Part shown: in pieces, positions 1 to 64,000 of the stretch
Numbering within the stretch: position 1 is the first letter of the stretch
Layout of the letters: every line of letters starts with the position of its first letter
Assembly (NCBI GenBank): GCA_913061005.1
Contig: CAJXSH010000005.1
Span: 1 to 64,000, forward strand
Direction of reading: 5' to 3'
Length of the DNA: 64,000 nucleotides
Source: an uncultured Ectothiorhodospiraceae bacterium
Lineage (GTDB): Bacteria > Pseudomonadota > Gammaproteobacteria > Nitrococcales > Nitrococcaceae
Translations under genes and position numbers: made by a program
Notes under the pieces: generated by a model
The model's input: only the letters and a program-made list of their open reading frames with translations
Database searches by the model: none
What the model was told of the DNA's origin: nothing

Positions 1-80
<80 letters not shown>

Positions 81-267
81 TTGAGTCGCCGGCGGCTCGT
101 CGATAGGCCGGAACGAACATACCTTCTGCACCAATTCCTCCTGCCAATCGTTGTCATTGGCAACAACAAATTCCATTCGCCGCTGTGTTTGTTATAACTG
201 CAGGCTCGCAGCGGACCGGATGCGGTCACCCTGCACCGAATTTCAACGCAGAACTGAGCGGAGATGA

Positions 268-2451
<2,184 letters not shown>

Positions 2452-2472
2452 GCCTGACGTCATCACCCAGGA

Positions 2473-2504
2473 CCCGCCGCGCCTCTGGCCCGGCGGGTTT
2501 TTTT
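2473..2504 (+). terminator. Rho-independent terminator after katG
   Basis: Stem CCCGCC/GGCGGG with a loop of about 13 nt, followed by seven T residues, 20 nt after the katG stop codon. It separates katG from the next gene. Confidence 0.9.
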
Positions 2505-2588
2505 ATGCTTTTCGGGCCATCACAGGAACTCACCGGTGTGCCCTGGGGGTCCGATCTGGAACACGCCTCGATCAACAAAGGAGCAGGT

Positions 2589-2936
2589 ATGCATAAGGAT
2601 TGGCCGAAAACCACCGAGGAACTCACCGCCCTGATGCAGACGTTCGGCAAGGGGCATCCCGAGGTAGCGAAGGGGTTCTCGCAGTTATCCACCGCCGCCG
2701 AAAAAGACGGCGCGGTGAGTGCCAAGCACAAGGAACTGATGGCGTTGGCGATTGGTGTGGCGATCCGCTGCGAAGGCTGTATCGCTTTTCATGCCAAGGC
2801 CGCGGCCGAGGCGGGGGCAAGCCGCGACGAGGTCATCGAGACGGTGGGCGTATGCCTTTACATGGGCGGCGGGCCATCGTTTGTCTATGGATCCCAGGCG
2901 CTCGAGGCGTTTGATGCGTTTGCATCGTCTCAGTGA
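2589..2936 (+). CDS. Carboxymuconolactone decarboxylase/AhpD-like protein
   Basis: Small all-alpha CMD-family protein, 115 aa. It has the AhpD-type redox centre Cys61-Glu-Gly-Cys64 with His68, and Glu49 upstream. Family members with this CxxC-x3-H pattern act as thiol-disulfide peroxidase partners; true gamma-carboxymuconolactone decarboxylases lack it. The ATG at 2589 follows GGAGCAGGT. A longer reading frame runs in from katG, but its upstream part crosses the terminator and is not expected to be translated. Position next to katG supports a role in peroxide defence (inference). The electron donor is unknown. Confidence 0.88.
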   Translation: MHKDWPKTTEELTALMQTFGKGHPEVAKGFSQLSTAAEKDGAVSAKHKELMALAIGVAIRCEGCIAFHAKAAAEAGASRDEVIETVGVCLYMGGGPSFVYGSQALEAFDAFASSQ

Positions 2937-2956
2937 CCGATGCCATGGCGATGCGC

Positions 2957-2987
2957 AAAAAAAACCCCGCGGCAGCGGGGTTTTTTT
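2957..2987 (+). terminator. Bidirectional terminator between convergent genes
   Basis: Stem CCCCGC/GCGGGG flanked by an A8 tract upstream and a T7 tract downstream, so it can act on both strands. It lies between the CMD gene (+) and proV (-). Confidence 0.9.
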
Positions 2988-3010
2988 CGAAGCGACCTTT
3001 CGGTGGTCGA

Positions 3011-4072
3011 TCAGACCTTGCCGCGGACCCCATCTTCGGCGGCGCTGGTGGGCACCAGCGCCTTGACCAGATCCTGCATATGGAGCACGCCGATCTGCTC
3101 ACCGTCGCTGACAACGCGGTAGTTGAGTGAGGTGTCACCCTCCGAGGCGGCGATCACCGACTCAAGATTGTCGTTGCCATCGATATCCCCGGCAACCGGC
3201 CCTTCGATGGCATCGGTCTTGGGCTGCATGATGGATCGCACCCGCAGGACCCGTGCCCGGTTGATGTCACTGATGAAATCAACGATGTAGGGGTCGTTGG
3301 GATGCAGGAGGATTTCCTGCGGCTCGCCCTGCTGGACGGTGTATCCATCCTTGAGGATGACCAGGTGGTCGGCAAGCTTGAGCGCTTCGTCCAGGTCATG
3401 GGTAATGAACACGATGGTCTTGTGCAGCTCTTGCTGGAGCTCAAGGAGCAGATCCTGCATATCCGTGCGGATCAGCGGGTCGAGGGCCGAGAAGGCCTCG
3501 TCCATCAGCATGATGTCGGAGTTCGAGGTCAGCGCCCGGGCGATGCCCACCCGCTGCTGCATGCCGCCAGAGAGTTGATGGGGATGCTGGTGGTCATTGC
3601 CCTGCAGCCCGACCCGTTCCAGCCACTTGCTGCCTTCCTGCAACGCCGTCTGCTTGTCCTCGCCGCGGACGATTAGCGGCATTGCCGCGTTTTCGACCAC
3701 CGTTCGGTGGGGGAGCAGGGCGAATTTCTGGAACACCATCGACATCTGCTGCCGGCGCAGGCGACGCAGGCTGTCCTCGTCATAGCTGATGACGTCATCG
3801 CCATCCACCAGTACCTGACCGGAGGTTGGATCGATCAGCCGGTTGAGATGACGGATCAACGTGGACTTGCCCGAGCCGGACAAGCCCATGATGACCGTGA
3901 TTTCGCCGGCAACCATGTCCACGTTGATATCCTGAAGCCCCAGCACATGGCCGTGCTCTGCGAGCAGCTCGGTTTTGCCAACGCCGTTTTTGACATGCTC
4001 CAGCGCCGCCTCCGGGTCATCGCCGAAGATCTTGTACAGATGCTGGATCGAGATCTTGATCTGTTCACTCAT
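3011..4072 (-). CDS. proV: Glycine betaine/proline ABC transporter, ATP-binding protein ProV
   Basis: ATPase of an OpuA/ProU-type osmoprotectant importer, 353 aa. Walker A GLSGSGKST at 63-71, the LSGGMQQR signature and Walker B IMLMDE are intact, with the ProV-specific FQKFALLPHRTV Q-loop. The N-terminal IxHLYKIFG segment is typical of ProV. The C-terminal regulatory part holds only about one CBS-like unit (roughly residues 285-345), shorter than the paired CBS domains of enterobacterial ProV (about 400 aa). It is the last gene of proX-proW-proV, 18 bp after proW. Uptake of compatible solutes fits a halophile. Confidence 0.95.
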   Translation of the reverse strand: MSEQIKISIQHLYKIFGDDPEAALEHVKNGVGKTELLAEHGHVLGLQDINVDMVAGEITVIMGLSGSGKSTLIRHLNRLIDPTSGQVLVDGDDVISYDEDSLRRLRRQQMSMVFQKFALLPHRTVVENAAMPLIVRGEDKQTALQEGSKWLERVGLQGNDHQHPHQLSGGMQQRVGIARALTSNSDIMLMDEAFSALDPLIRTDMQDLLLELQQELHKTIVFITHDLDEALKLADHLVILKDGYTVQQGEPQEILLHPNDPYIVDFISDINRARVLRVRSIMQPKTDAIEGPVAGDIDGNDNLESVIAASEGDTSLNYRVVSDGEQIGVLHMQDLVKALVPTSAAEDGVRGKV

Positions 4073-4090
4073 GGTTTCGGGTCCGTCCGC

Positions 4091-5110
4091 CTACTGCTGG
4101 GCCGTATTGACGCGGGCGAGGGCCGCCTTGGTCACACGGTCGAGAATGATGGCCAGAAGCACGATGCCCAGGCCCGAAATCAGCCCAACGCCGAGCTCCA
4201 GGTTGCGGATACCCCGCAGCACCAGAACACCCAGCCCGGGGGCGGAGACCAATGAGGCGATCACCACCATGGCGAGGCTCATCATGATGGTCTGGTTGAC
4301 ACCGGCCATGATGTTGGGAAGCGCCAGCGGGATCTGAACCCCGTAGAGCTTCTGCCGGTCGGTCATGCCGTAGGCATCGGCGGCCTCGATGACGTCCTTG
4401 TCCACCAGCCGGATCCCCAGATCGGTGAGGCGGATCACCGGGACAATCGCATAGAGGATGATGGCGATGCCGTAGAGCTTGGGCTCGGTCACCGAGAACA
4501 GGAAGATCAACGGGATCAGATACACGAATGGTGGCAGTGTCTGGAGCATATCCAGCACCGGTATGACGCCCCGTTGCAGTCCGTCGCTGCGCGACATGGC
4601 GATGCCGATCGGCACGCCGAGCAATACGCAGATCATTGAGCAGACGAAGATGATTGCAAGGGTCTGCATGGCGTAATCGTAATGATCGATGAACGCCAGA
4701 AAGAGTATGAAAGAGGCGACCATGCCCACCAGGCGGGTGGATTTGGAAGCCAGATAGACAATGCCCAGCAGGATGGGAATCATCACGAACCAGGGCACCG
4801 TCTGGAAAATCGACAAAGCACCACTGAGAAACCAGCTCAGCGGCTGAGTGATCGGGTCGATCACCACCTTCAGTGCGTCTTTAATCCCCAGAAAGCCACT
4901 CTCCAGACCGCTTGTCAGTCCGCGGGTCTGGGCAATGGCCGGGCAGGCATCATGGAGGTTGTCCAACGAGGGGAAGGGCAGTTCCCAGAGGGATTTTGTC
5001 TCGCCGCTGTTGCGGGCAAGCAACTCTTCCATGCTCATGGTGCCGCCGGTTTTCTCGCCGCACCAGCCGCGCAGCCCCAGTCCATCGAAAATGAAATCGT
5101 AAGTCGCCAT
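4091..5110 (-). CDS. proW: Glycine betaine/proline ABC transporter permease ProW
   Basis: Inner-membrane permease of the betaine importer, 339 aa. A soluble N-terminal stretch of about 90 residues is followed by multiple hydrophobic helices. The BPD-type coupling region with the family pattern EAADAYGMTDRQKLYGVQIP lies at roughly residues 240-260. The ATG at 5110 follows an AGG-containing site. It sits 78 bp downstream of proX, separated by a strong stem-loop, and just upstream of proV. Confidence 0.95.
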   Translation of the reverse strand: MATYDFIFDGLGLRGWCGEKTGGTMSMEELLARNSGETKSLWELPFPSLDNLHDACPAIAQTRGLTSGLESGFLGIKDALKVVIDPITQPLSWFLSGALSIFQTVPWFVMIPILLGIVYLASKSTRLVGMVASFILFLAFIDHYDYAMQTLAIIFVCSMICVLLGVPIGIAMSRSDGLQRGVIPVLDMLQTLPPFVYLIPLIFLFSVTEPKLYGIAIILYAIVPVIRLTDLGIRLVDKDVIEAADAYGMTDRQKLYGVQIPLALPNIMAGVNQTIMMSLAMVVIASLVSAPGLGVLVLRGIRNLELGVGLISGLGIVLLAIILDRVTKAALARVNTAQQ

Positions 5111-5139
5111 GACCTTATCCCTGTTTTTCTAACAGAAAA

Positions 5140-5165
5140 GGCGCCGGGCCGGTGGCCGCGGCGCC
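5140..5165 (-). promoter_or_regulatory. Stem-loop between proX and proW
   Basis: Inverted repeat GGCGCCG/CGGCGCC; read on the minus strand it is followed by CTTTTCTGTT. It lies 23 nt after the proX stop. Such structures after the binding-protein gene commonly stabilise its mRNA or partly terminate transcription, giving excess binding protein. Here that role is inference. Confidence 0.6.
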
Positions 5166-5188
5166 TGTTTGGCGCTACCCGGGGTGTT

Positions 5189-6151
5189 TTAGAACATGCC
5201 CTCGAGGTTGGCCTGGGCCTCTTCGCTGAGCCAGCTCATCCACTGATCCTGGTTGTTCTGCAGGTAGTAGACGACGGCCTCGTCGATGCTGGCCTGATTA
5301 TCCGAATGCCAGGCCAGGAGGCTGTTCATCTGATCGTTCGAGAAGCTCACGTTCTGAATGAGCTCAAACGCCTCAGGCTCACGCTCGGCAAAGTCCGAAG
5401 TGACCACGTTGAACACGTCGGCAGACGGGAAGGAGGAGACTCCGACCTCGTTGCACTCCGTGTCCTGGTTACAGGCGTGGACATCTTCCTTGTACGGACC
5501 CAGGTCGACACTGACCATGTCGTACTTACCGAGCGGGGCGGTCGGGCCCCAGTAGTAGCCGAAGTAGGGCTCTTCGTTTTCGTAGGCCGAGGCCATGGCG
5601 CCGGCGAGCGTCTCACCCGAGCCGTGGTTGAACACCTCGATACCATTGCCTTCGAGGTCGAATGCCTCCTTCAGCGAGTCATTGACGATCCGGCAACCCC
5701 AGCCGTCGGGGCAGTTATGGAAGCGACCGCCGACCAGCTCAGGGTTGTCCAGGATGCCCTCGATGGTGGCGAGCTCGGGATGCTCCTCGACCAGGTAGGA
5801 CGGCACAAGCCAGTGCTCGGTCCCGCCATCGCTGAACGAATCCGAGGCCTTGACGACCTTGCCCTGCTCGGCCAGATCGAAGTACGCCGGGGCCGAGTTG
5901 ACCCACAGCTCTGGCACCACGTCCGGCTCGTTGTTCTCGGCCAGCGAGGTGATGGCGGTGGTGGTCGCCGACGGCACCACCGTGACGTCGCAGCCATAAC
6001 CCTGCTCCAGCAGGAAGGCGGTGACGCCGGTGATGATTCCACCGGAAGTCCAGTTCATTTCGCCGACGGACACCTCGCCGCATTCGGCGTTGGCAGCCAT
6101 CGGCAGCATGGCGCCCGAAAGGGCAAGTGCGTAAATGGAACGCTTCATCAT
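5189..6151 (-). CDS. proX: Glycine betaine-binding periplasmic protein ProX
   Basis: OpuAC-family substrate-binding protein, 320 aa, first gene of the proXWV operon. The signal peptide (MMKRSIYALALSGAMLPMAANA) is probably cleaved near residue 22. The mature N-terminus ECGEVSVGEMNWTSGG matches the quaternary-amine-binding family. Aromatic residues in the mature chain could form the cation box, but individual ligands were not assigned. Two adjacent ATG codons (6151 and 6148) are possible starts, with GGAG at 6159-6162 upstream. The promoter should lie between 6152 and about 6260. Confidence 0.94.
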   Translation of the reverse strand: MMKRSIYALALSGAMLPMAANAECGEVSVGEMNWTSGGIITGVTAFLLEQGYGCDVTVVPSATTTAITSLAENNEPDVVPELWVNSAPAYFDLAEQGKVVKASDSFSDGGTEHWLVPSYLVEEHPELATIEGILDNPELVGGRFHNCPDGWGCRIVNDSLKEAFDLEGNGIEVFNHGSGETLAGAMASAYENEEPYFGYYWGPTAPLGKYDMVSVDLGPYKEDVHACNQDTECNEVGVSSFPSADVFNVVTSDFAEREPEAFELIQNVSFSNDQMNSLLAWHSDNQASIDEAVVYYLQNNQDQWMSWLSEEAQANLEGMF

Positions 6152-6264
6152 GGTTTGCTCCGTTCTCTTCGCTTGATTAGCGGTTAGTGATTGGCGGAGA
6201 AGCCATCAAATGCCGACCGTACCGCATCGGGCACGGGGCGATTCGATGTTTGGGGGAGTAGGGC

Positions 6265-6289
6265 GCCGGATCAATCATCCGGCTTTTTA
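6265..6289 (+). terminator. Plus-strand intrinsic terminator without an assigned upstream gene
   Basis: GCCGGAT/ATCCGGC stem with a 5-nt loop and TTTTTAT at 6284-6290. The orientation is plus, but the genes on both sides (proX, rsgA) are on the minus strand. It may end a small plus-strand transcript from the proX upstream region; no ORF explains it. Confidence 0.65.
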
Positions 6290-6349
6290 TCGTTGCCTGC
6301 GGGATATGGATACCCGGGCCTCCGTGTTCAACGTTGCCTTAACTATAGA

Positions 6350-7249
6350 TCAACTTTTCTGATCTGCCAAACCGTTCTCGGTCTCCTGCATGAGTCGCGC
6401 CCAGTGCGCGATGCGCTGTGCCGGTACGGCGCCGGATTCGCGGGCGCGCTGCAAAGCGCAACCGGGCTCGCCGTTGTGTCGGCAATCACGGAACTGGCAT
6501 TGACCGGTAAGTTCGGCGATGTCCGGAAAGGCGGCCATGACCTGCCCGGGCGAGAGATGGTCGAGCCGCAGGGTGCGCACGCCGGGGGAGTCGATCAGTG
6601 CCGGTCCGCCCGGATGCTCGACCAGTATTGTTTCGGTGGTGGTGTGTCTGCCTTGACCGCTGGCGCGGTTGATTTCGCCGACGCGCAGATCCACACCGGG
6701 CACCAGTGCCTTTGTAAGGGATGATTTGCCAACCCCGGATTGGCCAACGAGGATTGCCGTCCCGGCACCGATCAATTGGCGAATCGCATCGAGCCCGGCC
6801 CCGGATCGGGCACTGCCACCCAGGCAGTCAAGCCGGTTGTGGTCGGTGCTGAGGCGCGTCAGCAGGGCATGGCGCTGCGCCGCTTCGAGCCGGTCGGTTT
6901 TGTTGAGCCAGAGCGTCAGGGGGATGGCGGCCGCCTGGCTGAGTACCCGATACCGGTCGATGAGCAGGGGGTCCGGCGTCGGTGTCGGGGCGATGACAAG
7001 GATAATCCGGTCGACATTGGCCGCCAGGGGGCGGGGATGGCCGCGGAAATCGCCACGCTCGATGACGTTGCGGCGCGGCTCGACGGCCTCGACCACGGCA
7101 CCGCCCGACTGCGCTTGCCAGTCGATCCAGTCGCCGCAGACGGGGCGGCCGCCACGCCGGCGCAGCTGACAGCGGTGGAGATCACCGCTTTGGTCGGCGA
7201 CCAGGCAGTGATTGCCGGTGCTCAGCACGACCCGTCCGCGGCGGCGCAT
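6350..7249 (-). CDS. rsgA: Small ribosomal subunit biogenesis GTPase RsgA
   Basis: Circularly permuted GTPase that matures the 30S subunit, 299 aa. An N-terminal OB-fold (about 1-75) precedes the permuted G motifs: G4 NKTD at 116-119, G1 GQSGVGKSS at 169-177 and G3 DSPG at 220-223. A C-terminal Cys/His cluster (CQFRDCRHNGEPGC) would bind zinc. It is divergent from orn, with start codons 80 bp apart; rsgA and orn are neighbours in many gammaproteobacteria. No near terminator was found on its strand. Confidence 0.96.
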   Translation of the reverse strand: MRRRGRVVLSTGNHCLVADQSGDLHRCQLRRRGGRPVCGDWIDWQAQSGGAVVEAVEPRRNVIERGDFRGHPRPLAANVDRIILVIAPTPTPDPLLIDRYRVLSQAAAIPLTLWLNKTDRLEAAQRHALLTRLSTDHNRLDCLGGSARSGAGLDAIRQLIGAGTAILVGQSGVGKSSLTKALVPGVDLRVGEINRASGQGRHTTTETILVEHPGGPALIDSPGVRTLRLDHLSPGQVMAAFPDIAELTGQCQFRDCRHNGEPGCALQRARESGAVPAQRIAHWARLMQETENGLADQKS

Positions 7250-7329
7250 CAGTCACCGCCTCCGGCCGCTGATCGACGGGCGCTCTGGTAGACTCTCGGG
7301 TGTTTTTTCGGCCAACAGGGGGCGGCTCG

Positions 7330-7890
7330 ATGGGTTTTTCCCAGGACAATCTCATCTGGATCGACCTGGAGATGACAGGGCTTGATGTCGATCGCGATCG
7401 GATCATTGAGGTGGCGACCATTGTCACCGATGCCCAGCTCGAGATCCTCGCCGAGGGCCCGGTCATCGCCATCCACCAACCCGAGGACGTCCTCGCCGGC
7501 ATGGATGACTGGAACCAGAACCAGCATGGTGGCTCGGGTCTGCTCAAACGGGTTCGCGAGAGCACCGTGGACGAGGCCGAGGCGGAACAACGCACCCTGG
7601 CGTTTCTCGAGCAATGGGTCCCGCCCGGGGTGTCGCCGATGTGTGGCAACAGTATCTGCCAGGACCGGCGCTTCATGCACCGGTCCATGCCGAGGCTGAT
7701 GCGTTATTTCCATTACCGTCACATCGATGTCAGCACACTCAAGGAGCTCGCCACCCGCTGGCTGCCGTCGGTCACCTCAGGTTTCACCAAGCAGTCATCC
7801 CACCTGGCGCTGGATGACATCCGCGATTCCATCAACGAGCTCCGCCATTATCGGGCGCATTTTCTGGTGGATGCGGCTCGGGCCCGGTAA
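7330..7890 (+). CDS. orn: Oligoribonuclease Orn
   Basis: DEDDh 3'-to-5' exoribonuclease that degrades nanoRNAs and pGpG, 186 aa, full length. The first motif is Asp12/Glu14 in [10 protein letters not shown]; the later motif [10 protein letters not shown] provides the catalytic His and last Asp. The ATG at 7330 fits the conserved [18 protein letters not shown] start; an upstream in-frame start at 7300 lacks family support. The 3' end overlaps the convergent sulfurtransferase gene by 59 bp. Confidence 0.97.
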
Positions 7891-8710
7891 CAATGGGAGT
7901 GTCGGGGTGATTCCCCCACTCGGACCAGGATCCGTCATAGCCGCGGACATGGCCAAAGCCAAGATGGCGCAGCACGACATAGCTCAGCGACGAGCGATGA
8001 TGCGTCTGGCAGTGGGTGATGATTTCCTTATCGGGTGTGATGCCATGCTGTCGGTACATAGCCTCGAGCGCTGCTGCCGGACGTAGCCGGAACCCGTCGT
8101 CCGGATCGCGATTGTCGGCCCAGTCCAGATTGATGGCCCCCGGGATATGGCCGCCCCGGGCGGCACGCACGTCCACGCCGCTGTACTCGGCCGGTGTCCG
8201 GGCATCGAGGATGCAGACCGCCGGATCATCCAGATGGGCCTCGATATAGCCCCGATCGGCGACCACTTCCGGATTGCGAAGCTCGGCGGGGTAAGGCGGC
8301 GTCGACGGCTGAGCCGGCCAACCGGAGGCGGTCGCTTCGCCGCTGCGGACCCAGGCATGAAGACCGCCATCGAGGATGGCCGCTTCCCAGTGACCAAGGG
8401 CGTTGAGGGTCCACACAAGCCGCGATGCCCGACCGCCGCCACTGTCATCGTAGGCCACGACGGGACGCTGTGGCTCGATACCCGCCTCCCCGAGCGCCGT
8501 CGAGAGCACCGCCATCGGCGGTAACAAGCCGGGGGCCGGTGGCCGGGCATGGTTGAGGCGGGCGTAGTCCAGACAGCCGGCTCCCGGGATATGCGCCCGG
8601 GCGAAGGCGGCCTCATCGCCGACAAAGACCACCCGTGGTGGTGGGTCGTTTTGCAGACGCCGCGCCAGATCATCACTGTCGATGACCACCGGCAGGGCAG
8701 GGTCGGTCAT
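7832..8710 (-). CDS. Thiosulfate/3-mercaptopyruvate sulfurtransferase (two rhodanese domains)
   Basis: Tandem-rhodanese enzyme of 292 aa without a signal peptide, so cytoplasmic. The N-terminal domain (about 1-130) is inactive-type. The C-terminal domain carries catalytic Cys234 in a CQTHHRS loop, closer to thiosulfate sulfurtransferases than to the CG(S/T)GVT loop of mercaptopyruvate enzymes. The ATG at 8710 has GGAG six bases upstream; an upstream start at 8734 is less likely. The 3' end overlaps orn by 59 bp on the opposite strand. A second, secreted rhodanese is at 46908-47837. Confidence 0.88.
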
Positions 8711-8768
8711 GGATGACTCCATTGGCGATTGCACACCGGCGCAGTGTAGCAGCGCCCGAGGTTGCCTC

Positions 8769-9983
8769 TCAGGCGACCTTGATCAGCTCAAGCCAGTGTC
8801 GCACTGGAATCTCCGAGGCTTCGTCCAAGTGGGTCAGGCAGCCGATATTGGCGGTGGCGATGACCTGCGGCTCGCCGGTGTTGAGGTTTTCGAGTTTCTG
8901 TGTCCGCAGCTGCTCGGCCATTTTCGGCTGAAGCACCGAATAGGTCCCGGCCGAACCGCAGCAGATATGGGCATCGGGCACCGGCGTCATGTCAAAGCCG
9001 ATACGTGCCATGAGCGCATCCACCCGGCCATTGAGCTTTTGGGCATGTTGCAGTGTGCAGGGCGTCTGGAACGCCACCCGGCGTGGTGCATCGTCTGCTG
9101 GCGCCAGTTGGTCGGCGTGACGTTCGAGCAACTCGATCGGATCGATGGCAAGCGCTGTCACCCGGGCGGCTTTCTCGGCATAGTCCGGGTCATCCGCGAG
9201 CAGATGGCCATAGTCTTTGACCTGGGCACCGCAGCCACTGGCGTTGACCACAATCGCCTCGGCGCCGGCCTCGATGTGCGGCCACCAGGCGTCAATATTT
9301 GATCGGATGCGTGCCTTGGCGGCTTCGCTGGCCCCCAGGTGCTGGTCAATCGCGCCACAGCAGCTGACCTCGGTGGTTCTTTTCACCGCAATGCCCAGCT
9401 CGTCCATGAGTCGCGCCGTCTGGGGGTTGATGGGCGGCTCCAGGGCAGGCTGGACACAGCCCTCGAGCATGAGCACAAACCGGCTGTGGGTCGATGGCGA
9501 CGGCCAGGCCGGCGCCGGGCGACGGGGACGGATTTTTTTGCGCAGCGGCCCGGGGACGAGCGGGCGGGTCAGGCGCCCCATCGTCAGCAGCGTCCCGAAA
9601 AGCCGTGGCCGGGGCAGGACGGTCCGCAGCCCGGTCCGCACCCATCGCTGCAATCCCCGACGCGGCACTTGTTCTTCGACAATCTCTCGGCCCAGATCGG
9701 CAAGCCGACCGTATTCCACGCCGGACGGGCAGGTCGTCTCGCAGGCCCGGCAAGTCAGGCAACGGTCGAGATGCAACTGAATGCTCTCGGTGGGGGCCTC
9801 GCCTTCGAGGACCTGCTTGATCTGGTAGATCCGCCCGCGGGGGCTGTCCAACTCGTCACCCAGTAAGCGGTAGGTCGGACAATTGGCCAGACAGAATCCA
9901 CAATGCGTGCATTTGCGCAGGATCGCATCCGCCTCCTGGCCGGCGGCGCTGTCTTTGATGAAATCAGCCAGATGGGTCTGCAT
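8769..9983 (-). CDS. glcF: Glycolate oxidase iron-sulfur subunit GlcF
   Basis: Electron-transfer subunit of glycolate oxidase, 404 aa. Two [4Fe-4S] ferredoxin motifs are clear: Cys25/28/31/35 (CTHCGFCLANCP) and Cys75/78/81/85 (CLTCRACETTCP). Two CCG motifs follow in the C-terminal half (VSCCGA and HICCGSAGTYS). It is the last gene of glcD-glcE-glcF, starting 2 bp after glcE. The complex oxidises glycolate to glyoxylate and passes electrons to the respiratory chain. Confidence 0.96.
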   Translation of the reverse strand: MQTHLADFIKDSAAGQEADAILRKCTHCGFCLANCPTYRLLGDELDSPRGRIYQIKQVLEGEAPTESIQLHLDRCLTCRACETTCPSGVEYGRLADLGREIVEEQVPRRGLQRWVRTGLRTVLPRPRLFGTLLTMGRLTRPLVPGPLRKKIRPRRPAPAWPSPSTHSRFVLMLEGCVQPALEPPINPQTARLMDELGIAVKRTTEVSCCGAIDQHLGASEAAKARIRSNIDAWWPHIEAGAEAIVVNASGCGAQVKDYGHLLADDPDYAEKAARVTALAIDPIELLERHADQLAPADDAPRRVAFQTPCTLQHAQKLNGRVDALMARIGFDMTPVPDAHICCGSAGTYSVLQPKMAEQLRTQKLENLNTGEPQVIATANIGCLTHLDEASEIPVRHWLELIKVA

Positions 9984-9985
9984 GC

Positions 9986-11068
9986 TCAGCTAACCTCCGC
10001 GTCGGGGTAGAGTCGGCCGGGGTTGAGGATGCCGTGGGGGTCGAAGGCCTTTTTGATGTTCCGATGCAGGCGGGCCTGGACCGCATCCAGGGGCGGGAAG
10101 GCGTCGACACCATCGATCCGCCCGCGGAACAGTGTCGCGCTACCGCCCTCGGCCGCGGCCCGGGCGCGCAGGTTGTGCGGCTCTGGGTGACCCCGTAGCC
10201 AGAGCTGTTGGCCCGACCAGTCGATCAAAAAGCGCTCGCCGTATACCGTCGGATCCGAAGCCGGCGGCAGTGAAATGCGCCAGAGCGGTTCTTCGTCGCC
10301 GGCAAAAAACGCATGACGCTGGTCTCGTATCGATTGCCAGAAGGCATCCGCTGCGGCCGGTTCCAGCGCCTTGCCATCAATGGCGGCGACGGCGTCATCC
10401 ACCGCCGAGGTGGTGCCTTCGAAACGCGCGTACAAACGCTCGCCGTCGTGGATCATCCCACTCAAGGGGCGGCCATTGCGCAGCCACTGCTCGCTGAGGT
10501 CGTGGCATTGGGTGGGATCGGCTTCGACCTCGAGCGTGACCCGCGCCGCCGGTGCCGGCAGCACTTTGAGCGAGACCTCGGTGATCACCCCGAGTGTGCC
10601 CAGGGCGCCGGTGTTCAACCTTGCCACGTCATAGCCGGCGACGTTTTTCATGACCTCGCCGCCAAAGCGCATCAGCTCACCACGGCCATTGATCAATCGC
10701 AGGCCCAGCACCATGTCACGGACCGCACCGCCGTAGGGACGGCGGGGCCCGGCGAGTCCGGCGGCCACCACACCGCCCAGGGTGCCGCCGCCATTGAACT
10801 GCGGTGGCTCGAAGGCCAGGCGCTGTCCCTCGGCGGTCAGTGCCTCCTCGATCTCGACAATCGGTGTGCCCGCCCTTGCGGTGAGGACAAGTTCAGTGGG
10901 TTCGTAGCTGATAATGCCGCGATGCGCACGGATATCCAGCGCACTGCCCTGTACCGGGTTGCCGTAGAAATGCTTGCTGCCGCTGCCGGTGATTGACAGC
11001 GCCTCGCCTTGCTCGGCCGCATCGGCGACGCGCTCGCGCAACGCCTCACTCTGATCGGTGCCCGTCAT
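9986..11068 (-). CDS. glcE: Glycolate oxidase FAD-binding subunit GlcE
   Basis: PCMH-type FAD-binding protein, 360 aa, the second flavin subunit of glycolate oxidase. The conserved segment PPQFNGGGTLGGVVAAGLAGP and the following RRPYGGAVRDMVLG are typical of GlcE. The start is set at ATG 11068, which overlaps the glcD stop as TGATG and indicates translational coupling. A longer in-frame reading upstream (to 11137) would run inside glcD and is rejected. Confidence 0.95.
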   Translation of the reverse strand: MTGTDQSEALRERVADAAEQGEALSITGSGSKHFYGNPVQGSALDIRAHRGIISYEPTELVLTARAGTPIVEIEEALTAEGQRLAFEPPQFNGGGTLGGVVAAGLAGPRRPYGGAVRDMVLGLRLINGRGELMRFGGEVMKNVAGYDVARLNTGALGTLGVITEVSLKVLPAPAARVTLEVEADPTQCHDLSEQWLRNGRPLSGMIHDGERLYARFEGTTSAVDDAVAAIDGKALEPAAADAFWQSIRDQRHAFFAGDEEPLWRISLPPASDPTVYGERFLIDWSGQQLWLRGHPEPHNLRARAAAEGGSATLFRGRIDGVDAFPPLDAVQARLHRNIKKAFDPHGILNPGRLYPDAEVS

Positions 11069-12567
11069 CAGAGCCGCTCCAGCTCGGGGTGGGGCAGCTC
11101 GCCGTTGTGCACATGCAAACGGCCAAATTCCGCGCATCGGTTGAGCGTCGGGATGGCTTTGCCCGGATTGAGCAATCCCTTTTCATCGAACGCCGCTTTG
11201 ATGCCATGGAACTGTTCGATTTCGGCACCGGCGAACTGCACGCACATCTCGTTGATTTTCTCCACGCCGACACCGTGCTCGCCGGTGACCGTGCCCCCGA
11301 CTTCGACGCATAACTGCAGGATGGCGCTGCCTACCCGTTCGGCGGCTTCGAGCTGCCCGGGCTGATTGCCGTCAAAAAGGATCAGGGGGTGGAGGTTGCC
11401 GTCGCCGGCATGAAAGACATTGACCGTCTCGAGGGCCTCGGCGGCGCTGATCTCGCTGATCCGGCGCAGTACGTAGGCAAGCTGCTTGCGGGGGATGGTG
11501 CCATCCATGCAGTAGTAATCGGGCGAAATCCGGCCAACAGCCGGGAAGGCCGCTTTGCGTCCGGCCCAGAAGCGGGCCTTCTCTTCATCATCGGCGGCCA
11601 CCTGGATGCGGGTTGCGCCATGATCGCGCAGGCATTCATCCACCGCCTTGAGCTGGTCGGCGACCTCGGCCTCACTGCCATCGAGCTCACAGATAAGGAT
11701 CGCTGCGGCGTCGGTATCATACCCGGCCTGGACAAAATCCTCGGCCGCTTGAATCGCCGCGCCGTCCATCATCTCCAGCCCGCCGGGGATAATGCCCCGG
11801 GCAATCAGTCCGGCCACGGCATGGCCGCCGGATTCGACATCCGCAAACGACGCCATGAGCACCTGCTTGGTCAACGGGTTGGGCAGCAGTTTGACCGTGA
11901 CCTCGACAATCACGCCCAGCATGCCCTCGGAGCCATGCATCAGGGCCAGTAGATCAAGCCCGGGGCTATCCAGTGACTCGGAGCCGATGGTGGTGAGCTC
12001 GCCCTCCATGGTGATGACCTTGACGGCGAGGACGTTATGAACGGTCAAGCCATATTTCAGGCAGTGCACGCCGCCGGCATTCTCGCCGACGTTGCCGCCG
12101 ATCGAGCAGGCGATCTGCGAGGAAGGATCGGGCGCGTAGTAAAGCCCGTAGGGTGCCGCCGCTTCGGTGATCGCCAGATTGCGGACGCCGGGCTCGACAC
12201 GGGCGATCCGCCGGTGGTGATCGATCTCACGGATCCGGTTGAATTTGCCCATGGCCAGCAGCACCCCCTGGGGATGGGGCAGGGAGCCGCCGGACAGGCT
12301 GGTGCCTGACCCGCGTGTGACCACTGGCACGCCGGCCTCGTGGCACAGCCGCAGAACGGTCTGAACCTGTTCGATGGTCTCGGGCACCACCACCAGTCGA
12401 GGCAGTTGCTTGTACGGCGCAAGGCCATCGCACTCGTAGGCGCGCAAGCCGGCTTCGTGAACGATCAGCCCTTCTTCCGGCAGGACCTGCCGGAGCGCGT
12501 CAATGAGCGGGTCGACGTCGACATCGAAGCGCAGGTCTTCGTCCCGGAACAATGCATGGGCTGGCAT
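11068..12567 (-). CDS. glcD: Glycolate oxidase catalytic subunit GlcD
   Basis: FAD-linked 2-hydroxyacid oxidase of the VAO family, 499 aa. The FAD-binding PCMH domain (about 50-230) includes GSGTSLSGGS, and the FAD-oxidase C domain contains the TGEHGVGVEK motif. First gene of the glcDEF operon. A palindromic operator of PdhR/LldR/GlcC type sits 19 bp upstream of the start codon, so control by a FadR-family regulator responsive to glycolate or a related acid is likely. No glcC gene is adjacent. Confidence 0.96.
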   Translation of the reverse strand: MPAHALFRDEDLRFDVDVDPLIDALRQVLPEEGLIVHEAGLRAYECDGLAPYKQLPRLVVVPETIEQVQTVLRLCHEAGVPVVTRGSGTSLSGGSLPHPQGVLLAMGKFNRIREIDHHRRIARVEPGVRNLAITEAAAPYGLYYAPDPSSQIACSIGGNVGENAGGVHCLKYGLTVHNVLAVKVITMEGELTTIGSESLDSPGLDLLALMHGSEGMLGVIVEVTVKLLPNPLTKQVLMASFADVESGGHAVAGLIARGIIPGGLEMMDGAAIQAAEDFVQAGYDTDAAAILICELDGSEAEVADQLKAVDECLRDHGATRIQVAADDEEKARFWAGRKAAFPAVGRISPDYYCMDGTIPRKQLAYVLRRISEISAAEALETVNVFHAGDGNLHPLILFDGNQPGQLEAAERVGSAILQLCVEVGGTVTGEHGVGVEKINEMCVQFAGAEIEQFHGIKAAFDEKGLLNPGKAIPTLNRCAEFGRLHVHNGELPHPELERL

Positions 12568-12585
12568 GCCGTCTCCTCCCGTTAA

Positions 12586-12598
12586 TTGGTCTGACCAA
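12586..12598. promoter_or_regulatory. Operator-like palindrome TTGGTC-T-GACCAA upstream of glcD
   Basis: Perfect inverted repeat with a one-base centre. It matches the TTGGTnnnACCAA pattern known for PdhR, LldR and GlcC of the GntR/FadR family. Its position just upstream of glcD suggests repression by the cognate regulator. The regulator is not encoded next to it; GntR genes lie at 51687 and 61705 in this window. Confidence 0.6.
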
Positions 12599-12667
12599 CT
12601 TATCGCAGGCGACGGCTGTGCTCAAGCCCGCTCCGGATCCGGGCGGGCCTGAGCCGGTGTCGGGCAA

Positions 12668-15049
12668 TCAGTGCGCTTGCTGGTCCTCGGCCAGATAGAG
12701 CCAGGTTTCGACCACGCTGTCCGGGTTGAGCGAGACGCTCTCGATGCCCTGTTCCATCAGCCACCGGGCCAGATCGGGATGATCCGACGGACCCTGGCCG
12801 CAGATGCCGACATACTTGCCCGCCCGGCGTGCGGCCTGGATGGCCATCTCCAGCAGTGCTTTCACCGCCGGGTCGCGCTCTTCGAACAGATGGGCGACCA
12901 GGCCGGAGTCCCGATCCAGTCCCAGGGTCAGCTGGGTGAGATCGTTGGAGCCGATGGAATAGCCATCGAAGATTTCGAGGAACTCATCGGCGAGCACGGC
13001 GTTGGAGGGCAGCTCGCACATCATGATGACCTTGAGGCCGTCCTTGCCTTTTTCGAGGCCATTGGCGGCCAACAGCTCCACCACCTGTCGGCCTTCTTCG
13101 GGGGTGCGGACAAAGGGGATCATGATCCAGACATTGGTAAAGCCCATGGTGTCGCGGACCTTGCGCAGCGCCCGGCACTCGAGCTCGAAGCAGGGGCGGA
13201 AGTCTTCGGCGATGTAGCGCGAGGCCCCCCGGAAGCCGATCATCGGGTTTTCTTCTTCGGGTTCATAGGCGGCGCCGCCAATCAGATTGGCGTATTCGTT
13301 GGATTTGAAATCCGACATGCGCACGATGACCGGCTTGTCGCCGAAGCTTGCCGCCAGGGTACTGATGCCCTCGGCGAGTTTGTCGACATAAAAGCTCACT
13401 GGATCGTCATAACCGGCGATCTGGTTCTGGATGACCGCCTGCAGATCCGCGGATTGTTGATCGAACTCCAGCAACGCACGCGGGTGGATGCCGATCATGC
13501 GATTGATGATGAACTCCAGCCGCGCCAGGCCGACGCCGGCGTTGGGCAGCTGGGCAAAGTCGAACGCCCGATCCGGGTTGCCGACATTCATCATGATCTT
13601 GAAAGGCAGTTCCGGCATGTTGCCAAGGGCGATCTCTCTGACCTCGAAATCCTGGATGCCGCGGTAGATATAGCCGGTATCGCCTTCGGCGCAGGAGACG
13701 GTCACCTCGGTGCCATCGCTGATCCGTTCGGTGCCTTCGCCGGTTCCGACCACCGCCGGGATCCCCAGCTCGCGGGCGATGATGGCCGCATGGCAGGTGC
13801 GACCGCCGCGGTTGGTGACGATGGCCGCGGCGCGTTTCATGATCGGCTCCCAGTCCGGGTCGGTCATGTCGGTCACCAGCACGTCCCCGGCCTCGACATC
13901 GTGCATGTCGTTGATGTCATCGATCACCCGGGCCCGGCCGGCGCCGATGCGCTGACCGATGGCGCGGCCCTCGACCATGACCTGGCCGCGCTCGTGGAGC
14001 TGATAGCGCTGCAGGCTCTGCCCGCCATCCCGACTTTTGACCGTCTCGGGGCGGGCCTGGAGGATGAATAGCCGCCCGGTCTCGCCGTCCTTGCCCCATT
14101 CGATGTCCATGGGCCGGCCATAGTGGCGTTCGATGGTCATGGCCTGGCGGGCCAGCGACTCGACCTCTTCATCGGTCAGACAAAAGCGCATGCGCTCGGC
14201 GTCGTCGGTCTCCACCACCTTGACCAGTTCGTCGCCACCCTCATCGTTGTAGACCATCTTGATGGCCTTCTCGCCGAGGGTGCGCCGCAGCACCGCCGGA
14301 CGGCCGGCGTCCAGCGTCGCTTTGTGGGCATAGAACTCGTCCGGGTTGACCGAACCCTGGACGACGGTTTCGCCCAGCCCGTACGAGGCGGTAACAAAGA
14401 CCACATCCCGAAAGCCGGACTCGGTGTCCATGGTAAACATCACCCCCGAGGCGCCGGTATCCGAGCGGACCATCTCCTGCACCCCGGCCGACAGGGCAAC
14501 CTGTTCGTGGGCAAAGCCGTGGTGGACGCGATAGGAGATGGCACGGTCGTTGAATAGCGAGGCGAATACATCGCGAATGTAATGCAGGACGTGATCCAGC
14601 CCGCGGACGTTGAGATAGGTCTCCTGCTGCCCGGCGAACGACGCATCGGGCAGGTCCTCGGCGGTGGCCGAGGATCGCACCGCGACAGCCAGCTCGGTGG
14701 ACTTGCCGGTGCGCTCGACCAACGTCTCCCAGGCAGAGACGATCTGTTCGTGGAGGGCCGGTGGAAAGGGGGTGTCCATGATCATCTGGCGGATATCCGC
14801 GCCGGTCTGGGCCAGTGCCCGGGTGTCATCGACATCCAGGCCCTCGAGGGCCTTTTCGATGCGTTGGCGCAGGCCGCTTTCATCGAGGAAATCCCAGTAA
14901 GCCTGAGCGGTGGTGGCAAAGCCACCGGGTACCTGGACGCCGGCATCGGCCAGGTTGCTGATCATCTCGCCCAGCGAGGCATTCTTGCCGCCGACGCGCT
15001 CGACGTCACCCATTCCAAGGGATTCAAACCAGACTACGTACTCGCTCAC
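12668..15049 (-). CDS. ppsA: Phosphoenolpyruvate synthase PpsA
   Basis: Converts pyruvate and ATP to PEP, AMP and phosphate, the first step of gluconeogenesis from C3 acids; 793 aa, full length. Domains in order: ATP-grasp pyruvate/PEP-binding (about 15-340), swivelling phosphohistidine domain with the catalytic His in GGRTCHAAI (about residue 420), and a PEP-utilising TIM barrel with the CGQGPSDHP motif near the C-terminus. The start is GTG at 15049 with GGGAG upstream. It is divergent from its regulator ppsR; 77 bp separate the start codons. Confidence 0.97.
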
Positions 15050-15126
15050 TTGTGTTCTCCCTCTCCACGTAGCGGCGGGAGCGGTACACTGGCGTACCGT
15101 TCCCGTTGAATAAGGTTGATCCTGCC

Positions 15127-15948
15127 ATGGCCAATGCCCGCAGTGTGTTCTTCGTCTCCGACCGTACCGGCATCACCTCCGAGACCCTTGGCCACAGCCT
15201 GCTTACGCAGTTTCCGCTCGACTGTACGCCGGTCAGTATGCCTTTCACCGACAGCCCCCAGGCGGTGGACGCAGCGATTGAGCGCATCGAAGCCGCCGGG
15301 GCCGCCAATGGCAGCCGACCGATCGTTTTCAGCACCATCATCGACGCCGGCCTGCGCAATCGGCTGCGGCGGGTGAACGCGGTGGTGTTTGATTTCTTCG
15401 ACACCTTTATCGGGCCACTGGAAAGCGAGCTCGGCATGGAGTCGAGCCACACCGTCGGTCAGAGCCATGGCATGGCGGACCCGGGGGCATACAACCTGCG
15501 CATTGATGCCATGAATTACGCCCTGTCCGCGGATGATGGCGCCATCGTCCGTCACTACGAACAGGCGGATGTCATCCTGGTGGGCGTCTCGCGCTGCGGG
15601 AAAACCCCCACGTGTATCTATATGGCGCTGCACTACGGGTTGTTTGCGGCCAATTATCCGCTGACCGACGACGACCTTCTGAGTGGTCGACTCCCCGAGG
15701 TGCTTCGCCCGCACCGAAACCGGCTCTACGCGCTGACCATCCGGCCCGAGCGCCTCGCACAGATCCGTGCCGAGCGCCGGCCCAACACGCGCTATGCCTC
15801 GCTGCGCCAATGTCAGTACGAAACCGCCCGTGCCGAAGGACTGTTTCATCAAGAGAAACTGCCTTTCTCGGACACCACGACCATGTCCATTGAAGAAATC
15901 GCCGCCACGATGATCCAGTCCCGCCAATTGCCGCGCAGACTGTATTAA
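15127..15948 (+). CDS. ppsR: PEP synthase regulatory protein (kinase/pyrophosphorylase) PpsR
   Basis: DUF299-family bifunctional enzyme that inactivates PEP synthase by ADP-dependent phosphorylation and reactivates it by phosphorolysis; 273 aa. The P-loop GVSRCGKTP lies at 153-162 and the N-terminus [13 protein letters not shown] is diagnostic. The ATG at 15127 is chosen because the family begins there; an in-frame TTG at 15106 is also open. The divergent arrangement with ppsA is the usual context. Confidence 0.96.
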
Positions 15949-16011
15949 AAACCCCCGCCGAATGCCAGCGGCCGCCCAAACCGCTCGGTCGGCTGTGCTA
16001 GCATCTGCGGC

Positions 16012-16533
16012 ATGCTTGCAAATCCCGCCAACCGGCTCACGGACACTCTGGGCGAGGGTGATTTCGCCGCGCTCATGGAGCTCTACGAGGCCAACTACAT
16101 TTATCTGCGCCGTCTTGTACCGCAGCTGGATGGTCAACATGACGCCCAGCTTTCGCAGGTCGAGCGGGGCCCGGATCTGCATCTGGCGGTCACCGAGCGT
16201 TGCCCGTATACGACAACGCTCATGCTCACCCATACCTTCTCCGGCACCGCCGGCGCCGAGGCACTGCCGGATTTGATGGTGCGTATCTACCACGACGCCC
16301 GGGTGGCCGAGGTGGTGGCCGAATCCTGGCCGGACCGACGGCGACCGGGCCCGGCGGAGGGCACCGCTGAGGCCGCGAGTGGCCAGAGTCAGCTCCACTG
16401 GCGCTGGTCGATGAATCGGTTTCTCAACCGCTGGCTGCGCTATTGCCTCCACGAGGGCCATGGTTTCGACAACGAGGGGGGCGTTGCTGGCGCCGTGGTC
16501 GATCGGCCGGATGCCCGCCGTTGGGCGGTGTGA
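16012..16533 (+). CDS. DUF1249 family protein
   Basis: Protein of 173 aa with the DUF1249 core (LMELYEANYIYLRRLVP near residues 20-40, then RIYHDARVAEV and a C-terminal RWLRYCLHEGH segment), a cytoplasmic family of unknown function found in gammaproteobacteria (E. coli YqiB). No catalytic motif was recognised. It begins 63 bp after ppsR on the same strand and ends 7 bp before the IscR-like gene, so the two are probably cotranscribed. Confidence 0.8.
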   Translation: MLANPANRLTDTLGEGDFAALMELYEANYIYLRRLVPQLDGQHDAQLSQVERGPDLHLAVTERCPYTTTLMLTHTFSGTAGAEALPDLMVRIYHDARVAEVVAESWPDRRRPGPAEGTAEAASGQSQLHWRWSMNRFLNRWLRYCLHEGHGFDNEGGVAGAVVDRPDARRWAV

Positions 16534-16540
16534 GGCGACG

Positions 16541-16999
16541 ATGCGTCTGTCCAGTCGCGGCCGCTATGCCCTGACCAGTGTGATGGATCTTGTCATGCAC
16601 CAGCAGCAGGGGGCCGTCACGCTAAGCGATATCTCGACCCGACAAGGGGTGTCACTTTCGTATCTCGAGCAGCTTTTCGCGCAGCTGCGAAAAACCGGCC
16701 TTGTGCAGGGCGTACGCGGTCCGGGCGGGGGTTATCGCCTGACCACCTCGGCCGACTCAATCAGTGTCGCCGCGGTGGTGCTGGCCGTTGAGCGGAGCGC
16801 GGAGGCGGTGGCCGAGGCGGAGGCGCATGGCAGCGAAACAGAACGCTGTCTCACCCACGAGCTCTGGTCCGAGCTCTCCGGACAGATTCAGGCCTTTCTG
16901 GACGGGATTACCCTCGCGGATCTGGCCTGTCATCCCAATCTGGTCGCTGCGGTCGGCTCAGCCGGTGCTAGCCGTCCAGATTCACCAGCCCCATCCTGA
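16541..16999 (+). CDS. Rrf2/IscR-like transcriptional regulator with incomplete cluster-binding motif
   Basis: Winged-helix Rrf2 protein, 152 aa, closely resembling IscR in its DNA-binding half (MRLSSRGRYALTSVMDL, SLSYLEQLF, GVRGPGGGYRL). IscR binds [2Fe-2S] through three cysteines and a histidine. Here only the last Cys and the His are kept (Cys103 and His106 in ERCLTHELW). The stretch holding the first two cysteines reads AVAEAEAHGSETE with none. No isc genes follow. It may act only in apo form or sense something else. The 3' end overlaps the convergent response-regulator gene by 32 bp. Confidence 0.85.
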   Translation: MRLSSRGRYALTSVMDLVMHQQQGAVTLSDISTRQGVSLSYLEQLFAQLRKTGLVQGVRGPGGGYRLTTSADSISVAAVVLAVERSAEAVAEAEAHGSETERCLTHELWSELSGQIQAFLDGITLADLACHPNLVAAVGSAGASRPDSPAPS

Positions 17000-17648
17000 C
17001 CGCGGCGAGGGTCGCCTCGGCCCGTGTCGAGACATCCAGTTTGAGATAGATCGACTTGATATGGCCGGCAACGGTGGAGGGCTTGATATCCAGGGTTTCG
17101 GCGACCTGGTGACGGTCATAGCCTTTGCAAAGCAGCGCCAGAACGTCCGTTTCGCGACGGGTCAGGTTGTTGGCCGTGCGGTTGAACACGCCATTGTCAC
17201 CCGTCGCCGGCTGCATTCGCGTCTGCGCATCACCCTCGAACCGACGCAGTATCTGTCGCATGACCTCCGGTGAGAGCGCCGGCTCCCCGCGTCCGATGCG
17301 CTCGAACAACGATCGGATCCCCTTGTCGCCGTGGTCTTTGAGGATATAACCATCCAGACCGTGTCGCAGCGCGGCCAGCAGATGAGGCTCGTCATCATGG
17401 CGGGTGATGATCACCCGGGGCGCAGTCGGGTGATGGGTCCGTGCATGGGCGAGCAGTTCCAGGCCCGATCCGTCCGGCAGATAAAGATCAGTGATCAGCA
17501 TCCCCGGCATCATGCGCCGGATCATTCCATAGGCGACTTTCAGACAATCGGCAACGTCGACGTCAAGCTGCGGGTAGAGTCCGACCAGAATCCGACCGAG
17601 CCGTTGTTGTTCGGTTGGATCGGGGTCGACGATCAACGCCCGTTTCAT
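16968..17648 (-). CDS. Orphan NarL/LuxR-type response regulator
   Basis: Two-domain response regulator, 226 aa. The receiver domain (about 1-120) has acidic Asp8/Asp10, phospho-acceptor Asp54 in ITDLYLP, Thr82 and Lys104. A LuxR-type HTH (about 160-225) begins with LTRRETDVLALLCKGYDRHQ. No sensor kinase lies beside it, so partner and signal are unknown. It is convergent with the IscR-like gene and lies just downstream of the aap operon on the same strand. Confidence 0.9.
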   Translation of the reverse strand: MKRALIVDPDPTEQQRLGRILVGLYPQLDVDVADCLKVAYGMIRRMMPGMLITDLYLPDGSGLELLAHARTHHPTAPRVIITRHDDEPHLLAALRHGLDGYILKDHGDKGIRSLFERIGRGEPALSPEVMRQILRRFEGDAQTRMQPATGDNGVFNRTANNLTRRETDVLALLCKGYDRHQVAETLDIKPSTVAGHIKSIYLKLDVSTRAEATLAAVRMGLVNLDG

Positions 17649-17741
17649 GATTCCCCCTTTGGGCCAACGCTCCCTGATGGCCGGTCGGTCGCACTATTAC
17701 GACCAGGGGATGAGATATAGCAGGTAAAGCGGTGGGTACGA

Positions 17742-17761
17742 AGCCCCCCATATAGGGGGCT
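17742..17761 (-). terminator. Stem-loop at the end of the aap operon
   Basis: Inverted repeat AGCCCCC/GGGGGCT with loop CATATA overlapping the aapP stop codon. No T tract follows on the minus strand, so termination is uncertain. Confidence 0.4.
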
Positions 17762-18560
17762 AGTGGTCGAGAATCTGTTTGAGAAAGGCCTGGGTTCTGG
17801 GCTGGGTCGGATTGCTGAAAAAGGTCGACGGTGGCGCTTCTTCGACGATTTCACCCCCATCCATGAAGATCACCCGGTCGGCAACGGTCTTGGCAAATCC
17901 CATCTCGTGGGTGACACAAAGCATGGTCATGCCACTGCCCGCGAGTTCGATCATGACGTCGAGCACCTCTTTGATCATCTCTGGATCAAGGGCAGAGGTC
18001 GGTTCGTCGAACAGCATGATCTTGGGCTGCATGCAAAGCGCCCGTGCGATGGCAACACGCTGCTGCTGACCGCCCGAGAGCTGCCCCGGGTATTTATCCG
18101 CCTGTTCGGGGATGCGCACTCGCTCGAGATAATGCATGGCCGTGTCGATGGCCTCTTTGCGGGGCGTTTTCCGAACCCAGATCGGTGCAAGCAGACAGTT
18201 CTCGAGCACGCTCAGATGCGGGAACAGGTTGAAGTGCTGGAAGACCATTCCGACTTCGCGCCGGATGGCCTCGATGTTTTTCAGATCCTCGTTCAATTCG
18301 ACGCCATCCACCTCGATCTGGCCGCGCTGGTGTGCCTCGAGGTGATTGATGCAGCGGATGAAGGTCGACTTGCCCGACCCCGAGGGCCCACAGATGACGA
18401 TCCGCTCACCTCTTTTGACCGACAGGTTGAGGGACTTGAGCACATGGAACTCGCCGAACCACTTGTTCAGGTCGTTGACCTGGATGATCTCCTGGCTGCT
18501 GGCCTGGGATTCGACCGGTTGGTCGGGGGCAACAACGGCCGGATCGTTGGTCTGTGACAT
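17760..18560 (-). CDS. aapP: General L-amino acid ABC transporter, ATP-binding protein
   Basis: ATPase of a polar amino-acid importer of the Aap/Bzt type, 266 aa. Walker [10 protein letters not shown] at 58-66, signature LSGGQQQR and Walker [15 protein letters not shown] are intact; the [16 protein letters not shown] start is typical of AapP. Last gene of aapJ-aapQ-aapM-aapP, 18 bp after aapM. Confidence 0.94.
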
Positions 18561-18578
18561 GATGCGTCTCTCTCCTGT

Positions 18579-19679
18579 TCAGCTGCGATGGCCGGTGTCG
18601 AGGTTTTTCTCCAGCCGATGGCTGTAGCGCGACATGCCAAAGCAGAACACCCAGAAGCAGAACGCCACGAACAGGTAGCCTTCTGCCATGACATTATCCC
18701 AGGCCGGGTCGCTGAGCGTGGATTTGACCGCCCCGAGCAGATCGAACAGCCCGATGATGAGCACCAGCGTGGTGTCCTTGAAAAGCGAAATAATGGTATT
18801 GGCAATGCCGGGGATCACGATCTTCAGCGCCTGGGGCAGGATGATCAGCCGCATGCGGCGCCAGTAGCCCAGTCCCAGGGCTTCGGCGGCCTCGTACTGA
18901 CCCTTGGGAATGGCCTGCAGCCCACCGCGGACCACTTCGGCCATGTAGGCCGACTGAAAAAGCGTAATCCCCACCAGTGCCCTTAACAGTTTGTCGAAGG
19001 TCACCCCCTCGGGGAGGAAGAGCGGCAGCATGACCGAGGCCATGAACAAAATGGTGATCAACGGCACGGCCCGCCAGAACTCGATGAACACCACGCAGAT
19101 CCCGCGGATGATGGGCATCTCGGATCGGCGCCCCAGCGCCAGCAGCGTGCCAATGGGCAGGGCGGCGATGATGCCGACATAGGCAAGAATCAGGGTGAGC
19201 ATCAGCCCGCCCCAGCGCGAGGTATCGACGGATTCAAGCCCGAAGTGACCGCCGGCGATGAGGAAATAGGCCGCCACCGGCAGTCCTGTCAGCCCGAAGA
19301 TGGCGAGCCACTTGCGTATGGCCGCGGCAATGGGCAGAAACTGTGGGACGACCGCCAGGGCAAAAAGCGCAAAAACCAGATTCGGTCGCCACCACAGCTC
19401 GTCCGGGTAGAAGCCGTAGATGAAAAACCCGAGCCGCTGCTGGACAAAGACCCAGCAGGCGGCACCGGGTGCACAGGCCTCGGGGCCATCGCCGCTGAAA
19501 ACGGCACTGATGAACGCCCAGTCTATGAGTGGAATGAGTGTGCTGAGCAGCCAATAACCGACGACAATCGTCAGCACGCTGTTGTACCAGGTCGAAAAGA
19601 GATTCTCGCGCAGCCACTTGAGTGCACCGCGTTCTGCCACCGGAGGCGGAAGGTCGGGTTGTGGCTGATGCATGGCCAT
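18579..19679 (-). CDS. aapM: General L-amino acid ABC transporter permease AapM
   Basis: Inner-membrane permease, 366 aa, with about eight hydrophobic segments. The N-terminal half is the extra region characteristic of AapM, and the C-terminal half is the standard HisM-type permease domain with the coupling motif EAAEALGLGYWRRMRLIILPQ. It forms the membrane channel with AapQ. It starts 3 bp after the aapQ stop. Confidence 0.94.
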   Translation of the reverse strand: MAMHQPQPDLPPPVAERGALKWLRENLFSTWYNSVLTIVVGYWLLSTLIPLIDWAFISAVFSGDGPEACAPGAACWVFVQQRLGFFIYGFYPDELWWRPNLVFALFALAVVPQFLPIAAAIRKWLAIFGLTGLPVAAYFLIAGGHFGLESVDTSRWGGLMLTLILAYVGIIAALPIGTLLALGRRSEMPIIRGICVVFIEFWRAVPLITILFMASVMLPLFLPEGVTFDKLLRALVGITLFQSAYMAEVVRGGLQAIPKGQYEAAEALGLGYWRRMRLIILPQALKIVIPGIANTIISLFKDTTLVLIIGLFDLLGAVKSTLSDPAWDNVMAEGYLFVAFCFWVFCFGMSRYSHRLEKNLDTGHRS

Positions 19680-19682
19680 GGG

Positions 19683-20870
19683 TTAGCGCTCCTTGAGCGC
19701 AACGGCGCGGTTGTAGAGGTTCATGAGCAGCGAAATGAACAGGCTGATGGACAGGTAAACGGCCATGGTCATTGCCACGATCTCCACCGCCTGCCCGGTC
19801 TGATTGAGGGTCGTGCCCATGAATACATTGACCAGGTCGGGATAGCCAATGGCAACGGCCAGCGATGAGTTCTTGGTCAGGTTCAGATACTGGCTGGTCA
19901 GCGGCGGGATGATCACCCGCATCGCCTGGGGAATGATGATCAGGCGCAGCACCCGCCGCGGTGGCAGGCCAAGGGCCAGGGCCGCTTCGGTCTGTCCTTT
20001 GCTGACCGATTCGATCCCCGAGCGGACGATCTCGGCAATGAATGACGCGGTGTAGAGCGTCAGGGCGAGCAGCAAAGCGCCCAGCTCGGGGATAGCGGTA
20101 ATCCCCCCACGAAAGTTGAAGCCCCCGAGCGCTGGAATATCCCAGCTCACCGGGCCGCCCTGAATCAGATAGCCGAGCAACGGCAGCCCGAGAATCAGCA
20201 CCGTGCCAATGGGCAGGACCGGGAATATCTCGCCGGTGGCCGCCTGTCGCCGGCGCGCCCACCGCGCCATGAAGAAGGTGACGACCAGACCGGCAGCCAG
20301 TCCGGCGCCGATCAACCAGGCGCCGGGCTCGAAGATCGGCTTGGGCAGAACAATGCCCCGGTTGCTGAGAAAGGCGACATCGCCGACGTTGACCGCCTGA
20401 CGGGGGCCCGGCAGTGTCCCCAGAACCGCGAAATACCAGAAAAAGATTTGTAGCAATAACGGGATGTTACGAAAGATTTCGATGTAGGCCAGTGCAACCT
20501 TGCGGACCAGCCAGTTGCTCGACAGTCGGGCCACACCCATGACAAAGCCCACAACGGTGGCCAGCAAAATCCCCAGCCCGGAGACGAGGACCGTGTTGGC
20601 GAGGCCCACCAGAAACGTCCGGCCGTAGGTCATGGTCTCGTCGTACTCGATAAGACTCATGATGATGCCAAAGCCGGCGGTGCTGTTGAGAAAACCAAAG
20701 CCGGTGCTGATGCCCCGGCTTTCCATGTTGCTGATGGTGTTCTGGAAAAGCGTCCACCCAACCCAGGCCACGGTCAGGGCCGCGATGATCTGGAAAACCA
20801 CCGCACGAACGCGGGGGTCGTTCCACGGTTTGGGTCGGCCGGGCCGAAGCGGTGTTCCGTCGCTTTCCAT
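19683..20870 (-). CDS. aapQ: General L-amino acid ABC transporter permease AapQ
   Basis: Inner-membrane permease of 395 aa, the longer of the pair as usual for AapQ. A large loop between early helices includes FGFLNSTAGFGI, and the C-terminal permease domain carries EAALALGLPPRRVLRLIIIPQ. It follows aapJ after 90 bp that contain a perfect 11-bp hairpin. Confidence 0.94.
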   Translation of the reverse strand: MESDGTPLRPGRPKPWNDPRVRAVVFQIIAALTVAWVGWTLFQNTISNMESRGISTGFGFLNSTAGFGIIMSLIEYDETMTYGRTFLVGLANTVLVSGLGILLATVVGFVMGVARLSSNWLVRKVALAYIEIFRNIPLLLQIFFWYFAVLGTLPGPRQAVNVGDVAFLSNRGIVLPKPIFEPGAWLIGAGLAAGLVVTFFMARWARRRQAATGEIFPVLPIGTVLILGLPLLGYLIQGGPVSWDIPALGGFNFRGGITAIPELGALLLALTLYTASFIAEIVRSGIESVSKGQTEAALALGLPPRRVLRLIIIPQAMRVIIPPLTSQYLNLTKNSSLAVAIGYPDLVNVFMGTTLNQTGQAVEIVAMTMAVYLSISLFISLLMNLYNRAVALKER

Positions 20871-20908
20871 GGGTCGGGGCAGATCCCGTGTTGGTCGCTG
20901 TGGATAGG

Positions 20909-20934
20909 GCGGGGCACGGTCGGCCGTGCCCCGC
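20909..20934 (-). promoter_or_regulatory. Perfect hairpin between aapJ and aapQ
   Basis: An 11-bp stem GCGGGGCACGG/CCGTGCCCCGC with a 4-nt loop, without a T tract. Placed right after the binding-protein gene, it probably protects aapJ mRNA or lowers read-through into the permease genes (inference). Confidence 0.6.
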
Positions 20935-20960
20935 CGGCTCTGTCATCGTCCAGTCGTGGT

Positions 20961-21980
20961 TTACCGGAACGGCGGTGCGTAGAGGATGCCGCCCTCGGTC
21001 CACAGCTCGTTGACGCCTCGGCTCAGCCCAATCGGTGTATTGGGGCCGACGTTGCGCTCGAACATCTCGCCGTAGTTACCGATCTGGGTGAGGACATCGA
21101 CCATGAAGTCATCATCAAGGCCGAGGATCTCGCCCATATTGCCCTCGGTGCCCAGGATGCGGGCCACGTTCGGGTTGTCGGACTCGAGCATCTCGTCAAC
21201 GTTGGCCGAGCTGATGCCGTACTCTTCGGCGTTGATCTGCCCGAACAGCACCCACTTGACCACGTTGAACCACTCGTCATCACCCTGGCGGACCACCGGA
21301 CCCAGCGGCTCTTTGGAGATCACCTCCGGCAGGATGACGGCCCCGTCGGGGTCGCTGAGCTGGGTGCGGAGTGCCGCCAGCTGAGAGGTATCCGACGTCA
21401 GCACGTCACAGCGGTTATTGTCGAACGCCTGGGCACTGGCCTCGGACGAGTCCACCACAACGGCCTCGAACTCCATGTCGTTGGCACGGAAGTAATCGGC
21501 CAGGTTGAGCTCGGTGGTCGTGCCGGCCTGCACGCAGACGGCGGCACCGTCGAGCTGCTCGGCACTGTCAATGCCCAGCGCCTCGTCAATCAGAAAGCCC
21601 TGACCGTCGTAGTAGTTGGTCCCGGTGAAGTTCAGCCCCAGCGATGCATCGCGGGTGGTGGTCCAGGTCGTGTTGCGCGAGAGCATGTCGATCTCGCCCG
21701 ATTGCAGCGCCGTGAAACGCTCGGCGGCGGTCAGCGGCACGAACTCCACGGCCTCGGCGTCACCCAGCACGGCGGCGGCAACGGCACGGCAGGTATCGAC
21801 ATCGATGCCCGTCCAGTTACCGTCGCTGTCCGGCTGCGAGAACCCGGGCAGCCCCGTGCTCACGCCACAGCGCAGCTGCCCGGCGTCACGCACATCGTCC
21901 AGCGTGGCCGCCTGTGCCTGGCCGCCCAGGGCGACCAGCCCGGCTGTGGCCAGCCCAACAGTCATGATTGTCTTTTTCAT
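20961..21980 (-). CDS. aapJ: General L-amino acid ABC transporter, periplasmic binding protein
   Basis: Family 3 solute-binding protein, 339 aa, with a signal peptide cleaved near AQA24. The mature start ATLDDVRDAGQLRCGVSTGLPGFS and the later SRNTTWTTTRDASLGLNFTG segment match AapJ/BztA proteins, which bind glutamate, aspartate, glutamine and other amino acids. First gene of aapJQMP. The 291-bp gap to the divergent alcohol dehydrogenase gene must hold both promoters; no specific operator was recognised there. Confidence 0.95.
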   Translation of the reverse strand: MKKTIMTVGLATAGLVALGGQAQAATLDDVRDAGQLRCGVSTGLPGFSQPDSDGNWTGIDVDTCRAVAAAVLGDAEAVEFVPLTAAERFTALQSGEIDMLSRNTTWTTTRDASLGLNFTGTNYYDGQGFLIDEALGIDSAEQLDGAAVCVQAGTTTELNLADYFRANDMEFEAVVVDSSEASAQAFDNNRCDVLTSDTSQLAALRTQLSDPDGAVILPEVISKEPLGPVVRQGDDEWFNVVKWVLFGQINAEEYGISSANVDEMLESDNPNVARILGTEGNMGEILGLDDDFMVDVLTQIGNYGEMFERNVGPNTPIGLSRGVNELWTEGGILYAPPFR

Positions 21981-22271
21981 CGGTTCTTACCCTCTGTTGC
22001 ATCGAGGTTGATAGAAAGCCCTTCGGCGAACAGTGACGTAGCAATCGTCGTGCCAAAGCGATTTCTCTCCTCCACTCAGCGGCTTCTATCACTGCTCGCA
22101 TCGTTGTTATGTCACGAACGCACCATCATGGACAACCCGTTTGCAGCGATGCATCGGAGTGGTGCGACGCGCCGTGAACCGTTGCCTTGCTCGTTTGATG
22201 CACGGGTCGAGATCGATCTGGTCGCGGCTTTAAGGGATGATGGCCCGCGAACCCAAAGCTGAGGCGAAGCC

Positions 22272-23417
22272 TTGAGTATCAACCCGTTCGCATTGCATCT
22301 GCCCGAGCAGATCCGGTTCGGCCGTGGCGTTGCGCACGACGCCGTGGATGCCATCGCCGCGACCGCGACCGACGTGTTGCTGATCCATGGGGCAAATCCA
22401 GCGCGCGCCAAGTGGCTTGTCGATGCGCTACGGCACCGGGGAGTCGCCGTGGAGCCGCTGGCGTGTCCGCGCGAGCCGGATGTGGCGTTGGTGGAATCGG
22501 CCGTGGCCAGCGGTCGCCGGGTGCGCGTTCGTGCCGTCGTCGGGCTGGGCGGCGGTGCCGTGATCGATCTCGCCAAGGCGGTGGCCGGGCTCGTGCCGGC
22601 CAGGCGGCATGTGCTCGATTACCTCGAGGTCGTCGGCGGCGGGCAGACCCTGGATGCCACACCATTGCCGTTTTTTGCGCTGCCGACCACCGCCGGGACC
22701 GGTGCCGAGGTGACGGCCAATGCGGTGATTGATGTGCCGGACGCCGGTCGGAAAGTCTCGCTGCGCGATCCCCGGCTTCTGCCGCGGTGCGCGTTCGTCG
22801 ATCCGACGCTGACCGATCAGTGCCCGCGCTTGGTGACGCTGGCAAGTGGCCTGGATGCGATCACCCAGGTCATCGAGCCGTTTTTAAGCGGGATGGCCAA
22901 TGCCTTTACCGATGTGATCTGCCGCGACGCCATCCCTCGGGGCCTACAGGCACTGCCCCGGCTGATGGAAGCCGAGGATCCAGCGGCGCGGGACGAAATG
23001 GCCTGGGTGAGCCTGTCTGGCGGGCTGGCCCTTGCCAACGCCAAGCTGGGTGCCGTCCACGGCCTGGCAGGCCCATTGGGCGGGGTTTGTACTGCACCCC
23101 ACGGCGCCATTGCCGGGGCGCTGCTCGCCCCCGTGCTCGAAGCCAACGAGGCGAGCGTTGAAGGCGAAGTGGCTGTCCGGCTGCAAACAATCAAGCACTG
23201 GATCGCCGCTGCCCTGGGTGGCGGGGACAAAGACGCGCTCGAGACGCTGGCTTGTTGGGTCCGGGCGCAGGGCTTGCCGGGTCTGGCGTCGGCGGGGGTC
23301 GATCGCGACAGCTTGCCGGCGATTGCCCGGGCAGCCGCCCAGTCGTCATCGATGAAGGGCAATCCGGTTGTTCTCTCTAGCGCGGAACTTGTCCGGGCGA
23401 TGGAAGCGGCCTGGTAG
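22272..23417 (+). CDS. Iron-containing alcohol dehydrogenase
   Basis: Group III (Fe-dependent) alcohol dehydrogenase, 381 aa. The NAD(P)-binding loop GLGGGAVIDLAKAVAG lies near residues 90-105. Metal-ligand regions are DAITQVIEP, VHGLAGPLGG and APHG. Two late histidines are present, but the His usually four residues after the first metal-binding Asp is Gln (DAITQ). The start is TTG at 22272 after GAGGCGAAG; no in-frame ATG is better. Substrate unknown. It stands alone between the aap promoter and bioY. Confidence 0.88.
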   Translation: MSINPFALHLPEQIRFGRGVAHDAVDAIAATATDVLLIHGANPARAKWLVDALRHRGVAVEPLACPREPDVALVESAVASGRRVRVRAVVGLGGGAVIDLAKAVAGLVPARRHVLDYLEVVGGGQTLDATPLPFFALPTTAGTGAEVTANAVIDVPDAGRKVSLRDPRLLPRCAFVDPTLTDQCPRLVTLASGLDAITQVIEPFLSGMANAFTDVICRDAIPRGLQALPRLMEAEDPAARDEMAWVSLSGGLALANAKLGAVHGLAGPLGGVCTAPHGAIAGALLAPVLEANEASVEGEVAVRLQTIKHWIAAALGGGDKDALETLACWVRAQGLPGLASAGVDRDSLPAIARAAAQSSSMKGNPVVLSSAELVRAMEAAW

Positions 23418-23500
23418 GCGCCGGGTTGCGGGCGTGAGATCACTGACGTGGCCGCCTGGCTCTGCTACCTTTGCTCCCAACGATCATGAAGGAGAAATCG

Positions 23501-24064
23501 ATGCGCAGTTCATCAATGACCGTCATCGGCGGCTGGGTGGGTCGTCAAACGGGTCGGGCACTGCTTTGTGTGTTCGCAGGCACGATCTTGCTGGCCCTGT
23601 CCGCTCGGGTCGAAATCCCCTTCTGGCCGGTGCCCTTTACCATGCAGACCTTTGTCGTGCTGGCGCTTGGGCTTGTCTACGGCCCCATGCTCGGGGCGGC
23701 CACCGTGCTCACCTACCTGGGTCAGGGGCTGCTCGGGCTGCCGGTCTTCGCCGCCGGGGGTGGTCCTGCGTATCTGGCCGGGCCAACCGGCGGTTATCTC
23801 ATCGGCATGGTGCCGGCCGCCTGGATCGCCGGTCAGCTGGCGCTGCGCGGCTGGGTGAGACACCCGGTCAGCGCGGTTCTGGCGGCCGGTCTGGCAAATG
23901 CCGCGGTCTATGTAGTCGGCGTGGGCTGGCTGGCGGCCTGGATGGGTAGCCTCGAGCAGGCGATCGCGGCCGGGTTGCTGCCTTTTCTGCCAGGGGCGGC
24001 GATGAAGATTGCCGGCGCCGGTCTTGTCGGCTGGGCGATGACGCGTCTGGCCCGACGCGGCTAG
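23501..24064 (+). CDS. bioY: Biotin transporter BioY
   Basis: S-component of an ECF biotin importer, 187 aa, with about six membrane helices. The family signature VEIPFWPVPFTMQTFVVLALG is near residues 30-50, followed by YLGQGLLGLPVFA and GPTGGYLIG. The ATG at 23501 has GGAG six bases upstream; earlier in-frame starts are weaker. No bioM/bioN genes are nearby, so it works alone or with a shared energising module encoded elsewhere. Confidence 0.93.
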   Translation: MRSSSMTVIGGWVGRQTGRALLCVFAGTILLALSARVEIPFWPVPFTMQTFVVLALGLVYGPMLGAATVLTYLGQGLLGLPVFAAGGGPAYLAGPTGGYLIGMVPAAWIAGQLALRGWVRHPVSAVLAAGLANAAVYVVGVGWLAAWMGSLEQAIAAGLLPFLPGAAMKIAGAGLVGWAMTRLARRG

Positions 24065-24105
24065 GATCAGGCAGCCCGAGGCTGCGTCAGAGGAGGAGAG
24101 CGGCC

Positions 24106-25059
24106 GTGGAGATATCCAGAGGCGGTCATCGGCTTGTGGAGATTGCCGAGGGCTTGTATCGCTTTGATACTGGCTACTATCGCGCCGCCCACACCGCCGC
24201 CTACCTCCTTGAGAGCAACGACGCGATCGGCATTGTGGATAGCGGGGTCGCGGCCAATGTGCCCGCCCTGCTGGCGGCGATCCATGCGCTCGGCGGTTCG
24301 GCCGACACCATCGAGTGGATCATCCCCACCCATGTGCACCTGGATCATGCCGGCGGCGTCGGGGGGCTGTCCGCCGCCAGCGGCAAGGCCCGTGTCGGTG
24401 TCCATCCATCCGGTGCCGAACACCTCGCTGACCCGGCCCGGCTTGAAGCGGGCGTGCGAGCCCTCTACGGAGACGCGTTTTTCGATCGGGAATATGCGCC
24501 GCTGACGCCCGTCGCGGCCGATCGCCTGGTCGAGCTCGGGGACGGCGAGCATTTGCGCGTTGGTCAACGAACACTTCGGGTCCTGCACACCCCCGGACAT
24601 GCCTGGCATCACTTGAGTCTGTACGACGAGCACAGCTCGACCCTGATTGCCGGGGATGCCTGCGGGGCGGGCTATCCGGGTTTCGGTGCCGAGGGCGCGC
24701 CGCTGATGGTGCCTGTGGTGCCGCCGCCACAGTTCAAGCCTGAAGCCTATCGCGCCACCCTGGCGCGCATCGCGGCGTTGCAGCCGGCCCGGATTGCGCC
24801 AGCGCATTTTCCGCTGATCACCGACGTGACCGGTACCACGGAGCGGCTCGGGCAAATGCTCGATGCCGGTCTCGAGCAGACCGCGCAGGCCGCATCCCCT
24901 CAGGATCTGGAAGCCAGGCTGCTCAGGCGATGGGCGGAGTGGCTGCCCGATGGGTGCTCCGAGGCCGCCTTCCGCGAGGCCTATGGCCTTGATATCTGGC
25001 TAACCGCGGAGGGTATGTGGCTTTGGCGCCGTAAACAGGAGAAAAAAGCCGCCGGTTGA
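24106..25059 (+). CDS. MBL-fold metallo-hydrolase
   Basis: Metallo-beta-lactamase fold protein, 317 aa, with zinc motif His76-x-His78-x-Asp80-His81 (THVHLDHAGG), a second His in HTPGHAWHH and a bridging Asp in AGDACG. Start GTG at 24106 after AGGAGGAG. The C-terminal extension (about 230-317) is helical. Substrate unknown; it may be a thioesterase or glyoxalase II-like hydrolase. It ends 32 bp before the acyl-CoA synthetase gene, suggesting cotranscription. Confidence 0.85.
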   Translation: MEISRGGHRLVEIAEGLYRFDTGYYRAAHTAAYLLESNDAIGIVDSGVAANVPALLAAIHALGGSADTIEWIIPTHVHLDHAGGVGGLSAASGKARVGVHPSGAEHLADPARLEAGVRALYGDAFFDREYAPLTPVAADRLVELGDGEHLRVGQRTLRVLHTPGHAWHHLSLYDEHSSTLIAGDACGAGYPGFGAEGAPLMVPVVPPPQFKPEAYRATLARIAALQPARIAPAHFPLITDVTGTTERLGQMLDAGLEQTAQAASPQDLEARLLRRWAEWLPDGCSEAAFREAYGLDIWLTAEGMWLWRRKQEKKAAG

Positions 25060-25091
25060 ACCCACCGCGGCGATCTGGAGGAGGGAAGGCC

Positions 25092-26987
25092 ATGACGCAT
25101 GGACAGGATTACTCGGCCCTGTATCGGCAGTCGATCACCGACCCGGAAGGATTCTGGGCAGAGCAGGCCGCCCGGGTGGACTGGGAACAACCATGGGATC
25201 GGGTTCTGGATGATCGCGATGCGCCGTTCTATCGCTGGTTCACCGGCGGTCGGTTGAATACCTGCTACAACGCCATCGACCGGCATGTCGAACGTGGCCG
25301 GGGCGAGCAGGATGCGATTATCTGGGATAGCCCGGTGACCGGGCAGAGCCGACGGTACAGTTATCGCGAACTGCAGGACCAGGTGGCCCGCCTGGCGGGG
25401 GTCATCCGTGGCCTCGGGGTCGAGAAGGGTGACCGGGTGGTGATCTACATGCCCATGGTGCCCGAGACGGCCATGGCGATGCTGGCCTGCGCGCGCATCG
25501 GCGCCATCCACTCGGTGGTGTTTGGCGGTTTTGCCGCCCCCGAGCTGGCCAAGCGCATCGAAGATGCCGACCCGCGGTTGGTGATCAGCGCTTCTTGCGG
25601 GATCGAGCCGAGCGGCGTTGTCGATTACAAGGCCCTGCTGGATGACGCCTTGCAGATGAGCGAGGGCCGTATCGCCCATTGCCTGATCCTGCAGCGCGAC
25701 ACCCGGCGATGCGAGCTGCAGGAAGGCCGGGATATCGACTGGGACGAGGCGCTCGCCACCGCCGAGCCGGTGGATCCGGTCGCCGTCGAGGCCGATCATC
25801 CGCTCTATATCCTCTACACCTCGGGTACCACCGGGCGGCCCAAGGGGATCGTCCGGGATCATGGCGGTCACGCGGTGGCCCTGTGCTGGACCCTTCCGAA
25901 CATCTACGGAATCCAGCCCGGCGAGGTGATGTTCACCGCCTCGGATGTCGGTTGGGTAGTGGGGCATTCCTATATTGTTTACGGTCCGCTGCTCAATGGC
26001 TCGACGACGGTGATTTTCGAGGGCAAACCGGTTGGCACACCGGATGCCTCGGCCTTCTGGCGGATCGTCGAGCGCTACAAGGCGCGGGCGCTTTTTACCG
26101 CCCCCACGGCGTTGCGTGCCATTAAAAAGGAGGATCCCGACGGCGAGGCCATCAAGGCACGGGATCTGAGTACGCTGCGGGCCTTTTTCCTTGCCGGTGA
26201 GCGGTCTGATCCGGACAGCGTGCGGTGGGCCGAGCAGCAGCTGCAAAAACCGGTGCTCGATCATTGGTGGCAGACAGAGACCGGTTGGGCGATCGCCGGA
26301 TACCCGTTCGGGTATGAGTCGATTCCGGTAAAGATCGGGGCCGCGGGGCTGCCAATGCCCGGCTACGATGTCCGCGCCCTGGATGAGGCGGGCGATCCCA
26401 TGCCGGTGGGTGAGCTTGGCAACATTGCCATCCGTTTGCCGTTGCCGCCCGGCACGCTGACCACACTATGGGGCAATCGGGAACGGCACCACGAGAGTTA
26501 CCTGGCCCGTTATCCCGGGTACTACCTCACCGGCGATTCCGGGTTGGTTGATGAAGACGGCTATGTCCACATCATGAGCCGCATCGATGATGTCATTAAC
26601 GTCGCTGGTCATCGCCTGTCCACCGGACAGATGGAGGAGGTGCTCATCGATCATCCCGATGTCGTGGAGGCGGCGGTATTCGGGGTCGCCGATGCCACCA
26701 AGGGCCAACTGCCGGTCGGGCTGGTGGTGCCCGGGGCGAGCTTTGATGGTGATGACAAGGCACTTGCCGAAGCGTTGATTGGGCGGGTTCGCGAGCAGAT
26801 CGGTCCGGTGGCCGCATTCAAACACTGCCGGATCGTTCGCCGTCTGCCCAAGACCCGATCGGGCAAGACCTTGCGGGGCACCATGCGCAGCATTGCCAAC
26901 GGCGAGGACTATACGGTACCGGCGACCATCGATGACCCGAGCATTCTCGATGAGATTGCCGAGGACATCGGCCGCATCCGGTCCTGA
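25092..26987 (+). CDS. prpE: Propionyl-/acetyl-CoA synthetase (PrpE-like)
   Basis: AMP-forming short-chain acyl-CoA synthetase, 631 aa. AMP-binding motif YTSGTTGRPKG, the ASDVGWVVGHSYIVY segment and YWQTE-type motif (HWWQTETGW) are present. The C-terminal catalytic lysine lies in PKTRSGK, a site normally controlled by acetylation. Overall pattern and length match PrpE/ACSS3-type propionyl-CoA synthetases more than AcsA. ATG at 25092 follows GGAGGAGGGAAGG; an upstream start at 25056 overlaps the preceding gene. No 2-methylcitrate-cycle genes are in the window. Confidence 0.85.
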   Translation: MTHGQDYSALYRQSITDPEGFWAEQAARVDWEQPWDRVLDDRDAPFYRWFTGGRLNTCYNAIDRHVERGRGEQDAIIWDSPVTGQSRRYSYRELQDQVARLAGVIRGLGVEKGDRVVIYMPMVPETAMAMLACARIGAIHSVVFGGFAAPELAKRIEDADPRLVISASCGIEPSGVVDYKALLDDALQMSEGRIAHCLILQRDTRRCELQEGRDIDWDEALATAEPVDPVAVEADHPLYILYTSGTTGRPKGIVRDHGGHAVALCWTLPNIYGIQPGEVMFTASDVGWVVGHSYIVYGPLLNGSTTVIFEGKPVGTPDASAFWRIVERYKARALFTAPTALRAIKKEDPDGEAIKARDLSTLRAFFLAGERSDPDSVRWAEQQLQKPVLDHWWQTETGWAIAGYPFGYESIPVKIGAAGLPMPGYDVRALDEAGDPMPVGELGNIAIRLPLPPGTLTTLWGNRERHHESYLARYPGYYLTGDSGLVDEDGYVHIMSRIDDVINVAGHRLSTGQMEEVLIDHPDVVEAAVFGVADATKGQLPVGLVVPGASFDGDDKALAEALIGRVREQIGPVAAFKHCRIVRRLPKTRSGKTLRGTMRSIANGEDYTVPATIDDPSILDEIAEDIGRIRS

Positions 26988-26990
26988 GGC

Positions 26991-27776
26991 TCAGTGCACC
27001 CCGAGGATCCAGCCCTCCACCTCGGCGCGTTGGCGGATCCCGGCATCCACGGGTGGGTGGAGCAGGTCGCCGAGCTCGCCGCTGCGGTCGGCGGCGGCGA
27101 GCCCGGCTGCCACCACATAGGCATCGTGCTGATCCGGCGTGCGTGAACCGCGCGGGTAGCGGGCGCTCCAGAGGCTGGGGTAGATCTCGGCGATGGCCGA
27201 GCGGCCGTGCGGGATCTGCCAGCCGTCAAACGGCCAGACATGCAGGTCGCCGGCATGGGCGCGTCGCAGTCTGGCCAGCCAGGGCAGGCCCGCATGGGTG
27301 GACTTGGCGACCGAGCCGGGGACATCGAAATGAAAGACCGACTTGGCGCCAACCTGCTCCTCTGCCGCCCGTCGCCAGCGGGCATCGCCCGGCCAGCCGC
27401 CGGCGCCCTCAATCTGGCCACGGCGGACCGCCTCGACGGTGACCCGGGGCTGGTCGGTGGGGTAGGCGGCGCTGAAGCGCTTCAGGAACCCATCCCAGTC
27501 GGTGTGGATGCCATGGTGCTTGAACCATGCCCATGGAAAGGCAAACCCGTGATCGATCCCGACCAGGGTGGGTTCGGGGGCATCGAGCACGGTCTCGAGC
27601 CAGTCGAATAATGACCGCCGGCTCCAGTGACGGCGCCGGTTGGTGTCGCGCCGGATCTCCCGCGCCCGGCCATCGGTGCTGGCCACATAGACGCGAAGTC
27701 CGGTCAGACCCGTCTCGGCGGTCCCGGCACCGGAATAGTCGATGCCGATATAGCGTTGGAATTGCTGTTCAGCCAA
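26991..27776 (-). CDS. DUF429 family protein
   Basis: Protein of 261 aa with the DUF429 pattern, a predicted RNase H-like fold: N-terminal YIGIDYSGAG, then LVGIDHGFAFP, and Asp-rich DQHDAYVVA near the C-terminus. These acidic residues could bind metal (inference). Function unknown. The best start is TTG at 27776, overlapping the end of the amine oxidase gene by 8 bp, so the two are cotranscribed. Confidence 0.75.
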   Translation of the reverse strand: MAEQQFQRYIGIDYSGAGTAETGLTGLRVYVASTDGRAREIRRDTNRRRHWSRRSLFDWLETVLDAPEPTLVGIDHGFAFPWAWFKHHGIHTDWDGFLKRFSAAYPTDQPRVTVEAVRRGQIEGAGGWPGDARWRRAAEEQVGAKSVFHFDVPGSVAKSTHAGLPWLARLRRAHAGDLHVWPFDGWQIPHGRSAIAEIYPSLWSARYPRGSRTPDQHDAYVVAAGLAAADRSGELGDLLHPPVDAGIRQRAEVEGWILGVH

Positions 27777-28860
27777 CGCGCAACCGATTCGCTTCCCGGG
27801 CCTGGAGAATGGCGTTGGCCGTGCTGTCGCCGGCGCTCAGCGCCCCCTCGATCAGGCCCGGGCTCTGGGTGGCGGTCTCGGCGCTGCAAAACCAGAGCCG
27901 ATCGTCGAGATGTCCCTGACGCAGTTGATTGGATGCCACGCGCGGATGCTCCACCGGGCCGGTCAGATCGGCTTCGGCGCAAATCCACGGATCGGTGGCC
28001 CAGTCGCGGATCGTCAGCGACACGGGCGCGGCGGCGGGCGGGCCGAAGCAGCGCTCGAGCTGCTCGATGATGGCCTCGCGCAGACCCTCTTCGTGGCGTT
28101 GTCCGGGCGGTGTGGCGATAAAGCCAAAAAGGGCCGCGGCATCATCGCCGAAGCTGTGGTCATGGACCTCGAACAACGGCCCGGTGCGGCTTGCAACGCG
28201 CCCCGACAGTCCCATGGATCGCCAGAACGGCCTGTCATACTGGACCACCACCTTGGCCTGGGCGGCCATCCAGGTCGGTGTCGAGGCCAGGGTGTCGGCG
28301 AGTTGCGGGGTAAGCGCTGCTGGCAGATCAATATGCGCGTGGATGATCCGAAGCGGGGCCGCCAGGACAACCTGTTCAGCGGATACGGTCGGCCGGCCGT
28401 TGACCCATAGCCGCAGTTTTCCATCCTCTGTCGTCTCAACAGCCTCGACCGGGGTGTCCGTGAGAAGATGGGCGTCGGGCAAGGGCGCCGACATGGCCCG
28501 GATAAACTGCGCCTGACCGCCAACGACCCGCGCCATTCCGTACTGGCCGGGCAGTGGTCGGCGCACCGGCTGCGGCGCAAAACCATCGAGAATGGCATCG
28601 CCGCTTTCATACTGGTCAAAAACCGCCAGTGACAGATGGTCCAGCCATTGCTGGACCACTGGCTGGAAAGGCGGCCATATCCAGCTTGGCCCGAGATCGC
28701 CCCGGCACCGGCCGTGGTCATCCACAAGGCTGTCGATGCGTCCCCCGAGCGTGGGCCGGGCCTCCAGCACCATCGCCGCCAGACCGGCGTCGTGAAGGCG
28801 ACGTGCAGCGGTCAATCCGGCCAGACCGCCTCCGACAATGGCAACGGGGGTTTGATACAT
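27769..28860 (-). CDS. Flavin-dependent amine oxidase/FAD oxidoreductase
   Basis: FAD-binding amine-oxidase superfamily protein, 363 aa. The N-terminal Rossmann motif GGGLAGLTAARRLHDAG, then GRIDS, and a C-terminal FAD contact region (CSAETATQSPGLIEGALSAG) are visible. No signal peptide. The start is ATG at 28860, or GTG at 28866. It is much shorter than CrtI and lacks its C-terminal signature, so a carotenoid role is not supported. Substrate unknown. Cotranscribed with the DUF429 gene. Confidence 0.8.
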   Translation of the reverse strand: MYQTPVAIVGGGLAGLTAARRLHDAGLAAMVLEARPTLGGRIDSLVDDHGRCRGDLGPSWIWPPFQPVVQQWLDHLSLAVFDQYESGDAILDGFAPQPVRRPLPGQYGMARVVGGQAQFIRAMSAPLPDAHLLTDTPVEAVETTEDGKLRLWVNGRPTVSAEQVVLAAPLRIIHAHIDLPAALTPQLADTLASTPTWMAAQAKVVVQYDRPFWRSMGLSGRVASRTGPLFEVHDHSFGDDAAALFGFIATPPGQRHEEGLREAIIEQLERCFGPPAAAPVSLTIRDWATDPWICAEADLTGPVEHPRVASNQLRQGHLDDRLWFCSAETATQSPGLIEGALSAGDSTANAILQAREANRLRVG

Positions 28861-28899
28861 CGCCACAGTGTGGCGGTTAACGGCGGTCGCGTCAGCCCC

Positions 28900-29721
28900 T
28901 CAGCCGTGGGAGCGTGGCGGATCACCTTCGATGACCTGGCTTTCTGTCGCCGCGGTGTCCGCCGGATGGGGTGTGGTTCGAATCATCGATTCCACATCCT
29001 GGATCATCGATCGAAAGCCGGGCGCGTTGCGCCGGTCATCGAGGGGGAGATCGACCGGGAGGTCCGCCTGGACGGTGGCCGGTCCGGCGCGCTCTTTGCC
29101 CAGCACTAGCACTCGGTCGCTTAGCAGCACCGCCTCTTCGATGTCGTGGGTGACAAACACGATGGCCGCAGGTGTGCGCTGCCGCAGCTGCACCAGGCCC
29201 TGCTGCAGCCGGCGTCGTGTGATCGCATCGAGCGCCGAGAACGGCTCGTCCATGAACAGCACCCTCGGCTCGACCGCCAGCGCACGCGCCAGCCCGATCC
29301 GCTGTTGCTGACCACCGGAGAGCATGTGCGGCCACCGATCGGCATATTCCAGAAGCTCGACCTGCTGGAGATACCGTTCGGCCCGTAACCGGCGCTCTGT
29401 CGCGCTCAGCCCGAGTCCCTCCAGGCCCAGCTCGACATTGGCGCGGACCCGACGCCAGGGCAAAAGCCGGGGCGCCTGAAACACCATGGACCAGGCCCGG
29501 GTGCCCGGGTCGGTCTGGGGCGCAAGCGCCACGGATCCGGCGAGCGGCGGTAAAAGCCCCGACAGCCCGCGCAACAGGGTGGATTTGCCTGCCCCCGAGG
29601 CGCCGACCACAGCGATGAGTTTCTGTGGTTCAAGGCCAAAGTGCACGCCCTCGAGCACCGGCACATCACCGAAGCCTACAGCCAGGTCGGTCGCCTGGAG
29701 GACCCGGGCACTGGCGTTCAT
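28900..29721 (-). CDS. Nitrate/sulfonate/taurine-type ABC transporter ATP-binding protein
   Basis: ATPase of the SsuB/TauB/NrtD family, 273 aa. Walker A GASGAGKST at 40-48, [15 protein letters not shown] signature and LFMDEPFSALD Walker B are present. The start ATG at 29721 overlaps the permease stop as ATGA; an upstream GTG is less likely. The C-terminal 60 residues are longer than usual. Third gene of a three-gene operon (binding protein, permease, ATPase). Confidence 0.9.
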   Translation of the reverse strand: MNASARVLQATDLAVGFGDVPVLEGVHFGLEPQKLIAVVGASGAGKSTLLRGLSGLLPPLAGSVALAPQTDPGTRAWSMVFQAPRLLPWRRVRANVELGLEGLGLSATERRLRAERYLQQVELLEYADRWPHMLSGGQQQRIGLARALAVEPRVLFMDEPFSALDAITRRRLQQGLVQLRQRTPAAIVFVTHDIEEAVLLSDRVLVLGKERAGPATVQADLPVDLPLDDRRNAPGFRSMIQDVESMIRTTPHPADTAATESQVIEGDPPRSHG

Positions 29722-30473
29722 TGGGGTTGCCACCTGAGCAAGCGGCGCTGGAGGACGACGAACAGCGCATCGATGACGGCATACAGTGCAGCGATGGTCA
29801 GCATGTAGACGACCACGATGTCGGTTGCCAGCAGGCTCGAGGCCTCCATCATCCGTTGACCGATCCCGGTGATGCCGAATAGTTCGGCGGCGACCACGGT
29901 CATCCAGCCCTGGCCCAGTCCGGCCCGCAGACCGCCCAGTATCCCCGGTGCGGCGGCCGGCAGCGTGACCTTGAAAAGACGGCGATCGACCCGATCCTGA
30001 CCAAAGGCAGCAGCGACCTCATCAAGCCCCGGGTCGATGGCCTGCACGGCGCTGTAACTGGCGAAGTAATTAATCCAGAACACCCCGATGCTGATGATAA
30101 AAGCCGCCGCCGTGGGGGTGATCCCGAACCAGATGATGGCAAAAGGTATCCAGGCAAGCGGCGGGATCGGGCGCAACAACCGGGCGAGCCAGGCGTGGAG
30201 GGCATTGAAAAGCGGCAAAAGCGCCGCGGCCACACCGACCACCACGCCGAGACTCGAACCCAGCGCCATACCGATGGCGTAGTGGCGAAAACTGGAGACC
30301 ACCATCGCCTGCCAGACGCCGTCGCGAATCTCGGCAACGAGCACCAGCGGAATGCTCGATGGCAGGGGCACAAGGGTACCCGGGAGAAGGCCCGAACGAA
30401 GCACTAGCTCCCAGATGAGCAGGAATGCGGTGAGGCCTGTCGCGCTCGCCAATAGCCGCTGACGCTGACTCAT
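29718..30473 (-). CDS. Nitrate/sulfonate/taurine-type ABC transporter permease
   Basis: Inner-membrane permease of 251 aa with about six helices and the SsuC/TauC-type pattern (RPIPPLAWIPFAIIWFG; AAFGQDRVDRRLFKVTLPAA). It overlaps the binding-protein gene by ATGA and the ATPase gene by ATGA, so all three are translationally coupled. Confidence 0.9.
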   Translation of the reverse strand: MSQRQRLLASATGLTAFLLIWELVLRSGLLPGTLVPLPSSIPLVLVAEIRDGVWQAMVVSSFRHYAIGMALGSSLGVVVGVAAALLPLFNALHAWLARLLRPIPPLAWIPFAIIWFGITPTAAAFIISIGVFWINYFASYSAVQAIDPGLDEVAAAFGQDRVDRRLFKVTLPAAAPGILGGLRAGLGQGWMTVVAAELFGITGIGQRMMEASSLLATDIVVVYMLTIAALYAVIDALFVVLQRRLLRWQPQ

Positions 30474-31489
30474 GGGTTGTCGGTGACCTGCTCGTAGAAT
30501 CGCGTCTCGAAAAGGGCATCCAGGTCCACCTGGCGGGTGAGGGTGCCCTGGTCGATCTGGAAGTCATGCATCCGCCGAGTCCCCTGCCGAATACCCTGCG
30601 GGTCGGCGGCGTAATTGGACGCCGGCGACTGGAGCGCCGCTTCAACGGTATCGAGGGGGATCAGACGTTTACCGACAAACGCCCGGACATGGGGGGCGGC
30701 GGCCACGGGATCGTTTTCAAGCAACTCGGTGGCACGCACATGCAGCGCCACCAACTGTTGGATGGCTTGCGGGTGCTGATCGAGGATTGCCTCGCGGGCT
30801 GCCAGCACGGCACCGGGCTGCCCGGGCAGCATGGCCGGCGCGCGGGCCACGACCCTGGCATCGTCGAGTCGTGATTGCACGGTGGTCAGAATCGGCTCGA
30901 GAATCGAAGCGCCATCCACAGCGCCGGCAAGCAGTGCCTGCTGGACCCGATCTGCCCCCATCGGGACGATCTCCACGGCATCGGTGCCGATGCCCAGCGC
31001 TTCGGTCAACCAGTACCGCAGCACGGTATCGGGTACCGATCCTTGCGGGAAGGTCGCGATTCTCGGCGGCTCACCGGTCTCTGTGGTAAAGCGGGCAATG
31101 GCCTGGGCGGCGTCGCCTTCGCTGGCTTCGAAGCGGCTGGCCAGTTCGCCGCGTGCAACCAGCCCGATTTGCTCGCGAATGCTCGAGGCCAGTACCTTGA
31201 TCGGCATCCCCCGAGAGCGGGCCACCATGGCAGGCCCAATGCCGAAGTACATGACATCCAGCTCGCCGGAGGCCATGGCCTGGACCATGGCCGGCCCGCT
31301 GCTAAAGCGAGTCAGCTCAAGGTCCAGGCCTGCCTCATCTGCCCAGTCAGCGTCTTCGAGGACAAACAGCTGAGCGACCGGCAGAATCGGCATGTAACCG
31401 ACTTCGATCGTCGTCCCCTCGGCCCTGGCGGTCATACCGAGTACGATCGCCAACAACAGCGGAGTGAAAAACCAATGTCCGATGCGCAT
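30470..31489 (-). CDS. ABC transporter substrate-binding protein (SsuA/TauA type)
   Basis: Periplasmic binding protein, 339 aa, with a signal peptide cleaved near ARA23. The mature start TIEVGYMPILPVAQLFVLEDADW resembles the NMT1/SsuA group, which binds sulfonates, taurine, nitrate or thiamin precursors. First gene of the operon. The ligand cannot be told from sequence here; no sulfonate monooxygenase or nitrate reductase gene lies nearby. Divergent from copC, with about 120 bp of AT-richer DNA between. Confidence 0.88.
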   Translation of the reverse strand: MRIGHWFFTPLLLAIVLGMTARAEGTTIEVGYMPILPVAQLFVLEDADWADEAGLDLELTRFSSGPAMVQAMASGELDVMYFGIGPAMVARSRGMPIKVLASSIREQIGLVARGELASRFEASEGDAAQAIARFTTETGEPPRIATFPQGSVPDTVLRYWLTEALGIGTDAVEIVPMGADRVQQALLAGAVDGASILEPILTTVQSRLDDARVVARAPAMLPGQPGAVLAAREAILDQHPQAIQQLVALHVRATELLENDPVAAAPHVRAFVGKRLIPLDTVEAALQSPASNYAADPQGIRQGTRRMHDFQIDQGTLTRQVDLDALFETRFYEQVTDNP

Positions 31490-31609
31490 CCTTGGGTCCC
31501 GTTGCGTTTTTTATTATTGTCGGTGAACGATTCGCCTTTCCAAAGTAACGAACAGTTATATCCGTATAACCGTCTCCAGATCATTGCAGCCACCCGAAGG
31601 AGTCCAGTC

Positions 31610-31981
31610 ATGGCCCGCGTCGGTTTCTCTCGCCTATTGTTGTTTTTATTGCTGTTCACAGCGGCGTCGCTCGCCCCGCCGGTCCTTGCGCATTCGCAGA
31701 CCACTAAGAGCACACCGATGGATGGTGCGGTGCTGGAGGAAGCGCCCGAGCAAATCGAACTCCAGTTCGACTCGGCCATGCGCGTGATCAGCGTCACGCT
31801 CACCTCCGATGCCGGCGAGACATTTGCCCTCAGCCCGCAGGGTGGGCGAGACGCCTCGTCGCAGCTGATCGTGGATCTGCCGGCCCTGTCGCCGGCCGAA
31901 TACCATCTCGAGTGGCGCGGGTTATCGGCCGATGGTCACTCGATGGCCGGTGGCATGACGTTCACGCTTGCCAATGATTGA
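31610..31981 (+). CDS. copC: Periplasmic copper-binding protein CopC
   Basis: CopC-domain protein, 123 aa. The signal peptide ends at VLA, leaving His at the mature N-terminus (HSQTTKSTPMDGA), the usual Cu(II) ligand. A second His is in the C-terminal SADGHSMAGG. ATG at 31610 follows AAGGAG. The reading frame extends upstream over the divergent promoter, but that part has no family support. It overlaps copD by 8 bp. Together CopC and CopD are thought to deliver copper across the inner membrane. Confidence 0.92.
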   Translation: MARVGFSRLLLFLLLFTAASLAPPVLAHSQTTKSTPMDGAVLEEAPEQIELQFDSAMRVISVTLTSDAGETFALSPQGGRDASSQLIVDLPALSPAEYHLEWRGLSADGHSMAGGMTFTLAND

Positions 31982-32825
31982 GACGCTGACCGTCATTACC
32001 AAGGCAATGGCCTACGGATCGGGCCTGGTGGCGGCGGGCCAGGCGCTTTGTTTATGGGCAGTCCCCGGGGTGCCGGCGTCGGAATGTTCAATCATGCGTC
32101 GACAGGTGGGATGGCTGGCGCCGCTCGCCCTCGCCCTGGCGTGGGGGCTGGTGGCCCTGCAAGCGGTGTTTCTGGCGGGCGGGCGCTGGCAGGCCGCGGT
32201 GGATTTTGAACTCTGGGCGTTTGTCCTGGAGGGGCCTACCGGTCTGTCGCTTGGGGTCGAGACTGTCGGGCTGATCCTGCTCACGGGGCTTTTGTGGCCC
32301 GGTCGAGTGGGCGCGGGGGTTGGGCTTGTGGGTGCCCTGGTCTATTGCCTGGCGTTTGCACTGTCGGGGCATGTAGCGGTAACGGCGAGCGTTTGGCATC
32401 AGGCCTTGCTGGTTGTCCACATGCTTTGTCTGGTGTTCTGGGTGGGCATTTTCCCACCGCTATACCGCCTGGCGGGGCGTCAACCGCGGGTCGCGGGTGG
32501 AGTGGCCGAGGCCTTCGGGCAGCGGGCGGTTGGGGTGGTGGGTTTATTGGTTGTGGCCGGGGCGGTCACGCTGACCGGGCTGGTGGGCAATCCGTTAACG
32601 GCACTGGATAGCGACTACGGGCGGTTATTCGCGGTCAAGCTGGGGCTGTTTGCACTGGTGTTGATGGCCGCGGCGGTCAATAAGCTCGTCCTCTCTCCCG
32701 CGCTCAGCCGGGGTGAACCATCGGCGGGTCGGCGAATGCAGCGCTCGCTGTGGCTAGAAGGGATATTGATCGGCGGAATCATCGTCGTCACATCGATCTT
32801 CACCACCCTTACCGGCCCGGGCTGA
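31974..32825 (+). CDS. copD: Copper transport membrane protein CopD
   Basis: Inner-membrane protein of 283 aa with about eight hydrophobic helices and the CopD pattern (histidines in FALSGHVAVT, WHQALLVVHMLCLVFWVGIFPPLY, and a C-terminal AVKLGLFALVLMAAAVNK). Start ATG at 31974 lies inside the end of copC. No copA/copB or CopRS regulators are adjacent. A 12-bp hairpin follows the gene. Confidence 0.9.
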   Translation: MIETLTVITKAMAYGSGLVAAGQALCLWAVPGVPASECSIMRRQVGWLAPLALALAWGLVALQAVFLAGGRWQAAVDFELWAFVLEGPTGLSLGVETVGLILLTGLLWPGRVGAGVGLVGALVYCLAFALSGHVAVTASVWHQALLVVHMLCLVFWVGIFPPLYRLAGRQPRVAGGVAEAFGQRAVGVVGLLVVAGAVTLTGLVGNPLTALDSDYGRLFAVKLGLFALVLMAAAVNKLVLSPALSRGEPSAGRRMQRSLWLEGILIGGIIVVTSIFTTLTGPG

Positions 32826-32838
32826 CGGGTGTGATGGC

Positions 32839-32871
32839 GGTGCCGGCGCGAGCGCCTGCCGCGCCGGCACC
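32839..32871 (+). terminator. Strong stem-loop after copD
   Basis: Perfect 12-bp stem GGTGCCGGCGCG/CGCGCCGGCACC with a 9-nt loop, 13 nt after the copD stop. The T content downstream is low (TACTCCTTG), so termination may be partial or Rho-assisted. Confidence 0.55.
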
Positions 32872-33031
32872 TACTCCTTGCCCGGGCGGGTCCGTTCCCT
32901 GGACGGCTTTCGAAGTGCCCGAGCGCAATATACGGGGTTACACGACAGGATACGTCGGAGTTTTGTTTGAAACCCTGTGGGCAGCATGATTGCAATGCGT
33001 CGGCAAAGTCTGGAAACTCAACCAAGCGATG

Positions 33032-33223
33032 GCGGGAGAGTCCGGCAATCCGAACGGGATGAAGCCGGCGCCGAAGGAGCAACGACCCCGGAATCTCTCA
33101 GGCACCCGGACCGCTGTCGTGGCATCGATTCCGAAAAGCAGCCGCGTCACGCACGTGGGCTCGCCGAAGGAGCAAGCGGTCAGGGGTTGAGCCCGACCGT
33201 GAATCTCTCAGGCACCAGGACGG
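33032..33223 (+). ncRNA. Tandem glycine riboswitch upstream of dadA
   Basis: Two aptamer-type units. Each contains the conserved core GCCGAAGGAGCAA (33070-33082 and 33163-33175) followed by AATCTCTCAGGCACC (33092-33106 and 33202-33216) and AGGAC/CGGAC. Unit 1 is complete, with GGGAGAG at 33034-33040 pairing to CTCTC, and outer GCGG/CCGC. In unit 2 the 3' half is canonical, but the expected GGAGAG strand is not seen; GAAAAG at 33133-33138 occupies that place. The next gene starts at 33287. The 32872-33031 stretch before it holds the likely promoter and no ORF of note. Confidence 0.92.
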
Positions 33224-33234
33224 AAGGGGTACGG

Positions 33235-33254
33235 GCCACTGCTGCGGCAGTGGC
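33235..33254 (+). promoter_or_regulatory. Hairpin between glycine riboswitch and dadA start
   Basis: Perfect 8-bp stem GCCACTGC/GCAGTGGC closed by a UNCG-type tetraloop (C-TGCG-G), 32 nt before the dadA ATG and not followed by T residues. It is probably part of the expression platform, perhaps acting on translation rather than termination (inference). Confidence 0.5.
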
Positions 33255-33286
33255 AAGTGCACTGGAGCCGATCGGGAGAAGCAACG

Positions 33287-34528
33287 ATGCAGAGAGTCGC
33301 AGTCATAGGCGGCGGGATCACCGGTATCACCACCGCATACGCGCTGATCAATCGCGGGTTTGAAGTCACGGTCTTCGAGCGGCAGCGTTACGCCGCCATG
33401 GAGACGTCATTCGCCAATGGCGGGCAACTCTCCGCCTCCAACTCGGAGGTCTGGAACCACTGGCCAACGATCAAGAAAGGCCTGAAGTGGATGCTGCGCG
33501 CCGATGCCCCCTTGCTGGTCAATCCCAAGCCCTCCTGGCACAAGCTCAGCTGGTTTGCCGAGTTCATTGGTGCCATTCGCAAGTATGAGGACAACACCCG
33601 CGAGACGGCCCGGCTGGCGATCGAGGCGCGCGATTATCTGTATCAGTGGGCCCGGGATGAGCAGATCGATTTTGATCTGCAAAAGCGCGGCATCCTCCAT
33701 GTCTACCGCACCAAAGCGGGTTTTGACCACGCGGCTGAAGTCACCCGCATACTGGCTCGGGGTGGATTGGAGCGCCGGGCGGTGACCACCGAAGAGATGC
33801 AAGCGCTCGAGCCCAATCTACGTGGCGATTTCTATGGCGGGTTCTACACCGAATCCGATGCCACCGGAGACATCCACAAATTTACCTATGGGCTGGCCCA
33901 GGCGGTGGAGCGCCGGGGCGGCATCATGCGGTACGAGACAACCATCCGCGATGCAGGCACCGATGCCGATGGTGTCTGGATCGATGCCGGAGCCGGGCGG
34001 GAGGCATTCGATGCCACGGTTGTATGCGCCGGAACAGCCAGTCGATGGATTGCCGGGCGCCTGGGCGACCGGGTCAATGTCTACCCGGTCAAAGGCTATT
34101 CCATCACCGTCCATCTCGACGACGCCGCCTCCCGAAACAGCGCACCCTGGGTCAGCCTGCTGGATGATGAGACCAAGCTGGTGGCCAGTCGCCTGGGCGA
34201 AGACCGCTTCCGGGTCGCCGGGACGGCGGAGTTCAACGGCTTCAACCGCGATATCCGCCATGATCGGATCCAACCGATTATCGACTGGGTCGAGCAATGC
34301 TTCCCGGGGGTCAGTACCCGGCGCGCAGTGCCCTGGACCGGGCTGCGGCCGATGATGCCGGATATGATGCCGCGGGTCGGTGCGGGGCGGCGCCCCGGTG
34401 TTTTCTACAATACCGGTCACGGGCATCTTGGCTGGACGCTGTCGGCCATTACCGCCGAGCAGGTAGGCGACGCGGTGGCCGCGGCAAGCGATGGCATCGA
34501 ACCGCTCGCCCACCCGGTCCGGCAATGA
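33287..34528 (+). CDS. dadA: D-amino acid dehydrogenase DadA-like FAD oxidoreductase
   Basis: Membrane-associated flavoprotein of the DAO superfamily, 413 aa. The FAD motif GGGITGITTAYALINRGFEVTVFE starts at residue 7, and SFANGGQLSASNSEVWNHWPT is typical of DadA. The C-terminal WTGLRPMMPDMMP and NTGHGHLGWTLS segments complete the fold. DadA enzymes oxidise D-amino acids to 2-oxo acids and pass electrons to quinone. Here the gene is under a glycine riboswitch, so glycine may be a substrate or signal. ATG at 33287 follows GGGAGAAG. No alanine racemase gene follows. Confidence 0.88.
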   Translation: MQRVAVIGGGITGITTAYALINRGFEVTVFERQRYAAMETSFANGGQLSASNSEVWNHWPTIKKGLKWMLRADAPLLVNPKPSWHKLSWFAEFIGAIRKYEDNTRETARLAIEARDYLYQWARDEQIDFDLQKRGILHVYRTKAGFDHAAEVTRILARGGLERRAVTTEEMQALEPNLRGDFYGGFYTESDATGDIHKFTYGLAQAVERRGGIMRYETTIRDAGTDADGVWIDAGAGREAFDATVVCAGTASRWIAGRLGDRVNVYPVKGYSITVHLDDAASRNSAPWVSLLDDETKLVASRLGEDRFRVAGTAEFNGFNRDIRHDRIQPIIDWVEQCFPGVSTRRAVPWTGLRPMMPDMMPRVGAGRRPGVFYNTGHGHLGWTLSAITAEQVGDAVAAASDGIEPLAHPVRQ

Positions 34529-34549
34529 TGGCCGATATCCCCTGAGCGG

Positions 34550-34577
34550 GCGAGGCCATGCGTGATAACGGCCTCGC
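34550..34577. terminator. Stem-loop between convergent dadA and panD
   Basis: Stem GCGAGGCC/GGCCTCGC with a 12-nt loop, 22 nt after the dadA stop. Downstream sequence is moderately T-rich (GTTTCGTTTATG). It may serve either direction. Confidence 0.5.
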
Positions 34578-34593
34578 TCGACGGCCGTTTCGT

Positions 34594-34953
34594 TTATGCG
34601 TTCAGGTTTTTTTGCCGGTTGTTGTCGTCGACAAACACGAGTCGGGGCTGCCAGTCCCTGGCGACATCGGCGCCGACCGTTGCGTAGGCGGCGATGATGA
34701 TCCGGTCGCCGACGCCGGCAAGATGGGCCGCGGCGCCATTGATGCCGATGACGCCGCTGTCGGTCTCACCCTCGATGATGTAAGTCTCGAAGCGATGACC
34801 ATTGGTGATGTTGTAGACATGCACATGCTGGAAAGGCAGCAGCCCGGATGCCTCCAGTAAGGCACGGTCGATGGTGATGCTGCCTTCGTATTCCAGATCG
34901 GCCTCGGTGACCGTCGCCCGATGGATTTTGGCTTGCAGGACCGAGATTTGCAT
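34594..34953 (-). CDS. panD: Aspartate 1-decarboxylase PanD
   Basis: Pyruvoyl-dependent enzyme that makes beta-alanine for pantothenate and CoA, 119 aa, usual length. The self-processing site Gly24-Ser25 lies in YEGSITID, and Lys9 (AKIHRATVT), Tyr in VYNITNGHRFETY and the NGAAAHL segment are conserved. No other pan genes are adjacent. Preceded on its strand by a small RHH gene. Confidence 0.96.
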   Translation of the reverse strand: MQISVLQAKIHRATVTEADLEYEGSITIDRALLEASGLLPFQHVHVYNITNGHRFETYIIEGETDSGVIGINGAAAHLAGVGDRIIIAAYATVGADVARDWQPRLVFVDDNNRQKNLNA

Positions 34954-34982
34954 GACTGCTTTTCTGCCTCATCTGTCACGCC

Positions 34983-35294
34983 TCACGAGCCGGTGGCCGG
35001 CCACGGCGTGACGCTTTGGGATTGATCCCCACATTGTACGTTTTCAATGAAGCGCGCGCAGCAAACGCGCAGAAGGGATGCCAGGTTGCGGACCTCACCG
35101 CGACGCGCCAGGACTTCATCGTGGATTTCGCAGATGAACTGCGGCACCGACATTCCCTGGGTTTCGCATAGCCGCTCGAGGATGGTCCAGAACTCGTTTT
35201 CAAGCCGGACGCTGGTGACAAACCCGTTGAGACGCACCGACCGGGTAGTTGATTCGTAACGCTCCGTCGGTGTCGACGAATAGACCTCACACAT
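34983..35294 (-). CDS. Ribbon-helix-helix domain protein
   Basis: Small protein of 103 aa with a ribbon-helix-helix domain of the PF13467 type: RSVRLNGFVTSVRLENEFWTILERLC followed by MSVPQFICEIHDEV. Families with this fold bind DNA as dimers; the target is unknown. The ATG at 35294 has GGAGAGAG upstream. It is divergent from the dehydrogenase pair at 35536-37698, across 241 bp containing an inverted repeat, so it could regulate that pair (inference). Confidence 0.75.
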   Translation of the reverse strand: MCEVYSSTPTERYESTTRSVRLNGFVTSVRLENEFWTILERLCETQGMSVPQFICEIHDEVLARRGEVRNLASLLRVCCARFIENVQCGDQSQSVTPWPATGS

Positions 35295-35409
35295 GGGGCT
35301 CTCTCCTCCGGAATCGGTTGTGAATGGCGTTACTCGCCATTTTTTCGCTGGCAGGCCTCCATGCCGTAAGTCGATGATTACCCGCGCTGGGTGGTGGATG
35401 CAAGCCAAC

Positions 35410-35427
35410 GTAGTACTGCGCTACTAC
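35410..35427. promoter_or_regulatory. Inverted repeat GTAGTA-N6-TACTAC
   Basis: Perfect 6-bp arms with a 6-bp spacer (CTGCGC) in the 241-bp divergent region between the RHH gene and the dehydrogenase genes. A candidate operator; the binding protein is unknown. Confidence 0.35.
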
Positions 35428-35535
35428 CCGTGCCCACTCAAGGCGGCTTACTGTCAACAACAGGCCTGGCGCACAAGAAAGCCAGCCCCTCTGGTCCACC
35501 CGGGCCAGGGCGCCGAACAAGGAGGAGGAATCACG

Positions 35536-36099
35536 ATGCTGGACCACTCAGTAAGTCGTCGCGGTTTTCTGAAAGCGACTGGCAATACACTGATGGGCAC
35601 CCTCGCCATGACCAGTCTGCCGGTCGCCATCCTGGCGCCGGGTAAGTCCTGGGCGCTCGAGCTGCAGAGCCTCACCGGTCGACAGGGCGAAGTGCTCCTT
35701 AAACTCACCCGACATATCTTTCCCCACGACACGCTCGAGGACGCGGTCTATGCGCTGGTGGTCAAAGACCTCGACGCCGCCTCGGCGGACGGCGATGTCC
35801 GCAACATGATGGCCGCCGGCATCGAACATTTGAACGAGCGCGCCGGTGGTGACTGGCTGGATCTCGACGAAGACCGGCAGTTCATGCACGTCCGGGCCAT
35901 TGCCGGCTCGGAGATGTTCGAGAAGGTCCGCTCCACCGCCGTGGTCTCGCTATACAACAACGAAATGGCCTTTCGGCATTTCGGCTATGGCGGCGAGCTG
36001 GGGGATGCCGGCTATCTGCAGCGCGGCTTCAACGACCTGACATGGCTGCCCGAACCTCCGGCGGAGGCCAGTGGCCCCGTCTACGGTTCGGCTGGTTGA
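35536..36099 (+). CDS. Gluconate 2-dehydrogenase subunit 3-like protein, Tat-exported
   Basis: Protein of 187 aa with a twin-arginine signal (SRRGFLKATG near residue 8, hydrophobic stretch to about residue 40). The mature part resembles the small gamma subunit of membrane-bound gluconate, sorbitol or fructose dehydrogenases (LLKLTRHIFPHDTLEDAVYALVV, then GFNDLTWLPEPP). Such subunits chaperone and co-export the folded flavoprotein. ATG at 35536 follows GGAGGAGGAA. It is 12 bp upstream of the flavoprotein gene. Confidence 0.8.
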   Translation: MLDHSVSRRGFLKATGNTLMGTLAMTSLPVAILAPGKSWALELQSLTGRQGEVLLKLTRHIFPHDTLEDAVYALVVKDLDAASADGDVRNMMAAGIEHLNERAGGDWLDLDEDRQFMHVRAIAGSEMFEKVRSTAVVSLYNNEMAFRHFGYGGELGDAGYLQRGFNDLTWLPEPPAEASGPVYGSAG

Positions 36100-36111
36100 G
36101 GAGATTGAGTG

Positions 36112-37698
36112 ATGGAGTCCTACGAGAACAAAACCACCTTCGCCCACGATGACAGTGATGTCGTGGTGATCATCGGCTCGGGCGCCGGCGGCGGGACCCT
36201 GGCCGACGAGCTGACCCGCAAGGGGATCGATGTCGTCATCCTCGAGGCCGGCCAGCTGCACAAGCGCTCCGATTTCATTGCCGACGAATGGGCGTCCTTC
36301 GGCCAGCTCGCCTGGCTGGATAACCGCACCACCTCCGGAACCTGGCGGGTCTCCCGGGATTTTCCCAATCTGCCTTCGTGGATCTGCAAGGCCGTCGGCG
36401 GCAGCACCACCCACTGGGCCGGTGCCAGTCTGCGCTTCCAGCCGCATGAGTTTCGGGTGCGAACCGAGTACGGCGAGATCCCCGGTGCCAATCTGCTTGA
36501 CTGGCCGCTGACCTATGACGATCTGGCCCCGTATTACGCCCGAGCCGAGGACAAGATGGGTGTAACCCGCACGAATGGCCGTCCCGGCCTGCCGGGTAAC
36601 AACAACTTCAAGGTCATGCATGCCGGCGCCAAGGCGCTGGGCTACGAGCAGGTGCATACCGGCAACATGGCCATTAACAGCCTGCCACGTGATGGTCGCT
36701 CGGCCTGCCTGCAACGCGGCTTTTGCTTTCAGGGCTGTGCCACCGGTGCGAAGTGGTCGACGCTCTATGTTGAAATCCCCCGCGCGCTGGCGACCGGGCA
36801 TGCCGAGCTGCGGCCGCAATCCCATGTCGCGCGCATCGAGCACAACCAGGCCGGCAAGGTCTCGGGGGTGGTCTATTTTGATGCCGATGGCAACGAACAG
36901 CGCCAGGCCGCCAGGGCCGTGGCGGTGGCCGGTAACTCCATCGAGACACCGCGGATGCTGCTCAACTCGCACTCCAGCCTGTTCCCGGACGGACTGGCCA
37001 ACTCTTCCGGTCAGGTGGGCCGCAACTACATGCGGCACATGACCGGCAGCGTCTATGCGGCGTTCGAGGAGCCCGTGCATATGTACAAGGGCACCACCAT
37101 GGCCGGGATCATCCAGGATGAGTCCATTCATGACCCATCCCGGGGATTTGCTGGTGGCTATGAGATGGAAACCCTGTCATTGGGGCTGCCATTCATGGCG
37201 GCATTCCTCGATCCGGGCGCCTGGGGGCGGGACTTTACCGAGGCGATGGACGCCTACACCCATCTTGCCGGTATGTGGCTGGTGGGCGAGGACATGCCCC
37301 AGGAACGCAACCGTGTGACCCTTCATGATTCGGCCAGGGATCAGTATGGTCTGCCGGTGCCGGATGTGCATTTTGATGACCATCCCAATGACGTTGCCAT
37401 GCGCAACCATGCGTTTGAGCGCGGGATTGCCGTCTACGAGGCCGCTGGCGCGAAGAAGGCGTACAAGACGCCGCCCTATCCGTCGACGCACAACCTTGGC
37501 ACCTGTCGCATGAGCGCCAGTCCGCTGGACGGGGTGTGCAATGGATTTGGCCAGACCCATGATGTGGACAATCTGTTCATCTCGGATGGCAGTCAGTTCA
37601 CCACCGGGGCGGCCGAAAATCCGACGCTGACGATCGTCAGCCTTGCCATCCGGCAGGCGGAGTATATTGCCGAGCAGATGGCCGCCCGGGCCATCTAG
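36112..37698 (+). CDS. GMC-family FAD dehydrogenase (gluconate/glucose dehydrogenase-like)
   Basis: Flavoprotein of 528 aa without its own signal peptide, probably exported with the Tat-tagged partner. FAD motif IGSGAGGGTLADELTRKG starts at residue 21, GGSTTHWAGASLRF near 97 and the C-terminal HNLGTCRMS plus AENPTLTIVSLAIR follow. Three close cysteines (199, 205, 209; CLQRGFCFQGC) resemble the 3Fe-4S site of FAD-dependent glucose and fructose dehydrogenases. The cytochrome c subunit normally third in such operons is absent. Substrate unknown: a sugar, polyol or aldonate. Confidence 0.85.
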   Translation: MESYENKTTFAHDDSDVVVIIGSGAGGGTLADELTRKGIDVVILEAGQLHKRSDFIADEWASFGQLAWLDNRTTSGTWRVSRDFPNLPSWICKAVGGSTTHWAGASLRFQPHEFRVRTEYGEIPGANLLDWPLTYDDLAPYYARAEDKMGVTRTNGRPGLPGNNNFKVMHAGAKALGYEQVHTGNMAINSLPRDGRSACLQRGFCFQGCATGAKWSTLYVEIPRALATGHAELRPQSHVARIEHNQAGKVSGVVYFDADGNEQRQAARAVAVAGNSIETPRMLLNSHSSLFPDGLANSSGQVGRNYMRHMTGSVYAAFEEPVHMYKGTTMAGIIQDESIHDPSRGFAGGYEMETLSLGLPFMAAFLDPGAWGRDFTEAMDAYTHLAGMWLVGEDMPQERNRVTLHDSARDQYGLPVPDVHFDDHPNDVAMRNHAFERGIAVYEAAGAKKAYKTPPYPSTHNLGTCRMSASPLDGVCNGFGQTHDVDNLFISDGSQFTTGAAENPTLTIVSLAIRQAEYIAEQMAARAI

Positions 37699-37709
37699 TC
37701 CACCCTCGT

Positions 37710-37736
37710 ACGGGGCGGAGTCATCATCCGCCCCGT
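37710..37736 (+). terminator. Stem-loop after the GMC dehydrogenase gene
   Basis: Perfect 10-bp stem ACGGGGCGGA/TCCGCCCCGT with a 7-nt loop, 11 nt after the stop codon and followed by GATCTTCT. A likely terminator with a weak T tract. Confidence 0.6.
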
Positions 37737-37781
37737 GATCTTCTGGCCACCATGGGAATCTGTACAGGGAGCTTGAACACC

Positions 37782-38321
37782 ATGGCATTCAATACCGAAC
37801 GTTATCCGGGCGTTGCCGAGAATGTCTCGGATCGGACTGCTGGATTTACCCTCAACCACTGCATGATGCGCATCAAAGATCCTGAGCGGTCGCTGGCGTT
37901 CTACACCAATATCTTTGGCATGCGCGTTCTGCGGCGGCTGGACTTTGCCGAGCTGAACTTCTCGCTTTACTTTCTCAACTGTCCGGCGGGTACCGATGAC
38001 CCACCCGAGGACACCGGAGATCGGACGGTGTGGACGTTCTCGCAGCGCGGGCTTCTCGAGCTCACCCATAACTGGGGCAGCGAGGACGACCCGGACGTTG
38101 CTTATCACGATGGCAATTCCGAACCGCAGGGCTTTGGTCATATCTGCATCTCGGTGCCCGATCTCGACGACGCCGTGGCGTGGTTCGATGACAACGAGGT
38201 TCCATTCATCAAACGCCCGGAGCAGGGCAAGCTGCCGGATGTTGCCTTTGTCCGTGATCCGGACGGCTACTGGATCGAGATCGTCGAAGCGGCCCGCCTG
38301 CCGGGGCTCGGCCGGGGCTAA
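37782..38321 (+). CDS. gloA: Lactoylglutathione lyase (glyoxalase I) GloA
   Basis: Detoxifies methylglyoxal through its glutathione adduct, 179 aa, the longer type also found in eukaryotes. The four metal ligands are recognisable: His in LNHCMMRIKD, Glu in LELTHNWG, His in GHICISVPDL and Glu in YWIEIVE. ATG at 37782 follows GGGAG; an earlier in-frame ATG at 37752 adds ten residues without family similarity. Confidence 0.93.
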   Translation: MAFNTERYPGVAENVSDRTAGFTLNHCMMRIKDPERSLAFYTNIFGMRVLRRLDFAELNFSLYFLNCPAGTDDPPEDTGDRTVWTFSQRGLLELTHNWGSEDDPDVAYHDGNSEPQGFGHICISVPDLDDAVAWFDDNEVPFIKRPEQGKLPDVAFVRDPDGYWIEIVEAARLPGLGRG

Positions 38322-38426
38322 TACGCTTCTCCTCCCCCGACGTGGGTGTGCATAAAGGATAATGGGCATCCACGTTTTTTTATTTCAGCGATTGGGCATC
38401 AGGGCCTCGACCGGTACATTGGGTGG

Positions 38427-40271
38427 ATGCGCCAATCGAGTCCTGCAACCCAACGTCCCCCGGCCCGCGATCGACGTCTGCGCGGACTGCTGCGGCTGGC
38501 CGGCTATCTCAGACCGTACTGGCGCCAGGCCCTGGTCGCTGCCGTTGCCCTGATCGTCGCCGCCGCCGGCGTGCTGGCAATCGGTCAGGGCTTGCGCCTG
38601 GTGATTGATCAAGGGTTTGCCAACGGGACCGCCGCGGCGCTGGATCGGGCACTGCTACTGACTGCCGGTGTGGTGCTGGTGCTGGCGGTGGCATCGGCGA
38701 TGCGCTTTTACTGGGTGATGTGGCTGGGTGAGCGGATGGCGGCTGATCTGCGCCAGGATGTGTTCAATCGGCTGGTCGCGCTCGAGCCTGGTTTTTACGC
38801 ACGTAATGGCACCGCCGAGATCCAGTCGCGCATGACAACCGATACCGCCCTTTTGCAGAGTGTGCTCGGCTCTACCTTTTCCATGGCGCTGCGCAACAGT
38901 CTGCTTCTGACCGGCACACTGGTGATGCTGGTGGTCACAAGTCCTGGGCTGACCGGGCTGGTCATTGTTGGTATTCCCCTGGTGGTTGCGCCGATGCTCA
39001 TCTATGGACGTCGGGTCCGCCGCCTCTCGAGGTTGAGCCAGGACCGGATCGCCGATGTGGGCAGCTACGCCAGCGAGACCCTCGGCGGTATCGAGACCGT
39101 CCAGGCCTTCGTTCACGAGCCGATCGACCGTGGTGTGTTCCGTGAACGGGTTGAATCGGCCTTTGCCATCGGGGTGCAACGTATCCGCCAGCGCGCCGGG
39201 CTCAATGCCGTGGCGCTGTTGCTCGCCTTCGGTGGCGTGGCCTTCGTGTTGTGGCGCGGCGGACATGCGGTGCTTGCCGGGACGATGACCGCCGGCGAGC
39301 TCTCCGCCTTTATCTTCTACGCGGTCCTCGCCGCCGGCGCCGTCGGCGTGCTCTCGGAGGTGGCCGGCGAGTTGTTCCGGGCCTCTGGCGCGGCGGAGCG
39401 ACTGTTTGAGCTGCTGGATACCGAACCGGCCATTCGCCCACCCGACGAGCCGCAGCCGCTGAGTGATCCGATCCGCGGCGAGGTGACGTTGCAGGATGTG
39501 GGGTTTTGCTATCCCAACCGCGAAGACCAACCCGCTCTACAGGGGCTTGATCTGCAGGTCCGCTGCGGCGAGACCCTTGCCCTGGTGGGGCCTTCCGGGG
39601 CGGGCAAGAGCACGTTGATGGCGCTGCTTTTGCGATTCTACGATCCGAGTGCCGGTCGCATTCTGTTTGACGGTGTCGATCTGCGTGACCTCGATCCGCA
39701 GTCGTTGCGCCGTTGCATGGCGCTTGTGGCCCAGACGCCGGTGCTCTTTACAGGAACCATCCGCGAGAACATCCGCTTCGGCGATCCTAATGCCAGCCCG
39801 GCGATGATCGAGTCGGTGGCCGAGGCCGCCCACTGTCGTGAGTTTGTCGATGCGCTACCGCAGGGACTGGATACCGATATCGGGCCGGCCGGTGTGCAGC
39901 TATCCGGTGGCCAGCGTCAGCGCATCGCCATTGCCCGGGCGCTGCTGAGGGATCCGGCGCTGTTGCTACTCGATGAGGCGACGAGCAGCCTGGATGCCGA
40001 AAGCGAGCAACAGGTCCAGGCCGCGCTCGGCCATCTCATGGCGGGCCGGACCAGCATTGTCATCGCCCATCGCCTGGCAACGGTCCGTGATGCCGATCGC
40101 ATCGCGGTGCTCGATCATGGCTGCCTGCGGGCGATCGGGACCCACGATCAGCTGCTGGCACGGGACCGTCTGTATGCCCATCTGGCGGCGCTGCAGTTCA
40201 ATGACGGTCGCGACGCAGACCATGGCGAATTGCCGCGGCCAGCAGCGGGCCCGGCGGCAGGGCACGCATAA
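38427..40271 (+). CDS. ABC exporter, fused permease-ATPase (MsbA-like)
   Basis: Half-transporter of 614 aa. The N-terminal membrane domain (about 20-330) has six helices, followed by an ATPase domain with GPSGAGKST, LSGGQRQR, LLLLDEATSSLD and an IAHRLAT switch histidine. It should work as a homodimer exporting a lipid, peptide or hydrophobic compound; the substrate is not clear. The start at 38427 is favoured because family similarity begins there, though an in-frame GTG at 38346 is open. The 3' end overlaps convergent crtY by 74 bp. Confidence 0.88.
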   Translation: MRQSSPATQRPPARDRRLRGLLRLAGYLRPYWRQALVAAVALIVAAAGVLAIGQGLRLVIDQGFANGTAAALDRALLLTAGVVLVLAVASAMRFYWVMWLGERMAADLRQDVFNRLVALEPGFYARNGTAEIQSRMTTDTALLQSVLGSTFSMALRNSLLLTGTLVMLVVTSPGLTGLVIVGIPLVVAPMLIYGRRVRRLSRLSQDRIADVGSYASETLGGIETVQAFVHEPIDRGVFRERVESAFAIGVQRIRQRAGLNAVALLLAFGGVAFVLWRGGHAVLAGTMTAGELSAFIFYAVLAAGAVGVLSEVAGELFRASGAAERLFELLDTEPAIRPPDEPQPLSDPIRGEVTLQDVGFCYPNREDQPALQGLDLQVRCGETLALVGPSGAGKSTLMALLLRFYDPSAGRILFDGVDLRDLDPQSLRRCMALVAQTPVLFTGTIRENIRFGDPNASPAMIESVAEAAHCREFVDALPQGLDTDIGPAGVQLSGGQRQRIAIARALLRDPALLLLDEATSSLDAESEQQVQAALGHLMAGRTSIVIAHRLATVRDADRIAVLDHGCLRAIGTHDQLLARDRLYAHLAALQFNDGRDADHGELPRPAAGPAAGHA

Positions 40272-41325
40272 CCCGGATCAGGTCACGGTGTTCCGGGATC
40301 CCGGCCAGAAACCGGATCAATGCCTCCGGCGGCGTTCGGCGGAAAAGCGCTGCAAAGCGATCCGGCGCCTGCTCCGGGGTCTGCCAGAGCGATTCGAGAA
40401 AGACACCATCCAGCCAGTCCAAAAGCCCGCGGCGTCGAGGTGGCCGAAGGGGGTGGCCTTCCAGCAGGCACCGGGCCGCATCGTCCGCCCAGCGCTGGAT
40501 GGCGTGAAAGGCATAGCCGGTGGCCGGCCGCATGCTGCCACCCGCGGTGCCAATCCGCATCCAGCCATCACGGTTGTATGGGGCAATGGGAGCCATGGGC
40601 AGATGCCCGGTTTCGCGTCGCACGATCCGGGCGTTCTCGAGGCCGCGGGCCCGGAGGTGGGTCTCGAGGCAGGCCTCCATTTCCTCCGCCGGCGGGGGTG
40701 ACGGGGTAAACCGCGTCCACTCCAGCAGATGCTGCCCGGTCTGGATGGGGAGTTCGTAGACAAACTCCGCAACCGCGTCGCTGTCTCCGGTAAAGTCCAT
40801 CAGCCCGACTGTTTCGCCGCCATCCAGCGAGGGATGCGATAGCTCCCAGCCGACAAAGCTCTGCCACACCCAGGGCCGGGCCAACTCAAGCGGTGCGGGG
40901 CGGCTGTCGAGGACCCGATCGGCCATGAGGGTCTGGCCGTTATCCAGTGCCAGCGCCCAGCCATGGGCCTGTCGGGTGGCCTCGATCAGTCGGCCTGGGA
41001 CCAATTGCCAGTCCGAGCGGCTCTCAACGGTCTCCAGTGCGCGCTTCTGGACATCGCCGGCACGGAGCATTTCGTAGGGATAGCGCTCGCTGCCCCGGAC
41101 AATGGATGCCGGCCCGCTGCTGACCCGCCATCGTGACCATTGCCTTGTGACCTGATCGCTGAAGGGATGGTCTTTCGTTCGCCAGCCGCACCAGGTGCGG
41201 TCATCGGTGGGCAGCGAGCGTGGCTCGATGATCAGGATCGTGCCGGAGTACATCCGGCCAAGCCGGGTGGCAAGGCTCATGGCGGCGGCCCCGAATCCAA
41301 TCAGGGCGATATCCCAGCGACTCAT
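40198..41325 (-). CDS. crtY: Lycopene beta-cyclase CrtY
   Basis: Cyclises lycopene to beta-carotene, the precursor of retinal, 375 aa. N-terminal dinucleotide fold DIALIGFGAAAMSLATRL, then EPRSLPTDDRTWCGW, typical of CrtY. The usual catalytic motif LxEDTxY reads LLEWTRF: the glutamate is kept but the next Asp is Trp. RIGTAGGSMRPATGYAF is conserved. Last gene of crtE-crtI-crtB-crtY, overlapping crtB by ATGA. The 3' end overlaps the convergent ABC exporter by 74 bp. Confidence 0.93.
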   Translation of the reverse strand: MSRWDIALIGFGAAAMSLATRLGRMYSGTILIIEPRSLPTDDRTWCGWRTKDHPFSDQVTRQWSRWRVSSGPASIVRGSERYPYEMLRAGDVQKRALETVESRSDWQLVPGRLIEATRQAHGWALALDNGQTLMADRVLDSRPAPLELARPWVWQSFVGWELSHPSLDGGETVGLMDFTGDSDAVAEFVYELPIQTGQHLLEWTRFTPSPPPAEEMEACLETHLRARGLENARIVRRETGHLPMAPIAPYNRDGWMRIGTAGGSMRPATGYAFHAIQRWADDAARCLLEGHPLRPPRRRGLLDWLDGVFLESLWQTPEQAPDRFAALFRRTPPEALIRFLAGIPEHRDLIRVMRALPPGPLLAAAIRHGLRRDRH

Positions 41326-42155
41326 GCGCTATGCCGTGGTCTCCCGGCAACCAGGCCGCCGACGGTCTGCACCGCCAGTGTGGCTCGCTCCCGGGCGGTC
41401 AGCGATACCCGACCGCGCCAGTATTCGCAGCCCTGCTCAACCACGCGCAGGCCGATTGCCCGGTAGAGCTGGGTTGCCACCCGGATCGCCTGACGGTTGC
41501 GGAAAGGGATCAGACCGAGGCCCGATTCGCCGATTGCATATTGGGTCTCGGCCAGTTCGACAACGCGCCGGATGGCGCCCCGGACCGGTTCGCGATGGAT
41601 AGGCCGTGCCGCGGCGATGGTCGCCGGCGAGAGATCACCAAGCCACTCACCGGGCAGATATCGACGGCCCTGTTCGGCGTCCTCCTGGACGTCGCGGGCA
41701 ATGTTGGTGAGCTGCATGGCGGTCCCCAGTGCGATGGCCGCTTCACGGCCCTTGGCCGGATCGGCGCCAAGCAACGGGCACATGAGTTCGCCAACGGTGC
41801 CTGCCACCGTATAGCAATAATCCAGCAGCTCTGCCTCATCGGCGATCAGGCGATCGTCGGCCGACTCCTGCAGTGCGTTGGCGGCCAGCACCCGCAACGG
41901 TGCCAGGTCCAGGTCCCGGCGGTGGACCATTTCGGCGAAACCATCCACCGGGATCGCCTCCGGGGTCTTGGCCTCCAGGGCCCGGAGCAGGGGTTGTATC
42001 CGATCGCCGGCGTTGTCGTGCTCGTCGGCCAGATCATCAATCAGCCGGCAGACCGCGTAGAGCGTTGCGATGTCGCGGGCGTCTTCGGGTCGTAGCAACC
42101 GGCTGGCGGTGTAGAAGCTGCTGCCATGACGGGCGAGAACTTCGCGTGGGGTCAT
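41322..42155 (-). CDS. crtB: Phytoene synthase CrtB
   Basis: Condenses two geranylgeranyl diphosphates to phytoene, 277 aa. Both Asp-rich motifs are present: DDLAD at 40-44 and NIARDVQEDAEQGRRYLP near residue 150. The start overlaps the crtI stop as ATGA, and its stop overlaps the crtY start the same way. Confidence 0.95.
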   Translation of the reverse strand: MTPREVLARHGSSFYTASRLLRPEDARDIATLYAVCRLIDDLADEHDNAGDRIQPLLRALEAKTPEAIPVDGFAEMVHRRDLDLAPLRVLAANALQESADDRLIADEAELLDYCYTVAGTVGELMCPLLGADPAKGREAAIALGTAMQLTNIARDVQEDAEQGRRYLPGEWLGDLSPATIAAARPIHREPVRGAIRRVVELAETQYAIGESGLGLIPFRNRQAIRVATQLYRAIGLRVVEQGCEYWRGRVSLTARERATLAVQTVGGLVAGRPRHSA

Positions 42156-43636
42156 GCAGCCGGCTCCGCCGCGGTCGAGTCGATCAGACGGTCGAGGACC
42201 CGGGCGCTGGAGAGGACACCGGGCAGACCGGCGCCCGGGTGTGTGCCGGCACCGACCAGATAGAGGTTGTCCAGGCCCTCGGCGCGGTTGTGGAAACGAA
42301 ACCAGGCGGACTGTCGAAAAAGCGGCGCGATGCTGAAACCGGTCCCGTGGACGCTCTGGTAGTTTTCGCGGAAATGCTCGGGTGTCATGTGAAAAGCCGA
42401 GCGCACATGAGCGCTCAGCCCCGGCATGATCGAGCGCTCCAGGGCTTCGATGATGCGGCGCTGCAGTCGCGGTCCTTCCTGCGCCCAGTCAATATCTCCC
42501 AAAAGATTGGGGACGGGAGCGAGCACGTAGTAGCTGTCATGCCCGGGTGGGGCAAACCCCGGGTCGGTGGCCGTGGGGCGATGCAGGTACAGCGAGAAAT
42601 CGTCGGACAGGACTTTGCGGTCGAATATGTCGTGCAGCAGTTCCTTGTAGCGCTCGCCCAGCCAGATCGTGTGGTGGGCGAGCTCCGGGTACTGTCGGTC
42701 CGTGCCGAAATAGAGGACGAAAAGCCCCATTGACGGGGCAGCGATGCGCCGCTTGATGCCGGCTACGACCGGTGGGTTGTCCATCAGCTCGCCGTACAAA
42801 TGCATCGGGTCCATGTTCGAGACCACCACGTCGGGTGTGATCTGCCGGCCATCATCCAGGTCGATCGATGTGATCCGTCGGCCGGTCCGGCCCAGTCGGG
42901 TCACCGATCGACCGTTTTCGACCACTACCCCCTGGCGTTCCAGCAATCCCGCCATCGCGTCCACCAGCGCGCCGGTTCCGCCCATGGCAAAGTGAACGCC
43001 CCATTCGCGCTCGAGGTAGTGGATCAGGCCATAGATGCAGGTGGTATCAAACGGGTTGCCGCCCACCAGCAGGGGCTGTAATGACAACGCCCGACGAAGA
43101 TAGGGGTGCTGGATATGCCGGGCGACCATGCTGTAGACACTGCGGTCAAACCGCAGCCGCAGCAGTCGCGGGGCCTGCCGGATCATAAACCCGGCGCGAT
43201 GGAAGGGCTGATCGCCCAATTCGCGAAAGCCGATCTCAAAAAGCTCGCGTGATTCCGACAGAAGCCCGTGATAACCCGCTACATCATCGGGATTGAATCG
43301 GGCGATCTCGGACTCCATACGCTCCATGTCCGGGGCGTAGTCAAACTGCGATTCATCGGGAAAACGAAACCTATACCAGGGATCGAGGGGCCTGAGCTCG
43401 AGATGGTCGGTCAGCGACTCGCCGAAGAGCTCGAATAATTCGGTAAAAAGCCAGGGCGCTGTGAGAACCGTCGGGCCGGCGTCGTGGCGGTAGCCGCCGC
43501 GCTCAAAGACCTGCGCCCGCCCACCCAGCCGGGGGCAGCGGTCGATGATCTGCACGCTATAGCCCCGGGCACGCAACCGCAGCGCCGCGGCAATGCCGCC
43601 GAATCCACCCCCGAGAACCGCAGCGGTGGCGCTCAC
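42152..43636 (-). CDS. crtI: Phytoene desaturase CrtI
   Basis: FAD-dependent four-step desaturase converting phytoene to lycopene, 494 aa. N-terminal AVLGGGFGGIAAALRLRARG, RLGGRAQVFE, and the C-terminal GLDNLYLVGAGTHPGAGLPG signature of bacterial CrtI are intact. The start is GTG, overlapping the crtE stop by GTGA; its end overlaps crtB by ATGA. Confidence 0.96.
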   Translation of the reverse strand: MSATAAVLGGGFGGIAAALRLRARGYSVQIIDRCPRLGGRAQVFERGGYRHDAGPTVLTAPWLFTELFELFGESLTDHLELRPLDPWYRFRFPDESQFDYAPDMERMESEIARFNPDDVAGYHGLLSESRELFEIGFRELGDQPFHRAGFMIRQAPRLLRLRFDRSVYSMVARHIQHPYLRRALSLQPLLVGGNPFDTTCIYGLIHYLEREWGVHFAMGGTGALVDAMAGLLERQGVVVENGRSVTRLGRTGRRITSIDLDDGRQITPDVVVSNMDPMHLYGELMDNPPVVAGIKRRIAAPSMGLFVLYFGTDRQYPELAHHTIWLGERYKELLHDIFDRKVLSDDFSLYLHRPTATDPGFAPPGHDSYYVLAPVPNLLGDIDWAQEGPRLQRRIIEALERSIMPGLSAHVRSAFHMTPEHFRENYQSVHGTGFSIAPLFRQSAWFRFHNRAEGLDNLYLVGAGTHPGAGLPGVLSSARVLDRLIDSTAAEPAA

Positions 43637-44592
43637 TGCGGGAGACCGCCGTCGATGCGGCGGGCGCTCCGGTCGGCTTTCTCCTGTAGCTGGCGAAGGA
43701 GCGTGCCGACGGCCGCCCGCAGGGGCATGGGCAGCTTCTGGTGACAGGTCTGTGCCCGGTTCACGGCCGCCCGCACGTGGGTCAAGCAGCGGCGATGGGT
43801 CAGGCTGCGGTCATCGGGGCGGGCAATGCTTTGGTGGTGCCACCAGGCATGCAGGGCATGCAGCGGCTGGTGCTCAATCCCCTCGTGGCTGCCGCCAAGA
43901 TCATCCAGGTCGTCGAGGATCTGGTAGGCCAGGCCGATGGCCTCGGCCAGCTGGTGGCAGGTCGTGCCGTCGAACCCGGTCTGGCGGGTCGCCGATCGGC
44001 CCACGCCCAGGGCCAGTTCGATGAACGGCGCGGTCTTTCCTCGGGTGGCCGCGAGGTACTGGCGGCGGTTGAAATCGGAATGGTCAACGGCGGCGAGCTC
44101 GATACTCTGTCCACCGATCACCCGGTTGCTCAACGCGGCCATGTCGGCGGTCAGACGCACGGCGTGGTCGCGGTCCTGCAGCCCGGCGGCGGTCGCAAAG
44201 GCAGTGGTGAGCAGAAGATCGCCGGCGCACAGTGCGATGTTGTCGCCATAACGTGCCCGGACTGTCTGGCATCCGCGGCGAAAGAGGTCGCGATCGCTGA
44301 TGTCATCGTGGATAAGCGATGCGTTATGCAGTAGCTCACAGGCAGCGGTGGCCTGGATGCTGTCGTGTTCGTTGAGTGAAACCCGGGCGCTTGCCAGCGC
44401 CAGATGGGCCCGCATCCGCTGGCCGCCGGTGCTCAGGTGATAGAGCGCGGCATCGCGAGCCGGTGTTGGGGTTTCTTGCTGAAGCCGTTCGACCATGTAC
44501 CGGTCGACATCGGCGATATTCGGTGAGTCGGCAACCCGGCCGGATTCCTGCATTGGTCTGGAGACATGCGTCGTCGCCACTGGGGTCACCAT
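43633..44592 (-). CDS. crtE: Geranylgeranyl diphosphate synthase CrtE
   Basis: Prenyltransferase supplying GGPP for carotenoids, 319 aa. First Asp-rich motif DDISD at 96-100 (preceded by LLHNASLIH), second motif DDLDD in YQILDDLDDLGG. First gene of the crt operon. The first ~28 residues look like a non-conserved extension, so a later start (for example ATG at 44553) is possible. The 93-bp gap to the opsin gene upstream holds two stem-loops. Confidence 0.93.
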   Translation of the reverse strand: MVTPVATTHVSRPMQESGRVADSPNIADVDRYMVERLQQETPTPARDAALYHLSTGGQRMRAHLALASARVSLNEHDSIQATAACELLHNASLIHDDISDRDLFRRGCQTVRARYGDNIALCAGDLLLTTAFATAAGLQDRDHAVRLTADMAALSNRVIGGQSIELAAVDHSDFNRRQYLAATRGKTAPFIELALGVGRSATRQTGFDGTTCHQLAEAIGLAYQILDDLDDLGGSHEGIEHQPLHALHAWWHHQSIARPDDRSLTHRRCLTHVRAAVNRAQTCHQKLPMPLRAAVGTLLRQLQEKADRSARRIDGGLPQ

Positions 44593-44610
44593 TCTGGCTG
44601 ATCAGGCATG

Positions 44611-44683
44611 GGCCCGCCGGACAGTGCCGGCGGGCCATACCCGGTTTTTCGGCTGGTCAAGCCAATCGGTCGTGACCGATTGG
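44611..44683 (-). promoter_or_regulatory. Two stem-loops between rhodopsin and crtE
   Basis: Reading on the minus strand from the rhodopsin stop: first a 9-bp stem CCAATCGGT/ACCGATTGG with a 4-nt loop (44662-44683), then a 10-bp stem GGCCCGCCGG/CCGGCGGGCC with a 6-nt loop (44611-44636). Neither is followed by a T tract. They probably protect the opsin mRNA 3' end and attenuate read-through into crtEIBY (inference). Confidence 0.55.
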
Positions 44684-44685
44684 AC

Positions 44686-45441
44686 TTAGCTGTTGCCCTC
44701 GGCCTCCGACTTGCGCATGGCAATCGTGAGGATGAGGATGCCGAAGACCGCCTTCGCGACGATATCCGCAATGGTGTAGCCCACCTCGACAGCCGTGACG
44801 GCGGCACCGCCGGTCAGGCCGATCAGCGGGAAGAGATAGACCAGCGGGTAGAACAGCCAGGAGACCACGACGAGCGTTGCGGCGCCATTGATCAGGCCAC
44901 GAACGTTCTCGGGCTGCTTGCTGATCGATCCCTTCAGGCCCACCACCAGCTGGTAGACAATGTAGATGAACGGAATCATCGACAGCACCCAGAAGGTGAA
45001 GCGCGTGCCGGCATCTTCGGACACTTCGCCCGGATAACCGAGGATGATCATCAGCGCGGCAGCACCGCCCAGAGTGACGCTCTTCGAGACGGTCTCGCTC
45101 TTCGACAGACGCATCACGAGGATGAGCTCGATGAGCAGCAGCGGCACGGTCAGCAGCCAGTCGACATAGCGATAGGCCTGGTTGAAGGGATAGCCGGTGA
45201 CCTCGAGGGTACCGCCCACGGCCGAGAAAGCGGCCTCCCATGAGAGCATGATCTGCAGGTAATGGTAGGCGGCAATCGCCGTCACCAGACCTGAGATAGT
45301 GATCGCCATGCGATACGCCGGTGCCACGTGACTGCGGGAAAACCACAGAAACAGCGTGGCGGCGGCCATAACCGCCAGACCGAACGAGAACGCATTCTGT
45401 ACGAATGTGTACTGACCAAGACTGAGAGTCGACAGATCCAT
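44686..45441 (-). CDS. Proton-pumping rhodopsin (proteorhodopsin/xanthorhodopsin family)
   Basis: Seven-helix retinal protein, 251 aa. The key residues match outward H+ pumps: helix C Asp94 (acceptor), Thr98 and Glu105 (donor) in RYVDWLLTVPLLLIE, Asp226 and Schiff-base Lys230 in helix G, and His60 in helix B that pairs with the acceptor. Leu102, at the proteorhodopsin 105 tuning site, predicts green absorption. Trp151 aligns to the position that is Gly in xanthorhodopsin, so a carotenoid antenna is not expected. RBS GGAGG precedes ATG 45441. Retinal would come from crtEIBY and blh nearby. Confidence 0.97.
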   Translation of the reverse strand: MDLSTLSLGQYTFVQNAFSFGLAVMAAATLFLWFSRSHVAPAYRMAITISGLVTAIAAYHYLQIMLSWEAAFSAVGGTLEVTGYPFNQAYRYVDWLLTVPLLLIELILVMRLSKSETVSKSVTLGGAAALMIILGYPGEVSEDAGTRFTFWVLSMIPFIYIVYQLVVGLKGSISKQPENVRGLINGAATLVVVSWLFYPLVYLFPLIGLTGGAAVTAVEVGYTIADIVAKAVFGILILTIAMRKSEAEGNS

Positions 45442-45470
45442 CGGTTCGTCCTCCGTTTAAAACTGACGAA

Positions 45471-45499
45471 AAACTACGCCTCACCGCAGGGCAGGTCAA
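45471..45499 (-). promoter_or_regulatory. Candidate sigma-70 promoter of the rhodopsin gene
   Basis: On the minus strand, -35 TTGACC (45499-45494), a 17-nt spacer and -10-like TAGTTT (45476-45471), about 30 bp before the start codon, with an AT-rich element just upstream (AAAATTATAT). Confidence 0.45.
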
Positions 45500-45587
45500 T
45501 ATAATTTTGCACTGCAATGGTGCGTAATGACCAAGCATTGAGCCGCGTCATGTTTTATCCTCACCGGCAGGGACAGCCGGAGGCGCC

Positions 45588-45668
45588 ATGCGTTTCTTCA
45601 TTATCGCCACAACAACACTCACCCTGCTTGCAGGATGCAGCGGCATTCCCATTGTGCCGGGCATCTAA
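45588..45668 (+). CDS. Very small predicted lipoprotein (26 aa)
   Basis: ATG at 45588 preceded by GGAGG gives MRFFIIATTTLTLLAGC followed by nine residues ending PIVPGI. A short hydrophobic leader and an LAGC lipobox would make a nine- or ten-residue lipid-anchored peptide. Its stop codon overlaps the end of the convergent YeeE/YedE gene. No family assigned; the good ribosome-binding site and clean lipobox are the evidence. Confidence 0.55.
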   Translation: MRFFIIATTTLTLLAGCSGIPIVPGI

Positions 45669-46894
45669 CCCCGGGTGGATGCACGGTTTAAAAAACCCAT
45701 CACCCGCCAGGTCGCCCAGAGGCCGGCAAGGCAGAAAAACGCAAATACCCACCCGGACAGGGCCGCTGCCATGATCCCCGACAGCAGCGTGCCGACGGTG
45801 CAACCCAGCGCCGTCATCGCCCCCCAGCCCATGAGGATGCCGCCGGCGAGGTGACGGGCGCTTTTGCCGACGGGTGCGGGCTGGAGCCCGAATTGGCCCG
45901 CCGTCAGTGCCGCGGCAAGCGATGCCATGACCAATCCGACAATGAATGCGCCATTGGTTGATAACAGCCCGGCCTTGATGATGGTGGCACAGCCCGAAAA
46001 CCCATCGAGCCCCTGCAATCGTGCCGGTATCAGCTCGGCGTGGTTACCGAGCGTTCGGGCAATGCTGCCCAGCTCGGCGGTCACACCCAGCGGTGCCACG
46101 CGCAGGTAGGCGGCCACCGCCAGCGCACCAATCAGCAAACCCCCGACATAGGTCGGCCAGCGTTCGGCGAGGACTTTTTGCGCGACACCGCCATTATCGG
46201 GTGACTCATTCACCGGCGCCGCCGGCTGGCGGCGGCGGTGGCCGATCATCAGCACGACCGCCAGCCCGCCCAGTCCCGATAGCTGAACCAGGACCGATCC
46301 GCCGTACCCCAGATGAGCGGGCAGCCACAGCACAGGGGCCTGATCGATGCCGGCCAGGTAGAGGTGGTTCCAGCTCAAAAACCCGAGCCCGAACCCGATC
46401 AGCACGCCAATCAGCGCGATGATCGACGCGACGGCGCCTTCGCCCAGGCGGTAGAGGTGGGCACTGATGCATGAGCCGGATAGCGCCATCCCGGCGCCGA
46501 AAACCAGTGCCGCCACGGCGAGGACCCAGCTCACCGGGCCGATGTGTGCATCCGGTGGTAGCCGGCCGCCCCCTGGGTCGGGCAGAAAAAGCCCGAAGAC
46601 CAGATGATAGCCCAGGGTGCCAACGGCCAGCGCCGCGACAATCCCCAGCAATCCGCGGGCATCGCGATGGTCGAGAAAATCGCGAGTGACGCAGAAAAAG
46701 CAAAACCGCGAGCGCTGCAGACACAAACCGAATCCGGCGCCCAGTAACAACGACAGGGCAAGGGTGCTGTCACCCATGCCCGCCAATCGCCACGCCCCTG
46801 CGATGAGTGCCAGTGCAACAGCCACGGCAACCGTTTGTGAGATAAAACCGCCCCGGCGATGCGCCGGGGCGGTGTTCATAGCCGGGTAGGTCAT
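45665..46894 (-). CDS. YeeE/YedE-family (TsuA-like) sulfur-compound transporter
   Basis: Inner-membrane protein of 409 aa with about ten helices and two repeated halves. Each half has conserved cysteines (CLQRSRFCFFC, ALSGSCISAHLY, GFSGCATI, ALGCTVGTLLSG), matching YeeE/YedE proteins that carry thiosulfate by cysteine relay. Start at 46894 or 46879; neither has a strong ribosome-binding site. It slightly overlaps the window of the secreted rhodanese stop upstream (13-bp gap) and is cotranscribed with it. Confidence 0.88.
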   Translation of the reverse strand: MTYPAMNTAPAHRRGGFISQTVAVAVALALIAGAWRLAGMGDSTLALSLLLGAGFGLCLQRSRFCFFCVTRDFLDHRDARGLLGIVAALAVGTLGYHLVFGLFLPDPGGGRLPPDAHIGPVSWVLAVAALVFGAGMALSGSCISAHLYRLGEGAVASIIALIGVLIGFGLGFLSWNHLYLAGIDQAPVLWLPAHLGYGGSVLVQLSGLGGLAVVLMIGHRRRQPAAPVNESPDNGGVAQKVLAERWPTYVGGLLIGALAVAAYLRVAPLGVTAELGSIARTLGNHAELIPARLQGLDGFSGCATIIKAGLLSTNGAFIVGLVMASLAAALTAGQFGLQPAPVGKSARHLAGGILMGWGAMTALGCTVGTLLSGIMAAALSGWVFAFFCLAGLWATWRVMGFLNRASTRG

Positions 46895-46907
46895 GGCCGC
46901 GGCGGGT

Positions 46908-47837
46908 TTATTGCCCGCCCCAGACCGTGCCGGCCAGGTTGGTGACGGGCACACCGACCGAGTTGCCGTACTCGGTCCACGAGCCGTCGTAGTTCTTCAC
47001 CTCGTAGCCGAGGATTTTCGACAGCGCGAACCAGGTGTGGCTCGAGCGCTCGCCGATCCGGCAGTAGGTGATCACCGGTTTGCTGCCGTCCACACCGGCC
47101 TCGGCGTAGATAGCGCGCAGTTCTTCGGCCGATTTGAACGTCCCGTCCTCGTCCACTGCATTCGACCAGCCGACGTTGACAGCGCCCGGAATGTGGCCGG
47201 CCCGGACCGAGAGCTCATCCACGCCCTCCGGGGCAATGATGCGGCCCTCGTACTCGGCGGCGGAGCGGATGTCGACAAGCTGCGCTGACGGGTCGCTGCT
47301 GCTGGCGATCTCGACAACCTCGGGCAGGAATGCACGAATCGAATCGTCCGCCTCGGCGACCGTGATATCGCCTGCATCGTAGCGGGTTGGCCGGATGGAC
47401 AGCGGCCGCCCCTCGGCTTCCCACTTGTTACGGCCGCCATCGAGCAGGCGGACGTTGTCGACACCGTAGATGTCGAACACCCATGCCCCCCAGGCGGCAA
47501 ACCAGTTGTTGCTATCACCATAGAGAACGATTTCGGTGTCATTCGAGACACCGGCATCGCGCAGCAGCTGTTCGAAACCGTCACGATCGATGATATCGCG
47601 GCTCACCGTATCCACTAGATCGGTGTGCCAGCGAAAATTCACCGCGCCCGGGATGTGTCCACGTTCGAACTTTCCGGGATTGACACTCACTTCGATCACG
47701 CGGACATCTTCGCGCTCCAGGTTGTCGGCCAGCCACTGGGTCGAGACCAGGGCGTCCGGGTTGGCATGGGCTAGACTGGCGCCCAGCGCCAGTGACAACG
47801 TGACGGCCAGTCGGCGGATTGGGGCTTTGATACGCAT
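46908..47837 (-). CDS. Periplasmic thiosulfate sulfurtransferase (rhodanese)
   Basis: Tandem-rhodanese protein of 309 aa with a Sec signal peptide cleaved near AHA25. Active-site Cys259 is in YCRIGERSSHTW, a CRxGxR loop typical of thiosulfate sulfurtransferases. RBS GGAG precedes ATG 47837. It is the first gene of a pair with the YeeE/YedE transporter, suggesting handling of thiosulfate or sulfane sulfur in the periplasm followed by import. Confidence 0.92.
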   Translation of the reverse strand: MRIKAPIRRLAVTLSLALGASLAHANPDALVSTQWLADNLEREDVRVIEVSVNPGKFERGHIPGAVNFRWHTDLVDTVSRDIIDRDGFEQLLRDAGVSNDTEIVLYGDSNNWFAAWGAWVFDIYGVDNVRLLDGGRNKWEAEGRPLSIRPTRYDAGDITVAEADDSIRAFLPEVVEIASSSDPSAQLVDIRSAAEYEGRIIAPEGVDELSVRAGHIPGAVNVGWSNAVDEDGTFKSAEELRAIYAEAGVDGSKPVITYCRIGERSSHTWFALSKILGYEVKNYDGSWTEYGNSVGVPVTNLAGTVWGGQ

Positions 47838-47953
47838 TTTGATCTCCTGATCAGCCTTGATTTTCGGTGACAGCAGTCTAGTTCGCTCCCGTTAGTTTCC
47901 AAAAGAATATTTGGGACTTTTTATATATAAAACGGCGATATAAAGGGTTGATC

Positions 47954-48871
47954 ATGCCCCCCAATGAATCAACGGTCGGTGACTGGCGCGGCGATCTTGT
48001 CGAATCGCTCGAAGCGCGCCCGGGTGTAGCACTGGAGGTTTCCGATGCCGGTGTAACGGTGATCCAGGAGAACACCCGAACCACCATTGAGGAGCAAACG
48101 GTGGCCGGGCGCGATGGAGGTCAGTATCGCGCTTTGCGTCTGGAGACGGTGTTGCGGGGCAACCTGGCGATGCCCGGCTCAGCCCGGACGCGGGCCTTTC
48201 AACTCAATCCGCGCAATGCCATTGGCTCTCTGACCGGATCGTTAGATGGTCGTGGCTCGACGCGCGAGGGGCTGTCGCTTGTCAGTCGGGTGTGTATTGA
48301 CCGGGAAGTTCCCTGGCATCCGACCGGCCGCCAGCTGACCTGTCTGGTGGCCCTCGAGGCCGGGACGGCGCTCTTTGACCGACCGCCTGCGGCCAATCGT
48401 CAGCTCAACCGGGCCGGACTGGGTGTCTGGCGCAACGGGATTCAGAGCATCCCGGGCGTCGATCCGCAGGCCTGGCGGGTCACCCGTCGTTCGGCCGACA
48501 GCCTCACCGCCTTGCCCGTCGGTGAAGGCATACCCCCGGGGGCCCGTGCCTCGCTGTTTGTCGGCGCCGGAATCGCCGCCATTGGTCCAGGGTTCGAATT
48601 CGTGCTCCAGTTGCCCGGAGCAATCGATGATGCGGCCGCCCTGGCCGAGCAGTGCGATGCCCTCAATGCGCTTGAATGCCAGGTAGCCACCGGCGCGCCC
48701 CATATCGGCGCGTGGTCAGCGACCGAGCAGGGCGGCTGCCGTTATCAGGTCAGGGTGCCGGCGCGTTTTGGCCGGCGTCTTCCCGATCTGCCCCGCCAGC
48801 TGCTGGAGACCGCCGCCGATCGAACGACAACGGCACTTGCCCTGTTGGCGGGTCAGGACCGCGGCGGGTGA
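47954..48871 (+). CDS. Hypothetical protein, not recognised
   Basis: Protein of 305 aa without signal peptide or membrane helix. No family was recognised. The N-terminal part (about 5-130, DWRGDLVESLEARPGVALEV onward) is a mixed alpha/beta pattern faintly like YbjN or secretion-chaperone folds, but this is weak. A Gly/Pro-rich middle and a C-terminal ATEQGGCRYQVRVPARFGRRL segment follow. ATG at 47954 after AAAGGG. Divergent from the secreted rhodanese across a 116-bp AT-rich promoter region, and convergent with sbtB. Confidence 0.7.
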   Translation: MPPNESTVGDWRGDLVESLEARPGVALEVSDAGVTVIQENTRTTIEEQTVAGRDGGQYRALRLETVLRGNLAMPGSARTRAFQLNPRNAIGSLTGSLDGRGSTREGLSLVSRVCIDREVPWHPTGRQLTCLVALEAGTALFDRPPAANRQLNRAGLGVWRNGIQSIPGVDPQAWRVTRRSADSLTALPVGEGIPPGARASLFVGAGIAAIGPGFEFVLQLPGAIDDAAALAEQCDALNALECQVATGAPHIGAWSATEQGGCRYQVRVPARFGRRLPDLPRQLLETAADRTTTALALLAGQDRGG

Positions 48872-48879
48872 TCGAGGGC

Positions 48880-49191
48880 TTAGAAGCGCTCTGCCCTGAG
48901 GACCTCGCAGTCCATGACGCTGACGACGCCGATATGCCGCTCGACCACGCCAAAGGCGGCATCGAGCAGCGCATCCACCCGATCGGGGCGGACGATACAA
49001 TTGACACTGACCATGCCGCCGACACGGCTTACCTGTCCTTCGCCGGACCAATGGCCGGAGCGGCCCGAGCCGCTGATGACCGGCAGCACGGTAAAACCGG
49101 TCACGCCTGCCTTGATCAGTGCCGTGCTCAGGCGCTCTTCCATGACCGCTTCGATGACAATTTCCACCCGTTTAGCCTTGTGGGTCTGCAT
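48880..49191 (-). CDS. sbtB: PII-like protein SbtB
   Basis: Nitrogen-regulator PII-fold protein, 103 aa. The order VEIVIEAVMEERLSTALIKAGVTGFTV and the short T-loop region SGSGRSGHWSGEGQVS (40-56) match SbtB-type PII-like proteins, which bind cyclic AMP and adenine nucleotides and inhibit SbtA. The C-terminal CxxxxC redox loop of cyanobacterial SbtB is absent. It starts 3 bp after the sbtA stop. Confidence 0.87.
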   Translation of the reverse strand: MQTHKAKRVEIVIEAVMEERLSTALIKAGVTGFTVLPVISGSGRSGHWSGEGQVSRVGGMVSVNCIVRPDRVDALLDAAFGVVERHIGVVSVMDCEVLRAERF

Positions 49192-49194
49192 GGT

Positions 49195-50175
49195 TCAGCC
49201 TCCGGTCAGGGTCTGGGCCACCGCCAGGTACAGGGGAATCCCCAGGGTGAGGTTGAAAGGAAAGGTCACACCCAGTGAGAGCGTGAGATAGATTGACGGG
49301 TTGGCTTCCGGGAGGGCGACCCGCATGGCCGCTGGCACGGCGATGTAGGAGGCCGATGCCGCCAGCGTCATCAGCAACAAAACCCCGCCGGTACTCAGCC
49401 CGATCAGCAATCCCGCCCCCAGACCGGTGACAGAACCGATCAGTGGCATGATCACGCCAAAGGCGAAGAGGCCGGGCGTGAGGACCGATCGCGCCTCGCG
49501 CAGTCCACGGCCGGCGACAAGCCCCATATCGAGCAGGAACAGGCAAAGCACCCCCTGGAAAGGCGCCACGATAAACGGCTCGATGAGCGTCAGGCCCTCG
49601 TCACCGGTGATCCAGCCGATCAGAAACGAGCCAACGAGCAGGACGATCGAGCCATTCAGCAGGATTTCGCGGATCAGGCCTTCCTCCATTTCGGCGGACG
49701 CCGGGCTGGAGCGGGCGATGATCCACAGCGCCGAGAGGATGGCCGGTGCCTCCATGACCGCGGCCACCGCGACCATGTATCCCTCGGGCGAGAGGCCGGC
49801 GGTGGTGGCCACAGAGCTGGCCGCCACAAACGTGACGATCGAAATCGAGCCATAGTGACCGGCAACCGCGGCCGCGTCGGTGACCGAAAGCCGGGTCATT
49901 CCCTTGAGCAGGGCATAGGCGATGACCGGCAGGGCGAACGAGAGCACCAGCCCCGCCAGCAATGACAGCGCCAGTGTCCCGTCAACGCCGTGGGAGGCAA
50001 CGCTGGCACCGCCCTTGAAGCCGATGGCAAAAAGCAGATAGATCGACAACCCTTTGGCGATGGCCTCGGGGATGGACAGATCGGAGCGCGCGAATGCGGC
50101 GATGACCCCGAGGACGAAAAACAGAATGATCGGCGATGTCAGGTTGTCCATCGCCAGCGCCAGTGTCCCTTGCAT
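49195..50175 (-). CDS. sbtA: Sodium-dependent bicarbonate transporter SbtA
   Basis: Inner-membrane protein of 326 aa with about ten helices in two inverted halves (PF05982). SPIILFFVLGVIAAFARSDL at the start and AAAVAGHYGSISIVTFVAA in the core match SbtA, a Na+/HCO3- symporter. No carboxysome or RuBisCO gene is in the window, so the bicarbonate probably feeds anaplerotic or biosynthetic carboxylases. Operon with sbtB. Divergent from the DUF423 gene by 64 bp. Confidence 0.92.
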   Translation of the reverse strand: MQGTLALAMDNLTSPIILFFVLGVIAAFARSDLSIPEAIAKGLSIYLLFAIGFKGGASVASHGVDGTLALSLLAGLVLSFALPVIAYALLKGMTRLSVTDAAAVAGHYGSISIVTFVAASSVATTAGLSPEGYMVAVAAVMEAPAILSALWIIARSSPASAEMEEGLIREILLNGSIVLLVGSFLIGWITGDEGLTLIEPFIVAPFQGVLCLFLLDMGLVAGRGLREARSVLTPGLFAFGVIMPLIGSVTGLGAGLLIGLSTGGVLLLMTLAASASYIAVPAAMRVALPEANPSIYLTLSLGVTFPFNLTLGIPLYLAVAQTLTGG

Positions 50176-50239
50176 TGTTATGATGTCTGCCTGTTGCGAT
50201 CAAAAGGTGGCAGATTACCTTAGCCTGACAGGGGTTTGC

Positions 50240-50632
50240 ATGCGTTCTCTTCTACTCATTGCCGGTCTGCTTGGCCTGCTCTCGGTGGGGTTTGGTGCCT
50301 GGTCCGAGCACGCCCTGCGTCCGAATATCGACGCCGAGTCGTTTCGTTTTCTCATGACGGCGATTCGCTATAACCAGGTGCATGCCGTTGCCTTGCTGGC
50401 GCTTGCCCTTGGGCTGGTGTTGCCGCTTGGCACCGATGTCATCAAGCGCCTGCGCATTGGTGCCTGGTTGATGGTCTGGGGCACGGTGCTCTTCAGTGTG
50501 AGCATCTACCTTGCGGTCTGGAGCGGGATGATGATCCTGACCTTCGTCACACCGGTGGGCGGCACCCTGCTCATGATCGCCTGGGCCGCGGTGGCTTGGG
50601 CGGGCTGGACCGCCTGGCGGGCCGATCGCTAG
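50240..50632 (+). CDS. DUF423 family membrane protein
   Basis: Membrane protein of 130 aa with four hydrophobic segments and the DUF423 pattern (FGAWSEHALRP, then AIRYNQVHAVALLALAL, and VTPVGGTLLMIAWAAVAWA), a YgdD-like family of unknown function. ATG at 50240 follows AGGGG. It is convergent with blh, with 12 bp between the stops. Confidence 0.88.
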   Translation: MRSLLLIAGLLGLLSVGFGAWSEHALRPNIDAESFRFLMTAIRYNQVHAVALLALALGLVLPLGTDVIKRLRIGAWLMVWGTVLFSVSIYLAVWSGMMILTFVTPVGGTLLMIAWAAVAWAGWTAWRADR

Positions 50633-50644
50633 CCGCCCCGAGGG

Positions 50645-51523
50645 TCACTCGCTCCGTCGGGGGCTGGCAATGAGCTCGAGGATCATGTGCGGCACGGTCA
50701 GCGCGGCCAGGCCAATGAAGATCACTCGCATGAGCACGGCATCGCTGGGCAGGCCGATGAGAAACGGGACCGCCGCCAGGGCGAGGGCGTAGGTGGCGAG
50801 GGTCGTGGGGGCAACCGCGCGCAACCGCTCGCGCCAGCCATACAGCCCCAGGTCTCGCGCGGCGATTTCAAGATGGCGTGGGCTGTGTAGAAAGCACCAG
50901 TAGGCGATGAAGTACGCCAGCGGATGAAGCAGCGCGGCGGTGACCGCCAGCAGCAGCGGGTCGCGCCAGTCGCTGACCGACCGCTCGGGCCGCAGCGCCA
51001 GGCTGGCGGCGAGAATCAGACCCCCTATGGCGAGGACCCAGGGGCCGGTGGCGACGATTGTCGCGGCCTGGTCGGCCCCGAGCATTTCGAGAATCGGGGT
51101 CACTTGCGCCGGCTGCAGCGCGACCGGCAGTCCGATGATCCACAATCCATAGCCGACCCCCCCGATCCGGCCCAGCCGGTTGGCGACATCATCGCCGAAA
51201 TGCACGGCCGAGTAGAGCAGGAACGCCGCGAGCGCCGCATTGGGCGCCAGCCACCATAATCCCAGCACCAGCGCGGCGAGCAGCATGTAACCGCCAAGAA
51301 ACATCATCATGCGCAGCGGGTTGTCCAAATGCAGATAGCGTGTCGCCACCGCGGTGTCGAGGCTGCCATGGGGCAGGCCCAGAACCGCGGTGCTCAGGGC
51401 CAGCACCATATAAAGCGGCCACTGCCCCGGCAGCATGGAAGCCCCCATGGCCAGCACGACACCGGCGGGAAAAAGCCAGAAGGCGGGCGGATGGTTGTTC
51501 TGCGAACGGGGGGATGTGCTCAT
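50645..51523 (-). CDS. blh: Beta-carotene 15,15'-dioxygenase (Brp/Blh family)
   Basis: Membrane enzyme that cleaves beta-carotene to two retinals, 292 aa, with about eight hydrophobic segments. The conserved histidine sites of the family are visible: LGLPHGSLDT, SAVHFGDDV, CFLHSPRHLE and LTVPHMILEL. Start ATG 51523; a TTG at 51544 is also in frame. The gene is about 5 kb from the opsin and on the same strand, and it completes the retinal pathway with crtEIBY. Confidence 0.95.
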   Translation of the reverse strand: MSTSPRSQNNHPPAFWLFPAGVVLAMGASMLPGQWPLYMVLALSTAVLGLPHGSLDTAVATRYLHLDNPLRMMMFLGGYMLLAALVLGLWWLAPNAALAAFLLYSAVHFGDDVANRLGRIGGVGYGLWIIGLPVALQPAQVTPILEMLGADQAATIVATGPWVLAIGGLILAASLALRPERSVSDWRDPLLLAVTAALLHPLAYFIAYWCFLHSPRHLEIAARDLGLYGWRERLRAVAPTTLATYALALAAVPFLIGLPSDAVLMRVIFIGLAALTVPHMILELIASPRRSE

Positions 51524-51686
51524 CGCCAACTCACCAACAATCAACTGTCATTGCCCAGAGCCTAGCAGCATCGATCGGTGTCAAACATTAATCCCGATCA
51601 ACCCGGGTTGCGGTTTTGCTAATCTGACATGACCGCCCACGGGGATCGTCGCCCCGGGGTCAGTCAGCAGGGATGGGCACCAAGCA

Positions 51687-52376
51687 ATGACGAAGACGCG
51701 GTCAACGCCACACACCACCGCCACCGAGCGGGTCTATCGGGCGATTCGCCGGAACATCCTCGAGGGGGTCTACGACGGCGAACAGTTCCTCCGCGAAGAG
51801 GGCCTGGCCCGGGAATTCCAGATCAGTCGTACGCCCATACGCGAGGCCCTTCGGCGGCTGGTTTCCGAAGGGTGGCTCGAGCAGATTCCCCACCGGGGGG
51901 CGCGGGTTGTCGAGTGGACACGTGACGACGCCGACGAGGTGTTCGAGCTGCGCAGCATTCTCGAATCCCACGCGGTCCGCCGTGCCGCCACCCGGATGCA
52001 ACCACGCGAGATTGCCCGGCTGCGTCATCTGGTGGATGCCATGGAGTCACTGAGCAGCGCGCAGCAAAGCGAAAGCCGCGAAGATATCGCAACGCTCAAC
52101 GACCAGTTTCATCAAACCATCCTTGAATCGGCCGGCAGCCCGCGGCTCCAGCGTCTGGTCAATGCCATCGTTCAGGCGCCAATGACCACACGCAGTTTTC
52201 ACCGCTACAACGCCAGCGAAATGGCGCGCAGCATGACGCAGCACCGCGAAATCCTGCAGGCCATCGAAGCCGGGGATCCGGTCTGGGCCGCGGCGGTCAT
52301 GCGTTCGCATATTCTCGCGGCCCGACCGGCCCATCACCGCAGCGACGCGCCGCTGACCGAGTCGTCCCACCGCTGA
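51687..52376 (+). CDS. GntR-family (FCD/VanR subgroup) transcriptional regulator
   Basis: Regulator of 229 aa: winged HTH (about 10-78; REEGLAREFQISRTPIREALRRLVSEGWLEQ) and an all-helical FCD ligand domain (about 85-215) with metal-binding histidine candidates (DQFHQTIL, MTQHREILQAI, SHIL). It lies 124 bp upstream of, and on the same strand as, the aconitase-like catabolic operon, so it is the likely local repressor. The effector is presumably the imported organic acid or an intermediate. Confidence 0.9.
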   Translation: MTKTRSTPHTTATERVYRAIRRNILEGVYDGEQFLREEGLAREFQISRTPIREALRRLVSEGWLEQIPHRGARVVEWTRDDADEVFELRSILESHAVRRAATRMQPREIARLRHLVDAMESLSSAQQSESREDIATLNDQFHQTILESAGSPRLQRLVNAIVQAPMTTRSFHRYNASEMARSMTQHREILQAIEAGDPVWAAAVMRSHILAARPAHHRSDAPLTESSHR

Positions 52377-52439
52377 ACTGCATACAATGCTGCATCCGCA
52401 CATCGAAAAACCTGAACAATCAGGGTTAATGGCTTGCAA

Positions 52440-52451
52440 ATTGTATCCAAT
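52440..52451. promoter_or_regulatory. Candidate GntR operator ATTGTATCCAAT
   Basis: Imperfect palindrome close to ATTGTATACAAT, a pattern seen at FCD-family GntR sites. It lies 50 bp before the aconitase-like start. A second copy of the half-site ATTGTAT, in inverted orientation, occurs at 52382-52388. Confidence 0.45.
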
Positions 52452-52500
52452 CAAGAGAACCTCTCCGAAAATCCAAAAATAATCGTTCGGAGGAGGGCGC

Positions 52501-54459
52501 ATGGCGGGCAAAACCCTGAGCGCCAGGCTTATCGAGGATCATCTCGTCGAAGGTCGGGCCAGAGCCGGAGAAGAGATCGCACTGCGCATGGACCAGGCGT
52601 TGCTGCAGGACATCCTCGGGACGCTGGTCATGCTCGAGCTCGAGGCCATGGGGGTCGAGCGCGCGGTGCCGCAGCCCACGGTCCAGTACATCGACCATGA
52701 CCTGGTTCAGCAGGGGCCGTTGACCGCGGATGCCCACCGGTTCCTGAAAAGCGCCTGTGAACGGTTCGGCATCTGGTACAGCGGCCCGGGCAACGGCATC
52801 AGCCATCCGGTGCACATGGAACACTTCGGCGTACCCGGCCAGTCCCTGGTGGGGTCGGACAGTCACACCACGGCGGCCGGATCACTGGGGATGCTCGCGA
52901 TCGGAGCCGGCGGGATCGAGGTGGCGCTTGCCATCGCCGGTGAACCCCTGGTGTTGCAGATGCCACGCATCTGGGGCGTCGAGCTGACGGGGCATCTGCC
53001 CGAGTGGGTCTCGGCCCGGGATGTGGCACTGGAGCTTCTACGGCGCCATGGCGTTGCCGGTGCCAAGAACTGCATCCTCGAGTTCTACGGACCCGGCGTT
53101 GCCTCTTTGTCGGCGATGGATCGGCATATCATCGCCAATATGGGCACCGAGATGGGGGCGACGACAAGCGTTTTCCCCAGCGATGACAACACCCGACGCT
53201 TTCTGGCTGCCCGGGGCCGCGAGGCCGTCTGGCAACCGCTCTGCGCCGACTCGGACTGTGTCTACGACCTGCACGAGCAGATCGACCTCTCGGCGCTGGA
53301 GCCTCTGATTGCCCTGCCATCCAGCCCGGGTAACGTCGTGCCGGTGACCGAAGCGGTCGGTGCCCCGGTCTATCAAAGCTACATCGGATCCTCGGGCTGC
53401 CCCGGCTACAGCGAGTTCGCCACGGTGGCCGGGATCCTGGATGACCGGCCAAGTGCCGAGGGGGTGTCGCTGGATATCAATCCCAGCACCCGACAGGTGC
53501 TGGGGGCGATGATCGAATCCGGCGCACTGGCCCGACTGGTTCAGGCGGGCGCGCGGATTCATCAGGCCGGCTGCAATGGCTGCATCGGCATGGGGCAGGC
53601 GCCGGCACAGGGCCAGAACAGTCTGCGGACGGTCCCGCGGAATTTTCCCGGACGATCCGGTACACCCGAAGACAGCGTGTTTTTATGCAGCGCCGAGACC
53701 GCGGCCGCCTCGGCGATCACTGGCACGATCACCGATCCGAGGACGCTGGACATCGCCTATCCACGGGTTGCCGAACCGGATCGCCTGCCGGCGGCGGATG
53801 CCGGGCTCAAAGCCCCGGCGGGCCCGGGCGGGGCCGCCCGACCCGAGCTTGCCATCAGTGACAACACCCCGCCGCTGCCAGCGCTCCAGCCGCTGCCTGA
53901 CTCGCTCGACGTGCCGATCCTGCTGACGGTCGGCGATGATATCAGCACCGACGACATCATGCCGGCAGGCACGGCGATCCCTTACTGGTGCAACGTCCAC
54001 GCCTCGGCGCGTTTTCTTTTTGCCCCCATCGATGCCGGCTACCCGGAAAAGGCGGCTGATGTCGCTGACGCCGGCGGCCATGCCATTGTCGGGGGGGATA
54101 ATTACGGACAGGGCTCAAGCCGCGAGAATGCCGCCCTGGTGCCAGCCTTGCAGGGCCTGAAGGTCGTCGTGGCCAGGAGCTTTGCCCGGCTGCATTGGCA
54201 GAACCTCGTCTGTTTTGGCGTCCTGCCGCTCTCGCCGGCCGATGAAACGGCTGCCAGGCGGCTCGAGGCGGGCGGTCGACTGCGCTTCGACGACATCCAC
54301 GGCCAGCTTGCCGCCGGCAACACCGTGAACGCTCATCTCGATGGCGAGCCGATTGCCCTTGTCCACGAGCTCACCGATCGCCAGCGCGAACTGCTGTGGA
54401 TGGGGGGCGTCATCAACCGTATCAAACAACAGAGGATTGAGGCCGATGGGGCCGCTTGA
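52501..54459 (+). CDS. Aconitase-family hydratase
   Basis: Aconitase superfamily protein of 652 aa with the fused small (swivel) domain, as in mitochondrial-type aconitases. Substrate motifs GSDSHTTAAGSLG (118-130), NFPGRSG (381-387), GDDISTDDIMPAG and the swivel GGDNYGQGSSREN are present. Fe-S ligands Cys358 and Cys361 (AGCNGCIG) are present, but the first ligand motif, normally IGSCTNS, reads IGSSGCPG, shifting the Cys by two residues (Cys300). ATG follows GGAGGAGG. First gene of a catabolic operon, so a substrate other than citrate is likely. Confidence 0.85.
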   Translation: MAGKTLSARLIEDHLVEGRARAGEEIALRMDQALLQDILGTLVMLELEAMGVERAVPQPTVQYIDHDLVQQGPLTADAHRFLKSACERFGIWYSGPGNGISHPVHMEHFGVPGQSLVGSDSHTTAAGSLGMLAIGAGGIEVALAIAGEPLVLQMPRIWGVELTGHLPEWVSARDVALELLRRHGVAGAKNCILEFYGPGVASLSAMDRHIIANMGTEMGATTSVFPSDDNTRRFLAARGREAVWQPLCADSDCVYDLHEQIDLSALEPLIALPSSPGNVVPVTEAVGAPVYQSYIGSSGCPGYSEFATVAGILDDRPSAEGVSLDINPSTRQVLGAMIESGALARLVQAGARIHQAGCNGCIGMGQAPAQGQNSLRTVPRNFPGRSGTPEDSVFLCSAETAAASAITGTITDPRTLDIAYPRVAEPDRLPAADAGLKAPAGPGGAARPELAISDNTPPLPALQPLPDSLDVPILLTVGDDISTDDIMPAGTAIPYWCNVHASARFLFAPIDAGYPEKAADVADAGGHAIVGGDNYGQGSSRENAALVPALQGLKVVVARSFARLHWQNLVCFGVLPLSPADETAARRLEAGGRLRFDDIHGQLAAGNTVNAHLDGEPIALVHELTDRQRELLWMGGVINRIKQQRIEADGAA

Positions 54460-55636
54460 GGGGATTCGTGTACTGGAGCTCGGTCAGCTGATCGCCGGGC
54501 CGTTCTGTGGACAGTATCTGGCCGATTTCGGCGCCGAGGTGGTGAAGGTCGAGCCCCCGGGCCGCGGCGATCCCATGCGTCAGTGGGGCAGCACCGATGC
54601 GCATGGCAACACGGTGTGGTGGCCGGTCATCGCCCGCAATAAACGCTCGATGACGCTGGACCTGCGCACCGAGGCCGGCCAGGCGGTGATCCGCGAGCTG
54701 GCCGCTCAGGTCGATGTCATCATCGAGAACTTCCGGCCCGGAACCATGGAGCGCTGGGGGCTTGGCTACGAGGCACTCAGCGAGATCAATCCCCGGCTTG
54801 TCATGGTGCGTATCACCGGCTTTGGCCAGACCGGTCCTTATGCCACCCGCGCCGGGTATGCCTCGGTCTGCGAGGCGATGGGCGGGATGCGCTACATCGC
54901 TGGCTACCCGGATCGCCCGCCGGTGCGTATGGGCATTTCCATCGGTGACACCCTGGCCGGCATGCACGGTGCAATGGGCGCGATGATGGCCCTGCACGAA
55001 CGCCACCGAAGCGGGCGTGGCCAAGTGGTGGACAGCGCCATTTATGAATCGGTCATGACCGTGATGGAAAGCCTCATTCCCGAATACGAAAAAACCGGCC
55101 GCATCCGCGAGCGTTCGGGCAGCCGGCTCGATGGCATCGCCCCGTCCAACGCCTACCCGTGTCGGGATGGCCGTGAGGTGGTGATCGGCGCCAACCAGGA
55201 TACGGTCTTTCGCCGGCTCTGCGAGGCGATGGGTGCCCCGGAACTGGCGGATGACCCGCGCTACATCGATCATCAGTCGCGGGGCCGCAATCAGGACGCC
55301 CTGGATGCCCGGATCGCCGACTGGACCCGAGCGCACGATGCCGATGAGATCGTCGAGCGGATGGCCGAGGCCGGCGTGCCGGCCGGCCATGTCTATCGCG
55401 CCCCGGAGATGCTGGCGGACCCGCACATGCAGGCCCGCGAATCCATTGTCCGCATGCAGGATGCCCGACTGGGTGAAATCCCCATGCAGAATGCCTTTCC
55501 GCGGCTGTCGCGCTCGCCCGGTTGTATCGAACACACCGGCCCCGCACTTGGTGAGCACACCCGAGAGGTACTGCAGGACTGGGCCGCCATGACCCCCGAG
55601 CACATTGAGCGGCTCGCCGAGCAGGGAGTGATCTAG
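54446..55636 (+). CDS. Class III CoA-transferase (CaiB/BaiF family)
   Basis: Family III acyl-CoA transferase, 396 aa. Catalytic Asp168 lies in ISIGDTLAGMHG. N-terminal PLEGIRVLELGQLIAGPFCG and VDVIIENFRPGTMERWGLGY are family hallmarks. It overlaps the aconitase-like gene by 14 bp and is followed directly by the TRAP genes. It presumably moves CoA from succinyl-CoA or another donor onto the imported or hydrated acid. Confidence 0.93.
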   Translation: MGPLEGIRVLELGQLIAGPFCGQYLADFGAEVVKVEPPGRGDPMRQWGSTDAHGNTVWWPVIARNKRSMTLDLRTEAGQAVIRELAAQVDVIIENFRPGTMERWGLGYEALSEINPRLVMVRITGFGQTGPYATRAGYASVCEAMGGMRYIAGYPDRPPVRMGISIGDTLAGMHGAMGAMMALHERHRSGRGQVVDSAIYESVMTVMESLIPEYEKTGRIRERSGSRLDGIAPSNAYPCRDGREVVIGANQDTVFRRLCEAMGAPELADDPRYIDHQSRGRNQDALDARIADWTRAHDADEIVERMAEAGVPAGHVYRAPEMLADPHMQARESIVRMQDARLGEIPMQNAFPRLSRSPGCIEHTGPALGEHTREVLQDWAAMTPEHIERLAEQGVI

Positions 55637-56926
55637 ATGGAAGTCGCCATTGTGGTGGTCCTTTTGCTGGCCATGATCGTGGCCGGTGCGCCGATCTTCC
55701 TTGCGCTCGGGGCCGCCGGGTTGCTGGGGCTTTATCTGGAGCGCGGCGGACTGGCGCTGTTCTTCGCCCCCACCTCGGCGTTCGGACAGCTCAATAGCTT
55801 TGAGCTCATCGCCCTGCCGCTTTTCATTCTCATGGGCAATTTTCTCGCGGCCACACCCATTGGCAGCTATCTTTTTCACGCCGCGGTGTGCTGGCTGAGT
55901 TGGCTGCGCGGTGGCCTGGCCATTGCATCGGTCGGGGCATCGGCACTGTTCGGTGCGGTCAGCGGCGTGAGCATTGCCGGTGTCGCCGCGGTCGGCGGCA
56001 TTGCCGTGCCCGAGATGCTAAAGCGCGGCTACTCCCGCCCCCTCGCCTCGGGGGCGGTGGTCAGCGCCGGGGCGCTGGCCATGCTCATCCCGCCAAGTGT
56101 GCCGTTTATCATCTACGGGGCGGTCTCCGGGGTTTCGGTGGCCGATCTTTTCATTGGCGGTATCGTGCCGGGGCTGGCCCTGGCGACGGCGCTTTCGGCC
56201 TATATCTATTTTCGGGTGCTGAGAAACCCCCACGAGGCACCGGCCAACGAGACGGCCATTTCATGGCGCGAGCGGGTCAAAAGCCTCGGGGGCATCTGGC
56301 ATGCGGCGGTATTGATCATCGCCGTGCTCGGGTCGATCTATACCGGCGTGGCCACCCCCAGCGAAGCGGCCGCGGTGGGGGCGGTGGGGGCGTTTCTCAT
56401 CGCCGCGGTGATCTTCCGGGCGCTGCCGCCGAAACGCATCGGCGAGATTCTCTTGCAAACGGCGAAGGTCAGTGGCGCGATCCTGCTGATCATGGCCTGC
56501 GCCAAGATCTTCGGGGACTACATGAACTTCATGCGCGTCCCGCAGATGCTCACCGATGCGCTGACCGCCACCGACCTGCCGCCGTGGGCGATTTTCACCG
56601 CCATTATGATCTTGCTCGTTCTACTTGGCATGCTCGTCGATGCGGTTTCCCTCATCGTGGTGACCACGCCCATCCTGCTGCCCCTGGTCACGGCGTTGGG
56701 CTATGACCCGCTGTGGTTTGGCATCGTGCTTGTGATGAACCTCGAGATCGCCGTGGTCACGCCCCCGGTGGGGCTGAACCTCTACGCGCTCCGCGGCGTC
56801 TGTCCGCAACTGTCGGTGGAAGAGATCATCGCAAGCGTTGTGCCGTTTGTTCTGGTTCAGTTCGCAGTACTCATGCTTTTCGTGTTGGTTCCGGAAATCA
56901 GTCTCTGGTTGCCGGGGCTGCTTTAG
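55637..56926 (+). CDS. dctM: TRAP transporter large permease (DctM family)
   Basis: Large membrane subunit, 429 aa, with about twelve helices. Family patterns GSSALFGAVSGVSIAGVAAVGGI-like region, LIPPSVPFIIYGAVSGVSVADLFIGGIVPG and PPVGLNLYALRGV are visible. It starts immediately after the CoA-transferase stop. It forms a Na+-driven secondary importer with the binding protein and small permease downstream. Confidence 0.94.
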   Translation: MEVAIVVVLLLAMIVAGAPIFLALGAAGLLGLYLERGGLALFFAPTSAFGQLNSFELIALPLFILMGNFLAATPIGSYLFHAAVCWLSWLRGGLAIASVGASALFGAVSGVSIAGVAAVGGIAVPEMLKRGYSRPLASGAVVSAGALAMLIPPSVPFIIYGAVSGVSVADLFIGGIVPGLALATALSAYIYFRVLRNPHEAPANETAISWRERVKSLGGIWHAAVLIIAVLGSIYTGVATPSEAAAVGAVGAFLIAAVIFRALPPKRIGEILLQTAKVSGAILLIMACAKIFGDYMNFMRVPQMLTDALTATDLPPWAIFTAIMILLVLLGMLVDAVSLIVVTTPILLPLVTALGYDPLWFGIVLVMNLEIAVVTPPVGLNLYALRGVCPQLSVEEIIASVVPFVLVQFAVLMLFVLVPEISLWLPGLL

Positions 56927-56958
56927 TTCGGGAAAAAAGAGAGAGAGAGGAGAGATCG

Positions 56959-58005
56959 ATGACCATCAAACGACGGGATTTTCTCAAGTATTCCGGCACC
57001 CTGGGGGCGGCCGCGGCGGTTGCCGGCCCGACGGCGCTTTGGTCGCCCTGGGCGCGGGCGCAGCAGACGTTCACCGGTGTGACCTATCTGCCCCAGTCCT
57101 ACAAGGCGCTGTCCTACGGCTCGAACGGGTTCGTGGACTTTCTCAAAAGCGAGGGCAGCGATGTTTTCAATGTCGAGTTCTATGACTCGGGACAGCTTCT
57201 CAAGGCCGATGAGCAGCTGCCGGCACTGCGGGCGGGGAACATCGATTTCATGTTCCACACCACCTCGTATGTGACCCGTTCGCTGCCGATTCTTGGCATT
57301 ACCGGGCTGCCCGGTGTGGTGGGTGAGCTCTACCGCAACCCCGAGCGCCTTGCCATGGGGTCGCCGTTGTTCGAGCTCATCAACGAAGAGTTGGGCAAGG
57401 AGGATCTGCACATGATCTCGGCCGGCCGGGGCATCCTCGAGCCAGAGTATATCTGGAGCGGGCCGGACAACCCGGTCCGATCGCTGGAGGATCTGCGCGG
57501 CAAGAAGGTGCGAATCGTCAGCTTCGAGGCCACTCAGGCGCTTGAGGCCTATGACGTGGCGGCGGTGCGGATTCCCTCATCCGAGACCTACGTCGCGCTG
57601 CAGCGTGGCACCATCGATGCAGCCATCATGAATATCTCGACGGTGGTCGGCCGCAGCCTCCAGGAGCAGTACGCGTATTGCTACAAACTGCCCACGACGG
57701 CATTTACCGTCGCGCCGTTCGTGCTCAAACGCACCTGGGAGAACATGGGCTCGGAGCAACGTGAGCTGCTTGAGGCCGCGGGTCGGTGGTATGACGATAA
57801 TTTCGCCAGCCACTGCAACGATGTCATCTATGGTCAGGAGTACTGGCCGTTGATGGCGGATGCCGGTATCGAGATGATCGAGCCCTCGGGCGAGGATCTG
57901 CAGGCGCTCTCGCAAGCGGCTCAGTCGGTCCGCGATGCCTGGGTCGAAGAGGTCGGCACCGAGGTGGGTGAACGGGCCATTGCACTGGCCATGGGCGAGG
58001 CATGA
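56959..58005 (+). CDS. dctP: TRAP transporter substrate-binding protein (DctP family), Tat-type signal
   Basis: Periplasmic binding protein, 348 aa, with a twin-arginine-like signal (KRRDFLKYSG) ending near ARAQQ. The core RGKKVRIVSFEATQALEAYDVAAVRIPSSETYVALQRGTIDA region holds the conserved Arg that clamps a carboxylate ligand. ATG at 56959 follows GGAGAG. Unlike most TRAP operons, this gene sits between the large and small permease genes. It overlaps dctQ by ATGA. Confidence 0.93.
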   Translation: MTIKRRDFLKYSGTLGAAAAVAGPTALWSPWARAQQTFTGVTYLPQSYKALSYGSNGFVDFLKSEGSDVFNVEFYDSGQLLKADEQLPALRAGNIDFMFHTTSYVTRSLPILGITGLPGVVGELYRNPERLAMGSPLFELINEELGKEDLHMISAGRGILEPEYIWSGPDNPVRSLEDLRGKKVRIVSFEATQALEAYDVAAVRIPSSETYVALQRGTIDAAIMNISTVVGRSLQEQYAYCYKLPTTAFTVAPFVLKRTWENMGSEQRELLEAAGRWYDDNFASHCNDVIYGQEYWPLMADAGIEMIEPSGEDLQALSQAAQSVRDAWVEEVGTEVGERAIALAMGEA

Positions 58006-58550
58006 CCGGCAGTCACTCGGTAATAATGGCTCAACCTCCGCGCCTGTGGCGGAGGTTGAGCCAGTTGCTCATTGTCGGCGGCCAGGTGGTGCTGGCTTTC
58101 ATGGCGTTGACGATTTTCTACGACGCGATGATGCGGCATTTCTTTGCCATGCCCACCAGCTGGAGTCTGGAGGTCAATCAGTTTTTGCTCGTCTACCTGG
58201 GGCTGGCCACCGCCGGTGAAATCCAGCGCGATGAGTCGCATATCCGTATTGAATTCTTTGCCAATCACCTGCCCTGGCGGGTAAGAACGGTTCTGGAGGC
58301 CTTCGTGGCCGCGGTGGGGGTGGCCTTTTGTGCGGTGCTCGCCTGGCGTGGCGGGATCATCGCCTGGCAAGCCTTTGAATATGGCGAGCGGGTCTCGAGC
58401 GCATTCGGAACCCCCCTGGTGTTTCCGTATTCCATCATTCCTCTTGGATTCACCATGCTGGGGATTCAGTTTGCGATCCAGTTCTTCGCCAAGGGCCATG
58501 CGGCGGTGGTCGGGGATCACGCGACACGGACGGGTCACGGCAATGCTTGA
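58002..58550 (+). CDS. dctQ: TRAP transporter small permease (DctQ family)
   Basis: Small membrane subunit, 182 aa, with four helices and the DctQ pattern (FYDAMMRHFFAMPTSWSLEVNQFLLVYLG, DESHIRIEFFANHLP). Start overlaps the binding-protein stop by ATGA; its end overlaps the lyase gene by 8 bp. Confidence 0.92.
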   Translation: MTGSHSVIMAQPPRLWRRLSQLLIVGGQVVLAFMALTIFYDAMMRHFFAMPTSWSLEVNQFLLVYLGLATAGEIQRDESHIRIEFFANHLPWRVRTVLEAFVAAVGVAFCAVLAWRGGIIAWQAFEYGERVSSAFGTPLVFPYSIIPLGFTMLGIQFAIQFFAKGHAAVVGDHATRTGHGNA

Positions 58551-59469
58551 GCGTATCGAGCCGGTGGAAATCGTCGAGGTCGCCCCGCGGGATGGCTTCC
58601 AGTCGATCCGCGAGCCCATCGGTACCGAGGCGAAGATCGAGATGATCAATGCCCTGGCCCGGGCGGGCTGTCAGCGTATCGAGGCGGGATCATTCGTCAG
58701 CCCGAAGGCGATCCCGCAGATGGCCGACATGGGGGCGATCGCCGCGGGGATCGAACGCCCGGCGCAGGTCCGCTTCATGGTGCTTGTGCCCAACCGCAAG
58801 GGCATTGAGCTTGCGCTTGCAAATGGGTTTGATGAGTTCGGCTACGTGCTCTCGGTCTCGGAATCCCATAACCAGAACAATGTCCGCCGCAGCGTGGATG
58901 ATTCGATGCAAGACTTGGCCAGTCTTGTGGACTGGCTTTCGGCCCAGGGCAAGGGCTGGCGGCTCAGGGTCAATCTGGCTACCAGTTTTGATTGCCCGTT
59001 TGACGGGCGGCAGTCGCTGCAAGCCCTCACCGCCCGGGTGCGCGAGGTACAGTCCATCATTAGCGATGCCGAAATCGCCCTTTGTGATACCACCGGGCGC
59101 GCCAACCCCCGGCAGGTGGCCGAGGCCTTTGCCCGGGTGCAGGCGGACAGCCCGGATGGCCGCACCCGATGGGCCTTTCATGGTCATGACACCTACGGGC
59201 TGGGGGTGGCCAACGCCCTGGCCGCCTATGAAGCGGGTGTGCGGCGATTCGATGCCGCCGCAGCCGGGCTTGGTGGTTGTCCATTCGCGCCGGGCGCCAC
59301 CGGCAATACCGCCACGGAAGACCTGGTTTTCGCCTTCGAGGCGTGTGGTATCAAAACAGGGATTGATATCGACCGTCTGACTGCGATCGCCGATCGGATT
59401 GCCGCTATCCCCGGCGGTGTAGTGGCAAGCCACATCCGGCATGTGCCAAGGGAGCGGCTGCACGCGTAG
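58543..59469 (+). CDS. Hydroxymethylglutaryl-CoA lyase-family enzyme
   Basis: DRE-TIM aldolase-type lyase, 308 aa. Metal and catalytic sites: Arg16-Asp17 in EVAPRDGFQ, His213 and His215 in FHGHDTYG, and the HMG-CoA lyase signature GLGGCPFAPGATGN with catalytic Cys246. The family cleaves HMG-CoA to acetoacetate and acetyl-CoA; related members act on citramalyl-CoA or other 3-hydroxy-3-methyl acyl-CoAs. Last gene of the cluster. Leucine-degradation genes are absent here, so the substrate is probably the CoA-ester made by the linked CoA-transferase. Confidence 0.9.
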   Translation: MLERIEPVEIVEVAPRDGFQSIREPIGTEAKIEMINALARAGCQRIEAGSFVSPKAIPQMADMGAIAAGIERPAQVRFMVLVPNRKGIELALANGFDEFGYVLSVSESHNQNNVRRSVDDSMQDLASLVDWLSAQGKGWRLRVNLATSFDCPFDGRQSLQALTARVREVQSIISDAEIALCDTTGRANPRQVAEAFARVQADSPDGRTRWAFHGHDTYGLGVANALAAYEAGVRRFDAAAAGLGGCPFAPGATGNTATEDLVFAFEACGIKTGIDIDRLTAIADRIAAIPGGVVASHIRHVPRERLHA

Positions 59470-59484
59470 CCGGTCGGGCCGGGC

Positions 59485-59868
59485 CTAGGATCCGGGCGCG
59501 TCGGCGGAATAGGCCCAGAGGGTTTCAAGATCGATCACGGCCAGCGTCTCTTCGTGGGTGGCGGCCAAATCGACGGGCGGTGCAACCCCCGCTCGATGGG
59601 CCTCCAGCCAGCGGCCGGCGCACAGGCACCAACGGTCGCCGGGCTTGAGTCCCGGGAAGTCCGTAAACGGGATGGGGGCGGTCAGATCGTTGCCACGGCT
59701 GCGCGAGAAACTCAAAAAGGCCTCGGTGACAATGGCGCAGACGGTATGCATGCCGCCATCGGCATGGCCGGTGTTACAGCAACCATCCCGATAGAACCCC
59801 GTCATCGGATCCATCCCGCAGGTCTCGAGCGGTTGGCCCAATACATTGGTGCTGGCGAATTGTTCCAT
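59485..59868 (-). CDS. DUF2237 family protein
   Basis: Protein of 127 aa matching DUF2237: NVLGQPLETCGMDPMTGFYRDGCCNTG, HTVCAIVTEAFLSFSRSRGNDL and PGDRWCLCAGRW. Several conserved cysteines suggest metal or cluster binding, but function is unknown. Convergent with the lyase gene (15-bp gap) and 33 bp downstream of the phosphatase gene on the same strand. Confidence 0.88.
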   Translation of the reverse strand: MEQFASTNVLGQPLETCGMDPMTGFYRDGCCNTGHADGGMHTVCAIVTEAFLSFSRSRGNDLTAPIPFTDFPGLKPGDRWCLCAGRWLEAHRAGVAPPVDLAATHEETLAVIDLETLWAYSADAPGS

Positions 59869-59901
59869 GGCTGCACCGTAACCGGTCGCGGGGGTTCGCC
59901 G

Positions 59902-60627
59902 CTAGTCGATGCCGCGGTGGGTGCCGCGTGCATCGGCGTCGAGATGCGTGGTGTCGTTAAACCGCTGAATCCGGCAATGGTAGGAGTTGAGCGCGCCGGC
60001 CGATGCCGTCTGGCGGTGATAGGCCTTGCGATTGATGTGGAATTCAAAGATCGCGGTGTTCCCCGGCCGGATGCCCCAGACACGCGGCGTGCCAAGCAGC
60101 GCGGCGATGAGATACTGCAGAAAGCCGCCATGGGTGATGCCCACGACGGCCTGTTGATCATCGTGGTTGTTGATGAGCTGATCGATTGCCGATCGTGCCC
60201 GGTTTGATCGTTGTTGCAGTGGCTCGGCGTCGGGCACGGCATCCCAGTCGCGGTGTTGGGCAAAGTGGCGCGCCACATCCGGGTGCTGGGCTTCGAGTTC
60301 GGCCCAGGTATGACCCGAGAAAACACCCACATCGTATTCGCGCAGCGCCTCCAGGGTCTCAACGGGCTGTCCAATGGCCGCGGCGAGCGGTTGGGCGGTG
60401 GCCTGGGCCCGCCCCAGCGGTGAGCTGTAGACCACGACCGGGTTGGCCGATGGATGCGTCGAGTGCGGTGGTTGGCCGATCTCGGCGCCGAGGTATCCGG
60501 CGACCGCCTCGGCCAACCGCGCCGTCTGGGCATGGCCAAGCGCGCTGAGCGGGAAATCACTATGCCCTTGCCAGCGTCCTTCGTGGTTGGCCGTGGTCTG
60601 GGCGTGGCGGATGAGTAGGAGTTTCAT
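59902..60627 (-). CDS. Histidine phosphatase family protein
   Basis: Phosphoglycerate-mutase-like phosphatase, 241 aa. Catalytic RHAQT motif at 7-11 (LLIRHAQTTANHEGRWQGH), SSPLGRAQATA, acidic Glu in LREYDVGVFSGHTW and the second His in GITHGGFLQYL are intact. It may act on small phosphorylated metabolites. ATG at 60627 is preceded by GGAG-like sequence further out. Confidence 0.88.
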   Translation of the reverse strand: MKLLLIRHAQTTANHEGRWQGHSDFPLSALGHAQTARLAEAVAGYLGAEIGQPPHSTHPSANPVVVYSSPLGRAQATAQPLAAAIGQPVETLEALREYDVGVFSGHTWAELEAQHPDVARHFAQHRDWDAVPDAEPLQQRSNRARSAIDQLINNHDDQQAVVGITHGGFLQYLIAALLGTPRVWGIRPGNTAIFEFHINRKAYHRQTASAGALNSYHCRIQRFNDTTHLDADARGTHRGID

Positions 60628-60670
60628 GAATGGTGGATGGGCCAGGCGCGATCGGGCACCAACGCCGGAT

Positions 60671-60719
60671 TGGCTCCCCGGGACGGATTCGAACCGCCGA
60701 CCCAGTGATTAACAGTCAT
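60671..60719 (-). other. 3' fragment of tRNA-Asn, likely integration-site scar
   Basis: On the minus strand the sequence runs from the anticodon loop CTGTTAA (anticodon GTT) through the T-arm GGCGGTTCGAATCCGTC and 3' acceptor strand to GCCA. The 5' half (acceptor 5' strand, D-arm, first part of the anticodon stem) is missing; AT-rich sequence (about 60718-60775) is there instead. This is the expected remnant of a tyrosine-recombinase attachment site. No integrase gene is present. The 189-bp interval 60628-60816 holds nothing else recognisable. Confidence 0.85.
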
Positions 60720-60816
60720 AGAACATAATGATCAATTTATTGTTGCAATAGGGTAAAGGCCAATTATAACAATGCTTTGAGTCATATCACCTGACGTAAG
60801 CTCCCTCGCGAGCACC

Positions 60817-61119
60817 CTACGGACGTATGCAGACAGGGGCACCGGCGATGAGGAGCAGCCCGCTGATGGCCAGCATCACCGTGAGCGTGCCTGCATTGCG
60901 CGGGCCAAGAGACTCGGTCAGCCGGGGACCGACGACAACCGCGGCGATAAAGCTTAGGAAAGGGAGTGCGCCGATAAACCCCGCCGCCGTTGTATCGAGC
61001 CCGAGGTCTTCGCGAATGATCGGCATGAAAAGTCCGAGGACAAACCGCGCGAGGCCGTAGGTGATGGCAATAATGCCCGCCCCCAGAAGGCCCATCCCCG
61101 CAACGGATACCTGACGCAT
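60817..61119 (-). pseudogene. Truncated MFS transporter (N-terminal fragment)
   Basis: Reading frame of 100 codons covering roughly the first three membrane helices of an MFS permease (YGLARFVLGLFMPIIREDLGL and GALPFLSFIAAVVVGPRL). Full MFS proteins are about 400 aa. The frame ends in unrelated sequence 98 bp from the tRNA-Asn fragment, so the rest was probably lost in the same recombination. Likely non-functional. Confidence 0.8.
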
Positions 61120-61219
61120 ACCGGCCTCGCCTGTTCATGTGCGGGAGTGACTGACCGCCCTGTCGGGCTGGACAGCAGGCAGGCCGAAGCGTTCAGCCCC
61201 GCCGGCAGTTTAGCGGAGA

Positions 61220-61639
61220 TCAGGCCTGGGCGGCTGTTGCCTGGGCACGGGCCCGAATCTGTTTGACCATGGCCACGAAGCCGTCGTGTCGGTTGGGCGT
61301 GAGCTGTTGGCCAAGCCCGAGACGCTCGAAGAGCCCCTCGATACACAGCTCCAGGATTTCCTGTGCGGTTTTCCCGGAATAGGTCTTCATCAGGATGGCG
61401 ACGAGGCCTTTGACAATGAAGGCGTCACCGTCGGCCTGAAAATGCAGTCGTGGCGGCTGCTCCTCGCCGGTCTCGCTCACGAGCCAGACGTTGCTGGTGC
61501 AGCCCTCGACCCGGTTGTCCTCGGTGCGTTCCTCCTCGGGGAACGGCGGGAGGTCCTCGCCGAGGTCGATCAGAAGCTGATAGCGGTCTTCCCAATTATT
61601 GAGAAACTCGAACGTGTCGACCAGTCTCTGCAGATCCAT
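61220..61639 (-). CDS. sufE: Cysteine desulfuration protein SufE
   Basis: Sulfur-acceptor protein for cysteine desulfurase SufS, 139 aa, full length. The persulfide-carrying Cys47 is in RVEGCTSNVWL, and IVKGLVAILMKTYSGKTAQEI and LGLGQQLTPNRHDGF are typical. No sufS or sufBCD gene is adjacent. Preceding promoter region is short. Confidence 0.95.
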   Translation of the reverse strand: MDLQRLVDTFEFLNNWEDRYQLLIDLGEDLPPFPEEERTEDNRVEGCTSNVWLVSETGEEQPPRLHFQADGDAFIVKGLVAILMKTYSGKTAQEILELCIEGLFERLGLGQQLTPNRHDGFVAMVKQIRARAQATAAQA

Positions 61640-61704
61640 TGAGGCTCTCCGGACGTGGCCCCATGGCGTTCCGACAACGGTAACACGAGGTGGTGGGCCG
61701 GCGC

Positions 61705-62427
61705 CTAGGTCAACTGATCGGCAAGGTAGATCCGGAGGCGCTGGGCGGCGTTGAGCAGATGCCGTTGGGAGGCAAGCCGCGCCGCCTCTGCATTGCCTGC
61801 GGCAATGGCCGCCTCGATGGCCTCGTGCTCCTGCTGTACCTCTGCCATGAGCGACTCCGCCTGCCTGGCCGTGTTGGTTCGCGCCTTGCGAATGAAGCCG
61901 CGAACCCGGTTTTCGAGAAAGTCTCCGAAGTCGATGAAATACTCGTTGTGCGTGGCCTTGAGGATGGCGCGATGGAAGGCGACGTCCTCCGAGACGCCAT
62001 CCTCGCGGGCGTCAACCGCTCGAGCCAGTGCTCGCAGTGCACCGTTGATCGCGGCAAGATCCCTGTCGGTCCGGCGCTGCGCGGCATAACCCGCAGCGGC
62101 GGATTCGACCGACACCAGAAACTCGATCAGTTCGGAGAGGTTTTCGCCATCGCCGAGGTCGGCATCCAGCCGGAATACACTGCTGCCCTCCGGATTGACA
62201 AACTGCCCCAGCCCCTGATGCGAGATCACCAGCCCGTCGGACTTGAGCAGCGAGATCGCCTCGCGGATCACCGAACGGCTGACGCCATACATCTCGCCCA
62301 ATACGGCCTGGGTGGGGAGTTGCTCACCGGGCTCGAACCGCCCATCCGCGATGCTGGCCCGCAGCCGTCTTGCAATGATTGCCGGCAGCCCCCCGGGCCG
62401 CTGTATCGGTTGTTCGCCCCCGGACAT
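61705..62427 (-). CDS. FadR-type GntR transcriptional regulator
   Basis: Regulator of 240 aa: winged HTH (about 15-85; LPTQAVLGEMYGVSRSVIREAISLLKSDGLV) plus FCD domain (about 95-230). The HTH resembles PdhR/LldR-type regulators. It follows the SDR gene by 35 bp on the same strand, and divergent to both lies an E1 alpha gene. It could control this cluster, and possibly the TTGGTCTGACCAA site upstream of glcD (speculative). Confidence 0.88.
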   Translation of the reverse strand: MSGGEQPIQRPGGLPAIIARRLRASIADGRFEPGEQLPTQAVLGEMYGVSRSVIREAISLLKSDGLVISHQGLGQFVNPEGSSVFRLDADLGDGENLSELIEFLVSVESAAAGYAAQRRTDRDLAAINGALRALARAVDAREDGVSEDVAFHRAILKATHNEYFIDFGDFLENRVRGFIRKARTNTARQAESLMAEVQQEHEAIEAAIAAGNAEAARLASQRHLLNAAQRLRIYLADQLT

Positions 62428-62462
62428 CAGCGTCTCTATGCTCCTCTTGTGCGTGCGGGATC

Positions 62463-63206
62463 TCAGCTGTGAAGATATAACCCGCCATTCACCTGTAATG
62501 TCTCCCCGGTCATAAAAGCAGCTGCCGGGCTGGAGAGAAACACCGCCACATCCGCCACTTCCTCGGCGGAACCCAATCGCCCGAGCGGTGTTGCTGCAAT
62601 CATTGCCTCTCTGCGGCCGGTGTCAAGCGCGCGCACCATTCCGGTGTCGATCAGCCCCGGTGATATGTTATTTACGCGCGTATGCGGCGCCAGTTCCTGC
62701 GCGAGGCTGCGTGTCAGGGTGAGCACGCCCCCTTTGGCGGCCGCGTAGGGCGTATGTGACACGCTGCCACGGTGGCCGGCAAGGGAGGCAATGTTGATCA
62801 CGGCACTGCCTTTGGCCAGCAGGGGCCGCAATGCCTGTACCGTGTAGAAAACGCCATCAAGGTTGACCGCCAGACTGCGGCGCCAGGCGGTTTCGTCCAC
62901 CGTTTCAAGGTGCAGTTCTTCGTACAGGCCGGCGCAGCAGATGACGGTGTCGACCTGACCGAGATGGTGTTCACAGACCGTTGCCACCGCCCGGGCCGCC
63001 TCCATTGAGGTAACGTCATGCGCCGTCACGGTGATTCGGGCATGGGCGGGCAGACGGTTGCGAACCTCATCCAGACGGGTGGCGTTGAGGTCGGTCAGCA
63101 CCAGCCTGGCGCCGGCGGCGGCGTAGCGCTGCGCCATGGCAAAGCCGATTTCTCCGGCAGCACCGGTGATAACGACGCGTTCTGATTGAGCAGGATGCGT
63201 GCTCAC
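62463..63206 (-). CDS. Short-chain dehydrogenase/reductase
   Basis: Classical SDR of 247 aa: cofactor loop VVITGAAGEIGFAMA, Asp in LVLTDLNA (suggesting NAD), catalytic Ser in NIASLAGHRG and Tyr-x3-Lys in YAAAKGG; C-terminal MTGETLQVNGGLYL is typical. The start is GTG at 63206 with GGAG upstream; the longer open frame to 63350 overlaps the divergent gene. Substrate unknown; linked to a 2-oxoacid or acetoin dehydrogenase E1-type gene. Confidence 0.86.
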   Translation of the reverse strand: MSTHPAQSERVVITGAAGEIGFAMAQRYAAAGARLVLTDLNATRLDEVRNRLPAHARITVTAHDVTSMEAARAVATVCEHHLGQVDTVICCAGLYEELHLETVDETAWRRSLAVNLDGVFYTVQALRPLLAKGSAVINIASLAGHRGSVSHTPYAAAKGGVLTLTRSLAQELAPHTRVNNISPGLIDTGMVRALDTGRREAMIAATPLGRLGSAEEVADVAVFLSSPAAAFMTGETLQVNGGLYLHS

Positions 63207-63239
63207 GATGGCTCTCCTCGCTGTGCTTTGACGGTTATG

Positions 63240-63264
63240 TTTGTATGATAATCTGATCCACAAA
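63240..63264. promoter_or_regulatory. Imperfect inverted repeat in the SDR/E1 divergent promoter
   Basis: TTTGT and ACAAA arms flank an inner ATGAT...GATC pattern, centred in the 89-bp region between the SDR and E1 alpha start codons. A possible site for the linked GntR regulator. Confidence 0.35.
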
Positions 63265-63295
63265 AGCAACGAGTAGGCCGGAGAGAGCAGAGCCC

Positions 63296-64000
63296 ATGCC
63301 CACATCCCAGCCGTTGGGCGCATCAGCACCCTGGGTGGAATTGGCCACAACGGCCGATGACTGGAAGCACGCAGACCCCACGCTTCTGGGTACCACGCTG
63401 GTGAGCCTGCATTTGATCCGGGCCTTCGAGGAGGCGGTCCTCGAGCTCGTGAGCAAGGGGCTTGTTCACGGCCCGGCTCACTCGAGCATTGGCCAGGAGG
63501 GGGGAGCGGTGGCGTCGGCCCTGGCGCTTCGCGCCAGCGACCAGATCAACGGTTCGCATCGCGCGCATCACCAGTTCCTGGCAAAAGCGCTGCACTATCT
63601 GCATCCGGGCGGCATGGCGCTGTCTGCACCAGTCAGTGACGATACGCAGGCACTGCTCCAGCGCACACTTGCCGAAATCATGGGACTGGCGCAGGGGTTC
63701 TGCCGCGGCCGGGGCGGGTCGATGCATCTGCGCTGGGCCGAGGCCGGAGTGCTGGGCACCAATGCCATTGTCGGTGGTGGTGTGCCCATGGCCGCCGGGG
63801 CGGCATGGGCCCATCGGCGCGCTGGGGAGGGCGATGTGGCCGTGACGTACTTCGGTGACGGCGCCGTCAACATCGGCTCGGTACTCGAGACCATGAACCT
63901 GGCCGCCGCCTGGAAGCTGCCCCTTTGTTTTTTCATCGAAAACAACCGCTACGCCGTGTCCACCGAGGTCAGTGAGGTTACTGCTGATTCCCGGCTCTCT
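63296..64000 (+). CDS. Thiamin-diphosphate dehydrogenase E1 alpha subunit (partial, cut by window end)
   Basis: First 235 codons of an E1 alpha protein of the acetoin, pyruvate or branched-chain 2-oxoacid dehydrogenase type. It has GQEGGAVASALAL and HRAHHQFLAKAL segments, RGRGGSMHLRW and the ThDP motif GDGAVNIGSVLETMNLAAAW ending in ENN. ATG at 63296 follows GGAGAGAGCAGAG. The N-terminal extension of about 35 residues is longer than in AcoA. Downstream E1 beta and E2 genes are expected beyond the window. Confidence 0.88.
   Translation, partial: MPTSQPLGASAPWVELATTADDWKHADPTLLGTTLVSLHLIRAFEEAVLELVSKGLVHGPAHSSIGQEGGAVASALALRASDQINGSHRAHHQFLAKALHYLHPGGMALSAPVSDDTQALLQRTLAEIMGLAQGFCRGRGGSMHLRWAEAGVLGTNAIVGGGVPMAAGAAWAHRRAGEGDVAVTYFGDGAVNIGSVLETMNLAAAWKLPLCFFIENNRYAVSTEVSEVTADSRLS

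Follow-up and report, generated by a model that had tools for sequence, protein, structure and literature searches.

Which compound do the products of the seven genes at positions 51687–59469 (+ strand) of the window, the whole 64-kb stretch of DNA analyzed here, take up and degrade? Pfam and NCBIfam searches bore out the reading of an earlier note, which had described seven genes in one direction and given their order and families. The cluster opens with a GntR/FCD-family regulator (51687–52376; PF00392 and PF07729 above cut-off), followed by a single-chain aconitase-family hydratase (52501–54459; NF005558, 782 bits against a cut-off of 612), a class III CoA-transferase (54446–55636; PF02515, 449 bits) and the TRAP large permease DctM (55637–56926; PF06808, with TIGR00786 above cut-off). 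The TRAP solute-binding protein DctP, which carries a twin-arginine signal (56959–58005; PF03480, PF10518), the small permease DctQ (58002–58550; PF04290) and an HMGL-family lyase (58543–59469; PF00682; NF004283, 286 bits against a cut-off of 246) complete it, all on the + strand. With the starts of the CoA-transferase, DctP and HMGL genes corrected to 54446, 56959 and 58543, the overlaps that the note had mentioned hold at three junctions, namely hydratase/CoA-transferase (14 nt), DctP/DctQ (4 nt) and DctQ/HMGL (8 nt), but the CoA-transferase and DctM genes abut, and gaps of 32 and 124 nt separate DctM from DctP and the regulator from the hydratase.

Judged by sequence, the operon probably serves the catabolism of citraconate and/or (R)-citramalate, the ligand and the activities being predictions. 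The TRAP transporter (DctPQM) would take up one or both acids, and the aconitase-family protein (Arg580 to Trp), a predicted citraconate/(R)-2-methylmalate hydratase, would hydrate citraconate, or isomerize 3-methylmalate, to (R)-citramalate. The class III enzyme, a predicted succinyl-CoA:(R)-citramalate CoA-transferase with succinyl-CoA as probable donor, would yield (R)-citramalyl-CoA, which the predicted (R)-citramalyl-CoA lyase of the HMGL family would split into acetyl-CoA and pyruvate. Itaconate and mesaconate are degraded via (S)-citramalyl-CoA, and the pathway proposed here would be the matching route through the (R) form. We infer all substrates, the order of the steps with hydration ahead of CoA transfer, the stereochemistry, the CoA donor and the regulation. 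The self-contained module of import, hydration, CoA transfer and C–C cleavage envisaged in the earlier note is supported.

The hydratase seems to be an aconitase-family enzyme retooled by the loss of one substrate-gripping arginine. In an alignment with mitochondrial aconitase, judged by eye, most catalytic residues are retained, and the Arg580 column, which we take to be the residue gripping the γ-carboxylate of citrate in aconitase, is occupied by Trp; Arg would be expected here in a housekeeping aconitase, and an aconitase catalytic core lacking this arginine would suit a citraconase. Nor is the hydratase the only aconitase of its genome, which the earlier note would have held against a special role, as another aconitase-family protein (a 979-aa frame with PF00330) is encoded at C1:187487. 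Among 70 aligned rows, the column held Trp in 34 (33 distinct, since L033 duplicates the genome and cluster of L048 and was omitted from the tree) and Arg in 35, and was unresolved in one (L030); two further hits were left unaligned, L023 because its 5-kb contig gave a frame of 309 aa and L024 because of its 33% identity. The Trp580 rows formed a single clade (support 100/100), and because this clade has one origin, the linkage of Trp with the CoA-transferase and lyase counts as one evolutionary event.

Most Trp rows were fetched via the lyase, so that lyase linkage in those rows is by construction. When hydratase-seeded searches only were considered, the CoA-transferase and lyase lay within 8 kb in 3/3 Trp rows and 0/33 Arg rows, 25 of these 33 having at least 5 kb on either side; in ten of the 35 Arg rows (L037, L039, L044, L046, L130, L131, L150, L152, L157 and L159), flanks below 5 kb on one side limit the lack of such neighbours. 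The exceptions among Trp rows were L132, with neither enzyme adjoining, and L069, at a contig end, with the lyase only. Plasmid hydratase copies about 52–56% identical were considered as members of the same system and rejected: seven of the 30 matches listed were fetched, the search having given 26 records that span 80% or more of the query, and six of the seven have Arg at the 580 column and neither a CoA-transferase nor a lyase nearby, the seventh being L030. The five annotated copies have unrelated genes as neighbours.

An enzyme pair of (R)-citramalate CoA-transferase and (R)-citramalyl-CoA lyase is recognized by two genes of one operon, one for a class III transferase with a catalytic Asp and one for an HMGL-family lyase whose catalytic residues are intact. 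Both genes stand in one operon here, with the TRAP genes between them in this genome. The transferase has Asp168, presumably its catalytic residue, in a GISIGD motif, and the lyase is intact, with R16, D17, E47, R142, H213, H215, C246 and N255 invariant across a 46-row alignment; we assume that their roles carry over from human HMG-CoA lyase. The best NCBIfam matches of the transferase were succinate--glutarate and then succinyl-CoA:mesaconate CoA-transferase, both below cut-off, and among solved chains it scored 255 bits with the CaiB/BaiF protein 4ed9 and 240 bits with formyl-CoA transferase 10uh. The top fold match of the lyase was 6nds, and the nearest solved lyase found by Foldseek, at 42% identity, was an A. 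baumannii 'HMG-CoA lyase' crystallized with coenzyme A and 3-methylmalate.

According to a passage of PMC6689899, (S)-citramalyl-CoA is the steric equivalent of (R)-HMG-CoA, and those HMG-CoA lyases that are TIM barrels act on (S)-HMG-CoA; the lyase family should therefore fit (R)-, not (S)-, citramalyl-CoA. A point against the predicted transferase activity is that the characterized class III mesaconate CoA-transferase of Haloarcula accepted neither (S)- nor (R)-citramalate, according to an excerpt of PMC5592240. Part of PMC8307300 catalogues both succinyl-CoA:(R)-citramalate CoA-transferase (EC 2.8.3.20) and (R)-citramalyl-CoA lyase (EC 4.1.3.46), so the cluster would be a new version of known chemistry. 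These entries weaken the earlier suggestion where it concerns the HMGL-type lyase, whose use in this role is probably not unprecedented; the individual reactions are already known.

Parallel clusters on plasmids also bear on the substrate. LeuC and LeuD adjoin 6/12 plasmid CoA-transferase/HMGL pairs in place of the hydratase, and 6/12 lack them; the 13 plasmid regions were hand-picked among the 50 matches listed, partly for standing on both lists, and the figure is therefore no frequency estimate. LeuCD is akin to the predicted hydratase in interconverting citraconate and citramalate, the step from citramalate to citraconate by isopropylmalate dehydratase being described in a passage of PMC5882075, where a bacterial citraconase making D-citramalate also appears in a cited title. 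LeuCD has two subunits, whereas the hydratase here, a PRK07229-family protein, consists of a single chain and has Trp in the Arg580 column.

Among the candidates proposed in the earlier note, citraconate/citramalate fit best, whereas aconitate derivatives are disfavored by the change of Arg580 to Trp, and 3-methylglutaconate/3-hydroxy-3-methylglutarate by the presence of LeuC/LeuD at the same place in the parallel clusters. That the enzyme is still an aconitase, feeding a citrate/aconitate route in which citryl-CoA is cleaved, is very improbable: its best NCBIfam name is aconitate hydratase and its stand-alone relatives bear Arg580, but this residue is gone throughout the cluster-linked clade, the second aconitase-family protein is at hand, and a citryl-CoA step would be needless in an aerobe with a TCA cycle. 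Catabolism of 3-hydroxy-3-methylglutarate/3-methylglutaconate by a true HMG-CoA lyase would explain why the HMG-CoA lyase subfamily NF004283 scores above cut-off and why the transferase resembles succinate--hydroxymethylglutarate CoA-transferase 9br6 (226 bits, below 4ed9 and 10uh) and the succinate--glutarate family. We consider it improbable nevertheless, since LeuCD adjoin the same enzyme pair, members of the aconitase superfamily act, to our knowledge, on vicinal dicarboxylates and not on glutaconates, and the lyase motif CDTTG, found in 44/46 aligned rows, is replaced by GDTIG in four HMG-CoA lyases (1ydo, 1ydn, 2ftp and 2cw6). A point against the citraconate/(R)-citramalate reading is that the LeuCD-linked lyases do not share CDTTG but have ADTIG, ADTTG or CDTIG. 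As for a leucine-catabolic HMG-CoA lyase, no methylcrotonyl-CoA carboxylase gene was found among the seven cluster genes and three neighbouring ORFs.

There is a small but appreciable chance that the substrate is a larger 2-alkylmaleate or 2-alkylmalate (2-isopropylmalate, 2-ethylmalate or dimethylmalate), which would be isomerized, transferred to CoA and cleaved to acetyl-CoA and the corresponding 2-oxo acid. LeuC/LeuD in the parallel clusters and the loss of Arg580 would suit any side group other than a carboxylate, the fold relatives of the lyase include 2-isopropylmalate synthases, and a PEP-mutase/ICL-family protein lies directly upstream of the CoA-transferase in L052, L053 and L056 and also adjoins LeuCD in Methylobacterium; yet a residue as bulky as Trp suggests a pocket small enough for a methyl group, the acid bound in the nearest solved lyase has five carbons, and the catalogued activity is that of an (R)-citramalyl-CoA lyase. 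The chance of a different small hydroxy-dicarboxylate, handled by enzymes of unexpected specificity, is slight. The fold matches of DctP are at most 21% identical among the 50 matches listed, with no close solved relative, so that no ligand was inferred from structure, and some loci have another transporter in its place, namely TctA/TctC (L065 and L073) or a different TRAP (L067); the residue, lyase-family and LeuCD patterns, however, together point to 2-methylmalates.

Several known systems resemble the one predicted here. The Chloroflexus aurantiacus enzymes EC 2.8.3.20 and EC 4.1.3.46 catalyze the two reactions predicted here. This pair belongs to autotrophic carbon metabolism, and the known (R)-citramalyl-CoA lyase is an HMGL-family enzyme; Friedmann et al. 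(2006) reportedly described the Chloroflexus transferase as class III and the lyase as a member of the HMGL family. In the present cluster, by contrast, the predicted pair shares a putative catabolic operon with genes for a hydratase, a TRAP importer and a GntR regulator. The itaconate degradation cluster (CoA-transferase, itaconyl-CoA hydratase and (S)-citramalyl-CoA lyase) likewise ends in acetyl-CoA and pyruvate via citramalyl-CoA, according to parts of PMC12290011 and PMC6689899, but differs in transferring CoA first, in its hydratase, in its CitE-type lyase and in the opposite enantiomer. The earlier note had set the present gene set apart from that pathway, and this stands, with 0 matches to PF03328, the CitE-type lyase family, at E ≤ 0.001 in the cluster's own genome (84.7% complete). 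Mesaconate use in Burkholderia xenovorans, as outlined in a section of PMC4682846, shares the hydration of a free acid followed by CoA-transferase and lyase, but there a class I fumarase carries out the hydration and the enantiomer is (S). A search of the PMC literature, which mostly excludes subscription papers and whose silence is weak evidence, returned no paper on an operon of hydratase, class III CoA-transferase, HMGL-lyase and TRAP genes.

Between the regulator and hydratase genes, a motif scan revealed the palindrome TTGTATCCAA (52441–52450, no strand assigned), the only site within one mismatch of TTGTATACAA in the window. A like palindrome (at most 2 mismatches) was observed by the operon start in 51/51 loci tested, the background rate being 3.7% of 2040 random 310-nt segments. 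The GntR/FCD protein may regulate the operon via this TTGNATNCAA-like putative operator.

If the prediction is true, it would supply genes and a transporter for citraconate/(R)-citramalate catabolism, and a function for a clade named aconitate hydratase and a lyase clade named HMG-CoA lyase, names that are probably misleading for both. It would also offer a compact example of how substrate specificity can shift within the aconitase superfamily. The odds are about even for a wider proposal, that of a complete (R)-citramalate/citraconate catabolic pathway mirroring itaconate degradation. In this proposal, a stand-alone aconitase would have turned into a citraconate hydratase when Trp replaced Arg580, while other bacteria recruited LeuCD in parallel for the same step; horizontal transfer would account for the patchy distribution, and TRAP uptake would let bacteria of saline waters draw on citraconate/citramalate from their surroundings as a carbon source.

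The cluster lies in a Spiribacter-like MAG of a salt-loving bacterium. A close relative, L048 (uncultured Spiribacter), has the identical seven genes in identical order, and the arrangement is therefore not due to chance. The neighbourhood search proposed in the earlier note was run on 80 contig loci gathered by similarity to the lyase and then scored for the other six genes. All seven genes matched in 27/80, six without the hydratase in 23, and GntR and hydratase were both missing in 3; the lyase stood alone in 16 at a CoA-transferase threshold of at least 60% identity (seven of these have a 41–46% identical CoA-transferase), and the remaining 11, some of them on short contigs, held other partial sets. 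The hydratase is accessory within the genus (2/14 genomes at E ≤ 1e-50, its own counted), and 25/29 genomes with a hydratase-less locus gave no hydratase match at E ≤ 1e-100, as would be expected if (R)-citramalate were the core substrate. The cluster occurs patchily among Gamma- and Alphaproteobacteria, a distribution suggestive of horizontal transfer. Halomonas and Aurantimonas strains carry the cluster. A Pfam screen of the genes around the cluster elsewhere showed an MFS transporter, an AsnC regulator and a transketolase-like protein near some loci; these were not counted as belonging to the module.

The seven-gene cluster reported in the earlier note was recovered at 51687-59469 on the plus strand, with gene starts corrected, and encodes a GntR/FCD regulator, a PRK07229-type single-chain aconitase-family protein (hereafter the hydratase, 52501-54459), a class III CoA-transferase, DctM, DctP, DctQ and an HMGL-family lyase. 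Its proposed function, import, hydration, CoA transfer and C-C cleavage of an organic acid, can be narrowed: the function predicted as most probable is that of an operon for citraconate/(R)-citramalate, which would be a new variation on established chemistry.

To analyze conservation, genome contigs were scanned with the lyase, yielding at least 80 loci, on which all later locus counts are based; by record title they belong chiefly to Halomonas and kin, Marinobacter, Aurantimonas and kin, Rhodobacterales and Rhodospirillales. All seven genes were matched in 27 loci and the six genes without the hydratase in 23; at the thresholds used, the lyase alone was matched in 16, seven of which carry a CoA-transferase of 41-46% identity. 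The hydratase follows GntR in the two Spiribacter genomes and lies between DctQ and the lyase in full-set Halomonas, Marinobacter and Aurantimonas loci. Since TctC/TctA homologues (loci L065 and L073) or a different TRAP system (L067) replace the cluster's TRAP genes, CoA-transferase and lyase look like the catabolic core, with an exchangeable uptake system. For DctP, no close solved relative was present among the matches listed.

Within the genus the hydratase is accessory, occurring in 2/14 genomes, our own included; the congeneric genome G003 carries it, and G003 and the relative's locus L048 give the same cluster identities. Where the hydratase is missing from the locus, 25 of 29 genomes gave no match to such a protein at E<=1e-100, so the core usually works without it, a pattern expected if (R)-citramalate itself were imported and the hydratase added citraconate. 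The remaining four have a copy elsewhere, two with Trp and two with Arg at the column of mitochondrial aconitase Arg580.

The earlier note had left room for the hydratase being the genome's only aconitase; two further PF00330 proteins were found (frames of 979 and 548 aa), which by length look like AcnA and LeuC. The genome gives a single class III CoA-transferase match. In an alignment with mitochondrial aconitase, read by eye, the hydratase keeps Q72, D100, H101, H147, D165, S166, H167, N258, E262, C421, C424, R447, R452, D568, S642, S643 and R644, positions that presumably have catalytic roles, and differs at N170, C358, N446 and R580. The C358 column (first Fe-S cysteine, aconitase GSCTN) holds Ser (GSS) in 49/51 hydratase rows, the exceptions being locus L047 (GSC) and one unread row; this change is not cluster-specific, because it is found in Arg- and Trp-type rows alike.

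The Arg580 column holds Trp in 34 and Arg in 35 of 70 rows, one row being unassigned. CoA-transferase and lyase both lie within 8 kb in 32/34 Trp rows; the exceptions are L069, at a contig end with the lyase present, and L132, whose genome carries the six-gene cluster at another place (L112). Neither gene adjoins in any of the 35 Arg rows, 10 of which have short flanks. Most Trp rows were retrieved through lyase similarity, and only hydratase-seeded searches test linkage fairly: these gave 3/3 Trp rows versus 0/33 Arg rows, 25 of the latter being flanked on either side by 5 kb or more. With genomes chosen for carrying the cluster included, the figures became 4/5 and 0/35. One linked Trp row, that of G352, was found among 369 genomes sampled across the class and has divergent homologues adjoining (transferase 50%, lyase 43%). 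As the Trp rows form one clade (support 100/100; 33 Trp and 35 Arg rows), the sequences indicate one origin of the Trp580 type rather than repeated convergence.

We take Arg580 to hold the gamma-carboxylate of citrate and isocitrate; its loss implies a substrate without that carboxylate, namely a 2-alkylmaleate/2-alkylmalate, the smallest pair being citraconate/citramalate. Larger 2-alkylmalates are a possible substrate, favored by a PEP-mutase/isocitrate-lyase-family protein, which could be a 2-alkylmalate lyase, adjoining in some relatives. It is encoded just upstream of the CoA-transferase in Aurantimonas (L052:4636, L053:2870, L056:2867) and beside LeuCD in Methylobacterium (L166:3849-4733). 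In isopropylmalate isomerase, a substrate-recognition region of the small subunit, beside the conserved GSSRE motif, sets specificity, according to an excerpt of PMC7308503.

Homologues of the transferase or the lyase also occur on plasmids, and 13 such regions were hand-picked from 50 listed matches. Both enzymes occur in 12, of which six also carry leuC and leuD (Peribacillus, Cupriavidus necator pBB2, two Methylobacterium, Novosphingobium pLA3 and Geobacillus) and none the single-chain hydratase; LeuC queries against the 80 lyase-seeded loci matched only at the hydratase position. With LeuCD in some plasmid clusters and the hydratase in part of the 80 loci, two aconitase-superfamily branches seem to occupy the same place beside transferase and lyase. 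Excerpts of PMC5882075 describe conversion of citramalate to citraconate by isopropylmalate dehydratase and cite, by title, a bacterial citraconase yielding D-citramalate. The plasmid leuC/leuD genes beside class III CoA-transferase and HMGL-family lyase (L162, L163, L166-L169) are annotated as leucine biosynthesis and are probably catabolic instead. The L168 cluster adjoins aromatic-degradation genes.

The lyase retains its catalytic residues, whose roles we assume, and its AlphaFold model (pLDDT 91.7) best matches the fold of 6nds, Acinetobacter baumannii HMG-CoA lyase "in complex with coenzyme A and 3-methylmalate". Its motif reads CDTTG, as in 44/46 aligned rows, whereas alignments show GDTIG in the HMG-CoA lyases of human, Pseudomonas, Brucella and Bacillus; among LeuCD-linked lyases ADTIG, ADTTG and CDTIG occur, so the two cluster kinds do not share a uniform motif. 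The Chloroflexus lyase is reportedly HMGL-family and its transferase class III (a 2006 finding of Friedmann et al.). Hydration of citraconate by the aconitase/isopropylmalate-isomerase fold is expected to give the (R) enantiomer. The HMGL-family lyase should take (R)-citramalyl-CoA, because, in the excerpted text of PMC6689899, the S configuration of citramalyl-CoA matches R at C3 of HMG-CoA and TIM-barrel enzymes are termed (S)-HMG-CoA lyases. Entries excerpted from PMC8307300 catalogue (R)-citramalyl-CoA lyase (EC 4.1.3.46) and succinyl-CoA:(R)-citramalate CoA-transferase (EC 2.8.3.20). However, a Haloarcula class III mesaconate CoA-transferase used neither (S)- nor (R)-citramalate (PMC5592240), which argues against easy transfer of names. 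No CitE-type lyase was detected in our genome, a MAG of 1.65 Mb in 37 contigs whose 84.7% completeness keeps this absence from being final.

A candidate operator lies at 52441 between GntR and hydratase; no other stretch of the window comes within a single mismatch of TTGTATACAA. In the 51/80 loci with a GntR match near CoA-transferase or hydratase, the best stretch at the operon start was scored, be it the gap, the divergent gap or the 300 nt preceding GntR: at most two mismatches were found in 51/51 and at most one in 36/51, against 3.7% and 1.4% of random 310-nt segments from the same loci (2040 draws), the chance level being somewhat higher where GntR runs with the operon and two stretches were tried. 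The pattern was picked after the window's site was seen, and related loci are not independent; L048, the nearest relative's locus, has two mismatches.

On the opposite strand, the cluster is flanked upstream by a Blh-type carotenoid (beta-carotene) dioxygenase ORF (50645-51544; retinal synthesis) and downstream by a histidine-phosphatase-family ORF (59902-60627). The dioxygenase shares 49195-51544, just 5' of the cluster, with an Sbt_1 bicarbonate transporter ORF, and a second GntR/FCD regulator adjoins a short-chain dehydrogenase at 61705-63350 on the minus strand.
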